In this document: one piece after another, positions 1 through 45,189 of the stretch | Position numbering within the stretch: the stretch's first letter is position 1 | Layout: each line of letters starts with the position of its first letter | NCBI GenBank assembly: GCA_014379585.1 | Contig: JACMLN010000117.1 | Span: 1-45,189, forward strand | Length of the DNA stretch: 45,189 nucleotides | Source: Gloeobacterales cyanobacterium ES-bin-313 | Lineage (GTDB): Bacteria; Cyanobacteriota; Cyanobacteriia; Gloeobacterales; Gloeobacteraceae | Reading direction: 5' to 3' | Position numbers and translations under genes: made by a program | The notes under the pieces: generated by a model | Seen by the model: only the letters and a program-made list of their open reading frames with translations | Databases searched by the model: none | Told to the model about the DNA's origin: nothing

Positions 1-277
1 CGGTTGGATCGACAAAATTGCCGAAGGCATTGGCAGTGTTCTCGACCGCTACTTGACCCGCGAACTCGAACCATTGGTGATGAAATTCTTGCCCGCATTG
101 GGTCTAGAAGAACTCGTCATTAAAAAGATCGTCGCCACCTCCGCCGAAGAACTCGAAGATGCCATCGAACAAGTTGCCCGCAACGAACTCAAAGCAATTC
201 CCTACGTCGGCATGACCCTTGGTTTCTTCGTTGGACTCTTTGAAGTGCTCTTGGTTGCTCTGTTGCCTGGTGGGTAG
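1..277 (+). CDS. DUF445 family membrane protein, C-terminal end only
   Basis: The reading frame is open from base 2, so the gene begins outside the window and about 91 residues are visible. The visible part has the pattern I associate with the DUF445 (YheB-like) C-terminus: a helix with [15 protein letters not shown], a segment ending in [16 protein letters not shown], and a terminal Gly-rich hydrophobic helix ([18 protein letters not shown]) that should anchor the protein in the membrane. The stop is TAG at 275-277. An internal TTG at 53 could be mistaken for a start, but the homology-like pattern continues upstream of it. The biochemical role of this family is not known to me. Seen: frame and hydrophobic tail. 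Inferred: family. Confidence 0.7.
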
Positions 278-318
278 CATGAGGATGAGTAATTACCCAT
301 CTGATCTAAATACCTAAA

Positions 319-2007
319 CTACTGCACAGGCCAAGGCCAAGCTTTGACAGCAATTTCTGAGAGCAACTGCGAGCGTTCCAAAATTTCGCTCTTAGTCCAA
401 CGACTTCTTTGAGATATCCACTGATTCAAGGCAATCTCAGAATTGGCAAAAGCAGCTTTCTTTTTTGAGAATGGGCCGTTCGACAACTGTTTATTTATTT
501 TCCCAAAAATAAGGGTAAGATTACCAATTCTGCCGATCAGTGACTCAGCGGAATCTATATCTAGCTCCGCCTCGCGAAGTGCTAACTCATTGGGTTTAAC
601 AGGTAAGATATGCTCTACTTCTACTTTATTTGAACCTAGAATAGTGGTTTCCCCAGTTCCTAATTGTTCGTTTAAGCGCACCAAGATAGCCCGCCATGTT
701 GGTGATACTACTACGTTAATAGTAGAAAAAGAGTCTTTGAATTCTTCATTATTGGGCATAATACCTTCGAATGCTAAAGAGATCATTTCAGGTAATTCTA
801 TCTCTTTGCTTCTAAGATTCGAGCACAAATGATTATAGGCTCCTTCAAGCTTGTTGGGGTTTTTGCTCCCCACTACGGAATAGCGAATGGTCACCGACTC
901 TATTGCGCGTAGTAGTAGCAAGAACTCATTGTGCTCCAATTCTGCACCTTTGAGAATTGCGGGTCTGCAACTGCGAGCTCTATAAGCCAGGAGTCGTTTC
1001 AAGATCTCTCGAACTTCGTCACTCCAAGAAGAATTTTGCGAATTGGGCTCAGTAATGTACTTGTAATGCTGGGCAGTATTTTTCAACTTTTGAACAAAAA
1101 CTAATGCTTCAGAGGAATGCAGTTTACTCAATTTATCGTTGTACTTTGCATAAAGATCTTTATTCCTTACCTCCCCCTCATTCGCTATCCAGTAGTAACG
1201 CAAAAAATCTACAATTTCACTAGGTTCAACCTGTTCAACGATCTCTTTCCAATATTCGATTGCTTCCTCAAGATTCTCATTGCCGCAACGAGCCAACAAT
1301 TTATTCTTCACTAGATCCGCTGCATTTAAGGCAAGGCCACGATCATTTAAACTTTCAAACAACAGAAAAGCTTCAGCTTCAGAAGGAGCGGTGATACAAA
1401 CAAACTCAACTTCATAAACCAAACGACTTACCAATCGATGAAGAACAGCCAATTCTGGCATACCTTTAGTTATCAAGTCCGAGATATATTGATCTAAAAG
1501 CAACATAATCTTTGCAACTACAACAGCTATCGGGTGTTTCTTATACTCCTTATTTTCATGAAGATTTGGGTCAGCCATGATGACTCTATAAACTTTTGCG
1601 TCATCTTCCTGCAGTGTAAGCTTGGTAGTTCTCCTCCCTCCAATTTTTCCTGTCTCTAATAAATTCTTGATATCCGCAGCTTCGCTGCTCTCCGGAGGAA
1701 GCTTTTGCTGTAGAACCCCAAGCATAAGTGAAATACTTGTCAGGCGTTGTTGCCCGTCGAGCACGAGCTTTGGTCCAGAAGCTGTTCCAGTTTCTGCAAA
1801 GACAAGAGAACCTAAGAAATACGGGCTGCTTGAGTCCGAAGACTCGAGTAGTTCTTTGTCAGTGTAGATATCTGCAATGAGCTGACTCACTTCAGATACT
1901 CCCCACGCATATCGCCTTTGAAATTGCGGAATGTGGAAAGCAGCAGACTTAGAAGAAAACAAGTCTTCAACAGTGCTTGTCTTCGCCTCAAATTTGGTGT
2001 CCGCCAC
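319..2007 (-). CDS. GmrSD-type DUF262/DUF1524 endonuclease (anti-phage)
   Basis: A 562-residue protein with the two signatures of single-chain GmrSD enzymes, which in characterised members cut modified phage DNA in a nucleotide-dependent way. The N-terminal DUF262 part has IPQFQRRYAW (residues 26-35) and DGQQR (84-88). The C-terminal DUF1524 part is an HNH-like nuclease with EVEHILP (463-469, His466), GNLTLI (Asn496) and a following LSN...F..KK segment. Both halves look intact, so it should be active. The start is GTG at 2005-2007, supported by AGGAG about 7 bases upstream. It is AT-rich relative to the housekeeping genes to its right and faces a second defence pair, which suggests acquisition by transfer. 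Target modification cannot be read from sequence. Confidence 0.85.
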   Translation of the reverse strand: MADTKFEAKTSTVEDLFSSKSAAFHIPQFQRRYAWGVSEVSQLIADIYTDKELLESSDSSSPYFLGSLVFAETGTASGPKLVLDGQQRLTSISLMLGVLQQKLPPESSEAADIKNLLETGKIGGRRTTKLTLQEDDAKVYRVIMADPNLHENKEYKKHPIAVVVAKIMLLLDQYISDLITKGMPELAVLHRLVSRLVYEVEFVCITAPSEAEAFLLFESLNDRGLALNAADLVKNKLLARCGNENLEEAIEYWKEIVEQVEPSEIVDFLRYYWIANEGEVRNKDLYAKYNDKLSKLHSSEALVFVQKLKNTAQHYKYITEPNSQNSSWSDEVREILKRLLAYRARSCRPAILKGAELEHNEFLLLLRAIESVTIRYSVVGSKNPNKLEGAYNHLCSNLRSKEIELPEMISLAFEGIMPNNEEFKDSFSTINVVVSPTWRAILVRLNEQLGTGETTILGSNKVEVEHILPVKPNELALREAELDIDSAESLIGRIGNLTLIFGKINKQLSNGPFSKKKAAFANSEIALNQWISQRSRWTKSEILERSQLLSEIAVKAWPWPVQ

Positions 2008-2073
2008 TACCCTGCTCCTGAAAAAGAATATTTTTCTCGAATGTCGAAGTCAGGTCAGAATATGCCCTAAATA

Positions 2074-2110
2074 CATGTAACTCTCCCAAAGCCGCCGCAT
2101 TAGTTACATG
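2074..2110. promoter_or_regulatory. Inverted repeat between divergent defence genes
   Basis: Perfect 9-bp arms CATGTAACT (2074-2082) and AGTTACATG (2102-2110) are separated by 19 bases. It lies in the 318-bp gap between the GmrSD gene, read leftwards, and the RelE-like/Shedu pair, read rightwards. A second imperfect palindrome, GCATACTAGTTATGC, is at 2157-2171. These could be operators for a shared regulator or short transcript hairpins. No dedicated repressor gene is adjacent. The rest of the gap (2172-2325) is AT-rich and holds candidate -10 boxes TACAAT (2172-2177) and TATACT (2286-2291) but no convincing -35. Confidence 0.4.
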
Positions 2111-2325
2111 CAAACAGATAGCCATCTCATGGGATTTTTTGCTGAAAAAATGCAAAGCATACTAGTTATGCTACAATCTAGGCGAGGCAAGCATAAAACA
2201 CCCAACAAGAACTGCAAATACTTTAATGCAAGACGATTTACTCTAAAGAGGGTTTTAGTAAAGTTTTTAATGTATTTCACAAAGTTATACTGACTTTTTT
2301 TTGCTTTAAACAAGGAGAAACTGTA

Positions 2326-2628
2326 ATGAGCAACAACAACCTTAAGAGAATTCTGGTTTTAGACCCCAATGTAGAGGCTAGCTTGGATCAACTTACATCA
2401 AGCGATCGACTGTCTGTAACTAGAGCATTTGACTTGATTCAGCAAGACTTGGACGGCATTCTTTCGATGGATACAAATTTACAGAAGTTAATCCTTAAAG
2501 ATCGCAATCTTTACGAATATACGATTCCTACAGCATCGAACCTGCGAATTATTATGGAGGTGCGGGAACAAGCAATTGTTATTTTACAAGTCTTCGAAAA
2601 AGATAAATCAAAGACCCCAATTCTTTAA
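2326..2628 (+). CDS. Small RelE/ParE-like protein upstream of Shedu
   Basis: A 100-residue protein of unassigned family. Its second half (residues 62-93: LYEYTIPTASNLRIIMEV followed by a VILQVFEKD strand) has the alternating beta-strand pattern of the RelE/ParE toxin fold, where a Y-x-Y/R-IxxxxRIIxEV strand is followed by a VxILxV strand. The usual catalytic basic residues of mRNA interferases are not obvious, so it may be an inactive or regulatory relative. It starts at ATG with a strong AAGGAG at 2312-2317. The Shedu gene starts 22 bp after its stop, so the two are almost certainly co-transcribed. No antitoxin-like gene precedes it. Fold assignment is inference from pattern only. Confidence 0.6.
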   Translation: MSNNNLKRILVLDPNVEASLDQLTSSDRLSVTRAFDLIQQDLDGILSMDTNLQKLILKDRNLYEYTIPTASNLRIIMEVREQAIVILQVFEKDKSKTPIL

Positions 2629-2650
2629 GTTTCATTAGTTATTAAATAAA

Positions 2651-3280
2651 ATGGCAAAAGAGTTTACTCCCCTCAACTTTACAATCGCAGAATGTCAAAA
2701 AGAGGCACAAGAGTTTGAGAATTTTCTGAAAGAAAATGGCGAACTATCAGAAGCAAATCAAATACGGCCATTTTTTGGAAAAAGGTTAATGCTCTCTGCA
2801 ATGGTTGGGTTTTTACATTCACACATGGGACTGCCAGATGTGATTGCATTCGAGTATGAATTATATGGTGATTATGTTTGTGACTTAGTAGTAGGAGATA
2901 GAAAAAACAACAAATATGTTTTCATTGAATTTGAAGAAGCGAAGAAAGATAGCATCTTTAGAAAAGCCGGAAAGAAAAGCACTTTGGAATGGTCTAAATG
3001 CTTTGAACATGGATATAGTCAGATTATCGACTGGTTTGAAATAATGAGTGTGAATGTTAATACAGATAAAACTAAAGCAATGTTTGGCCATGGCAAGGTA
3101 GATTTTGTCGGTGTACTTGTTGTGGGGCGCGAGACATATCTTGATATTCGGGAGAAGCAGAGATTAGCTTATCGCACAGGGAAGACAAAGGTAGATTCGC
3201 AAGGGATACTTTGCTATACCTTTGATGGTCTCCTTGATTTTATTAGTATTAGATTGAGTTCCTATAAGTTGGATATCTAA
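2651..3280 (+). CDS. Shedu-family (DUF4263) defence nuclease
   Basis: A 209-residue protein resembling the short form of SduA/DUF4263 proteins, single-gene anti-phage nucleases with a PD-(D/E)XK core. Visible core: a predicted strand with Asp78 (GDYVCDLVVGD), then YVFIEFEEAKKDSIF with Glu93 and Glu95, then a helix with EHGYSQIIDWF (Gln124). The usual (D/E)-x-K lysine is Glu95 here, followed by Lys98/Lys99, a pattern I recall for this subgroup. The N-terminal ~60 residues form a helical region. There is no clear Shine-Dalgarno before the ATG (AT-rich AAATAAA), so translation may be coupled to the small gene upstream. Low GC resembles the GmrSD gene opposite. Confidence 0.8.
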   Translation: MAKEFTPLNFTIAECQKEAQEFENFLKENGELSEANQIRPFFGKRLMLSAMVGFLHSHMGLPDVIAFEYELYGDYVCDLVVGDRKNNKYVFIEFEEAKKDSIFRKAGKKSTLEWSKCFEHGYSQIIDWFEIMSVNVNTDKTKAMFGHGKVDFVGVLVVGRETYLDIREKQRLAYRTGKTKVDSQGILCYTFDGLLDFISIRLSSYKLDI

Positions 3281-3420
3281 GCAGTATCCATCTCTCCCAA
3301 TCCCCTTCCAATTCCGCTCCACCACGCGTAGCGCAATATATAATTTCAAGTATCAATCCGTAAAAGTTCGCCGAGGGGGTGTGGGGGACGAGCGTGTCCA
3401 TCCCTCACGGGGCGGGGGTT

Positions 3421-3451
3421 TTAGGGGGCGGGGCTTGCCCCTGCCCCCTAA
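3421..3451. repeat. GC-rich inverted repeat / hairpin after Shedu gene
   Basis: TTAGGGGGCGGGG (3421-3433) pairs with CCCCTGCCCCCTAA (3438-3451) with one bulged base and a 4-base loop. It sits in the 278-bp gap 3281-3558, inside a G-rich block starting near 3373 that contrasts sharply with the AT-rich defence genes before it. It could be a terminator without a T-tract, or a copy of a dispersed genomic repeat marking the edge of the defence segment. I see no gene in this gap. Confidence 0.5.
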
Positions 3452-3558
3452 TGCAGTTCGCTATATTTATCTCGCTTACCAAAATAGAGATACTGCGTGG
3501 CTTGATCGGTATCCAGAGGGTTTAAGGTAACTCTAGGCTTTTGCGTTGAGGAAGCGTT

Positions 3559-4641
<1,083 letters not shown>

Positions 4642-4664
4642 CTACCCTTTCTAACAGCAAAACC

Positions 4665-4708
4665 ACTATAGAGTGTTGGAGATTTGTTGGATGTGTTCAA
4701 TGTGATAC
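4665..4708 (-). promoter_or_regulatory. NtcA-type promoter of the PII gene
   Basis: Reading leftwards, GTATCACATTGAAC (4708-4695) fits GTA-N8-TAC with one mismatch in the right half. It is followed 24 bases later by a -10-like TATAGT (4670-4665). NtcA-activated cyanobacterial promoters usually place the site about 20-24 bases before the -10 box, so both sequence and spacing fit. Initiation would be about 20 bases before the start codon. This agrees with known nitrogen control of glnB in cyanobacteria. The NtcA assignment is inference. Confidence 0.5.
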
Positions 4709-4753
4709 AACCGCAAAATCAATCATTTCTACAAATGCAGTGGGAACACTCTC

Positions 4754-5401
4754 TTACCGAACAACTGTGATAGTTGCTTTAACGTTGCCGAAGCTGCTGT
4801 CCTCGTTGACAACCCGTAAACGCACACCCTGAATACTAATGACCCAAGCAGGCAAAGCGAGAATTTGAGCCTGCTTGGGAGTAAGTTTCACGGCAACCGC
4901 TCCCAAGACTGTGTTGTTTTCGTCCAGCGTGTTGTCGGTAATGTCTAAGTAAGCGGTTGCCTTGACCTCGGAGCGAACAATCGCTGAAATTTTCTCAGCA
5001 CCTTGGCTCGGCAAAAATTGTCCAGTAAAGGTTTCTCCAGACAGAACCGTTGCGTCAACCCGTTGCGAAAAACTCTGCCTATCTCTAGGAAACTGCTGAT
5101 AGCTCGACCCTTGGAAAGGTGGCTGTACCGTCTGATTCTGGTTAAAGTTCTGGTTGCTGATGCCTGTTTGATAACTGCGGGGAGTTTGGGGCTGAGTACT
5201 CGGCACAAATTGGGTCTGAGGATTCGGTGTAAATTGGGGTTTGGTACTCGGCACAAACTGAGTCTGAGTATTCGGTGTGAATTGGGGTTGCGCGCTCGGC
5301 ACAAATTGGGTCTGAGCGTCAGCGGCCTGCCCAATAACAACACTCACAGCCGCAGCCAAAAATAAAAGGGATAGAGGAGTAAATAATTTGTTGGTTTTCA
5401 T
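4754..5401 (-). CDS. Secreted Gln/Pro-rich repeat protein
   Basis: A 215-residue protein I do not recognise. It begins with a Sec signal peptide (KTNK then a hydrophobic run, likely cleaved after ADA, residue 29). Residues 30-77 are a tandem 8-residue repeat alternating QTQFVPSx and QPQFTPNx. Next comes a Gln/Asn-rich linker, then a C-terminal domain (about 120-215) of predicted beta character containing SGETFTGQFLPSQGAEKISAI and ending in VKATITVVR. It is probably periplasmic or surface-exposed. A candidate promoter (leftward TATACT, 5456-5451) lies about 50 bp upstream of the ATG. The 237-bp gap to 5638 otherwise shows nothing I can name. Confidence 0.65.
   Translation of the reverse strand: MKTNKLFTPLSLLFLAAAVSVVIGQAADAQTQFVPSAQPQFTPNTQTQFVPSTKPQFTPNPQTQFVPSTQPQTPRSYQTGISNQNFNQNQTVQPPFQGSSYQQFPRDRQSFSQRVDATVLSGETFTGQFLPSQGAEKISAIVRSEVKATAYLDITDNTLDENNTVLGAVAVKLTPKQAQILALPAWVISIQGVRLRVVNEDSSFGNVKATITVVR
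5173..5314 (-). repeat. Tandem repeat encoding QTQFVPS/QPQFTPN units
   Basis: About six degenerate 24-bp units (three 48-bp pairs) within the secreted repeat protein gene encode alternating QTQFVPS- and QPQFTPN-type octapeptides. The DNA copies are similar enough to allow slippage, so unit number may vary between strains. Confidence 0.7.
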
Positions 5402-5638
5402 ATGAATGTTTCACTGCGAACTGGTGACAGGGTGCGGGACGGTTCCCAACAGTATAAAACCTACCGAGCAGAGTTGAAATAGCAAAACCGTAATGACTAT
5501 TGCGCCAAACCGCAGCCCGATTCTGAGCACTGTCAGCCTTGAGGCCAGATAGTTTCCAGGTTAAGGACAAATCCAGGCAAGACTTCTTCACCTGAAAGGG
5601 TATTGGGATGCTCAAGAACCTAAAGGATCGAAAATCGG

Positions 5639-6193
5639 CTATTCGGACAATTGAAAACTGCGGAGCACCTGCAACAAAGAGGGTTGAAGGCTATCGAAGT
5701 CGGTACTTGGAGCAATCATCGTGATTGTTACGAGGCGATTTTTGTCACTGCCGATGCAAACAATTACCCGACCTTCGGCAGTCTGGGATTTGCGCGGTAT
5801 GCCTCTGAAAAATAACTCGGCAGAGTTGAATGTACCGATTCGGCTGGGCAAGTTGAACAAAGGCTTAAAGTTGCCATACACTTTTCCGAGTTGACTGCGT
5901 CCAAGGCGGCGGGAAAAAGTAGCGCTGAGTTGAGAAAGCTGGGCAGTGGTGGCAGGTTTTCCATCGTCCACTTGACCCGGTTGCGCTTCAACAGTTACCA
6001 AGATCAAGCTGCGGCTGAGGGGTTGGAGAAGAGAAACTTGGCCAACCCGATTTTTGATCTCAGTCAATTTCCAACCAGTTGGGGGCTGAAACGTGTAGCC
6101 CAGGATGTAGTCCCGATAGACATTTTCTTGGGCGGAAACTGCCGATGCACTGACGAGAGCACAAAGGCCAAAGAGGAGAAGGCGACGGCGCAT
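5639..6193 (-). CDS. Secreted PsbP/DcrB-like protein
   Basis: A 184-residue protein with a signal peptide (RRR then LLLFGLCALVSASAVSA, cleavage near residue 21). The mature start, YRDYILGYTFQPPTGWKL, followed by SLILVTVEA and a C-terminal ...SLQPSLLQVLRSF helix, matches the general pattern of the PsbP/DcrB/Mog1 fold, in which a Y-x-x-x-x-P-x-x-W strand opens the domain. It should be periplasmic or lumenal. The ATG lies one base after the ycf54 stop, so the two form an operon with ycf54 first. In cyanobacteria PsbP-like proteins associate with photosystem assembly, which fits a chlorophyll-gene neighbour, but this is inference. Weak sequence similarity means other secreted families are possible. 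Confidence 0.55.
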   Translation of the reverse strand: MRRRLLLFGLCALVSASAVSAQENVYRDYILGYTFQPPTGWKLTEIKNRVGQVSLLQPLSRSLILVTVEAQPGQVDDGKPATTAQLSQLSATFSRRLGRSQLGKVYGNFKPLFNLPSRIGTFNSAELFFRGIPRKSQTAEGRVIVCIGSDKNRLVTITMIAPSTDFDSLQPSLLQVLRSFQLSE

Positions 6194-6194
6194 A

Positions 6195-6518
6195 TTAGTA
6201 TATCACCGCCGCACCAGCTAAGGGGTCAGCGACCTCCGAAGCATCAAATTGACCTGTGGCGACGTACTGAAGCCGATGTTTGAGCCAAAGAATGAACTGG
6301 CCATCGGTGGAGACAATCGCAGCCGTAGGTTGAGGGCAGCGGCGGCGCAGGTCATTGAATTGCGAGCTTTCCAAGAAACGAGGTTCCTCAATATGCCAAA
6401 AGTCGATTTCTTTATTTTTATGTTTGTAGTTGCTGGTACGTTCTTCCAAGATCTCACTGACAATGTGTTCCTTGAAGAATGCGGCGCTTGCTGCCAGAAA
6501 GTAATAGGTGTTCGCCAT
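6195..6518 (-). CDS. ycf54: Ycf54, Mg-protoporphyrin IX ester cyclase partner
   Basis: A 107-residue member of the Ycf54 (DUF2488) family. Recognised features in order: an N-terminal TYYFLAAS strand, EILEERTSNY, KEIDFWHIEEPRFLE, CPQPTAAIVSTDGQFI and a C-terminal WLKHRLQYV helix. Ycf54 is a small soluble protein that binds and stabilises the AcsF/CycI oxidative cyclase which forms ring E of chlorophyll. Its presence marks an oxygenic phototroph. It is transcribed divergently from mnmG, with a 46-bp intergenic stretch, and is followed without a gap by the PsbP-like gene. Confidence 0.9.
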   Translation of the reverse strand: MANTYYFLAASAAFFKEHIVSEILEERTSNYKHKNKEIDFWHIEEPRFLESSQFNDLRRRCPQPTAAIVSTDGQFILWLKHRLQYVATGQFDASEVADPLAGAAVIY

Positions 6519-6564
6519 CTGCCGAAATCATAAAATGGAACGGCATCCATTTTAAGCCCAACCC

Positions 6565-8451
6565 ATGCAGTACTTAGCACAGTTCGATGTCGTCGTTGTC
6601 GGCGCAGGTCATAGCGGCTGTGAAGCGGCTTTAGCGGCAGCGCGGTTGGGTTGTCGCACCCTATTGATGACCATGAACCTGGATACCGTGGCGTGGCAGC
6701 CTTGTAATCCAGCCGTGGGTGGACCGGCAAAGTCGCAACTTGTCCATGAAATTGATGCCCTTGGCGGCGAGATGGCCAAGATTACTGACCGCACGTATTT
6801 GCAAAAGCGGATTTTGAATAGTTCGCGAGGACCAGCCGTGTGGGCGCTCCGGGCGCAGACGGACAAGCGGGAATATGCCCGCGCCATGAAGCAGGTAGTG
6901 GAAGCAACCCCTAACCTGACCCTGCGCCAAGGCATGATCACCGATTTGCTCCTCGATGACAACGGCGAAGTCTGCGGGGTCAGTACTTTTTTTGATGTCG
7001 CTTTCGCCTGTCGGGCGGTGATTTTGACTACGGGCACTTTTTTAGGCGGCAAGATCTGGATCGGGCGCAAGTCCATGAGCGCTGGTCGCGCTGGCGAATT
7101 TCCAGCGGAAGGATTGACCGACACCCTACATCGCCTCGGCTTTGAAACGGGTCGCTTGAAGACAGGTACACCAGCACGGGTGGATCGGCGCACCGTCGAT
7201 TTTTCGGTGATGGAAGCCCAGCCCCCGGACCCTGAACAGCGCTGGTTTTCTTTCGATCCCAAAGCCCATGTGGTTTTAGAGCAGATGAACTGCTACCTCA
7301 CCCACACCACCGCTGCCACCCATCAAGTCATTCGCGATCATCTGCACCTTTCGCCCATGTACTCCGGGGACATCGATGCCAAGGGGCCACGCTACTGTCC
7401 AAGCATCGAGGACAAGATCGTCCGCTTTGCCGACAAAGAAAGCCACCAGATCTTCATCGAGCCAGAAGGCCGCGATACCCCCGAACTTTATATTCAGGGC
7501 TTTTCGACATCCTTGCCAGAAGTGGTACAGATTAAAATGCTCCAGACGCTTCCTGGTCTGGAAAACTGTGCTGTTATGCGACCCGCCTACGCAGTCGAGT
7601 ACGACTACTTGCCCGCAACCCAATGCTTTGCGACGCTGATGACCAAGCCTGTACCGGGGCTATTTTGCGCTGGGCAGATCAACGGCACCACAGGCTACGA
7701 AGAAGCGGCAGCCCAGGGACTCGTTGCTGGGATCAATGCTGCTCGCCGCGTCCAAGGCCAAGAGATGATCACGTTCAGCCGCGAATCTTCCTACATCGGG
7801 ACGCTGATCGACGACTTGGTCACCAAAGAAATCCGTGAACCCTACCGAATGCTCACCAGCCGTTCTGAATATCGTCTTGTCCTGCGCTCCGACAATGCTG
7901 ATCATCGTCTTACGCCTCTGGGCCGAGAGATTGGTCTGATCGACGACGAGCGTTGGCAACTCTACAGCCAGAAAATGACCCAAATTGCTCAAGAACAAGT
8001 GCGCCTCGAAAAGACGCGCATTCAAACTGCTTTGCTCCCAGAGCCGGTACGGGGTGGCGCGATCTCAGCGGCAGATTGGCTGCGGCGGCCAGGGGTTCAC
8101 TACGACGATCTTGTTGGACTGGGAGCTGGAGATGCGGCGCTCGGGGACGATGTCCGCGAAGGTGTAGAGATCCAATTGAAGTACAGCGGCTACATCGCCC
8201 GTCAGCAGGAGCAGATCGACCGTGCCAGTGTGCAAATGGATCGGCCTCTGCCTGCGGATCTCGACTTTACAGAACTGAAGACACTTTCGAAAGAAAGTCG
8301 CGAGAAACTACAGCGCATCCGTCCCCAAACCCTTGGCCAGGCCAGCCGCATCGGTGGGGTGAGTCCAGCGGATATCAACGCCTTAATGATCTACCTGGAA
8401 GTCCATCGGCGGCGCGATAGTTACTCGACGGTCTCCCCTGTAGTGGGGTAA
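6565..8451 (+). CDS. mnmG: tRNA 5-carboxymethylaminomethyluridine synthase subunit MnmG
   Basis: 628 residues, the normal family length. MnmG, with MnmE, installs the (carboxymethyl)aminomethyl group at U34 of certain tRNAs using FAD, NADH and methylene-THF. Visible: the N-terminal dinucleotide-binding motif [64 protein letters not shown] and the FAD motif [18 protein letters not shown]. The C-terminal helical domain involved in MnmE/tRNA contact ends with [17 protein letters not shown] start; no strong Shine-Dalgarno is visible. Complete, with no anomalies. Confidence 0.97.
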
Positions 8452-8466
8452 AAATTTGTGTCAGGG

Positions 8467-8495
8467 TTTACAATTGTTGGGTTCTGTTTTATACT
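8467..8495 (+). promoter_or_regulatory. Sigma70-type promoter upstream of the Yfr1 locus
   Basis: TTTACA (8467-8472), a 17-base spacer, then TATACT (8490-8495): five of six matches in each box at ideal spacing. Transcription should begin near 8501-8503, immediately before the GTGAGGGGTGAA anti-Yfr1 element. It lies just after mnmG and cannot serve trxA directly because the terminator at 8653-8681 intervenes. Confidence 0.7.
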
Positions 8496-8501
8496 CGTCT
8501 C

Positions 8502-8575
8502 TTAGTGAGGGGTGAATGGCAAGAGAGGCGTAGGACGAAACGCGGACAGTCCTGCGCCTCTCTTTGCATTTCAAG
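8502..8575 (+). ncRNA. Candidate small RNA with anti-Yfr1 sequence
   Basis: Starting at the predicted +1 of the 8467-8495 promoter, the RNA would open with GTGAGGGGTGAA (8505-8516). This is complementary over 12 bases, with one G-U pair, to TTCACTCCTCAC of Yfr1 (8633-8644). It is followed by a very stable hairpin: 8519-8536 pairs with 8549-8567 (about 18 bp, one U-G and one bulge, 12-base loop), then a weak TTTGCATTT tail. It could be a separate sponge or decoy for Yfr1, or the 5' part of a longer transcript (8502-8681) in which the Yfr1 motif is masked in cis. No coding potential is evident. Boundaries are predicted, not observed. Confidence 0.5.
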
Positions 8576-8610
8576 ACTTTTGTTGAATGGACTTCTCGCC
8601 TAGAATAAGG

Positions 8611-8681
8611 AAAGCGGAGACGCAAGTTTCCGTTCACTCCTCACACCTTGTTCCGCCCGGTCGCTCCGGGCGGTTTCTTTT
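8611..8681 (+). ncRNA. yfr1: Yfr1 small regulatory RNA
   Basis: Contains the ultraconserved Yfr1 motif ACTCCTCACAC (8636-8646) as a single-stranded stretch between two hairpins. The 5' hairpin is GGAAAGCG-GAGA-CGC...TTTCC (8609-8631), and the 3' Rho-independent terminator is at 8653-8681. This is the defining architecture of Yfr1, a short, abundant cyanobacterial sRNA that in Prochlorococcus represses porin (som) mRNAs by pairing over the ribosome binding site. Location directly upstream of trxA matches the synteny I recall from marine cyanobacteria. A -10 box TAGAAT (8601-8606) predicts a start near 8612, with only a weak -35. The porin in this window has a perfectly complementary RBS. Confidence 0.88.
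8653..8681 (+). terminator. Rho-independent terminator of Yfr1
   Basis: CCGCCCGG (8653-8660) and CCGGGCGG (8666-8673) form a perfect 8-bp GC stem with loop TCGCT, followed by TTTCTTTT (8674-8681). It ends Yfr1 and separates it from trxA. Confidence 0.9.
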
Positions 8682-8768
8682 GTGTATCGTTGATCCCCAC
8701 TGTCAAGTAGGGAGGATCCCGTTATGATAAAATGCCGATATAACATCAGCATTAGGAGCACCAGAGCC

Positions 8769-9101
8769 ATGTCATCCGCTTTACCAGTTGGTGATGCCAA
8801 CTTTCAATCTGAAGTGCTCGACAGCGAATTGCCCGTACTCGTGGACTTCTGGGCTCCCTGGTGTGGTCCTTGCCGCATGGTTGCTCCGGTTGTCGAAGAA
8901 ATCGCCGAGCAGTACACTGGCAAACTCAAAGTCGTCAAAGTAAACACAGACGAAAATCCCCAAGTTGCGAGCCAGTATGGCATCCGCAGCATTCCGACCT
9001 TGATGGTTTTTAAGGGCGGCTCGAAAGTAGACATGGTTGTCGGTGCGGTTCCTAAGACCACCCTGGCCACAACCCTCGAAAAGTACATGGACGGTAAGTA
9101 A
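8769..9101 (+). CDS. trxA: Thioredoxin
   Basis: A 110-residue classic thioredoxin: [15 protein letters not shown] with the redox pair Cys32/Cys35, and the cis-proline loop RSIPTL. It reduces protein disulfides in the cytosol and, in cyanobacteria, links photosynthetic electron flow to enzyme control. The start at ATG 8769 is preferred over one at 8724 because AGGAG (8754-8758) sits 10 bases upstream and the length fits the family. TATGAT (8723-8728) and TATAAC (8739-8744) are possible -10 boxes. The next gene begins 16 bp after the stop, so they are probably co-transcribed. Confidence 0.96.
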
Positions 9102-9117
9102 GCGCGAGGCCAAGCCC

Positions 9118-10638
9118 TTGACCATCACTGTTGCACCCTATCCAAATGAGCAAACCCAGCCAGCATCGGGAACTCCGGCGCGGGTAGGGATCACGGATAC
9201 GACTTTCCGCGATGCCCATCAGTCGCTGTTGGCCACACGGATGACCACAGCGCAAATGCTGCCGATTGCGACCCAGATGAATCGCATCGGTTTTCATTCG
9301 ATGGAAGTCTGGGGTGGGGCGACTTTCGATGCTTGTATCCGCTTCCTCGGAGAAGATCCTTGGGAGCGGCTCAAGGCTTTACGCAAAGAAATGCCAGATA
9401 CCCGTCTGCAAATGCTGGTGCGTGGTCAGAACCTTTTGGGTTACCGTCATTACCCCGACGACATCGTTGAACGGTTTATTCGTCGCTCTGTGGCCAATGG
9501 CATCGATATCATTCGCACTTTTGATGCCCTGAACGATCCGCGCAATATGCGCCGCTCCATCGAAGTTGGCAAAGAATGTAACGCCCATGTCCAAGGCACG
9601 CTGGTCTATACCACTTCGCCTGTTCACGACTTGGATCACTATTTGAGTGTGGCCAAAGAGTTGATCAACTTGGGGATCGACTCCCTGTGCATCAAAGATA
9701 TGGCGGGTCTATTGAAACCCGATGCGGCGGGGCGGCTGGTACGCGGTCTGCGCTCTGTGATCGGAACATTGCCTTTACAGTTGCACGCCCATTCCCTTTC
9801 GGGGATGGCTTCAATGAGCTACTTAGAAGCGATCCACGCCGGGGCAAATGTCGTGGATACGGCCATTTCACCCCTTGCCCTCGGTTCTAGCCAGCCAGCG
9901 ACCGAAACCATGGTCGTTGTCCTGCGGGATACCCTCTACGACACCGGACTCGACATTGATGCCCTTGTCGATGTGGCTGAATACTTCGAGAGGCTGTTCC
10001 GGGAGGCAGGGAATGCTCCGATTCGTCAGACAATTATCGATACCCGTGTTCTTTCCCATCAAGTTCCAGGCGGGATGATCACCAATTTGCTCTCCCAACT
10101 TGACGAGCAAAAAGCCTCCCATCGCCTAAAAGAAGTGCTTCTTGAGTTGCCGAAGGTGCGTGCAGATTTAGGCTTTCCGCCTTTGGTGACTCCGACGAGC
10201 CAGATCGTCGGTACGCAAGCCGTTTTGAATGTTTTGATGGGTGAGCGCTACAAGATTTTGCCCCGTGAAGTGCGAGACTATATTCTCGGCTGGTATGGAC
10301 GACCACCCGCACCGATCGCTGAATTTTTGATCGAACGACTCCGCTCAGAAGGCGAACACCCGATTGAGGGTCGCCCAGCCGATAGCCTTGATCCGGGTTG
10401 GGATCATGCCCAGCAGGAATCAGCGCAATGGGCAAAAAGTGAAGAAGATGTTTTGACCTACGCACTCTTTCCACAGGTGGCCAAGACCTTTTTTACGAAG
10501 CGCAGCAAACCGCTCCAACACTTCCCAATCGATCTAAAACAAGTCGGTGCCCTCGTCAAAGACTTCGCAGAAGCAGGCGCTCTGGATATTTTAGATTTTG
10601 AAGTCAATAAGGTGCATATTCGGATGAGCCGTTCGTAA
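9118..10638 (+). CDS. Biotin-dependent carboxyltransferase (pyruvate carboxylase B-like), no biotin domain
   Basis: About 506 residues of the DRE-TIM carboxyltransferase family (pyruvate carboxylase B, oxaloacetate decarboxylase alpha, transcarboxylase 5S). Visible: TDTTFRDAHQSLLATRM, the carbamylated-lysine region LCIKDMAGLLKP, the metal site LHAHSLSGMA, VDTAISPLALGSSQP and EDVLTYALFPQVAKTFF. These fit transfer of CO2 between biotin and pyruvate/oxaloacetate. There is no MKM biotin-attachment motif: after the catalytic part the protein ends in a short PIDLKQVGALVKDFAEAG...VHIRM segment that resembles the N-terminus of AccB. The start is probably TTG 9118, with GAGG at 9106-9109; a start at 9037 would overlap trxA by 65 bp. 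Confidence 0.85.
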   Translation: MTITVAPYPNEQTQPASGTPARVGITDTTFRDAHQSLLATRMTTAQMLPIATQMNRIGFHSMEVWGGATFDACIRFLGEDPWERLKALRKEMPDTRLQMLVRGQNLLGYRHYPDDIVERFIRRSVANGIDIIRTFDALNDPRNMRRSIEVGKECNAHVQGTLVYTTSPVHDLDHYLSVAKELINLGIDSLCIKDMAGLLKPDAAGRLVRGLRSVIGTLPLQLHAHSLSGMASMSYLEAIHAGANVVDTAISPLALGSSQPATETMVVVLRDTLYDTGLDIDALVDVAEYFERLFREAGNAPIRQTIIDTRVLSHQVPGGMITNLLSQLDEQKASHRLKEVLLELPKVRADLGFPPLVTPTSQIVGTQAVLNVLMGERYKILPREVRDYILGWYGRPPAPIAEFLIERLRSEGEHPIEGRPADSLDPGWDHAQQESAQWAKSEEDVLTYALFPQVAKTFFTKRSKPLQHFPIDLKQVGALVKDFAEAGALDILDFEVNKVHIRMSRS

Positions 10639-10678
10639 TATCTTCTTGTTCACATTTCCATGGGCAACGATGATACTA

Positions 10679-10712
10679 TCTAGAAATCTTTTGCGGTCTT
10701 GGAATTTCTAGA
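10679..10712. repeat. Inverted repeat TCTAGAAAT / ATTTCTAGA
   Basis: Perfect 9-bp arms (10679-10687 and 10704-10712) with a 16-base spacer lie between the carboxyltransferase gene and the next ORF. This could be a weak terminator or an operator. A consensus TATAAT (10727-10732) follows only 4 bases before the next ATG. Confidence 0.5.
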
Positions 10713-10736
10713 TCGCTTGCAGGGTCTATAATTCAG

Positions 10737-11303
10737 ATGCTTGAAGAACTTTTTTTTGGTCGTTTAAAACAAGAAGTGGCCCGCAATCCGCAGCTTTTGG
10801 GAGAAGTCCTGGATCGGATTCGCCAGAGCCGGATTATTCAGACAAGTCTATTGGAACGCTTAGAAGAAAAGCCAGAGTTTACTGAGCGCTTAGGAACCTT
10901 GGCACGTCAGCAGGAGAGCCTCGCTGAACTCTTGAAGGCGCTCAACTTCACCAAAGTGGCGGCAACGACTCCTTACATTCAGTATTTGCGCGAGGCGATT
11001 GGCGACGCGCGACGATTAACTACTGTGGAGCAGTTGGTCTTCATGGAAATCGGCCAAGGGGAAAGCGTCGAGCTACTCAATGGCATGGCGGATGCCTTGA
11101 ACCAGGATTTAAAGACCCGCGATGGACTGCGAAAACTGCGGGACGAAGAAGTCCAGTGGAAAGCCTGGATTGCCAATGAATTGGTACACACGGGGAAGCA
11201 CAACGAGATTGCCAATGCCCGCAAGCGCTTCGCGGATGTCTACGGTAAAGCGCGGCTCCAGGCTATTGGCACTTTTCTAAAAGAAGGTTTCTTTAAGTGG
11301 TGA
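10737..11303 (+). CDS. Hypothetical helical protein (188 aa)
   Basis: I do not recognise this family. The 188 residues are predicted almost entirely alpha-helical, charged and soluble, without signal peptide or membrane segment. Blocks that look conserved-like include YIQYLREAIGDARRLTTVEQ, FMEIGQGESVELL and ELVHTGKHNEIANARKRFADVYG; it ends with a hydrophobic FLKEGFFKW. A TATAAT box ends 4 bases before the ATG with no Shine-Dalgarno between them, so the mRNA from that box would be nearly leaderless, or the gene is read through from the upstream operon. bciB starts 65 bp after its stop on the same strand. Confidence 0.7.
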   Translation: MLEELFFGRLKQEVARNPQLLGEVLDRIRQSRIIQTSLLERLEEKPEFTERLGTLARQQESLAELLKALNFTKVAATTPYIQYLREAIGDARRLTTVEQLVFMEIGQGESVELLNGMADALNQDLKTRDGLRKLRDEEVQWKAWIANELVHTGKHNEIANARKRFADVYGKARLQAIGTFLKEGFFKW

Positions 11304-11368
11304 CGCGCTGCTACGCAAAGCGGCTGGAAGCTTAGGTTACACTGCAAAGGTTTCACGCCGCGAACCAG

Positions 11369-12532
11369 ATGCACCCAAAGCCAAAAAATCGTCCAGCCCT
11401 GGCGCTTTGCAGTGAGTGTGGTCTCTGCGACACCAGCTATTTGCGCTATGCGAAGTCAGCCTGCGCCTTCATCACCCAACATGTCGATGATCTCGAAGAA
11501 AAAGCCCACGGCAGGCAACGCGATCTCGACAACGATCTAGAACTCTACTTCGGGGTGCATCAACAGATGTACGCAGCGCGCAAACGCAAACCAATCGACG
11601 GGGCACAGTGGACAGGGATTGTCAGTTCCATTGGGATGCGTGCACTCGAAACAGGCATGGTCGATGCAGTCCTCTGCGTTGCAGCCGATAGCGAAGATCG
11701 GTTTACGCCAAGACCCTTGCTGGCCCGAACCCCCGAAGAAGTGCTCTCGGCAAGGGTCAATAAGCCAACCCTCAGTCCGAACCTTTCTGTACTCGATGAG
11801 ATTCCAACACTGGGTATTAAGCGCCTGCTTGCCATTGGGGTAGGTTGCCAGATCCAAGCACTGCGCACGGTGCAGGACAAGCTTGGACTGGAGAAACTCT
11901 ACGTCTTGGGCACCCCTTGCGTAGATAATGTTTCGCGTTCAGGACTCCAGAAATTTCTCGATACGACGAGCCGTTCGCCAAGTACGGTCGTCCACTATGA
12001 ATTCATGCAGGATTTTCAAATTCACTTCAAGCACGAAGACGGTTCCATCGAAAAAGTGCCTTTCTTCGGCCTGAATACGAAAGAACTTAAAGAAGTATTT
12101 GCACCCTCCTGTTTGAGTTGCTTCGACTACGTCAATGGCCTCTCAGATCTAGTCGTCGGCTACATGGGCGCGGAGTTCGGTTGGCAGTGGATCGTTGAGC
12201 GCAACGACACAGGCACCGAATTGCTCAATCTCGTGCGCGATCAACTGGATTTCAAAGCAATTATGACCTCAGGGAAACGTCAAGCGGCTGTGCAACAGAG
12301 CATTCCTGCCTACGATCAAGCCCTCACGCTGCCAATGTGGGTGGCGAAACTGATGGGGATTGTGATTGAAAAGATTGGGCCGAGGGGCTTAGAATATGCT
12401 CGGTTTTCCATCGATTCCCACTTCACCCGCAACTATCTCTATACGCGTCGCAACTATCCAAATAAACTCGAAAAGCATGTTCCACGTTACGCCAAAAAAA
12501 TTGTCAGTCAGTACAAATTGCCGGAGAAATAA
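11369..12532 (+). CDS. bciB: 3,8-divinyl (proto)chlorophyllide 8-vinyl reductase, BciB type
   Basis: 387 residues of the FrhB/FdhB-like iron-sulfur flavoprotein family, closely matching the cyanobacterial ferredoxin-dependent 8-vinyl reductase (Synechocystis slr1923 type). Visible: the N-terminal 4Fe-4S ligand set Cys14-x2-Cys17-x2-Cys20-x11-Cys32 in CSECGLCDTSY; ELYFGVHQQMYAARK; ARVNKPTLSPNLSVLDEI; IGVGCQIQALR; VLGTPCVDNVSRSGLQKFL; and a second Cys pair in APSCLSCFDYVNGLSDLVVGYMG. It reduces the 8-vinyl group during chlorophyll a synthesis. The Spy-like gene begins at the base after its stop. Confidence 0.92.
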   Translation: MHPKPKNRPALALCSECGLCDTSYLRYAKSACAFITQHVDDLEEKAHGRQRDLDNDLELYFGVHQQMYAARKRKPIDGAQWTGIVSSIGMRALETGMVDAVLCVAADSEDRFTPRPLLARTPEEVLSARVNKPTLSPNLSVLDEIPTLGIKRLLAIGVGCQIQALRTVQDKLGLEKLYVLGTPCVDNVSRSGLQKFLDTTSRSPSTVVHYEFMQDFQIHFKHEDGSIEKVPFFGLNTKELKEVFAPSCLSCFDYVNGLSDLVVGYMGAEFGWQWIVERNDTGTELLNLVRDQLDFKAIMTSGKRQAAVQQSIPAYDQALTLPMWVAKLMGIVIEKIGPRGLEYARFSIDSHFTRNYLYTRRNYPNKLEKHVPRYAKKIVSQYKLPEK

Positions 12533-12991
12533 ATGCGAAATCTTATCTTGCTTTTTGCCTTGCTCTTATTAAGTGCGCCAGTGATTGCCCAGGAAGCGCC
12601 TTCTGCACCGAGTACTAGTAGCCAATCATCGACACCAACAGAAGAGACAAAAGTCACAGATCCTCCCGTCTATTTACCTGCACTTTTGTTCACTGAAATG
12701 ACAGGAATGGAACTTCATAACTGGCAGGAGGAACGCCTTGAGCGGATCAGCCGCGAGAGCGTCGATAAAATAAATGCGATGCTAAACGATGAGCAAAAAG
12801 CACAGTTTCAAGCAGGCTTAAAATCCGGGAAAGAGCTGAAAGAGGCCATGGGGAATATTTTATTAACAGAAGAGCAGGTCTATCGACTGCGCGACATTGT
12901 TACATCAGCTCGCAGTCAAGTTGCTTCGATGCTCAGTCGGGGGCAAAAACTTGAACTAGCAGGCAAAATGCGTATGCGCCGACGTCCCTAA
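12533..12991 (+). CDS. Secreted Spy/CpxP-like (LTxxQ) protein
   Basis: A 152-residue protein with a clear signal peptide (RNLILLFALLLLSAPVIAQ, cleavage near residue 19-20), a Ser/Thr/Pro-rich linker, and a helical domain with two degenerate LTxxQ motifs (LNDEQKAQF and LTEEQVYRL), the hallmark of the Spy/CpxP periplasmic chaperone fold. The C-terminus is basic (KMRMRRRP). Its ATG directly abuts the bciB stop codon (12530-12532), indicating translational coupling. Why a periplasmic helper should be coupled to a chlorophyll enzyme is unclear. The family call is inferred from motifs. Confidence 0.65.
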   Translation: MRNLILLFALLLLSAPVIAQEAPSAPSTSSQSSTPTEETKVTDPPVYLPALLFTEMTGMELHNWQEERLERISRESVDKINAMLNDEQKAQFQAGLKSGKELKEAMGNILLTEEQVYRLRDIVTSARSQVASMLSRGQKLELAGKMRMRRRP

Positions 12992-13170
12992 GCAATGAGC
13001 GAGGTTTCCCTTGTCCTTAGAGTAAAAGAAACTCCAAGCGTCAGCTGAACGTTAGCCCAAATGAATTGGCAAGATCACTTATGTAACAAGGGCACTGAAG
13101 CGAGACATTGGTGAAATCGATGGCGTTCGGTGAAGGCTTAGCGTTGCCGAATTCCAATTGAGAAGTTGAT

Positions 13171-14256
13171 TTATCGATATCGGTTCCCAGTGTCAGGATC
13201 GAAGAGGAGTGCAGCATTCAAGTCGAGACTGACGCTGACTTGATCGCCGCGACACCAGGGAAGATCCTTGGCGGTTCGAAGGCTGGCTGAAGTCACACCG
13301 ATCCGGCCTTGCACGATGGTTTCATTGCCAAGGGGTTCAATCATCTCGACGATGAATTGCCCCACAGGTTGCTTTTCTTGGGCTGGACAGTGCAGAGCTT
13401 CTGGGCGAAGACCTAACCAGAGGCGTTCTTGGGTGGCTGAAGCGAGAAGCGGCTCAAGGATACTTTTTGGCAGAATCTCACCTTGCCATACCCATCCTTG
13501 TGCTTGACGATGAATCTCGAACAGGTTCATCAGTGGGCTCCCCAAAAATTGGGCGACCATCACATTGTCTGGGTCTTGATAGACTGCTTGCGGGCTGCCG
13601 ACTTGTTGCAGTTTTCCTTTTGACATCACAACCAAGCGATCCGCCAAGGTCATCGCCTCGACTTGATCGTGAGTGACATAGATCATGGTCGTTTTCAGAT
13701 CTTGATGGAGGCGCTTTAGTTCGATGCGGGTCTGATTGCGCAGTTCGGTATCGAGATTGGAGAGCGGTTCATCTAGCAAAAAGATTTGCGGATCCCGCAC
13801 GAGGGCACGACCAACCGCAACCCGCTGCTGTTGCCCCCCCGAAAGTTGTGCAGGTTTGCGCTCCAATAGCCCTTCAATGCTGAGTAAATGGGCGATGGTT
13901 TGTACTCGCTTCTCGCGTTCAAATTTGGCAATACCGCGCATTCTCAGGCCGAAAGCGAGATTCTCCGCCACACTCATGTGAGGATAGAGAGCATAATTTT
14001 GAAAAACCATTGCGACATCCCTTTGACGAGGAGGAATATGGCATTTGGTATCGGCAACTACCTGATCGCCGATGCGAATCTGGCCATGGTCGATGGTTTC
14101 AAGTCCGGCAATTGCGCGCAGGAGGGTCGATTTACCGCAACCACTTGGGCCAACGAGTACTAAGAGTTCGCCAGGAGCAACCCGCAAATCAATATTTTCG
14201 AGGGCTTTATAACGGGCATAGGTTTTACCTACCCCAATCAGTTCAACTTCGCCCAT
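13171..14256 (-). CDS. Sugar-type ABC transporter ATP-binding protein (MalK/UgpC-like)
   Basis: A 361-residue ATPase of the CUT1 class. Walker A GPSGCGKST (36-44), Q-loop MVFQNYALYPHMSV, signature LSGGQQQR, Walker B IFLLDEP, switch THDQVEAMTLADR, and a C-terminal TOBE/OB regulatory region are all present and intact. It should energise uptake of sugars or compatible solutes at the inner membrane. No permease or binding-protein gene is adjacent, so it is an orphan ATPase that may serve transporters encoded elsewhere, as shared MsmK-type ATPases do. Divergent from the hypothetical gene at 14292 (35-bp gap). The 179-bp gap before 13171 shows no gene. Confidence 0.92.
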   Translation of the reverse strand: MGEVELIGVGKTYARYKALENIDLRVAPGELLVLVGPSGCGKSTLLRAIAGLETIDHGQIRIGDQVVADTKCHIPPRQRDVAMVFQNYALYPHMSVAENLAFGLRMRGIAKFEREKRVQTIAHLLSIEGLLERKPAQLSGGQQQRVAVGRALVRDPQIFLLDEPLSNLDTELRNQTRIELKRLHQDLKTTMIYVTHDQVEAMTLADRLVVMSKGKLQQVGSPQAVYQDPDNVMVAQFLGSPLMNLFEIHRQAQGWVWQGEILPKSILEPLLASATQERLWLGLRPEALHCPAQEKQPVGQFIVEMIEPLGNETIVQGRIGVTSASLRTAKDLPWCRGDQVSVSLDLNAALLFDPDTGNRYR

Positions 14257-14291
14257 TTTCTCGGTGAGATCCGCTTCTTCAAGAGTAGGCT

Positions 14292-14777
14292 ATGTTCCTA
14301 TCCGCTTCCCAACGGCTCCAATACCACCTGCGCCAACAGCGCGACCAAAACCACTCCCTCCTGCTCCCAGCCCGTGCCCGGTGGCGCGATGGCGTGATGT
14401 TGTGGGGAGAATTCCTTCTTTGTCAGGAAGCGGAAGCCGCGCAATGGCGAGACCATGCCCCACACATGCACATGCTGACTGCGCAAGCGCCGACACTCGG
14501 TCTTGTGATCACTCCAGAATTCGAACAGCAAGGAAATCAATTAGCGATCGATATTGACGACCAAGGGTATGGTGGTCTCGTCCATTTTGCTGCAGTGGAA
14601 GATAACTTATTGCGTGTGCTTCTTGGGAACGGACTCTATCCTTTGGTGGTCTCCGAGGATCGCCTTGAAGCCTTTTGGCTGCAATTGCTAGCGCAACACC
14701 ACCATTTCTTGCTCATTGCGGATCAACAGCACTGCTACGGCTATTGGGAATCAGATTTAGTAGTGTCTATGGAATAG
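14292..14777 (+). CDS. Hypothetical protein (161 aa)
   Basis: An unrecognised soluble protein, likely cytosolic (no signal peptide). It opens with SASQRLQYHLRQQRDQNHS and has a mixed alpha/beta pattern with LAIDIDDQGYGGLVHF and HHHFLLIADQQHCYGYWES near the end. Codon use matches its neighbours. Divergent from the ABC ATPase gene. Confidence 0.6.
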   Translation: MFLSASQRLQYHLRQQRDQNHSLLLPARARWRDGVMLWGEFLLCQEAEAAQWRDHAPHMHMLTAQAPTLGLVITPEFEQQGNQLAIDIDDQGYGGLVHFAAVEDNLLRVLLGNGLYPLVVSEDRLEAFWLQLLAQHHHFLLIADQQHCYGYWESDLVVSME

Positions 14778-14854
14778 TCTTTAGATACACAAACTACAGT
14801 TTAATGGGCATTTTTTAACTACAGTAAAAAGGATATTCAAAAGAGGAATATTCA

Positions 14855-15070
14855 ATGCGCAAAATGCTCTCGGTTTCACTGCTTGCGATTTTGACCTTAG
14901 CGGTCACCCAAAATGTGCTGGTAGCTCCTGCTACGGCTCAAATGTCGGCTCCTTCGACGATGACCAAACCTGAAGTAAAAGCCACGAAGAAAAAGGCAAA
15001 ATTATCAGTAAAGGGCAACACGAAGAAGATGAAAATGGAAGCGAAGTCTGGGATGATGTCTACACCCTAG
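14855..15070 (+). CDS. Small secreted Lys-rich protein (71 aa)
   Basis: A signal peptide (RKMLSVSLLAILTLAVTQN..., likely cleaved after ATA, residue 28) is followed by a short mature chain of about 43 residues with at least 13 lysines (KATKKKAKLSVKGNTKKMKM) and several Met. A good AGAGGA (14842-14847) supports the ATG. A 9-bp direct repeat AACTACAGT occurs twice upstream (14792-14800 and 14817-14825), 25 bp apart, and may be regulatory. Function unknown; a small basic periplasmic peptide could bind nucleic acid, lipid or cell wall, but this is speculation. Confidence 0.6.
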   Translation: MRKMLSVSLLAILTLAVTQNVLVAPATAQMSAPSTMTKPEVKATKKKAKLSVKGNTKKMKMEAKSGMMSTP

Positions 15071-15216
15071 TAAGCATTGGTTTGCCTACGTCGTGACTGT
15101 GGGGTAGGTACTTCAAGGCACCTACCCATGCGAATTCAGGTCAAACCAATACGGCTGCTCTTGTCACCGTCCGTTGAAAATGTAACTATCGAAGTAAGTC
15201 TATACCCCTCGGCACT

Positions 15217-15471
15217 ATGCTGCAAGATCCAAAGACCATCCGCTACTATCAACGTCTTTCAGATACTCTGGTGGAACTGTGGCGCCGCCGCTACGGTAGC
15301 GAAGAACTGCGGCTATTTGCAGATGGTTTCGTCACCGCTCTGCGCTACAGCGAGAACCTCGATCCCCTCGAAATTAACCGCCTCGAACAAGAAGTTGCCA
15401 ATTTTCTGTCTCGACCAGACAATTTTGAGCCCCCCGACTTCATGTATCAGCGCGAAAAAGAATCTTTCTAA
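15217..15471 (+). CDS. DUF6761 family cyanobacterial small protein
   Basis: 84 residues beginning MLQDPKTIRYYQRLSDTLVE and continuing with LRLFADGFVTALRYSENLDPLEINRLEQEV and a RPDNFEPPD tail. This matches the small soluble protein DUF6761 conserved in cyanobacteria, as I recall it. Function unknown. Its 3' end overlaps the convergent M23 peptidase gene by 4 bp. A longer frame from 15077 is a shadow. Confidence 0.8.
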   Translation: MLQDPKTIRYYQRLSDTLVELWRRRYGSEELRLFADGFVTALRYSENLDPLEINRLEQEVANFLSRPDNFEPPDFMYQREKESF

Positions 15472-16052
15472 CGCCGTCTGAGATAGCGCACTGGATTGAC
15501 GGGGCGCTGCTTACGAAAGACTGCATAGTGGAGATGGGGCCCCGTAGAGCGGCCTGAATTGCCCATCCAACCGATGAGTTGGCCTCGTTTGACCCACTTA
15601 CCGGGACGCACTCTAAACCGCCAAAGATGACCATAGAGCGTCATCAAACCATAGCCATGATTGATGGCAATCCGCCGCCCGTAGCCACCTGCCCAACCAG
15701 AAGCGATCACTTTGCCAGGGGCAGTACTAAAAATCGGTGTACCGACGCGGCTCGCAAAATCGATCCCGTTGTGAAAAGTACGACGGCGGGTAAACGGATC
15801 CCGTCTCATTCCAAACCGCGAAGTTAATTTGCCCCGTGTTGGTACCCCTCTTGGCCGCATCTTTGAGAGGCGAGCAGCCAATCGGCTGTGGTGGGCGTTA
15901 GATCTTCGTAACGCCAGAGAAACGCGTATTCGTTGAGCATGACGAGGAACCGCTTTTGCTAATACTTCTGAATCTATCGACAACAAAGTAATCGCAAGAA
16001 ACAGAAAAATACAGAAACTAAGATTTCTAGAAACAAAGAGGCGTAGATGCAT
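15468..16052 (-). CDS. M23 (LytM) family metallopeptidase
   Basis: A 194-residue exported zinc peptidase that should cut peptidoglycan cross-bridges or act as an amidase activator. An N-terminal hydrophobic segment (LSFCIFLFLAITLLSIDSEVLA) serves as signal or anchor. A basic linker follows, then the LytM domain with GKLTSRFGMRRDPF, the zinc motif HNGIDFASRVGTPI (H-x3-D), INHGYGLMTLYGHL and GPHLHYAVF (HxH). All four metal and catalytic positions are present, so it is probably active. It ends with a very basic VRYLRRR. Confidence 0.9.
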   Translation of the reverse strand: MHLRLFVSRNLSFCIFLFLAITLLSIDSEVLAKAVPRHAQRIRVSLALRRSNAHHSRLAARLSKMRPRGVPTRGKLTSRFGMRRDPFTRRRTFHNGIDFASRVGTPIFSTAPGKVIASGWAGGYGRRIAINHGYGLMTLYGHLWRFRVRPGKWVKRGQLIGWMGNSGRSTGPHLHYAVFRKQRPVNPVRYLRRR

Positions 16053-16123
16053 AGCAATCGCAAGACTAGGATGGAGAATGCCATACTGTTGGGTTCCAGG
16101 TCAAGAACATGGATTGCAAATGG

Positions 16124-17875
16124 TCAATAACCGCTCACCTGACCATCCTTACGCATCTCAGAAGCGCCCCGGTAGACCCGATTGATGGGATCCCACTGAA
16201 TCGCCTGATACCCCCCGTAGGCACCGGGTGCAGGGGCGAGGCGATGACCCCGCTTTTCCAGTTCACTGCGGACTGCTTGGCCAATGCTGGTTTCGAGGGC
16301 CAAACTACCACCATCGATCATCAAATCGCCATCGGGATCGCTATCGCCCGTGTGGTAGTAACGCGCCGCATCTCCAGCTGCCTGCACATCCATCTCAAAG
16401 TCGATCATGTTGCAGAGAATCTGGACATGGCCCTGGGGCTGCATGTCCCCACCCATCACCCCAAAGCTGAGAAAAGGCTCGCCATCCTTCGTCACAAACG
16501 CCGGAATAATCGTGTGGAAAGGGCGCTTGCGGGGGGCATAGACATTCGGATGTCCGGCGTTCAAGTTAAATTGGGCACCACGATCTTGAAACATGAAGCC
16601 AAGACCATCGGCAACCAGGCCACTGCCCATGCCCAAGTAGTTACTTTGAATCAAAGAAACCATCATCCCGGAGCCATCGGCAACGGTCATGTAGATCGTG
16701 TCACCGCCTAGATTGCCAGCGGTGAGTCTTGGCTGGGCGTGGGCAAGATCGATGAGCTTTCGGCGTTCATTGGCATATTTTTTGTCCAGCAACTTCGCCA
16801 CAGGCGTTGGGCTGAATTCAGGGTCAGCGTAGTAGCGTGCTCGATCAGCGAAAGCCAGCTTTTTCGCCTCAACTTGCACCTGCAAGTAATCCGCAGTGTT
16901 GTGGCCCATTTTTTTGAGGTCGTAGGCTTCGAGCAGGTTCAGCATTTCAAGGGCAGCGATGCCTTGGCCATTGGGGGGCAATTCGTAGACATCGTAGCCG
17001 CGATAATTGACCGAAACAGGTTCAACCCAAGTACTGGTATGCTTTTCGAAGTCAGAGCGCCGCAGAAATCCACCGACTTTACGCATGTAGCCATCAATGG
17101 TTTCAGCGATTTCACCTTTATAAAAAACGTCTCGCCCACCGTCAGCAATCTTTTGGAGGCTTCGAGCGAGATCAGGATTTTTGAATATTTCGCCTTCCTG
17201 CGGTGCACGCCCCTTGGGCAGATAGGTTTTTCGAAAATTATCCAACTCTGGAATTGATGCTTTCTCGCGGTCGATGCGCCGAGCATTGCTCGCCCAGGCT
17301 CCAGCAATGACTTGGCTAACCGGAAAACCTTCCTGGGCGTAGCGGATTGCCGGAGCCAAAATCTGCTTCATCGGCAGTTTGCCAAAGCGCCCATGCAAAC
17401 TGAACCAGCCATCCACCGCCCCTGGCACAGTGACGGGCAACGGGCCAAAGAGGGGCATGTTTTTTTGATCCCCAAGCAGAGCTTTTAACTTCTCGTAGGA
17501 AAGCCCCTCTGGGGCGCGGCCACTGGCATTCAGGCCGTAGAGTTTGCGGGTCTTCGGATCCCAAACGATGGCGAACAGATCCCCGCCTATTCCATTCCCT
17601 GTCGGCTCCATCAAGCCAAGAGCAGCATTTGCCCCGATGGCCGCATCCACAGCGCTTCCACCAGATTTCAAAATATCGATAGCGATCTGGGTGGCAAGGG
17701 GTTGACTGGTGGCGGCGATGCCGTGTTGGGCGATCACAGGACTGCGGGTAGCAAAAGGCGAGCCAGTCACCCGATCCCCACCCCCCGGTCCTGCGAAAGC
17801 AGCCAAACAACTGACGATCGTCAGACCTAAGCAGGCTGAAACGGTGGCCATCATCAACCGAGTACTACGCGACAT
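16124..17875 (-). CDS. ggt: Gamma-glutamyltransferase
   Basis: About 583 residues of the Ntn-hydrolase GGT family, which cleaves or transfers the gamma-glutamyl group of glutathione in the periplasm after self-processing. A signal peptide is visible (TRLMMATVSACLGLTIVSCLAAFA). The large subunit starts with ARSP-like RSPVIAQHGIAATSQPLA and contains GNGIGGDLFAIVWD. The autoprocessing site is in GGDTIYMTVADGSGMMVSLIQ, with Thr as nucleophile. The small subunit has FHTIIPAFV and FGVMGGDMQPQGHVQIL. ATG 17875 with GGGGTG five bases upstream is preferred to the TTG at 17893. Confidence 0.9.
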   Translation of the reverse strand: MSRSTRLMMATVSACLGLTIVSCLAAFAGPGGGDRVTGSPFATRSPVIAQHGIAATSQPLATQIAIDILKSGGSAVDAAIGANAALGLMEPTGNGIGGDLFAIVWDPKTRKLYGLNASGRAPEGLSYEKLKALLGDQKNMPLFGPLPVTVPGAVDGWFSLHGRFGKLPMKQILAPAIRYAQEGFPVSQVIAGAWASNARRIDREKASIPELDNFRKTYLPKGRAPQEGEIFKNPDLARSLQKIADGGRDVFYKGEIAETIDGYMRKVGGFLRRSDFEKHTSTWVEPVSVNYRGYDVYELPPNGQGIAALEMLNLLEAYDLKKMGHNTADYLQVQVEAKKLAFADRARYYADPEFSPTPVAKLLDKKYANERRKLIDLAHAQPRLTAGNLGGDTIYMTVADGSGMMVSLIQSNYLGMGSGLVADGLGFMFQDRGAQFNLNAGHPNVYAPRKRPFHTIIPAFVTKDGEPFLSFGVMGGDMQPQGHVQILCNMIDFEMDVQAAGDAARYYHTGDSDPDGDLMIDGGSLALETSIGQAVRSELEKRGHRLAPAPGAYGGYQAIQWDPINRVYRGASEMRKDGQVSGY

Positions 17876-17942
17876 CTTCACCCCAAGTGGCAACGTTCGT
17901 AGCGTAACTGCAAAATCCAGTGATTTTCGTGGCAGACGTTAC

Positions 17943-18767
17943 TCAACCGAGCGTGACCGTATCGAAGGCTTGACCATCGGTTCCCAAAGCCGTGAGGGTC
18001 AACTTAGAACCGCTGCGCTCGAAGACGACGCAGTGCAGGACAGAGCGGGAGAGGGCGGTAAATTCTGAATGCCCCACAGGTCGTAACCCTGCCCCACCTC
18101 CACAGTTGAGGTAGGTAATGCCGTCGATCAGCTTGGTGCGTTCGTAGTTGTGCTCGTGACCGTTTAGGTAGAGGGTCACTTTGTGCGCCTTGAGGATGGG
18201 GGCAAGATCGCGAACGGAACGAGGATTGTTTCCGTAATGACCACTGGAGTAGACCGGATGGTGGCCGTAGACAATTTTGATTGGGGCGGTACTGCGGCTG
18301 AGAGCTTGCTCTAGCCAGTGCATCTGCTTTTCCCAATCCGCATTAACATTAGTGTCGAGGGCAAAAAACTGAATGCCACCTGCATTGAATGTATAGTAAC
18401 GCCCAGGCATCTTGAAGTAGCGCAGTTCATCTTCGCCATTGTTCGTGCGGACATCGTGGTTGCCAAGCACTGGATAAAAAGGCACTTTTGCCTTGAGCAA
18501 TGGTGCATAGGGCCGCTCAAAAACAGCCTTAATCTTGGTGATTTCACCGTTGTCGTAAATATTGTCACCACCAAGCAAAACCAGTCCTAAGGGGCTGCGG
18601 GCTTGAACATCAGCGAGGACTTTGGCAACTGCGTACTGGCCTTTTCCACCTGTGCCTGTATCGGCAATTGCCGCAAACCGAAAGTCCGCAGCATGTGCAG
18701 GCAAAGCAATACTTGTTAGCGCTGCTCCGCCTATTACCCTAAGCAATTCACGACGACGCATTCTCAT
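17943..18767 (-). CDS. Tat-exported metallophosphoesterase (acid phosphatase-like)
   Basis: A 274-residue phosphoesterase with a twin-arginine signal (RMRRRELLRVIGGAALTS, cleavage after AHA), so it is exported folded. The metal-site motifs are in order: IADTGTGG, LLGGDNIYDNG, PVLGNHDVR, VYGHHPVYSSG and LNGHEHNYER, the pattern of purple acid phosphatase-like enzymes. Likely role: periplasmic phosphate scavenging. Two Met codons (18767, 18761) could start it; GGGGA fits the second better. The 226-bp divergent gap to the Asp-box protein gene must hold both promoters. Confidence 0.88.
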   Translation of the reverse strand: MRMRRRELLRVIGGAALTSIALPAHAADFRFAAIADTGTGGKGQYAVAKVLADVQARSPLGLVLLGGDNIYDNGEITKIKAVFERPYAPLLKAKVPFYPVLGNHDVRTNNGEDELRYFKMPGRYYTFNAGGIQFFALDTNVNADWEKQMHWLEQALSRSTAPIKIVYGHHPVYSSGHYGNNPRSVRDLAPILKAHKVTLYLNGHEHNYERTKLIDGITYLNCGGGAGLRPVGHSEFTALSRSVLHCVVFERSGSKLTLTALGTDGQAFDTVTLG

Positions 18768-18993
18768 TCCCCGAAAGTTGTTCGTAGCTTACAGCACAAA
18801 CACTTTCATTGGAATCCATCGATCATGCGCGTGGTCGGTTCAGAAGGAGAAATATCTCTTGGCTTCCCTCCGCTCAAGCCACTATCATTAGCTTGAAACT
18901 TTGATCCCCCAATCTGTCTATCCGATAGCCGATTGAGGGAAAACCGATTGTCTTTTGCGACGCTAAACCAACTTTTTACCACGGAAACTTTTC

Positions 18994-21639
18994 ATGAACC
19001 GTCTCTTCGCCCTGTCTCTTGCCCTACTGCTTGGCACCCAAACAGTTGTTCTGGCCGAAACTCCCGCACTCCCCATCGATCCAGTTCTGCTTAAACAGTT
19101 CAAAGCCCGCAGCATCGGGCCAGCCGTCATGGGTGGAAGAGTTTCAGAGATTGCAATGGATCCGAAAAATCCTTACAAGTTTTATGTGGCTCTTGGGACT
19201 GGGGGGTTGATGAAGACGGAGGATAACGGAGCGAGTTTCACAGGCATTTTTGAAGAGGAATCCGTGGCAGCCGTGGGCGCTGTAGCTGTTGCCCCTTCAG
19301 ATCCAAAGGTTTTATGGGTAGGAACGGGTGAGGCCAACGACCGCAATTCGTCGAGTTGGGGCAATGGGGTCTATCGCTCTACCGATGGTGGCGCAACTTG
19401 GAAAAATGTCGGACTGAAAAACAGTAAAACAATCGCCCGCATTATCGCCCATCCCACAGACCCGAAGACAGCCTGGGTCGCAGCGGCGGGGGATCTCTGG
19501 AGCTATGGCACAGGACGCGGAATTTATAAAACGACCGATGGCGGAGCGACGTGGAAAGCCGTGTTGACAGGCACAGCACCCTACGCAGATCGTCTCGGTG
19601 GGGGCGATCTCGCCATCGATCCTAAAGATCCAGATACCCTCTACGCCACACTTTACGCTCGTCGCCGCCAGCCTTGGGCTTTCGTCGCTGGCCCAGATGC
19701 TACAGACGGCAAGGATGTGGGTGGTATTTTCAAAAGCACCGACGGTGGCAATACCTGGAAAAAGTTGACCGAGGGACTACCGACTCGAACAGGACGCATT
19801 GGCCTCAGTGTCTACGCCAAAAATCCAAAGATTGTCTATGCCATTGTTCAAAGTGATGAAGGTGGCACAAGCAGTATTGACGAAGTAAAGAGCAAGAAGG
19901 GCGGGGTTTTTCGTTCCGAAGATAGTGGTGAACATTGGACGCGCGTAAATCCCTTAAACCCACGCCCTTTCTACTTCAGCCAAATCCGTGTCGATCCGAC
20001 GAATGACAAACGGGTGTACGTCCTCGGCTTTATCGTCCATGTCAGCGACAATGGGGGTCGCAACTTTCGCGAAGATCTTTCTAAAAAAGTCCACTCGGAT
20101 CATCACGCCCTGGTGATCGATCCCAAAAATCCAGAACGGCTCCTCCTTGGCGGCGACGGTGGTATATACCAAAGCTACAGCGGTGGCGAGAGCTGGGATC
20201 ACCTGAACCGCATTGCTGCCGGGGAATTTTATCGGATCAACGTCGATCAGGGCACGCCTTACCGGATCTGTGGCGGTTTGCAGGACAACGAAAACTGGGT
20301 TGGTCCCAGCCAAGTGAAGTCCAAAGAAGGCATTTTGAATGCGGATTGGATCGCTATTGGCGGTGGCGACGGCTTCTATTGTTTCTTTGACCGAGAGAAT
20401 CCGAATCTTGTGTTTGCAGAGTCCCAGGAAGGCTATGTCATCCGCCGCAATTTGGCCAATGGCGAAGTCAAAGAGTTGCGTCCTGAGCCTGCGGAAGGTC
20501 AATCGGGGTTCCGCTTTCACTGGAATTCGCCGCTGATCCCCAGTCTTCATGCTAAGGGCAGCCTTTTCTTAGCAGGAAATCGCGTCTTCAAGATGAGTGA
20601 TTACGGCAAAACCTGGAAGGCGATCAGCCCTGACCTTTCCACCAAAGACCCAATCAAAACGACGACGACGGGCAGCGGTGCCGAAAATTATGGCGTTGTT
20701 TATACCCTTGCCGAGTCGCCGAAAGTGCCTGGTTTGCTCTGGGCGGGCACCGACGATGGCAAACTCTGGATCACCAAGGACGAAGGAGCCAACTGGACCG
20801 ATTTGACCGCCAATCTTCCGGCTGAAGCCCAAGGACAATGGATGAGTCGCATCGAAGCAAGTTCCCACGATCCACAAGTGGCTTTCCTCGCCGTCGATGC
20901 CCACCGCAGTAGTCTCTTTACCCCCCTTGCCTACCGCACCGCAGACGGTGGGAAGACCTGGCAAAGTATCAGCGGCAACTTGCCCATCAATGGCCCGGTC
21001 AAAGTTGTTCGCGAAGATCCAGTCAATCCCGATTTGCTCTACGCTGGAACAGAATTTGGCCTCTTCGTCAGCTTCGATCAAGGCAAAAACTGGGCAAAAC
21101 TTGGGGATCTGCCCACCGTCGCTGTCGATGATCTCGTCGTTCAACCCCAAACCATGGATCTCGTCGTCGCAACCCACGGGCGGAGCCTTTTCATTTTTGA
21201 CGATATTCGTCCTCTCCAACAGATCTCTAGCCCCGTGATCGCCAGCGAAGCCCATCTGTTCACACCTGCGACTGCCCAAGGTTTCTATCAATTGCCAGGA
21301 TTTGCAGAGCAGACGGGTGACGGCATTTACCGGGGCGATAATCGCGATCCTGGCGCATTAATCAGTTTCTACATCAAGAACTATACAGGTGACACCATCA
21401 AGCTAGTGATCACCAACAGCGATGATCAACCCGTGGCCAATTTCAAATCGACTGGGACACCGGGTTTAAATCGGGTGATCTGGGATCTGATGCCCACTAA
21501 GGACTTCTTCTCTGAGTACGGTGGTCAGGGAGTTACTTTCGTCAAATCTGGCGAATACAAAGTGACCCTTACCTACGGCAAAATCAAGCAAAGCCAGAAG
21601 TTTCAGGTACAAATCGCTCCGGGAATTGAGACGCGTTGA
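18994..21639 (+). CDS. Secreted Asp-box (BNR/VPS10-like) beta-propeller protein
   Basis: 881 residues with a signal peptide (cleavage near residue 21, VLA). The body is a tandem array of about ten Asp-box hairpins, S/T-x-D-x-G-x-T/N-W, e.g. STDGGATWKNV, TTDGGATWKAV, STDGGNTWKKL, SEDSGEHWTRV, SYSGGESWDHL, TKDEGANWTDL, TADGGKTWQSI and SFDQGKNWAKL. This indicates two beta-propellers as in sortilin-like and xyloglucanase-like proteins. The C-terminal 120 residues (from about 760) form a beta-sandwich-like segment with the fragment NRVIWDLMP. It is probably extracellular or periplasmic. Enzymatic activity cannot be assigned; many relatives are annotated only as glycosyl-hydrolase-like. Confidence 0.88.
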   Translation: MNRLFALSLALLLGTQTVVLAETPALPIDPVLLKQFKARSIGPAVMGGRVSEIAMDPKNPYKFYVALGTGGLMKTEDNGASFTGIFEEESVAAVGAVAVAPSDPKVLWVGTGEANDRNSSSWGNGVYRSTDGGATWKNVGLKNSKTIARIIAHPTDPKTAWVAAAGDLWSYGTGRGIYKTTDGGATWKAVLTGTAPYADRLGGGDLAIDPKDPDTLYATLYARRRQPWAFVAGPDATDGKDVGGIFKSTDGGNTWKKLTEGLPTRTGRIGLSVYAKNPKIVYAIVQSDEGGTSSIDEVKSKKGGVFRSEDSGEHWTRVNPLNPRPFYFSQIRVDPTNDKRVYVLGFIVHVSDNGGRNFREDLSKKVHSDHHALVIDPKNPERLLLGGDGGIYQSYSGGESWDHLNRIAAGEFYRINVDQGTPYRICGGLQDNENWVGPSQVKSKEGILNADWIAIGGGDGFYCFFDRENPNLVFAESQEGYVIRRNLANGEVKELRPEPAEGQSGFRFHWNSPLIPSLHAKGSLFLAGNRVFKMSDYGKTWKAISPDLSTKDPIKTTTTGSGAENYGVVYTLAESPKVPGLLWAGTDDGKLWITKDEGANWTDLTANLPAEAQGQWMSRIEASSHDPQVAFLAVDAHRSSLFTPLAYRTADGGKTWQSISGNLPINGPVKVVREDPVNPDLLYAGTEFGLFVSFDQGKNWAKLGDLPTVAVDDLVVQPQTMDLVVATHGRSLFIFDDIRPLQQISSPVIASEAHLFTPATAQGFYQLPGFAEQTGDGIYRGDNRDPGALISFYIKNYTGDTIKLVITNSDDQPVANFKSTGTPGLNRVIWDLMPTKDFFSEYGGQGVTFVKSGEYKVTLTYGKIKQSQKFQVQIAPGIETR

Positions 21640-21740
21640 TCCATCAACCGACCCAAGGCAGCCACTTTTAAAAGTGTCCCCCGGCAGGCTTTACACCCCG
21701 ACTTAGCACCGTATGCTTGAGGTGTCGAAAGTGTACTGCC

Positions 21741-23102
21741 ATGTCACGGACTCCGATTCAAGCCCAGCCTCCCTTAGAATTCATCCCCCCCGCCTTTAAC
21801 CCCACCCTCGTCCGGGGCATTGGCGCAGCTTTACCGCTTTGGCTGAAGCTCAAAACCCCCCTCGCTGATATAGAAGTCAAACATGCCGAGCGCCTCGCCA
21901 AACTCTACAGCGAGTTTCAAGTAGGCAAAGCCCGCTTTTTGGTTGCTTTTCGCCATCCGAGTACCTACGACCCGCTTTGTATGGCCAATTTATGCCTTAG
22001 AGAAGTACCACGGGCTGCGCAAGCCCACAACATTCCACTGAAAGGACTGACCGGCTGTTACTTTCTTTACGACCGTGGCGTTCCCCTCTGGGCTGGTTCT
22101 CTCGTCGGTTGGCTGATGCCCAGAGTCGGTGGTATTTCTGTGCAGCGGGGCAAATTAGATCGCCAAAGCCTGCGCACAGCCCGCGAACTGTTTGCCACTG
22201 GGGATATGCCGTTCATGGCCGCTCCCGAAGGGGGAACCAATGGTCATAGCGAAATCGTTGGCCCCTTGGAGCCAGGAGTGGCACAGATGGGCTTTTGGTG
22301 CGTAGAGGATCGCCTCGCGGCTGTATTGCCCTCTGTTGAAGTGTCGATTTTGCCTGTCAGCATCCGCTACAGCTACATCGATCCCCCCTGGGAAGCCCTC
22401 GATGGCCTGTTGAGTGAAATCGAGGTGAATTGTGGGCTGGAAAAAGACAGCAAACTGGATCGCTTCGCTCGCCTCAACCGCATCGGCGAACGGCTTTTGC
22501 TATTGGTATCGCAGTTCTACACCCGTTTCTACCAACAAGAAATCACGATTCCGTCGGGAGCAGATTTTAATACGCGGCTACAGGCATTGCTGGAAGCTTC
22601 TTTGCGGGTGGCTGAACAGTATTTCAACCTCCAGGCTAAGGGCACGATCATTGACCGTTGTCGCCGGATTGAACAGGCCGGTTGGGAGCGGATCTATCGC
22701 GAGGATCTACGCGAGGATCTAAAAGAGGCGAATACGCTTACTCCCGTGGAGCGTGGCCTTGCGGATCGCGTCGCCGAAGAATCGGATCTGCGCATGTGGC
22801 ATATGCGTCTGGTCGAAAGTTTCGTCGCTGTGACGGGTGCTTATGTTGCTGAGAAACCAAGCGCCGACCGTTTTGCCGAAGTTGTCTTGATCGCCCATAA
22901 GACCATGCAGCGGCTCGAAGGTGTAGACACTTTCTCCGAGCCAGATCTCGGCAAAAAGCGTGCCCTCGTCGTCGTCGGCGAACCGATCTCGCTCACTCAG
23001 CGCTGGGAAAGCTACAAAGCGAGCCGCCAGGGCGCAAAGCAGGCAGTTGCGGATCTGACCACCACGATTCGAACGGCCTTTGAAACCATGATTAAAGACT
23101 GA
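21741..23102 (+). CDS. PlsC-like 1-acylglycerol-3-phosphate acyltransferase, long cyanobacterial form
   Basis: 453 residues from ATG 21741. The N-terminal half has the PlsC catalytic motifs HPSTYD (H-x4-D, His72/Asp77) and APEGGTNG, plus VGGISVQRGKLDRQSL. The C-terminal half is a helical extension not found in canonical PlsC (about 240 residues). It should acylate lysophosphatidate or another glycerolipid at the membrane, although no strong transmembrane helix is evident. The next two genes (acyl-CoA ligase and acpS) are on the same strand, making a lipid group. A TTG at 21717 could add 8 residues. Confidence 0.82.
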   Translation: MSRTPIQAQPPLEFIPPAFNPTLVRGIGAALPLWLKLKTPLADIEVKHAERLAKLYSEFQVGKARFLVAFRHPSTYDPLCMANLCLREVPRAAQAHNIPLKGLTGCYFLYDRGVPLWAGSLVGWLMPRVGGISVQRGKLDRQSLRTARELFATGDMPFMAAPEGGTNGHSEIVGPLEPGVAQMGFWCVEDRLAAVLPSVEVSILPVSIRYSYIDPPWEALDGLLSEIEVNCGLEKDSKLDRFARLNRIGERLLLLVSQFYTRFYQQEITIPSGADFNTRLQALLEASLRVAEQYFNLQAKGTIIDRCRRIEQAGWERIYREDLREDLKEANTLTPVERGLADRVAEESDLRMWHMRLVESFVAVTGAYVAEKPSADRFAEVVLIAHKTMQRLEGVDTFSEPDLGKKRALVVVGEPISLTQRWESYKASRQGAKQAVADLTTTIRTAFETMIKD

Positions 23103-23184
23103 GCCAATCCAGAAACTGTCCACTTGTCCCCCACGCAAACTGCAAAGCTTTTTATCGTAAAGTTATTCACCCCAGGAGAAACCC

Positions 23185-24699
23185 ATGAACCTCGCCTATG
23201 TCATCAAAGATGGCCTCGCGCAAACTCCCGACAAAGTCCTTTTCGATGGCGATGGCCGCCAGTTCACCTACGCCGAAGTCGCTCGCCTCAGCGAAAATTT
23301 TGGGGCTGGTTTGGCTGCCCACGGATATGGCATTAGTGCTCGGATTGCCGTTGTGTTGCCGAACATCCCTGAGTACGGTCTGGCAATCTACGGGATCTGG
23401 CGGATTGGCGCAGAACCTGTCTTGATCAATCCCCAATTGACTGCCCCTGAACTGGCCTATATTCTCCAGGATGCTCAGGCTGAAGCGATTATTCTCCCCG
23501 ATGCGCTGTTGCCTGTCTTTGAAACCCTGCGCAGCCAATTGCCCACACTAAAAGTGATCGTCATCGGTGCAGAAGTTCCAGCGGGAGATCTGAGCTTTGC
23601 GGCGTTGGTTTCAACACCTGGAAATTGCAATATCGTCGAGCGCGACCCCGACGATATTGCCCAGATCATGTACACAAGCGGCACCACTGGCCAGCCCAAA
23701 GGCGCTCTGGTTTCTCACAACAACCTCTTTGCCAACGCCAAGGCGGGCATTGAATTTCTGAGCGTCACCAACAACGATCACTTTTTTGCCCTCCTCCCCG
23801 TCTTCCACGCCTTCGCTTTTAATGGTGCATTCGTTCTCTTTCCCTTGGCTGGTGGCTCGACTTCGTTTGAGTACCGCTACACCCCTAAAAAGCTGATCAC
23901 CCAACTTAGCGATCCACGCTACACCGTGATGGCCGCTGTTCCCAGTCTGCTCTCGACCCTGATGCGCCTTCCAGAAGCGTTCAAGCTCTCCCCCAATATG
24001 CGCTGTATCCTCTCCGGTGGTGGTGCTCTGCCTCCAGCCCTCGAACAGGAATTTACGGCGCGCTTCGGTAGCATCATCCGCCAAGGCTACGGGATGACCG
24101 AATGCTGCCCCTACGCAGGCTGTACGCCCCTTCATGGCCCAGTTAAATTTGGTTCCGTCGGTGTGCCTTTTCCCCAAGGCCATGAACTTGGGGTACGCGA
24201 TCCCCTCAGTGGAGCCTTTCTGGGCAACGGCCAAGTCGGCGAACTCGTTGTGCGTGGCCCCCACGTCTTTAAGGGCTACTGGAACAAACCCCAAGCAACT
24301 GCCGACACGTTTGTAGACGGCTGGCTACGGACTGGGGATCTGGGCTACCGAGATGACGATGGCTATTATTTCATTGTCGATCGCCTCAAAGACATGCTGA
24401 TCGTCGGTGGTGAAAAAGTCTTCTCGCGCGAAGTAGAAGATGCCTTGATGACGTTCCCAGCGATCCGCGAAGTGGCGATCATCGGGGATCCCGATCCAGA
24501 CAAAGGGGAACTCGTCCACGCCTACGTCAGTTTCAAAGAAGGTCTCTCTGCAACCGAAGCGGAGATCATTGCCTTTGCCCGCACCCAACTGACCGCTGTC
24601 AAGGTGCCGAAGAAAGTCACCATCCTGGAAGACTTGCCAAAATCGGCTTTGGGCAAGATTCTCAAACGCGAACTGCGTAAAATGGTCGTCGCTATCTAG
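23185..24699 (+). CDS. AMP-forming acyl-CoA/acyl-ACP ligase
   Basis: 504 residues of the ANL superfamily with all core motifs: the P-loop YTSGTTGQPKGALVSH, YGMTECCPYAG, TGDLGYRDDDGYYFIVDR, the hinge VGGEKVFSREVE and the catalytic Lys region SALGKILKRELRK. It activates a fatty or aromatic acid to acyl-AMP and then to the thioester. Substrate is not certain. AGGAGA 10 bases before the ATG supports the start. Lying between an acyltransferase and acpS, a fatty-acid role (recycling or activation for acylation) is most likely. It is shorter than the 640-700-residue cyanobacterial Aas enzyme, so it is probably not Aas itself. Confidence 0.88.
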   Translation: MNLAYVIKDGLAQTPDKVLFDGDGRQFTYAEVARLSENFGAGLAAHGYGISARIAVVLPNIPEYGLAIYGIWRIGAEPVLINPQLTAPELAYILQDAQAEAIILPDALLPVFETLRSQLPTLKVIVIGAEVPAGDLSFAALVSTPGNCNIVERDPDDIAQIMYTSGTTGQPKGALVSHNNLFANAKAGIEFLSVTNNDHFFALLPVFHAFAFNGAFVLFPLAGGSTSFEYRYTPKKLITQLSDPRYTVMAAVPSLLSTLMRLPEAFKLSPNMRCILSGGGALPPALEQEFTARFGSIIRQGYGMTECCPYAGCTPLHGPVKFGSVGVPFPQGHELGVRDPLSGAFLGNGQVGELVVRGPHVFKGYWNKPQATADTFVDGWLRTGDLGYRDDDGYYFIVDRLKDMLIVGGEKVFSREVEDALMTFPAIREVAIIGDPDPDKGELVHAYVSFKEGLSATEAEIIAFARTQLTAVKVPKKVTILEDLPKSALGKILKRELRKMVVAI

Positions 24700-24713
24700 C
24701 AAAAGAGAGACAG

Positions 24714-25103
24714 GTGGAAACTTTTTATCGGATTGGCACGGATCTCGTCCATATTCCGCGCATCCAAGCCCTCTACGAACGCTTTGGAGGCCAGTTTCTT
24801 AGCCGCGTCTACACCGAAGCAGAACAGCGCTACTGCTTGGCTGCCAAGCCCCATCTGTTTGCACGGCTAGCTGGGCGCTGGGCGGCCAAAGAAGCGGTCA
24901 CCAAAGCCCTAGGCACTGGCTGGAGGGGCTTAGGCTACCGAGATGTTGAAGTGATTCGTCAGGCTTCTGGAGAACCGACCATTCAGTTGCACAATCGAGC
25001 AGCAGCGATGGTCGGCGACTATGCACAGGTTTCCTGGCAGGTGAGCTTTAGCCATGACAAAGATTACGCGATCTCTACCGTTCTGCTTGTGGGCATGCTT
25101 TGA
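24714..25103 (+). CDS. acpS: Holo-acyl-carrier-protein synthase
   Basis: 129 residues with the AcpS motifs GTDLVHIPRI (metal Asp) and RWAAKEAVTKALGTG (Glu of the W-x3-KEA motif), then VSFSHDKDYAIST. It transfers 4'-phosphopantetheine from CoA to apo-ACP. The gene begins at GTG 24714, 14 bp after the ligase stop, with an AGAGAGA purine tract as ribosome site, so co-transcription with the acyl ligase is likely. coaBC, an earlier step in CoA synthesis, is in the same window at 29004. Confidence 0.94.
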   Translation: METFYRIGTDLVHIPRIQALYERFGGQFLSRVYTEAEQRYCLAAKPHLFARLAGRWAAKEAVTKALGTGWRGLGYRDVEVIRQASGEPTIQLHNRAAAMVGDYAQVSWQVSFSHDKDYAISTVLLVGML

Positions 25104-25125
25104 TAAGTGCTATCGCATCGCGTTA

Positions 25126-25184
25126 CTAGTTTTGCATAGGGTTGAGGCATAATAATTCAGTTCCGTCACGCATGGCAAAACTAG
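25126..25184 (+). promoter_or_regulatory. Long-spaced inverted repeat in 5' region of TPR gene
   Basis: CTAGTTTTGC (25126-25135) and GCAAAACTAG (25175-25184) are perfect 10-bp complements, 39 bases apart. They lie between acpS and the TPR protein gene; the right arm ends 27 bases before the ATG. The interior includes CATAATAATT, a possible -10 region. The pair could form an mRNA leader stem if transcription starts near 25120, or be two half-operators. Confidence 0.45.
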
Positions 25185-25211
25185 CGTGTCGTTCTCATAG
25201 GGGAGAGCCTA

Positions 25212-26105
25212 ATGAATCGTTCTTGGCCTGCGAGCCTGAGCCTGGCGTTGGTCCTATCAGTATTCAGTCCTCTCGGTCTGGCCTTGGCGCAAGCCCCAAG
25301 CTCAACGCAACAGCAACTCTTTAACGACGCCTTTAATCAACAGAATAAAGGCAACTACGCGAAGGCTTTGTCTCTGTGGAGTAAGGCTATTGAACAAAAT
25401 CCCAACGAACCAGCAGCCTACGTCAATCGTGGGATTACGCGCTACTATCTTAAAGATCTGCGTGGTGCCGTTGAGGATCTGAGTGTTGCGATCGGCAAAA
25501 AGGCAGATTACACCGATGCCTACTATAACCGTGGCACCATCCGCGACTTACTCAAAGATTATGCAGGTGCCCTAGAAGATTTTGAAAAATACCGAGAGCT
25601 CGCTCCTGTTGAAGCAAAAAATGCACAGCTCACAGCAACGATTGAGGGATTGCGCAAAAAAGTAGCGGCGGCCACTACGCCTGTTGCACCGACCACGCCA
25701 CCTGTCGCAACGACGCCACCTGTTCCAACCACGCCACCTGTCCCAACCACGCCACCACCAACGACACCACCGCCTGTCGCAACCGATCCACCCGTTGCTC
25801 CTTCGACGGCCTTTATTCCGACTACGCCAACGCAGTTACCCCCTGGAGTTGTCTCGCTTGGGAAAATCAGCGGGTACGATGCTACGACGGATGATCTTCT
25901 GCTTGGCTTGAAATTGAGTGCCTCCCGCAAACTACTGAAGACCTCAGATCTGACCTACAAGTATTCCCAAAACTTTGTCACGCAGATGAAGCGGGGTGCC
26001 ACCATCGACCAAGCCCTCAAGCGCTCCGGGCTTGGCAAGCAATCCATGCTGAGGCTTGCATGGCGCGGTGCAGCATGGCGAACCTATAAGGTCTTTATTC
26101 GCTAG
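25212..26105 (+). CDS. Secreted TPR protein with Thr/Pro-rich linker
   Basis: 297 residues. A signal peptide (cleavage near ALA-QAP, residue 26) precedes two to three TPR repeats (about 35-135: NQQNKGNYAKALSLWSKAIE, YVNRGITRYYLKDLRGAVED, YYNRGTIRDLLKDYAGALED). A low-complexity TTPPV/PTTPP linker (about 155-190, encoded by degenerate 12-bp units) leads to a C-terminal domain of about 100 residues (VVSLGKISGYDATTDDLLLG...). It is likely a periplasmic scaffold. A GGGAGAG purine run supports the ATG. Followed by a shared terminator with the convergent kinase gene. Confidence 0.75.
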   Translation: MNRSWPASLSLALVLSVFSPLGLALAQAPSSTQQQLFNDAFNQQNKGNYAKALSLWSKAIEQNPNEPAAYVNRGITRYYLKDLRGAVEDLSVAIGKKADYTDAYYNRGTIRDLLKDYAGALEDFEKYRELAPVEAKNAQLTATIEGLRKKVAAATTPVAPTTPPVATTPPVPTTPPVPTTPPPTTPPPVATDPPVAPSTAFIPTTPTQLPPGVVSLGKISGYDATTDDLLLGLKLSASRKLLKTSDLTYKYSQNFVTQMKRGATIDQALKRSGLGKQSMLRLAWRGAAWRTYKVFIR

Positions 26106-26126
26106 CTTGGAACAAATGGCAAAACC

Positions 26127-26154
26127 AAGCGAAGCTTTCCAGGCTTCGCTTTTT
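26127..26154. terminator. Bidirectional Rho-independent terminator
   Basis: AAGCGAAGC (26127-26135) and GCTTCGCTT (26143-26151) form a 9-bp stem with a 7-base loop; T-tract 26150-26154. It lies between the convergent TPR and kinase genes and can serve the kinase only partly because that gene stops at 26157. Leftward it would be followed by GGTTTTGCC. Confidence 0.85.
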
Positions 26155-26156
26155 AA

Positions 26157-28097
26157 TTAATTGGGCGGTTGTACTGGAGTTGCTGCCGGTTTGAGACCAT
26201 CGGAAGAACCACTATTCACCGGAGCGGATTGTGACTTGAAGGGCGAAGCCGATCCTTCTGGTCTGACTGGACGGAGGACAACCGTTGGTTTCTTCTCAGG
26301 AGTTGGTGACTTTTGAACAGGCTTGATAGCAACTTTCTTAGGCCGCTCAACGGGTTCAACAGGTGGTTTTGCAGGTCTTCTGACCGCAAGCACAGGCTTC
26401 TTGCGGGGTTTTTCAGGTTCTTCGGGCTTGATAGTCGGTTGGGACGGCTGCGACTGAACAGCTACTTTTTTGAGTGGTGAGACGGCTGCAACTGCAGGCT
26501 TTTGTGGGGGGGTGATCGGCTTTTCTGCTGTCGAAACAGAAGCCGGATCAGTGGGCTTTTCTGGAGTGGTTGTTGACGGACTAGAAGGTTTTTCTGCTGT
26601 TGTCGTTGATTGAACCCCAGGCTTTTCAGGGGACGTTGCTGCTGTTGAATTCTCCGGATTTTGCCCTCCTATTGGCTCTATCGTCGAAGATTCAGGTGCC
26701 GCAGGATTTGTCCCAGAACTAGGCTCCCCTGGATTGAGGGCACTGGGTACCACAGTTGGGGAAGAATTTTGGCTAGATGGCTTGAGCACAAAAAACCCAA
26801 CAGTGCCGACTAAGAGCGCAGCAAGCACACCAGCACCGACCAGTACAGGTGCCTTGGAAGCTGGCTTTTGAGGAGCCGGTGATCCAACAGCCGGATTCGG
26901 AACGACCACTGGCTGCTGAGGCAGAATCGGTTCCGGTACGGATGGGGGTGGATACAACTGACTCAGTGTCGGCTCTTCGGCAGAAAGCACTGTCGGTGGC
27001 TGGGCAGATCGATTCGGTTGCTCAAGAACCGGGAGCGATTCGACCAGAAACGTGGAGGGCTGAGTTGCAGAAGTTTCAGCAGGTGTGGGTGCTGGCATGA
27101 AGACCGTCGCATCACGGGCAACAGCAGGAGACACTTCCGGTGCCACATAAGTAGGGGGTTGGGCAGGAGGCACAAAGACCTGACCAAAGAAGGTTTCTTC
27201 GCGGTGGGCAGGAGCAGTATCTTCCTCTTCTTCCGCAACTGGCAGTAAGGCATTGAGGTTGGGCATAAAGCCGGGAGCTGCATTGTTCAGCTGATCCAAG
27301 GCTGCCAGAACTTCTTTGGCAGACTGGAAGCGGTCGCGAAAATGGTAGCGAATCATCTTGTCAATAATCGCCACTAACCCTGGGCCGGATTTAGCGTACT
27401 GCTGCCAAATCATTTCACCCGTCTCAGAATCTTCCTGCAGAGACATCGGTGTGATGCCCGTAATTGCCTGCACGGCTACCATGCCGAGGGCATAAATATC
27501 GCTGCTTGGGCGAGGCTTCCCACGGCCTTGCTCTGTGGCCATGTAACCTGGGGTACCGATGATCGTTCCGGCTACTTGGTTCTGAGCGGCGTTGCGGTTC
27601 CAGATCTTTTTGACAGCGCCAAAATCGACCAAAACTAGTTTGTCATCTTCCCAACGGCGAATCAGATTGTCCGGTTTCACGTCTCGATGGATAACGCCTT
27701 GCTCGTGGACAAAGGCGAGCGTGTGAAGCACATCTCGCAGCAACAGAATCGTTTGTTCTTCGGTATAAGGCTTTTCTGGGGTAAATTCAGTACTGAGCAA
27801 ATTGCCCTTGATGTACTCCTGCACCAAGTAGAACTCTTGATCTTCTTCGAAGTAGGCCAAAAGGCGTGGAATCTGACTGTGGTTGCCAAGGCGCTCTAAG
27901 GTCTCAGCTTCGCTTTGGAATAGGCGCCGTGAAATCTGTAAAGAATTTGGATTGTTCGTATTCGGCTTGAGGAGTTTGACGACGCAGGTTGGGCTACCCG
28001 GCCTACGCGTATCTTGGGCGAGATACGTCTCGCTGAATCCTCCAGCTCCGAGCACTTGAAGAATTTTGTACCGCCCGTCCAGTAATCTACCGATCAT
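26157..28097 (-). CDS. Membrane Ser/Thr protein kinase (Hanks/PKN2 type)
   Basis: 646 residues. The N-terminal kinase domain (about 10-270) has the cyanobacterial glycine loop GAGGFSETYLA (17-27), Lys41 in VVKLLK, the catalytic loop VIHRDVKPDNLI, VDFGAVKK in place of a strict DFG-x-A, and TIIGTPGYMATEQ with PSSDIYALGMV. A Pro/Thr/Ser-rich stretch follows, then one transmembrane helix (PVLVGAGVLAALLVGTVGFFVL), and about 220 residues of Pro/Lys-rich low-complexity sequence, presumably periplasmic. Catalytically intact. Likely senses envelope state and phosphorylates cytosolic targets; substrate unknown. Confidence 0.92.
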   Translation of the reverse strand: MIGRLLDGRYKILQVLGAGGFSETYLAQDTRRPGSPTCVVKLLKPNTNNPNSLQISRRLFQSEAETLERLGNHSQIPRLLAYFEEDQEFYLVQEYIKGNLLSTEFTPEKPYTEEQTILLLRDVLHTLAFVHEQGVIHRDVKPDNLIRRWEDDKLVLVDFGAVKKIWNRNAAQNQVAGTIIGTPGYMATEQGRGKPRPSSDIYALGMVAVQAITGITPMSLQEDSETGEMIWQQYAKSGPGLVAIIDKMIRYHFRDRFQSAKEVLAALDQLNNAAPGFMPNLNALLPVAEEEEDTAPAHREETFFGQVFVPPAQPPTYVAPEVSPAVARDATVFMPAPTPAETSATQPSTFLVESLPVLEQPNRSAQPPTVLSAEEPTLSQLYPPPSVPEPILPQQPVVVPNPAVGSPAPQKPASKAPVLVGAGVLAALLVGTVGFFVLKPSSQNSSPTVVPSALNPGEPSSGTNPAAPESSTIEPIGGQNPENSTAATSPEKPGVQSTTTAEKPSSPSTTTPEKPTDPASVSTAEKPITPPQKPAVAAVSPLKKVAVQSQPSQPTIKPEEPEKPRKKPVLAVRRPAKPPVEPVERPKKVAIKPVQKSPTPEKKPTVVLRPVRPEGSASPFKSQSAPVNSGSSDGLKPAATPVQPPN

Positions 28098-28196
28098 TGA
28101 CTGCTCTCAAGAGAATAAATACGCACTACAGATGCTATCCCAAGTCTGTTGTACCAGAATTCACTAGGGATACGCTAGGACGTAGGTTTAAGCCAC

Positions 28197-28721
28197 TCAG
28201 TCCTTCAAAAAAGGGGGCAGTTGGACGCGACCCATAGACGAACGAGGCGGGCTGACTTCACCTGTTGGCGGCGCAGGCTGGCTTGGGCGTTCAACGAGGC
28301 TGCGCAGTTGCAGCACTTGGCGTTCGAGGAGAATCAGACGCTCTTGGGCGCGGGCAAGTTGCACTTGCGCAGTCCGGGTTTGGTTTGCCTCCACCTCAAC
28401 TTGATGCTGAAGTTCACCGATTTGCGTCTCTAGTGCGTTGACTTGGGGAGAAGCAACACGCTCAGTTTCCAGAAAAGTCTGCAATTTTCCGACGCGCTGT
28501 TCGAGGGATTGAATCAGTTGGGTGGATCGATCCAAATTGCGGCGCAATTCCGCAAGTTCGGCCTGTTGGCTGGCAATCGTTTGCCCTTGAATGTGGAGTG
28601 CATCGCGGTCGGCTTCGCTGCTGACTTGGGCTTGACGGAGCAATTCCATCTGCTCAAGGCAGAGTTTTTCCGCTTCTTCGGCGGCTCGTTTCCAGTACTC
28701 TACTGAGTGATCGTCGCTCAT
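28197..28721 (-). CDS. Coiled-coil protein (174 aa)
   Basis: An unrecognised protein. Residues 5-150 are heptad-rich (VEYWKRAAEEAEKLCLEQME, LIQSLEQRVGKLQTFLE, RLILLERQVLQLRSLVE), predicting a long coiled coil; the last 25 residues are Pro/Ser-rich and end in VQLPPFLKD. Probably cytosolic. It lies in the same direction as the 88-aa gene and coaBC upstream and the kinase downstream (99-bp gap), suggesting one transcription unit. Confidence 0.65.
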   Translation of the reverse strand: MSDDHSVEYWKRAAEEAEKLCLEQMELLRQAQVSSEADRDALHIQGQTIASQQAELAELRRNLDRSTQLIQSLEQRVGKLQTFLETERVASPQVNALETQIGELQHQVEVEANQTRTAQVQLARAQERLILLERQVLQLRSLVERPSQPAPPTGEVSPPRSSMGRVQLPPFLKD

Positions 28722-28759
28722 CAGCGTCTACCGCGCCCGTTGCCTTGCATGATAGCGCT

Positions 28760-29026
28760 TCAAGAAGACAACTCCGATGCGTAAAATACTTCCATGGCAT
28801 AAAGCACAGAGACTTCGTTGAGCATGTCTGTAATCAACTGATGGGTATCGTCATCGACCCGTGCATCGATTACTCGCAGCAGTTGTGCAACGGTTTCTTT
28901 CTGGGTTTGCAGTTCTTCAACAGTGACGACTCCATCGGCGAGGGCTGCTTGCCAAGAAGCCATCCGGCTGACAACACCAAATTCGAGTTCACCACTTTGT
29001 TCATCAAACCAAGGTGTACGGGTCAC
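28760..29026 (-). CDS. Conserved-looking small acidic protein (88 aa)
   Basis: A small soluble helical protein: [38 protein letters not shown] and VAQLLRVIDARVDDDTHQLI. It resembles an uncharacterised small protein that recurs in cyanobacteria, as I recall it. Its start lies 23 bp inside the end of coaBC, implying translational coupling. Confidence 0.65.
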   Translation of the reverse strand: MTRTPWFDEQSGELEFGVVSRMASWQAALADGVVTVEELQTQKETVAQLLRVIDARVDDDTHQLITDMLNEVSVLYAMEVFYASELSS

Positions 29027-30224
29027 AGGTCGCTACCAAACAGTCCAAGAGGTTATGGGCGAGCACCAGCTTACGGACGAGGGGAACCTCAATGCACTGG
29101 CCACTTTTGCTTAAAAGAATAGCTCGATTTGTGTCACTGCCGAAGCCTTGTTGAGGCTTATCAATGCGATTGGCAACGATCCAGTCTAGATGCTTAACAA
29201 AAAGCTTCTTGCGGGCGAGATCCAGAAAATCCTCTCCCGTTTGCGCAGCAAAACCGACCAAGATCTGTTCTGGGCGCTTGCGTTCACCCAAAGTGCTCAA
29301 AATATCTGGCACAGATTCAAGGGGCAGAATTTTCGGAAGCTCCGCCTTGGCCAACTTCTCAGTGTGAAAGGTCTGTGGGCGGACATCGGCGACTGCAGCG
29401 CTCATGATCGTGATGTCGGCAGTGGCGAACTGGGAAAATAGCGCCTCAGCCATCTCGTCGGCACTGATCACCGATTCGCATTGGATTCCTTGAGGAATGG
29501 CCAACTCCGTGGGGGCGTAGACCAAGTACACACTTGCACCCCGATGCGCCGCCGCTGCCGCTAGGGCAAATCCCATACGCCCTGAACTGGGATTGCCGAT
29601 AAAGCGGACTGGATCAAGAAATTCGCGGGTCCCCCCTGCACTGATCAAGACGGTTCGTCCTAACAGATCTTTCTTCCCGCCGGTTAAAAGCAGCGAACCG
29701 AGGTAATCGACGATTTCTAAGGGTTCTACCAGTCGTCCTGTGCCAACACTGTCGCAAGCCAAGCGACCCGTCTGTGGCCCTAGGTGGTGAAAGCGGTTCT
29801 GCAAGACCTGCCAGTGGCTCTGGACGGTCGGCTGTTCCCACATCTGCGTGTTCATGGCTGGAGCCAACAAGATCGGGGCAGCAGTAGCAAGCACGATGTT
29901 CGTCAGCAGATTATCGGCCAGACCGAGGGCGAGCTTCGCAGCAGTATTGGCAGTCAGCGGGGCAATCAAGATCACCTCTGCCCACTGACCAAGGGTAATG
30001 TGCAGAGGCGCACCGTGCTCCGCGCTCCAAAAATCGGCATCGGTGTAGGCACGCTCACGGGCAAGGGTGGCAAAGGTGAGAGCACTGACAAACTGCTGTG
30101 CCCCATCTGTGAGGACGACGCGAACCTCAGCCCCCGCTTTTGCCAGTGTCGAGACCACCTCGCAGACTTTGTAGGTGGCGATGCCCCCTGTAACGCCGAT
30201 CAATACCCGACGGCCTGCAAACAT
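29004..30224 (-). CDS. coaBC: Bifunctional phosphopantothenoylcysteine decarboxylase / phosphopantothenate-cysteine ligase
   Basis: 406 residues in two domains. N-terminal CoaC flavoprotein: [18 protein letters not shown], the [20 protein letters not shown] region and [11 protein letters not shown]-terminal CoaB from about 190: [38 protein letters not shown] and a K-x-K-L-P-like [11 protein letters not shown]. Makes 4'-phosphopantetheine in CoA biosynthesis, feeding AcpS encoded at 24714. It follows a 68-aa gene by 2 bp and overlaps the 88-aa gene by 23 bp. Confidence 0.95.
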
Positions 30225-30226
30225 GT

Positions 30227-30433
30227 TTAGGGCCGGGGAAAGGTGCGCTCAAATTCACTGAGCAATTCGTCGATCTCTTCGATGGCGTAGGTAATATCCT
30301 GGCGCAAGGGATCGCCAAGGTCTTGACGGGTCAACATTTCTACGAGGTTGCCGCGATCAAGGCGTTTTTTCTCGATTGCGGTTCGCAACTGGTCTTCGTC
30401 CATGGATAACAGCCAAATCGGTGCTCTGGCCAT
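30227..30433 (-). CDS. Small hypothetical protein upstream of coaBC
   Basis: 68 residues from ATG 30433, or 58 from ATG 30403 (MDEDQLRTAI...). It is helical and acidic, with EMLTRQDLGDPLRQDITYAI and EIDELLSEFERTF. No family recognised. It ends 2 bp before the coaBC start, so it is part of that operon. It is divergent from the TPR gene at 30486. No Shine-Dalgarno is convincing for either start. Confidence 0.6.
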   Translation of the reverse strand: MARAPIWLLSMDEDQLRTAIEKKRLDRGNLVEMLTRQDLGDPLRQDITYAIEEIDELLSEFERTFPRP

Positions 30434-30485
30434 TCTGACATGGACGATTCGTTACAATGAAAAAGCCCGAAATTTCCGACTGGCT

Positions 30486-31376
30486 ATGAGCGATATGCGT
30501 CTTCTGTTGAGTGGTCTGTGCCTGAGTACTCTGTTGATGGGCACAGCGGCCAACGCCCAAGCACCTCTTTTCTCTGTCCCTGAGCTTTCGCCAAAGCAGT
30601 TCCAAGAGCGATCCCTGCAATTGTCGCAAGAAGCGCTTCGTCTGATGCAAGTCGCCCGCTACGAAGATGCGGAAGCGCTCGCTTCTCTGGCAGTGCAGCT
30701 GTCCCAGAAAAATTTCCAGTCCTACACCATCCTGGGCATTGTTTATCTTCAGAATAATAAAGCCGATCTTGCCCTCAAGACCCTCAAAAAAGCAGTAGAA
30801 ATTGCCCCAGACAATTCGCGCGTCTATTTCAATTTAGCTCTTGTCTACCAGCGCCAAAAAGACTATGCAAACGTTGCCAGCACCCTGGAAAAAGGACTCA
30901 AGCTCGATCCAAAAGCTTCCGATGAATACTTCAATCTCGGCAATGCTTATATCATCACCGACCGCCGCCCTGCCGCCCTTAAAGCATTTGAGTCCGCAGT
31001 CGCCCAGAAAAAAGATTTTTGGGAAGCAATTAACAATATTGGTCTATTAAATTATGAACTCGGCAATATCGAGGAAGCCGAAAACCGTTGGCAGCAGGCC
31101 GTCAGCATCAGCGACAAAGCCGCAGAACCCCGGCTTGCCCTCGGTGTCGCCCTCTATGCGAAAGGCAACCAAGAAAAAGGTCTCAGTCTGGCCGAAGAAG
31201 CCTTTCGCCTCGACAAACGCTACAGCCAACTCGACTATCTCAAAGACAATCTTTGGGGAACGAAGTTGCTGCGCGAAACCGCGAAACTCCTAGCCACCCC
31301 ACGGATCCAAGAGGCGCTCCAGCGCATTCCTGACACGACTGCTGATATCGACGGAACAGTCAGCAGTACGCCTTAG
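30486..31376 (+). CDS. Secreted TPR protein
   Basis: 296 residues from ATG 30486, chosen because a signal peptide begins there (SDMRLLLSGLCLSTLLMGTAANAQ, cleavage near residue 22-24); the frame is open upstream but that part would run over the divergent gene. At least five TPR units follow (NFQSYTILGIVYLQNNKADL, RVYFNLALVYQRQKDYANVA, DEYFNLGNAYIITDRRPAAL, AINNIGLLNYELGNIEEAE, EPRLALGVALYAKGNQEKGL). A probable periplasmic protein-protein adaptor. The 259 bp after it (31377-31635) show no gene. Confidence 0.8.
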   Translation: MSDMRLLLSGLCLSTLLMGTAANAQAPLFSVPELSPKQFQERSLQLSQEALRLMQVARYEDAEALASLAVQLSQKNFQSYTILGIVYLQNNKADLALKTLKKAVEIAPDNSRVYFNLALVYQRQKDYANVASTLEKGLKLDPKASDEYFNLGNAYIITDRRPAALKAFESAVAQKKDFWEAINNIGLLNYELGNIEEAENRWQQAVSISDKAAEPRLALGVALYAKGNQEKGLSLAEEAFRLDKRYSQLDYLKDNLWGTKLLRETAKLLATPRIQEALQRIPDTTADIDGTVSSTP

Positions 31377-31635
31377 CCGATCCATTTTCAGGCCTTAGGC
31401 AATATTCGGACTTGGGTTGGAACTCACCGTTGCTGCACCCTGCCAGCCTGTAAAGATTTTCGTGTCTTGATCAATGGCAAACGGCAGCGGCAGTGCTCCT
31501 CAGCTTTTTGGGCATCTTGAAACCAAAACAGACAATCAGCCAAAAAGGGCGTTACGATTTCGGTGCTGCTAGGCTGTGATCACAAGCGCACGCTTTGCCA
31601 TATTAAAAGAAGCTCAAAAAACGTATTAAAAAACC

Positions 31636-33927
31636 ATGAGCAAATCTCTCGTCATCGTCGAATCTCCTGCTAAGGCCAAGACCATCGCCAAAATTCTTGG
31701 CAAGAACTTTGTTGTCAAAGCTTCTGCAGGCCACATTCGCGACCTTCCCCAAAAGGAAATCGGCGTCAACGTCGATAACAATTTTGAACCCAAGTACGTG
31801 ATCATCCCTAAAAAAGAAGATGTCGTCAAAGAACTGCAGGGAGCGGCTCGTAACGCTGATCACATCTACTTGGCACCTGACCCCGACCGCGAAGGGGAAG
31901 CGATCGCTTGGCACCTTGCCCAAATTCTCGAAATCCCGATTGAGCGGATGCAGCGCATCGAGTTCCACGAAATTACCAAGCAAGCGATTCAAAATGCTGT
32001 CGCCCATCCCCGCAACATCGACATCAATCGTGTCGATGCCCAACAAGCGCGCCGGATCTTAGATCGTCTAGTCGGCTACAAGCTCAGTCCATTGCTCTGG
32101 AAAAAAGTGCAGCGCGGACTCTCAGCTGGTCGGGTTCAATCGGTGTCCGTGCGACTGATCTGCGACCGCGAGTACGAGATCAGAGCTTTTGTCAGCGAAG
32201 AATATTGGACCGTTCATGGCCAATTTCAGCAGACCAGCGACAAAGCACCCCGATTTAGCGCCGATCTTGTTCGCTGGGCCGGAAAGAAACCTGAACTCGG
32301 CAACGCTGAATCCGCCAATGCGGTTGCCACTGCCCTGCAAGAAGCGACCTGCACCGTCGATTCGGTCAAAACCCGCGACCGCCAAAAAGATCCTCAGCCC
32401 CCATTTATTACCAGCACGTTGCAGCGCGAGGGCGCTTCTGCCCTGAATCTCACGGTCAAGCGGACGATGGCCATTGCCCAGCAGCTCTACGAAGGCATTG
32501 AACTTGACGAAGAAGGTCCGGTGGGGCTGATCACTTACATGCGCACAGACAGTACCCGCGTCGCCGAAGAAGCCCAAGATAATACGCGGGATTTCATCCT
32601 CTCCGCCTACGGCAAAGAATACTACCCAAGCCGCCGCCGCCAGTACGGTGCCAAAAAAGGTGCCCAGGATGCCCACGAATGCGTCCGACCCACCGACATC
32701 AACCGCACCCCCGACAAGATCAAAAAATCTTTAACACCCGACCAGTTCAAACTCTATCGCCTGATCTGGCAGCGCTTTGTCGCCAGCCAAATGGTCGCCA
32801 CGACGATTGAAACTCGAACTGTCGAAATCAAAGCCGCTGTTCCCAGTCGTCGCCAAGATGCCCTGTTCCGTGTATCGGTGAGTCGAACGACGTTCGATGG
32901 CTATACACGGGTCTACGAAGAAGCCCGCGAAGAACAGACACCCGCCGAAGAAAATGGCGCAGCCCCCGTGCTCGAAGAAGGTGAAAGCCTCACGCTTTTG
33001 GCCGTCGAACCGCGCCAGCACTTCACCCAACCCTCACCGCGCTACTCAGAAGCAACTTTGGTGAAAGCCCTCGAAGAACAGGGGATCGGGCGACCAAGTA
33101 CCTATGCGCCAACGATCGCGACGATTCAAGATCGTGGTTATGTGACCAAAGAGGGGCGGACGTTGACGCCTACAGACTTAGGCATGAAGGTCAACGAGCA
33201 GTTAGTGCAACATTTCCCGAATATCGTAGATACCGAATTTACGGCTCGCATGGAAGCCAATCTCGACGAAGTCGAAAATGGTACCCAGCCTTGGACAAAG
33301 CTGTTGGCAGATTTTTACGGCCCCTTTCTTGAGACCCTCAAGGCTGCCAACGAAGAGATGAAGCGCGTCGTGATCGTCACCGATTACCTCTGTGAAAAGT
33401 GTGGCTCACCCCTACTCAGTCGCTACGGACGCTTTGGCAACTTCCTAGGCTGTTCTGCCTATCCCCAGTGCGACTTCACCCACCAACTGACGCGGGACAA
33501 CAAGCCTGTTCCGAAGGATCGCCCAGCTATCGGCGTTGTCTGTAAGCACTGCGCCCACGAACCCATGACGATCAAGTTTGGTCCCCATGGCGAGTACCTC
33601 AAGTGCGGCAGCTGCGGCAAAAGTCAGCCTAAATCCACCGGGGTCGATTGTCCGAAGTGCAAAGTCGGCAGCATCGTCGAGCGCCGCTCGCGCATGGGCA
33701 AGAACTTCTACGGCTGTGATCGCTACCCAGAGTGCGACTTTGTCGTCTGGAATAGACCGATTGCCACGCCATCCTGCCCAGAGTGCAATTCGCTCCTCGT
33801 CTTCAAGCCCCTCAAGCGCGGCGATGTCGTCGCCTGCACCAGTTGCAAATTTGTCGCCCCAGCCCAGGAATTTCTGCCCGATCCTGAGGAGGAGACTGCT
33901 GAGGAACTGGTCGAGGCTACGGTCTAA
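31636..33927 (+). CDS. topA: DNA topoisomerase I
   Basis: 763 residues of type IA topoisomerase, which relaxes negative supercoils. TOPRIM domain: LVIVESPAKAKTIAKILG, with PDPDREGEAIAW carrying the acidic metal site. The catalytic Tyr is Tyr301 in GLITYMRTDSTR. Then HECVRPTDI and GIGRPSTYAPTIATIQ. The C-terminus has four Cys4 zinc-ribbon modules (CEKC...C...C, CKHC...CGSC, CPKC...C...C, CPEC...CTSC), the normal bacterial arrangement, without the long Lys-rich tail of some cyanobacterial enzymes. The tail is acidic (PDPEEETAEELVE). The single HIP1 octamer noticed lies in this gene (31900-31907). Confidence 0.97.
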   Translation: MSKSLVIVESPAKAKTIAKILGKNFVVKASAGHIRDLPQKEIGVNVDNNFEPKYVIIPKKEDVVKELQGAARNADHIYLAPDPDREGEAIAWHLAQILEIPIERMQRIEFHEITKQAIQNAVAHPRNIDINRVDAQQARRILDRLVGYKLSPLLWKKVQRGLSAGRVQSVSVRLICDREYEIRAFVSEEYWTVHGQFQQTSDKAPRFSADLVRWAGKKPELGNAESANAVATALQEATCTVDSVKTRDRQKDPQPPFITSTLQREGASALNLTVKRTMAIAQQLYEGIELDEEGPVGLITYMRTDSTRVAEEAQDNTRDFILSAYGKEYYPSRRRQYGAKKGAQDAHECVRPTDINRTPDKIKKSLTPDQFKLYRLIWQRFVASQMVATTIETRTVEIKAAVPSRRQDALFRVSVSRTTFDGYTRVYEEAREEQTPAEENGAAPVLEEGESLTLLAVEPRQHFTQPSPRYSEATLVKALEEQGIGRPSTYAPTIATIQDRGYVTKEGRTLTPTDLGMKVNEQLVQHFPNIVDTEFTARMEANLDEVENGTQPWTKLLADFYGPFLETLKAANEEMKRVVIVTDYLCEKCGSPLLSRYGRFGNFLGCSAYPQCDFTHQLTRDNKPVPKDRPAIGVVCKHCAHEPMTIKFGPHGEYLKCGSCGKSQPKSTGVDCPKCKVGSIVERRSRMGKNFYGCDRYPECDFVVWNRPIATPSCPECNSLLVFKPLKRGDVVACTSCKFVAPAQEFLPDPEEETAEELVEATV

Positions 33928-33971
33928 GGCTAGTTGAAGAATAGGCATCGCGGGCGCAGCACGATGCGTCC

Positions 33972-34682
33972 CTACTTGCCTGGGGTAAAGTTTTCAGCAC
34001 CGAGAATCACCCGTGCCGAAAGAATTTTGTCTCCAACTTGAAGCTTTTGAGCGCGCGTCATGCCATCAACAACGTAGCCAAACACCGAATAGCGTCCATC
34101 CAAAAAGTTGCCCCGTGGATTGACCATCTCGTTGTTGGCGTAGGTGATATAAAACTGAGTCGAGCCGGAGTTAGGGTTCTTTTCGGTGTGGGCAAGGCCG
34201 ACGGCTCCAGGAAGATGACGCATCACCGGGAAAACACTCTCAGGAATGCCTGCTTGCTTGAGGGTTTTGCCGTAAGTTGGTTGCGACTTGCCTTCAGGGA
34301 TAATTTCGATCGGGATTTGACGAATTTTGCCCGTAGCAGGGTCGATATAGCCACTGTCGTTGCCACCTTTAGGGTCGCTGACTTGAATCAGATATCCCTT
34401 CTCTTGACGGATAAAAACAGTGTTTTTGTACACCCCTTTTTGGACGAGATCAATAAAATTCCCGGCATTGAGGGGGGCACGATCCCCATCGACAACGATC
34501 ATGATCCGCCCTTTGCTCGTCTGCATCTCGACGAGGGCTTTGCCTTTGAGTCGGGGCAAATTGGCATAGGCAGTTGGAATCTGCACTGGTTCTGGAGCCT
34601 TCGACTCTTGGGCACTGCTCCCAGCCGCATTCCCTAAGGCGAGCGTTCCCCCCAAGAGCAGAGCTAACCATCTTTTCCCCAT
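33972..34682 (-). CDS. Secreted cyclophilin-type peptidyl-prolyl isomerase
   Basis: 236 residues with a signal peptide (RWLALLLGGTLALGNAAGSSA). The domain shows VEMQTSKGRIMIVVDGDRAPLNAGNFIDLV, then a long insertion before VGLAHTEKNPNSGSTQFYITY (the Q-F-x-I motif), and FLDGRYSVFGYVVDGM, as in cyclophilins. The YKNTVFIRQEKGYLIQ strand lacks the usual Phe-His-Arg motif (F-I-R here). It probably assists folding of periplasmic proteins. It is convergent with topA, with 44 bp between stops. Confidence 0.88.
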   Translation of the reverse strand: MGKRWLALLLGGTLALGNAAGSSAQESKAPEPVQIPTAYANLPRLKGKALVEMQTSKGRIMIVVDGDRAPLNAGNFIDLVQKGVYKNTVFIRQEKGYLIQVSDPKGGNDSGYIDPATGKIRQIPIEIIPEGKSQPTYGKTLKQAGIPESVFPVMRHLPGAVGLAHTEKNPNSGSTQFYITYANNEMVNPRGNFLDGRYSVFGYVVDGMTRAQKLQVGDKILSARVILGAENFTPGK

Positions 34683-34754
34683 ACCAATCTCCTAGCAAAA
34701 TTGCTGCGCTGTCCTCTATGATACCGGGCAGAGCTTTCACAATTGGATTTGCCA

Positions 34755-35189
34755 ATGTCCTATATTCATCCTCTGCTGATGATCTTGATTGTCTTTCCCG
34801 TCGGTTTTGCCGCAGCCGCTTTTGGGATTACTTTGCAGCAAGTTCGATTGGAACGCTCCCGCCGCAAGATTTCGCCAAAAGTTGCCAGGGATAGACACAT
34901 TGCCAATGGCATCGCTTTTTTAGTCGCTGTCGTTGTTGTTGCTCTCATCGGCGGGTTTGCTACAACCACTCTGCCCAAAAGCGTTGACACAACTTGGCAT
35001 GGAATTGGCGCTTTGAGTGTCTTGCTCTTGCTCAGTATTTCGACAGCACTTGTCAGCATTCGCCCACTTAAGCGCCTCTCTTGGTCTAAGTTTGTACATT
35101 CGGTTTTGAACGGTACCGTTCTTGCGATACTGATGATTCAGTTTCTTAGCGGTGGTTTGATTATTCGGCAACTATTGAAACAGCCCTAA
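34755..35189 (+). CDS. DUF4079-like four-helix membrane protein
   Basis: 144 residues from ATG 34755. Four predicted transmembrane helices are visible: HPLLMILIVFPVGFAAAAFG, IAFLVAVVVVALIGGFAT, GIGALSVLLLLSISTALVSI and LNGTVLAILMIQFLSGGLII. The loop after helix 1 is basic (RLERSRRKISPKVARDRH). The arrangement matches DUF4079 proteins of cyanobacteria, related in topology to ferric-reductase/cytochrome b561-like proteins. His in HIANG, WHGIG and FVHSVLNG could be haem ligands, but this is inference. The 288-bp gap to 35477 shows only a short direct repeat (GTTCTCAA near 35233 and 35251). Confidence 0.7.
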   Translation: MSYIHPLLMILIVFPVGFAAAAFGITLQQVRLERSRRKISPKVARDRHIANGIAFLVAVVVVALIGGFATTTLPKSVDTTWHGIGALSVLLLLSISTALVSIRPLKRLSWSKFVHSVLNGTVLAILMIQFLSGGLIIRQLLKQP

Positions 35190-35477
35190 AATACGCTAGG
35201 CGACCGCTCTACCTGCGGAATGTGGGATAAGTTGTTCTCAAGATTTGATAGTTCTCAATCAGCGTTTCAGTATATGTCCTGAGGCAAGTAAATTTCGGTC
35301 AAGTATAATCGATTTTGCTGGCTGTTTCCTACGACCCTTACCTCCTCACTAAGAAGTTGTGGATTGTTGTTTGAAGTGTAGCTATCCTGTATCCTCCATG
35401 GCAACGCTTGGGTACAGTAGTTTTAAGCGCAAGTTACTTCGCCCCCTGGAAACTTTGACCAAGCTCGTGAGTTCCCT

Positions 35478-35966
35478 ATGAAAACCCATCAAGAAAACGC
35501 AGAACACAGCCAAGAACAAGAACGCCTTTCGCGCCGCGAAGCACTCAAAGATGCGGCGAAACTTGGTTTGCTGCTCTACTGCGTTCCTCAAGTTCTCAGC
35601 TCAGAAGCTGTGCTTGCCCAAAGTTCTCCCTCCACAACGAGTGCTACATCCAGTGGTGACTCCAGTGGTCTTGCCTACTTGGGACTGCTTCCTCTGGCTG
35701 GTTTACCCTTCCTTGGTGGTGCTGGTGCAGCAGCAGCGGCAGCGGGTGTGGCTCCAGCGGTGGTTCCAGCGACACTTTTTGGTATTCCCTTAGCAAATGC
35801 TAACGTTGCTCCTTTGATTGGCCGCGCCGACAGCCCAGTCTTAGCACCTAGAAATCGGGGTACATTGCCACCACGTCCTTTTAATCGTGCTAGACGCAAT
35901 CGTATTGGCGGTGGTAGCCAAACCCGTGATAGTCGGGTGAAGAGAGCCATTCGCGGACTTGGCTAG
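35478..35966 (+). CDS. Tat-leader, Ala/Gly- and Arg-rich protein; candidate modified precursor
   Basis: 162 residues of no family I recognise. The N-terminus has a twin-arginine-like leader: LSRREALKDAAKLGLLLYC, VPQVLSSEAVLAQ, likely cleaved after VLA (about residue 47). Next is a Ser/Thr linker, a Gly/Ala/Leu-rich hydrophobic stretch (LAYLGLLPLAGLPFLGGAGAAAAAAG), then an Arg/Asn/Pro-rich basic tail ending KRAIRGLG. It is the first gene of a five-gene operon: the next ATG is 3 bp after its stop. The combination of leader and low-complexity core next to a PqqD-like carrier makes it the best candidate substrate of that system. Alternatively it is an exported structural protein. Confidence 0.65.
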   Translation: MKTHQENAEHSQEQERLSRREALKDAAKLGLLLYCVPQVLSSEAVLAQSSPSTTSATSSGDSSGLAYLGLLPLAGLPFLGGAGAAAAAAGVAPAVVPATLFGIPLANANVAPLIGRADSPVLAPRNRGTLPPRPFNRARRNRIGGGSQTRDSRVKRAIRGLG

Positions 35967-35969
35967 GCT

Positions 35970-36587
35970 ATGCGTAGATTTCGCATACGGACTTCGATCC
36001 ACTTATTCTCCAAAGATGATCTTTGGGTTGTGGCTTTGTTTTGTGTGATGCTTTCTGTGGGCTGTATTCCTTGGTTGAGGAGCAGCTTTGTTTCTATTTT
36101 CGATATTTCAGCGTTGGCACTTCCTAAACTCTCATCAGGCATGGCCGTGCCTAAGCTCTCGACGGGAATTAGTAATACCCAGCTATCGAATGATGCCTGG
36201 ATTGAGGTTTCGATCAAAGAGCGCAAGTTGCGCCTGCGAGATCGAGGCAACCAAGTTCTGATGGAAGTTCCGATCGCTGTCGGCAAGCCGACAACGCCCA
36301 CGCCTGTCGGTCAGTTTGAAGTGATGGAGATGATGGAAAACCCGATCTGGCAGAACCCGTTCAACACCCGGACGATCATCGGTGAAAAAGATCCCCACAA
36401 CCCTTTGGGACTGCGCTGGATCGGTTTCAAGCAAGCAGGCGCCAACGACTACGGGATGCACGGCACCTACAACCTGAGTTCCATCGGTCGTCCTGTCACC
36501 AACGGTTGTATTCGGTTGCGCAACGAAGATATCATCGCCTTATTCGATCAAGTTGAAGAAGGAACCCAGATCCTCGTTCATCCATGA
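35970..36587 (+). CDS. L,D-transpeptidase (YkuD family)
   Basis: 205 residues. An N-terminal transmembrane or signal segment (about 18-33, LWVVALFCVMLSVGC) precedes a short repeat (LPKLSSGMAVPKLSTGISN) and the YkuD catalytic domain: WIEVSIKERKLRLRDRG, the catalytic motif from His164 to Cys180 (HGTYNLSSIGRPVTNGC), then IRLRNEDI. Such enzymes form 3-3 peptidoglycan cross-links or attach proteins to peptidoglycan in the periplasm. The catalytic Cys/His are intact. The gene is 3 bp after the Tat-leader gene and its TGA overlaps the PqqD-like start by 4 bp (ATGA), so it is translated as part of the operon. Confidence 0.9.
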   Translation: MRRFRIRTSIHLFSKDDLWVVALFCVMLSVGCIPWLRSSFVSIFDISALALPKLSSGMAVPKLSTGISNTQLSNDAWIEVSIKERKLRLRDRGNQVLMEVPIAVGKPTTPTPVGQFEVMEMMENPIWQNPFNTRTIIGEKDPHNPLGLRWIGFKQAGANDYGMHGTYNLSSIGRPVTNGCIRLRNEDIIALFDQVEEGTQILVHP

Positions 36588-36850
36588 ACCCGATTGCCCG
36601 CCCGGATGTCCTAACACAGCAACTCGCCGATGGTTCGACGATTCTCTTTGATCCACAGACCAGTATTGCCCACGAACTTAATGCAACAGGCGCGCTCATC
36701 TGGGAATACTGTGATGGAGAACATAGTATCGGCGACATTGCTGCTTTACTAAGAGAATGCTTCGATACCCCAACGGTAGAGTGTCAGAAGGATGTGACCC
36801 AGTTTTTGGAGACGCTGCAGCAGCGAGCCCTCCTCAACGCCTCGGTGTAA
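36584..36850 (+). CDS. PqqD-like peptide chaperone (RiPP recognition element)
   Basis: 88 residues with the PqqD fold pattern: an N-terminal RPDVLTQQLADGSTILFDP hairpin, ELNATGALIWEYCDG (the LN-x-T-G-x-x-I-W core) and a helical C-terminal half with IGDIAALLRECFD and VTQFLETLQQRALL. PqqD domains bind the leader of a precursor peptide and hand it to modifying enzymes. The start ATG overlaps the L,D-transpeptidase stop, and the gene overlaps the HprK-like gene that follows. I recall a TIGRFAM class (HPr-rel-A system PqqD-like chaperone) with this context. No radical SAM enzyme is adjacent. Confidence 0.88.
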   Translation: MNPIARPDVLTQQLADGSTILFDPQTSIAHELNATGALIWEYCDGEHSIGDIAALLRECFDTPTVECQKDVTQFLETLQQRALLNASV

Positions 36851-37623
36851 ATATTCTTGGTTTGCCGGCTACAGTCGTCGGCGATCCACAGTGCTTAGGG
36901 CTTCTCAGCAAACTTTTGGCTCCCTTTTCGAGCCGCGCGTTTGCCGATCCTTGTGCCGCTTTTCGGCAATTGAGCGATGGGCGCTATGCGGTCGAAACGG
37001 CGACACTTTGCACATCCGGCACCTGCGAAGCAGTGGCCGACTTTTGTGAGTGGCTACTAGTCACTCAGGCGGCAATCCACTGCGGCGATCACCTGCAACT
37101 CCACGGTGGTGCTGTTCAGCGCGCCGAACAGCTCATCTTGCTCCCTGGGCTTTCCGGCAGTGGCAAGACGACTTTGACCTTGGGCATGATGGCAAGCGGC
37201 TTTTTGCCCCTTACAGACGATCTGATTTTGCTCGATCCTCGCCAAAGCACCGTGCGTCCGTTTGAGCGCTGTTTTCACGTTGATGCCTCTACCCTTACTA
37301 TTGCCAGCGAGCTGGGGCTGAACAAACAATTGATTTTGCCAGAAGCGTTGGCCCAGGGATTTTGTCGTCCAAGGCACTGGGGAGTTTCTGGGGTACCAAC
37401 CTGCATCGTTTTACCTCGCTACTGCCCTGGTGCCAAGCTTGAACTGAACCGTCTACGTCCTGCCCAGGCATGGATTGCCCTTGCCAATCTCTGCATGGTG
37501 ACGGGCAAATCAAGCGTTCATTTTTCAGCCCTGAGCCGTCTTGTCGAGCAAACACCGACCTATCAGATCACTTACGACCATCTATCGCAAGCAGTCGAAA
37601 CGATCATTCAACTGACGCAATGA
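36757..37623 (+). CDS. HprK-related serine kinase-like protein
   Basis: About 288 residues if ATG 36757 is used (94-bp overlap with the PqqD-like gene); GTG 36781 or TTG 36862 are alternatives, and homology-like sequence starts near GVNILGLPATVVG. The kinase core has LHGGAVQRAEQLILLPGLSG and a Walker A GLSGSGKTTLTLGMM, followed by LTDDLILLD, the pattern of HPr kinase-related proteins (HprK-rel-A). It should bind ATP; the phosphorylated substrate is unknown, since no HPr protein is nearby. The stop overlaps the next ATG (ATGA at 37620-37623). Confidence 0.85.
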   Translation: MLRYPNGRVSEGCDPVFGDAAAASPPQRLGVNILGLPATVVGDPQCLGLLSKLLAPFSSRAFADPCAAFRQLSDGRYAVETATLCTSGTCEAVADFCEWLLVTQAAIHCGDHLQLHGGAVQRAEQLILLPGLSGSGKTTLTLGMMASGFLPLTDDLILLDPRQSTVRPFERCFHVDASTLTIASELGLNKQLILPEALAQGFCRPRHWGVSGVPTCIVLPRYCPGAKLELNRLRPAQAWIALANLCMVTGKSSVHFSALSRLVEQTPTYQITYDHLSQAVETIIQLTQ

Positions 37624-38660
37624 ATAAATTACAGGTTGCCGTCGCCCGTTTTCTCAGTTGCCCACCCGCTCTACGGCAGGCACCCCCCGACTTGAGTACC
37701 CTCGATCCACAAGGCTGGCTGGCACTCAACGCCTACCTCACTGAACGCAATCTTGCCCTTGCCGCCTACGAACACTGGATTATGGATAAAGCCGCAGATC
37801 CGGCTCCAGCGGTGCGTACCGATCTGCGCAAAAGCTATATCGCCGCGAGTGCCTGTGTCCAATGGATGCAAAAAGAATTAATCCGCTTACTAAAAGCCTT
37901 TGCGACTGCTCACATCGAGGTGGTTGTCCTCAAAGGGCTGCATCTTGGGACACTGCTTTGGTCCGATCCGGCCCTCCGACCCTTTGGCGATATCGATCTT
38001 TGGGTGCAGCCTGAAGCGATTCCCAGTGCTGATGCTTTGCTCCGACAAATGGGATACCAAGGTGGTCCTGAGAATCTGGCGGCTCCTCTGGACTGGCGAT
38101 ACCATGAACTGCCGAACTACAACTTGGCCAATCACCAACTTCCTTTTGGTGCCGTCGATCTACACTATCGCCTCGCTCCCCAATACCTTGCCGCCGTCAA
38201 TGAAAAAGAAATCTTCGCTCGCGCTATTCCTTGGTGGGCAGGCTCCCATGTTTTGGCTCCAGAAGACCTGATTGTTTACATCACAGGACATGTCGCTCGC
38301 CATCTGTTCGTCGAGACGCGCCCTGCCTTGCTCTACCACGTCGGCTACCGCTACTTAGGTGAACTCGCCCGATTGATCTGTGCCTCGCAGGTGGATTGGT
38401 CACGGGTCGCCCAACAATTCGCGGAGTCGGAACATCGTCGTGCCCTGATCTTGCCTCTACGGATGATCAGGAGCCTTTGGGGAATTGCTTTTCCTCAGGC
38501 AATCACGCAACTCTGGCAAACAGATCTGCTCGGTGAAGCGATTCTGAAGATCATGCTCACCCGCTTCGATCACCCCTGGCAAGCCAGAGAGAACCAAGCT
38601 TTCAGCTTTTGGAATTACGCTTTACCAGATCATATACATCGCTTTGGGCGTAAATTGTGA
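37620..38660 (+). CDS. Nucleotidyltransferase-fold protein (NTP_transf_5 type)
   Basis: 346 residues. The central motif VVLKGLHLGTLLWSDPALRP followed by FGDIDLWV gives the G-x-D-x-D-type metal-binding signature of the uncharacterised nucleotidyltransferase family often found beside PqqD and HprK-like genes. Further on, VDLHYRL and an ITGHVARHLF helix are visible. Predicted cytosolic. ATG 37620 overlaps the stop of the HprK-like gene. The 3' end overlaps the convergent CAP-protein gene by 39 bp. It may modify the PqqD-presented substrate or a cell-envelope sugar; this is inference. Confidence 0.85.
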   Translation: MNKLQVAVARFLSCPPALRQAPPDLSTLDPQGWLALNAYLTERNLALAAYEHWIMDKAADPAPAVRTDLRKSYIAASACVQWMQKELIRLLKAFATAHIEVVVLKGLHLGTLLWSDPALRPFGDIDLWVQPEAIPSADALLRQMGYQGGPENLAAPLDWRYHELPNYNLANHQLPFGAVDLHYRLAPQYLAAVNEKEIFARAIPWWAGSHVLAPEDLIVYITGHVARHLFVETRPALLYHVGYRYLGELARLICASQVDWSRVAQQFAESEHRRALILPLRMIRSLWGIAFPQAITQLWQTDLLGEAILKIMLTRFDHPWQARENQAFSFWNYALPDHIHRFGRKL

Positions 38661-39299
38661 CCTGAACAGCGGACTCTCGGCAGTGTGGTTCAGGCGGGGC
38701 AAGACGGCGGGAGGCGCAGTCAAAACCACGTAGTAGTACATATAAGTACTGTTTGGGTTGCAGGCAATCCCAATCCCCACTTCCGTGTGCGTCCGATACA
38801 GGGGATCCGCCGCAAGCAAGTGGATTCGGTGCTCTATGTCGGGTACCCCTTGATCGATCAAGAGTTGATCCACCGCTTCGACGGCATTGGCAGCACCTGA
38901 AGCGATGGATTCAGTTGTATTCGCTGCGGCGTCGAGGGGGTAGTCCTTCGGTAGACGGTAGCCAGCGTGGACAAGGCGTTGATTGGGGCCAAGACCGTCC
39001 GGGTCTGTGTGAGCGAAGTAGTTATGGCGGGCCATACTCTCTGCTTTTCGACGTGCAACTGCAGCGAGTTGGGGATTCCAATTGAGCGCAGGTGTAGGAG
39101 CAAGATTCGCGCTGCTAAAACTGTTGCGCTGCGCGTAGGCAGTTGGAGCAGAACGCACATGATTGAGATATTCGGCAGCTTGTCTGTCTTGGCCAGAGAG
39201 ATCCGCACATTGTTCGCTGGCAAAGGCAGGCGTTCCTCGAAACAGAGCAATCGATACAAAAAATGCAACGGCTAATCCATTCGGCCACGTTTTAAACAT
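38622..39299 (-). CDS. CAP (SCP/PR1-like) domain protein, secreted
   Basis: 225 residues with a signal peptide (GLAVAFFVSIALFRGTPAFAS). The CAP domain shows AEYLNHVRSAPTAYA, LNWNPQLAAVARRKAESMA, HNYFAHTDPDGLGPNQRL, ESIASG and the conserved HRIHLLAADP, the pattern of bacterial YkwD-like proteins. It is extracytoplasmic; the molecular activity of bacterial CAP proteins is poorly known. TGTGAGG (39310-39304, leftward) overlaps its ribosome site and could pair over 7 bases with Yfr1. Confidence 0.88.
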   Translation of the reverse strand: MFKTWPNGLAVAFFVSIALFRGTPAFASEQCADLSGQDRQAAEYLNHVRSAPTAYAQRNSFSSANLAPTPALNWNPQLAAVARRKAESMARHNYFAHTDPDGLGPNQRLVHAGYRLPKDYPLDAAANTTESIASGAANAVEAVDQLLIDQGVPDIEHRIHLLAADPLYRTHTEVGIGIACNPNSTYMYYYVVLTAPPAVLPRLNHTAESPLFRSQFTPKAMYMIW

Positions 39300-39432
39300 A
39301 TCGCCTCACATGTTTAGTCCGAAAGAAATACTCGGAACTCCTGCGAAATTCTCTTATTCCTTCGTACACCTTAGCAGTCTCAAAACATTGGGGTATAAAG
39401 ATTTAGTGAAAATGCATACTCAAAAACTATAG

Positions 39433-39561
39433 AGAGAAAGTCCCTATAAGTACCTAGAAAACTGAGCACAAATGAAGAGAAAGTCCCTATAAGCACCTAG
39501 AAAATTGAGCACAAATGAAGAGAAAGTCCCTATAAGCACCTAGGAAACTGAGTATAAATAC
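39433..39561. repeat. Three tandem 43-bp repeats
   Basis: Three near-identical head-to-tail units start at 39433, 39476 and 39519. Each begins AGAGAAAGTCCCTATAAG and continues with CACCTAGAAAA-TGAGCACAAATGA. Units 1 and 2 differ at two positions; unit 3 diverges at its end. There is no spacer between units. The last unit runs into the palindrome CTGAGTATAAATACTCAG (39548-39565). The array fills the 279-bp gap between the CAP gene and the 175-aa gene, close to the latter's 3' end. Possibly a binding-site array or minisatellite. Confidence 0.9.
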
Positions 39562-39565
39562 TCAG
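39548..39565 (-). terminator. Palindrome, possible terminator of the 175-aa gene
   Basis: CTGAGTATAAATACTCAG has perfect 8-bp arms around AA, 13 bp after the stop of the leftward gene at 39579. The leftward T-tract is short (TTTCC), so termination would be weak; it may instead be a protein site. Confidence 0.35.
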
Positions 39566-39578
39566 AAATTCCAATTTT

Positions 39579-40106
39579 TTAATTTGGTACTCCCCGCAGT
39601 GTTACCAAGATTTCCCGGATCGCTTTGAGCTGAGCAGCCCCATAGCCCCAGCGCCGGAGGAAAGCAGAGTAGTGACCATCGGAATGATCTAACGAAGCTT
39701 TGAGAAGGGTCAACTGTTCGACCAAAGCGGGAAGGTTAATGCGAGTAATCAAAGCTTGGGTGCGGCGGCTTACCTGTTCAGAACCAGCGGCAGAGGCAGA
39801 GTCGCCATTCGCTCGATGGGTGTAGGCCATCGCCGTAGACATGGCAAGGTTCTTGGTCAGTAGCTCGGCCACTTGGTCTGGAGCCGTGCGCAGTGCTGAT
39901 AGAACCTCAGAAGGGACAGTGTCTGCTAGGGCACTGTCACCCGTCAGCCAGCCGACAAAGAAACCCCGTGCACCGTTGCTCGTAGTGATCAGTTCAGCAA
40001 TGCGTTCAGCCAACCGCGCGGTTGAGATCTCCCCATGCCCATGCTGGTCGAGAAGTTCCTCAGTCTGTGCAATCGCTTGTTCAAAGCTCAGCATCGTCTC
40101 TGTCAT
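39579..40106 (-). CDS. Hypothetical helical protein (175 aa)
   Basis: An unrecognised soluble, predicted all-helical protein. Segments: FEQAIAQTEELLDQHGHGEI, ARLAERIAELITTSNGARGFFVGWLTGD, TRINLPALVEQLTLLKASLD and a C-terminal GYGAAQLKAIREILVTLRG. No signal peptide or membrane segment. ATG start; upstream gap to the L,D-transpeptidase gene is 43 bp, same strand. Confidence 0.65.
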   Translation of the reverse strand: MTETMLSFEQAIAQTEELLDQHGHGEISTARLAERIAELITTSNGARGFFVGWLTGDSALADTVPSEVLSALRTAPDQVAELLTKNLAMSTAMAYTHRANGDSASAAGSEQVSRRTQALITRINLPALVEQLTLLKASLDHSDGHYSAFLRRWGYGAAQLKAIREILVTLRGVPN

Positions 40107-40149
40107 TCGTCTACACTAGTCTTCTTGCCATTATGTTGGAAATCTGTCT

Positions 40150-40878
40150 TTAGGGTAGTTTCCAAGATTTGCGCATCGTCCGATAGGTAGATTCTGGCAA
40201 TTGGACGAGAACTGGCTTAGCCTCAGGGCGCAACCAACGCAGCAGGCTTTCTAATCGCTGTTGGGCCATGGCTGTGCAACCAGCGGTTGGGGAACTGTCC
40301 GAGCGCCAGACATGCAGAAAAATGCAACTACCTTGACCAGGAATCGGTGGATTTTGGTTGTGGGCAACGACAATCAGCCAACGATAGAGGTCGTCAGGGC
40401 GCTTCATCACCTCGGCAGATTGCCAAACTTCAGGCTGTTCGGGAGAGATAGTGACGATTTGGTTGTATTGGGGAGCCTTGGCATCATCTACACAGCGGTC
40501 TTGTTCCCCAATCGCTTTATAGAACCAACGACTACCTGCGGGCGGCATTTTTGCGTATCCGTAGGCTGTTTCCAATGGATAGATACCTGCGGGGGATCGC
40601 CCATCGCCTTCACGTTTACTGGGTTCGCCACCGCCGGGCGCTGGCACCAAGCCCGAACCCCAACCCAACCCATTGCGACCTAGGACAATCGCCCACGGCG
40701 CACCGACAGGCTGCCAACCGCGTACCGTGCGTTCGTAGCGCTGCAACGTCCCTTTTGGAGCCTGCCAATCGGCGGATCGCACCAGGATCATCTGGGTCGA
40801 TTGCGCTGGAATGACCGGACTTGCCGCCGCAGGTGCAGCAAAGCAGAGCATGAAGAGGAGAAGCAAAAATTGGCGCAT
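40150..40878 (-). CDS. Secreted L,D-transpeptidase-like protein
   Basis: 242 residues with a signal peptide (RQFLLLLFMLCFAAPAAA). The catalytic region reads SCIFLHVWRSDSSPTAGCTAM, with the His-x(n)-Ser-x-x-x-Gly-Cys arrangement of YkuD enzymes, preceded by GWGSGLVPAPGG, EGDGRSPAGIYPL and VAHNQNPP. This is the sub-family with a conserved RSPAG motif. Probably acts on peptidoglycan. It is the second YkuD protein in the window and differs clearly in sequence from the one at 35970. 32 bp separate it from the polA stop, same strand. Confidence 0.87.
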   Translation of the reverse strand: MRQFLLLLFMLCFAAPAAASPVIPAQSTQMILVRSADWQAPKGTLQRYERTVRGWQPVGAPWAIVLGRNGLGWGSGLVPAPGGGEPSKREGDGRSPAGIYPLETAYGYAKMPPAGSRWFYKAIGEQDRCVDDAKAPQYNQIVTISPEQPEVWQSAEVMKRPDDLYRWLIVVAHNQNPPIPGQGSCIFLHVWRSDSSPTAGCTAMAQQRLESLLRWLRPEAKPVLVQLPESTYRTMRKSWKLP

Positions 40879-40910
40879 TGAGAACCAGCGATCTTTCGGC
40901 TCATCGTAAA

Positions 40911-43715
40911 TTATTTTGCTTCCATCCAGTTAGGGCCGCAGTTCATCTCAACCCGCAGTGGAACGCTGATCAAAAGCGCATTTTCCATTTCTTCGCGAAT
41001 CAGCGGTTCAAGTTCCGAGAGTTCATCGGGATGCACTTCCAGCACCAACTCATCGTGAACTTGTAATAACAACTGGCTGCGGCGACCTTTGAGCAAGGCT
41101 TCGACCCTGAGCATCGCCAATTTGACAATATCGGCAGCCGTGCCCTGAATCGGGGCGTTGACGGCAGAGCGCAGTGCCGCTTCACGATCCCGCTGACCGA
41201 GTTGGTCAATGCCCTGAAAGTAACGGCGGCGACCCAGGAGCGTTTCGACGTAGCCTTCTTCGATCACCATTTTGCGGGTGCGCTCGAAGTAGCCAAAGAT
41301 GCCTGGGTAGCGCCGATTGAACGCGGTGATGAAGGCTTCTGCTTGGGCTGTGCTTGTCCCCGTTTCGCGGGCGAAGCGCCGTGCCCCCATGCCGTAGACC
41401 ACTCCGTAGTTAATGGTCTTAGCGAGGCGGCGCTCGTCGGCAGTCACTTCTGTTTTATCCAGCAGCAATTTAGCCGTCAGGGTATGAATGTCTTCGCCAC
41501 TTTGAAACGCTTCGATTAAGACTTTTTCTTCGGCAAGATGGGCGAGAATCCGCAACTCGATCTGAGAATAGTCAGCAGCCATGAGCACATAGCCCGGTTC
41601 CGGGATGAAAGCCCGCCGAATCCGCCGCGAAAATGAGGTGCGAATCGGAATATTTTGCAAGTTGGGATGGGAACTAGAGAGCCGTCCTGTGGCGGTGACG
41701 ACTTGATTGAAGTCCGTATGAATGCGCTCTGTTTTGGGGTTGATGAGCAATGGCAACGCATCGACATAGGTGGATTTGAGTTTGGCGAGGGTGCGATTTC
41801 TGAGGATGATGTCAATGATCGGATGATCCCCCTGCAGTTTTTCGAGGGTGGCTGCGTCCGTCGAAAAACCGAGGGAAGTCTTGCGGCTTTTTTTGACAGA
41901 AAGACCAAGTTTCTGAAACAGCAGATCGCTGAGTTGCTTGGGGGAATTGAGGTTAAACGACTCACCTGCCTGGGCATAGGCTTGTTCTTCGAGGCTTTTA
42001 AGTTCTGCTTCAAGTTCCGCTGAAAGTGTTTGCAAGTACGCTTTATCGATGCGGATTCCCCGCGCTTCCATCGCAGCAAGCACCGCTTCGAGGGGCAGTT
42101 CCATATTCTCAAAGATCGTTTTTAAGCTGGGCAGGGCATGGAGTTGGCTGCCAAGTAGGGTCGTGAGTTGAAAAGTACAGGCGACATCTTCGCCGCAGTA
42201 GCGACTGGCTGCCTCAATCTCCACAGAGGCAATCGTTTTGCCTTTTGGCACAAGATCCTCGTACGTGCCCATGGCGAACTGGAGATACCTCTGAGCCATG
42301 GATTGCAGGCTATGACTGCCCTCAGGGTTTAAGACGTAGCTGGCCAACATCGTGTCGAAGACGACTCCATCGAGAGCGATCCCTTGGCCGAGGAGGACGA
42401 GGCGGTCGTACTTGGCATTTTGAAACCATTTCGGACGGCTCGGATCCTCAAAATACGGCTTCAATGCAGCAAGCACCATCGCCAAATCGAGGTTTTCTCC
42501 TGTTTCGTGACCGACTGGGACATAGTAGGCAACGTTTCCTTGCCAAGCACAGCCAAGACCCACTAAGTCAGCGTTGACGGCATCGAGACTGGTGGTCTCC
42601 GTATCCCAAGCAACTGGATCCACCTGAGCAAACAGGTCTTCGAGAAAATGCTCCCACTGCGCCGGAGTTTGCACGGTGTGTACCGTGAGATCGAACGCTT
42701 TGGTGGGAGCAAAGTCGAACCAAAGATCATCGTCACTGGCAGTTGTTGTCGAGATTTCAGAAGATTCGGGTAGCTCCACAACTTCCGCTTCAACAGGTGG
42801 CTGGCCGAACAGTTTTTGCATCCGCCGCAACTGCCGCAAAAAAGATTTAAATTCCAGCTGTTCAAAAAGGGGCGTGATTGCGGCTTCGTCGATGCCACGC
42901 AGACGGCAGGATTCAAAGTCTGTAACGATCGGTACGTTGGTTTCAATCGTCGCCATAAAGTACGAGTGACGCGCCGACGCAACCCCTTCTTGCAGTTTTT
43001 TGCCGATCGCTCCCGGAATTTTGTCCATGGAAGCAAGCAAGTTGTCCAAAGAACCATACTCACTCAGCAATTTCACAGCGCCTTTCGCACCAATGCCTTT
43101 GACACCGGGAATATTGTCAGAAGAATCACCGCAGAGCGCTTTGTAATCGATCACCTGCTCCGGAGTGATACCAAGCTTGGCGACGACTTGATCGGGTCCA
43201 AATTCTTCTAGACCTGTGCGGGTATTTTGGTGCAGGACGCTAATTGGTCCTGGCCCATCTGGATCGGTAATTAACTGAAACAGATCTTGGTCGCCGCTGA
43301 GAATCTTGACCCGGTGTCCTTGGCGAGAACCTTGAATCGCTAAAGTCCCGATCAAGTCATCTGCTTCGAATCCAGCCATCTCAAATTGAGCAATTTCCAG
43401 TTTTTCAAGCACCGATCGCAAAATTTGGAGATCCTCAAAAAATTCTTGGGGAGTCTCCTGCCGTCCCGCCTTGTAGGTATCGTCTACTTCGTGACGGAAG
43501 GTGGGCATCCGATTGTCGAAGGCAATGGCGACATAGGTGGGCTGCTGCTGCTGAAGCACATCGAGCAAAATCTTCAAAAAACCGTAGGAGACACTGGTGG
43601 GAATACCTGTTGAGGTGCGCAGCCCTCCCTCGGTTCCCCGTGCATGGGCAAAAAAGGCGCGGTAGGCCAAAGAATGACCATCGACCAATAAAACTAGTGG
43701 GGTATCGCTTGACAT
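40911..43715 (-). CDS. polA: DNA polymerase I
   Basis: 934 residues from ATG 43715 (a frame open to 43865 lacks family sequence before that Met). It has three domains: 5'-3' exonuclease (VDGHSLAYRAFFAHARG, AIAFDNRMPTFRH, GFEADDLIGTLA, GDSSDNIPGVKGIGAKGA); 3'-5' exonuclease with an intact Asp-x-Glu (AWDTETTSLD) and later Asp/Tyr motifs; and polymerase with LNSPKQLSDLLF, TATGRLSSSHPNLQNIPIR, MAADYSQIELRILAHL, RRLAKTINYGVVYGMGA and VHDELVLEV. Fills gaps and removes RNA primers. All catalytic motifs are present, so proofreading is retained, unlike in some bacteria. Confidence 0.97.
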   Translation of the reverse strand: MSSDTPLVLLVDGHSLAYRAFFAHARGTEGGLRTSTGIPTSVSYGFLKILLDVLQQQQPTYVAIAFDNRMPTFRHEVDDTYKAGRQETPQEFFEDLQILRSVLEKLEIAQFEMAGFEADDLIGTLAIQGSRQGHRVKILSGDQDLFQLITDPDGPGPISVLHQNTRTGLEEFGPDQVVAKLGITPEQVIDYKALCGDSSDNIPGVKGIGAKGAVKLLSEYGSLDNLLASMDKIPGAIGKKLQEGVASARHSYFMATIETNVPIVTDFESCRLRGIDEAAITPLFEQLEFKSFLRQLRRMQKLFGQPPVEAEVVELPESSEISTTTASDDDLWFDFAPTKAFDLTVHTVQTPAQWEHFLEDLFAQVDPVAWDTETTSLDAVNADLVGLGCAWQGNVAYYVPVGHETGENLDLAMVLAALKPYFEDPSRPKWFQNAKYDRLVLLGQGIALDGVVFDTMLASYVLNPEGSHSLQSMAQRYLQFAMGTYEDLVPKGKTIASVEIEAASRYCGEDVACTFQLTTLLGSQLHALPSLKTIFENMELPLEAVLAAMEARGIRIDKAYLQTLSAELEAELKSLEEQAYAQAGESFNLNSPKQLSDLLFQKLGLSVKKSRKTSLGFSTDAATLEKLQGDHPIIDIILRNRTLAKLKSTYVDALPLLINPKTERIHTDFNQVVTATGRLSSSHPNLQNIPIRTSFSRRIRRAFIPEPGYVLMAADYSQIELRILAHLAEEKVLIEAFQSGEDIHTLTAKLLLDKTEVTADERRLAKTINYGVVYGMGARRFARETGTSTAQAEAFITAFNRRYPGIFGYFERTRKMVIEEGYVETLLGRRRYFQGIDQLGQRDREAALRSAVNAPIQGTAADIVKLAMLRVEALLKGRRSQLLLQVHDELVLEVHPDELSELEPLIREEMENALLISVPLRVEMNCGPNWMEAK

Positions 43716-43806
43716 CGTCGTGGGCAAGATATTGACGCTAGTGTGACATATTCGAAAAGCAGTTAGGGACTTTTGCACACAAACAGCCCCTCTATCTGGA
43801 GAGGTA

Positions 43807-43830
43807 TTTTTGTGTATTTGATCACAAAAA
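43807..43830. promoter_or_regulatory. CRP-like binding site between polA and porin
   Basis: TTTTTGTG (43807-43814) and CACAAAAA (43823-43830) are perfect 8-bp arms around 8 bases. The core TGTGTATTTGATCACA (43811-43826) matches TGTGA-N6-TCACA in nine of ten positions, the site for CRP and cyanobacterial SyCRP1. Its centre is about 66 bases before the predicted porin transcription start, a class-I activator position. A short hairpin (CCTCT/AGAGG, 43789-43804) lies next to it. Confidence 0.5.
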
Positions 43831-43850
43831 CCTTGGGCAGCCGTGAGGGT

Positions 43851-43878
43851 TTGCTGTACTATCAAAAGCGGATAGATA
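43851..43878 (+). promoter_or_regulatory. Candidate porin promoter
   Basis: TTGCTG (43851-43856), a 16-base spacer, TAGATA (43873-43878). The predicted start is near 43885, giving a leader of about 28 bases that is mostly the ribosome binding and Yfr1-complementary region. The -10 is imperfect, consistent with activator dependence. Confidence 0.4.
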
Positions 43879-43898
43879 AGGTGTTCTATTTGCCACGG

Positions 43899-43907
43899 GT
43901 GAGGAGT
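43899..43907 (+). promoter_or_regulatory. Yfr1 target site over porin ribosome binding site
   Basis: GTGAGGAGT is the exact reverse complement of the Yfr1 core ACTCCTCAC (8636-8644). It contains the Shine-Dalgarno GAGGAG (43901-43906), 6 bases before the ATG, so pairing would block ribosome entry, as reported for som porins in Prochlorococcus. Confidence 0.75.
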
Positions 43908-43912
43908 ACAGC

Positions 43913-45189
43913 ATGAAAAAACTGAACATTTACGCTGGGACGATTGGTCTTGTGGCTTTGCTTGGGGTAGTCAGTCCAGCCTCAGCTGAGTCAACAGATA
44001 GTCAGCAAATCAACAAATACTTGCAACAAGGACTCGGAGAGTCCATTTCTCAGGTTAACTCGGTATCAGAGTTAACAGACGTAGACCCGAATTCCTGGGC
44101 TTTCCAAGCGCTGAAGTCCATTGTCGAGCGTTTTGGCTGCCTAGAGGGATACCCCAACAAAACCTACTTGGGCAACAAGCCCACCAGCCGCTACGAGTTT
44201 GCAGCGGGTCTCAACGCTTGTCTTGAGAAGGTTAACGACTTGATAACCAGCAATACGTCGAACAAAGCGACCAAAGAAGACTTAGCAGTTCTTAAGCGCC
44301 TTCAAGATGAATTCGCGGCTGAACTCATTGCCCTCCGTGGTCGGGTCGATGCCCTCGAAGCGAAAACCAAAGATATTGAGAGCAAGCTCTTCAATGTCAA
44401 CGCCAAGTTAGATGGTTCGGTGGTGATGGCTGTCACTGGCGGCGGCGCAAGCAGCGACCAAACCCTCTCCTTTGCCCCCGCGACCTCTGGTGCCTATGGA
44501 GACTCCCAAATTGCGCAGTTGTTGGCTCCATTTCCTACAACAGGATTACTTGGTACACCAGGGCCTGGGGCTGGAACGAACTTCAACGGATTCGCTAGTG
44601 TTCCAGGCGCTTCTTCAAACACAACCTTTGCAGCGCGAACCACTCTCAACCTCCGCGCCACATTTTCTGGGCAAGATGAGTTGTTGATTCGTCTGCGCGG
44701 TGTAACTGGGCAAGCTATCGACGCGGCCTTCCCCGGCATTGCCAGCAATAGCGGTACGCTTTTCTACGCGGGTGGTGCGGCTGGTTCCTTCGACCAATCA
44801 ACTGGCACCGTGTCTACGAACGGCAGCGCCTTAGTCAGCTTCGATAAAATTCGCTACAGTACAAGTTTATTTAGCGACAAACTCCGAGTCTTCTTTGGAC
44901 CACGGATCGATCTCTTCGAATACATCGATACCAACTCCTTTGCAAACAATGCAGAAGTAGACTTCTCCAACGGCGGATTCATTAACAATCGGTTGTTGAC
45001 CCCCTCCTTCCTCGGCGCTGGCGGCGGTTTCGACTACCAGTTCAATGATTTCCTCGCACTGCGCGCAGTCTACGTTGCAGCCAATGGTGGTGCGGCAAGT
45101 GGCAACCCGAACGTCAACTTCAACCCTCAAGGAGTCCCCTACGGTGCTTTCGGTGCTGGTGGTCTCTTCGGAGGTAGCACCACTATCGC
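43913..45189 (+). CDS. SLH-domain outer-membrane porin, 3' end outside window
   Basis: At least 425 residues are visible; no stop is reached. A signal peptide (KKLNIYAGTIGLVALLGVVSPASA) is followed by an SLH domain (about 50-105: SELTDVDPNSWAFQALKSIV, FGCLEGYPNKTYLGNKPTSR, YEFAAGLNACLEKV) that binds the peptidoglycan layer. Then comes a coiled-coil spacer (LKRLQDEFAAELIALRGRVD, LEAKTKDIESKL) and the start of a beta-barrel with Gly/aromatic-rich strands (TLNLRATFSGQDELLIRLRG, FDKIRYSTSLFSDKLRVFFG, GGGFDYQFNDFLALRAVYVA). This is the cyanobacterial Som/iron-uptake-porin architecture. ATG with GAGGAG. Regulation: a Yfr1 site over the ribosome site and a CRP-like site upstream. Confidence 0.93.
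   Translation, partial: MKKLNIYAGTIGLVALLGVVSPASAESTDSQQINKYLQQGLGESISQVNSVSELTDVDPNSWAFQALKSIVERFGCLEGYPNKTYLGNKPTSRYEFAAGLNACLEKVNDLITSNTSNKATKEDLAVLKRLQDEFAAELIALRGRVDALEAKTKDIESKLFNVNAKLDGSVVMAVTGGGASSDQTLSFAPATSGAYGDSQIAQLLAPFPTTGLLGTPGPGAGTNFNGFASVPGASSNTTFAARTTLNLRATFSGQDELLIRLRGVTGQAIDAAFPGIASNSGTLFYAGGAAGSFDQSTGTVSTNGSALVSFDKIRYSTSLFSDKLRVFFGPRIDLFEYIDTNSFANNAEVDFSNGGFINNRLLTPSFLGAGGGFDYQFNDFLALRAVYVAANGGAASGNPNVNFNPQGVPYGAFGAGGLFGGSTTI

Follow-up and report, generated by a model that had tools for sequence, protein, structure and literature searches.

A probable LPP-like operon for protein tailoring and export in Gloeobacterales, combining a Tat-type leader with an L,D-transpeptidase specific to the cassette

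Introduction

We know of no function for any RiPP tailored by an HprK-like kinase and a nucleotidyltransferase (NTase). The closest described systems are the linear polyphosphorylated peptides (LPPs), encoded by lppAKBSDN and reported from Bacillota, in which an RRE, an HprK-like kinase and an NTP transferase act on linear precursors (PMC13381572). The published RRE-binding motif in these precursors is [Y/W]xxPx[L/V/I]; LppK phosphorylates LppA on the 19th residue counted from the motif Tyr, and the NTase of the published system had no detectable effect (PMC13381572). The paeninodin/pseudomycoidin lasso clusters (PadeK, PsmK/PsmN) likewise contain a PqqD-like B1, an NTP transferase and a His-Lys-Asp-Asp HprK-like kinase (PMC9266682), and HPr-rel-A (TIGR04352/TIGR04353) is defined by PqqD-like, HprK-related and NTP_transf_5 genes. 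Our literature search for HPr-rel-A, or for a RiPP with a transpeptidase and PqqD, found no paper. Here we analyze an operon in a 45,189-nucleotide stretch of DNA (the window) from Gloeobacterales cyanobacterium ES-bin-313 that carries such a gene set together with an L,D-transpeptidase (Ldt) and a low-complexity protein.

Results

The sequence-only reading had described a five-gene operon, and ORF calls returned the same five plus-strand genes between 35478 and 38660 (Table 1). Their order and spacing held up, whereas the 94-bp overlap between g3 and g4 is probably a start-codon artefact. Kinase homologues align only from around residue 30-38 onward, and the kinase and PqqD genes of locus L003 share 4 bp, with the start of the former lying over the stop of the latter. 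Both observations make it probable that g4 begins downstream of the ATG that was used. Neither a sigma-70 promoter nor a terminator could be convincingly told from chance at the operon. A convergent gene for a secreted CAP-domain protein is present in three of the four genomes that carry the cassette and adjoins it in two. A role in anti-phage defence was considered and rejected; PADLOC gave only one marginal P-loop match.

Table 1 Genes of the operon and sequence features of g1 (window coordinates)
Feature	Residues	Position	Strand	Description
g1		35478..35966	+	162-aa low-complexity substrate candidate: Tat-type leader, RRE-binding motif, conserved C-terminus
g1 twin-arginine motif RREALK	19-24	35532..35549	+	RRxxxK invariant in 4/4 homologues
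g1 YCVPQVL	34-40	35577..35597	+	Matches published RRE-binding motif; Y, P, L invariant 4/4
g1 V-L-A-Q	45-48	35610..35621	+	Signal-peptidase-like site VxA↓Q, invariant 4/4
g1 Ser52	52	35631..35633	+	Invariant; predicted modification site, LppK-site spacing
g1 basic C-terminus SRVKRAIRGLG		35931..35963	+	Conserved; homologues RRAIRGLG, KKIVRGLG, KRYIKGLW
g2		35970..36587	+	L,D-transpeptidase (YkuD); gap of 3 bp after g1
g3		36584..36850	+	Discrete PqqD-family RRE; overlaps g2 by 4 bp
g4		36757..37623	+	HprK-related kinase; overlaps g3 by 94 bp if ATG at 36757 is used
g5		37620..38660	+	NTP_transf_5 nucleotidyltransferase; overlaps g4 by 4 bp; start 37620, not 37470
CAP-domain secreted protein		38622..39299	-	Convergent to operon; uncertain member

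The leader of g1 holds several motifs in close succession. The Tat signal model TIGR01409 scored the window protein at 19.3 bits (cut-off 16.7); it was the only one of the four g1 leaders above the cut-off, the other three having RRxxxK alone. TatC is encoded in all nine Gloeobacterales genomes sampled. Within the leader, YxxPx[VI]L occurs at the same aligned place in all four proteins, at a shuffle frequency of 0.5-3% per leader, and common descent accounts for part of this conservation among the four loci. An invariant Ser lies 18 residues past the motif Tyr (position 19 counting the Tyr) in every g1 protein. The core that follows is about 115-140 aa long, of low complexity and rich in Pro, Gly and Ala; once mature, it would contain a single Lys in the window genome (G000) and none in G004.

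The residues that would receive this motif are present in g3, which has a PqqD domain (E=4e-19). The g3 protein (P0003) aligned without gaps to LppB (9x8z), and N33, D70 and F74 are common to both and invariant in the four cassettes. Together with L83, they match the residues by which LppB holds a Tyr-type leader in its crystal structure with LppA. In PbaB1, which is Trp-type, Gly and Gln occupy the positions of N33 and D70. The co-occurrence of g1 with the cassette described below, the RRE-binding motif in its leader and the matching pocket residues in PqqD make g1 the likely substrate of the tailoring enzymes, as had been proposed from the sequence alone.

The catalytic residues of g2 and g4 are intact. 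The YkuD domain of g2 (E=7e-25) has the HGT and GC(I/V)R catalytic motif, with H164, C180 and R182 invariant across cassette homologues, and the cassette Ldts form a single, cassette-specific clade (98/98). In g4, H116, K137, D154 and D155 are invariant across cassette kinases and correspond to the catalytic His-Lys-Asp-Asp set of the lasso-tailoring kinases. The g5 protein matched NTP_transf_5 (PF14907; E=2e-33, 116 bits against a cut-off of 31.2), and its predicted structure is of the pol-beta type, with nucleotidyltransferases as nearest folds. Assignment of the locus to HPr-rel-A, made in the sequence-only reading, was not borne out: PqqD scored 18.2 bits against the TIGR04353 cut-off of 35, and the kinase, despite a match to HprK_rel_A (E=6e-25), scored 88 bits against 200 for TIGR04352, both under the NCBIfam cut-offs. 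The cassette also differs from HPr-rel-A in its additional Ldt and g1.

Gloeobacterales is the deepest-branching cyanobacterial order. Among the nine sampled genomes of the order, the cassette was all-or-none: four, spanning three genera and another family, carry the full five-gene set in one conserved order, and five lack it. Consistent with the expectation that the 162-aa gene always accompanies the PqqD gene, g1, PqqD and the kinase were together in the former and jointly absent from the latter. The four homologous loci, one of them split over contigs, are the only ones found. All five genes are intact and their proteins are 29-56% identical between genomes; retention of a five-gene order at such divergence is far beyond chance. 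The cassette tree agrees with the TopA tree, and the cassette appears to be vertically inherited within Gloeobacterales.

Searches farther afield found no orthologous cassette in a 386-genome sample across the phylum. A scan of genome contigs with the g5 protein alone gave no match, and an alignment scan returned only the two MAGs found earlier. By tblastn, plasmids yielded weak matches only, and the one region inspected, around the Methylosinus kinase match, had no comparable cassette. The relatives recovered by a phylum-wide kinase search were mostly generic P-loop or lasso-type.

Two other cyanobacteria (G102 and G371) encode PqqD fused to an RR-type leader, beside a kinase and an NTase. 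These fusions (L074, L076) resemble the Gloeobacterales cassette in having PqqD, a twin-arginine leader, a variable exported core and kinase and NTase neighbours. They differ from it in that PqqD is joined to the substrate and the YxxP motif, the Tyr-pocket Asn and Asp, and the Ldt are all lacking. Loss of the Asn and Asp would be expected if the leader is presented in cis. An AlphaFold2 model of a natural PqqD-leader fusion was of low confidence (pLDDT 44.5), and the docking could not be read from it.

Like the LPP systems, the cassette combines a discrete RRE, an HprK-like kinase and an NTP transferase with no macrolactam cyclase, and its linear precursor has a Y-x-x-P-x-V/I-L leader, a Ser with equal spacing from the Tyr and predicted signal-peptidase-type leader removal (PMC13381572). 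The published family resembles the locus in doing without radical SAM or lasso enzymes, an absence that had been thought to make it unusual and is not unique. Unlike LPPs, the cassette lies outside Bacillota, has a twin-arginine motif in the leader and a dedicated Ldt, carries SxxVxAQ instead of HQxIxFET before the cleavage site, and so lacks the HQ and FET residues, and has a long core with a conserved basic C-terminus. Neither the operon nor the sequence directly flanking it contains a gene for LppS, an SpI-like peptidase, or for an MsbA-like exporter. Compared with lasso clusters, it has neither the asparagine-synthetase-like macrolactam cyclase nor the B2 peptidase; lasso kinases act on a C-terminal Ser (PMC9266682), a residue that is missing from g1, and the paeninodin RRE is Trp-type whereas that of the cassette is Tyr-type.

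Discussion

We favor the interpretation, at a probability of about 0.62, that the operon tailors and exports a protein in LPP-like fashion, using a Tat-type leader and an Ldt specific to the cassette. From the observed gene content, order, co-occurrence, motifs, intact catalytic residues and matching pocket residues we infer each of the following biochemical steps. The g3 RRE would grip the g1 precursor via the Tyr-x-x-Pro motif and present it to the HprK-like kinase, which would phosphorylate, perhaps polyphosphorylate, Ser52 in the cytoplasm. The NTP_transf_5 enzyme could then attach a nucleotide- or sugar-derived group to the Ser52 phosphate; a nucleotide-using modification of g1 before export is plausible. 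That the same leader also contains the twin arginines and the VxA↓Q site suggests Tat export of modified g1 followed by signal-peptidase cleavage, which would leave the modified Ser near the new N-terminus. The Ldt may act with g1 at the peptidoglycan, in N-terminal anchoring or local wall remodelling. Tat-type export and a wall transpeptidase seem to be additions to the known LPP-like kind of system.

In a different reading of the export step, the RR-leader serves solely as a RiPP leader, and g1 leaves by another route or is cleaved at the membrane by an SpI-like peptidase, as by LppS. A signal-peptidase-like enzyme does cut LPP leaders (PMC13381572), and three of the four leaders fall short of the Tat model; against this, RRxxxK and VxA↓Q do not vary among the four, the window protein scores above the Tat threshold, and there is no linked gene for a peptidase or a transporter. 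We regard this alternative as a real, if minority, possibility. Somewhat more doubtful is that g1 and the Ldt are an Lpp-like wall-anchoring pair whose anchoring PqqD, kinase and NTase merely regulate or decorate. The Ldt gene adjoins g1 in all four loci, the Ldts are cassette-specific, the g1 C-terminus is basic and conserved, and Ldts are known to anchor proteins via Lys or the N-terminus (PMC12729407). Lpp, OutB and anchored OMPs also resemble g1 in being exported low-complexity or envelope proteins near an Ldt. However, g1 has no conserved C-terminal Lys, and its predicted mature N-terminus is Gln rather than the Ala, Gly or Asp of anchored OMPs (PMC12729407). Because mature g1 has one Lys in G000 and none in G004, Lys attachment of the Lpp type is not a general option; the earlier proposal that the Ldt joins g1 to peptidoglycan loses this route altogether in G004.

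It is rather improbable, in our judgment, that the PqqD, kinase and NTase act on some other peptide or small molecule encoded elsewhere, with g1 and the Ldt an independent envelope pair sharing the promoter. Enzyme targets are not readable from sequence, but g1 bears the RRE motif and tracks the PqqD gene in 9/9 genomes, natural PqqD to RR-leader fusions exist, there is no room between the operon genes for another precursor, and the short upstream ORFs have no RRE-binding motif. Still less credible, and very improbable, is a degenerate lasso cluster from which the cyclase and the leader peptidase have disappeared. The same three families tailor paeninodin-type clusters, and another cyanobacterium has an apparent lasso cluster with PqqD, kinase and NTase genes; yet none of the four loci has the cyclase or B2 genes, the entire window genome is without a B2 domain, all five genes have stayed intact across 39-56% identity, and the g1 core is long and of low complexity.

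The LPP-like interpretation yields single-residue predictions at Y34, P37 and S52 of g1 and D70 of PqqD. If true, linear phosphopeptide-type pathways would reach outside Bacillota, and an RRE motif would be shown to lie within an export signal. A tailoring set tied to a wall enzyme and an exported protein, with apparent vertical inheritance, suggests a role in the envelope and not as an antibiotic. A bolder version, which we hold to be unlikely, is that the leader serves as both RRE handle and Tat signal and that a whole 115-140-aa protein is phosphorylated and capped before it leaves the cytoplasm, exported, and covalently linked by its new N-terminus into peptidoglycan by the dedicated Ldt. 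If so, the product of a RiPP-type pathway would be a wall-bound structural protein and not a diffusible peptide.

A five-gene cassette found in four Gloeobacterales genomes

The five neighbouring genes lie on one strand, and their ORF coordinates bore out the spacing described in the sequence-only reading. Pfam and NCBIfam assigned genes 2-5 to YkuD (the L,D-transpeptidase, Ldt), PqqD, HprK-related kinase and NTP_transf_5 (the nucleotidyltransferase, NTase), respectively, and gene 1, the candidate substrate, scored 19.3 bits with a Tat signal model (cut-off 16.7). The 94-bp PqqD/kinase overlap hinges on one kinase ATG. Because the first ~30 residues after it are not conserved and the overlap is 4 bp in L003, a locus of genome G006, the kinase probably begins further downstream.

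Four of nine genomes from the order (G000-G008) contain the cassette, in identical gene order: the window's genome (G000), G002 of the same family, G004 and G006. Accordingly, the proposed check that the 162-aa gene accompanies the PqqD gene held: both occur in 4/9 genomes and neither in the other 5/9. Searches of G001, G003, G005, G007 and G008 found no kinase, gene 1 or PqqD; G008 gave one match to gene 1, which was not significant (E=0.04). The G006 copy of gene 1 is broken at its repeats across two contigs, and the NTase there extends past the contig end; the repeat number of gene 1 probably varies. A kinase search of a 386-genome phylum sample returned distant relatives only. The cassette proteins are fast-evolving, with 39-56% identity versus 79-81% for TopA within the family. 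Because their tree, ((G000,G004),(G002,G006)) with aLRT 96.8, matches that of TopA, the data are consistent with vertical inheritance and loss in the G001/G003/G005 clade.

The CAP-domain family encoded beside the operon was found in three of four cassette genomes, with G000 and G004 each having two copies, and in none of the five cassette-free genomes, save one weak partial match in G008.

Features of the window and of related loci
Feature	Location	Coordinates	Strand	Observation
Five-gene cassette	window	35478-38660
CAP-domain secreted protein	window	38622-39299	-	convergent, after the operon
Second, divergent YkuD-like gene	window	40150-40878	-	1.5 kb downstream; YkuD group differs from that of the cassette Ldt
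Gene 1, G006	L044	3-299	-	SPPSD and TPPG repeats break assembly
Gene 1, G006	L003	2-376	+	as for L044
PqqD to RR-leader protein, poly-Thr core	L074	1518-4598	-	prolyl-hydroxylase-like and glycosyltransferase/NTase-like neighbours (by eye); may be a mucin-like modified protein
Apparent lasso peptide cluster	L075	209-7548	+	B1, B2, cyclase, precursor, kinase, ABC exporter, NTase; same cyanobacterium as L076
Two tandem PqqD to RR-leader proteins, Cys-rich cores	L076	5403-6700	+	followed by DoxX/thioredoxin-like gene and NTP_transf_5
Two tandem HprK-like kinases	L077	3032-9099		adjoin two divergent NTP_transf_5-like genes; sulfotransferase-like and ABC transporter genes; no recognised PqqD

A Tyr-type leader and its predicted receptor

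The gene 1 leader in the window is RREALKDAAKLGLLLYCVPQVLSSEAVLAQSSPS; it and the other three leaders form a gap-free alignment of 34 residues. The invariant columns (R1, R2, K6, G12, L15, Y16, P19, L22, S24, V27, A29, Q30 and S34) comprise a twin-arginine motif, the sequence YxxPx[VI]L, a single Ser, and VxA|Q, which resembles a cleavage site. When the first 60 residues of each leader were shuffled, [YW]xxPx[LVI] arose in 0.5-3% of cases. The remainder of gene 1 is rich in Pro/Gly/Ala, at 42-51% in the three sequences that are complete, and its terminal tail, RAIRGLG or similar, is basic and conserved.

Precursors of the linear polyphosphorylated peptides (LPP) of Bacillota bear YxxPxVLxHQxIxFETxxS; binding by the PqqD-family leader-binding protein (RRE) requires the Tyr and Pro, and the kinase LppK polyphosphorylates core Ser3, position 19 counting from the Tyr (PMC13381572). 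Gene 1 reproduces the Tyr, Pro, V/I and Leu of this motif with unchanged spacing, and its position 19 is Ser in all four leaders (Ser52 in the window), but HQ and FET are absent. No gaps are needed to align the window PqqD with the LPP RRE, LppB (9x8z). In LppB, the Tyr of the leader makes a bond with D70, the kink at Pro is fixed by N33, and F74, L32 and L83 form the lining of the pockets. The window PqqD has the same residue at each of these five positions, all of them invariant across four orthologues, whereas the Trp-type RRE PbaB1 has Gln and Gly in place of D70 and N33. The shared motif and retained pocket thus support a Tyr-type RRE matched to a Tyr-type leader.

In two other cyanobacteria (G102 and G371), single proteins fuse a PqqD domain to a leader of the RR type (SRRxVxK...PAMA) and a variable, poly-Thr or Cys-rich core, and their genes adjoin HprK-like kinase and NTP_transf_5 genes. 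Such fusions occur in only 2/386 sampled genomes. Their Tyr-pocket Asn is Thr/Ser and the Asp is Leu, which is what presentation of the leader in cis would lead one to expect.

Predicted tailoring and classification of the cassette

In the kinase, H116, K137, D154 and D155 do not vary, and the same is true of the catalytic His-Lys-Asp-Asp residues in lasso-tailoring kinases (PMC9266682). For the NTase, the AlphaFold model (pLDDT 83) matches the pol-beta-type nucleotidyltransferases MenT1, LnuA and ANT(2'')-Ia, with a best E=0.005 that limits the match to fold class. A related lasso-system enzyme, PsmN, attaches hexose to phosphoserine by an unsettled route (PMC9266682), and deletion of LppN, the LPP NTP transferase, had no visible effect (PMC13381572).

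The cassette Ldts retain the catalytic motif and form a separate clade (support 98/98), outside which every YkuD protein of the cassette-free genomes falls. Ldts attach proteins mostly via a Lys near the C-terminus or via the N-terminus (PMC12729407). Because mature gene 1 has no Lys in G004 and one in G000, Lpp-type attachment was ruled out as its shared function; N-terminal attachment of gene 1, or local 3-3 crosslinking, by the Ldt is possible.

Three known systems were considered as a home for the cassette. A lasso cluster was rejected because no B2 domain was found in G000. Membership of HPr-rel-A, suggested by the sequence-only reading, failed at the family cut-offs, below which the PqqD and the kinase score. 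By analogy, the mode of working appears LPP-like; however, the cassette lacks the peptidase LppS and an exporter, carries only part of the leader consensus and adds an Ldt and the RR motif, and LPP membership failed on these points. Co-occurrence, motif and pocket residues together back the original proposal that, ahead of export, PqqD would present gene 1 to enzymes that use nucleotides, each biochemical step being a prediction. The cassette is best filed as a variant, itself new, of a known type of tailoring system.
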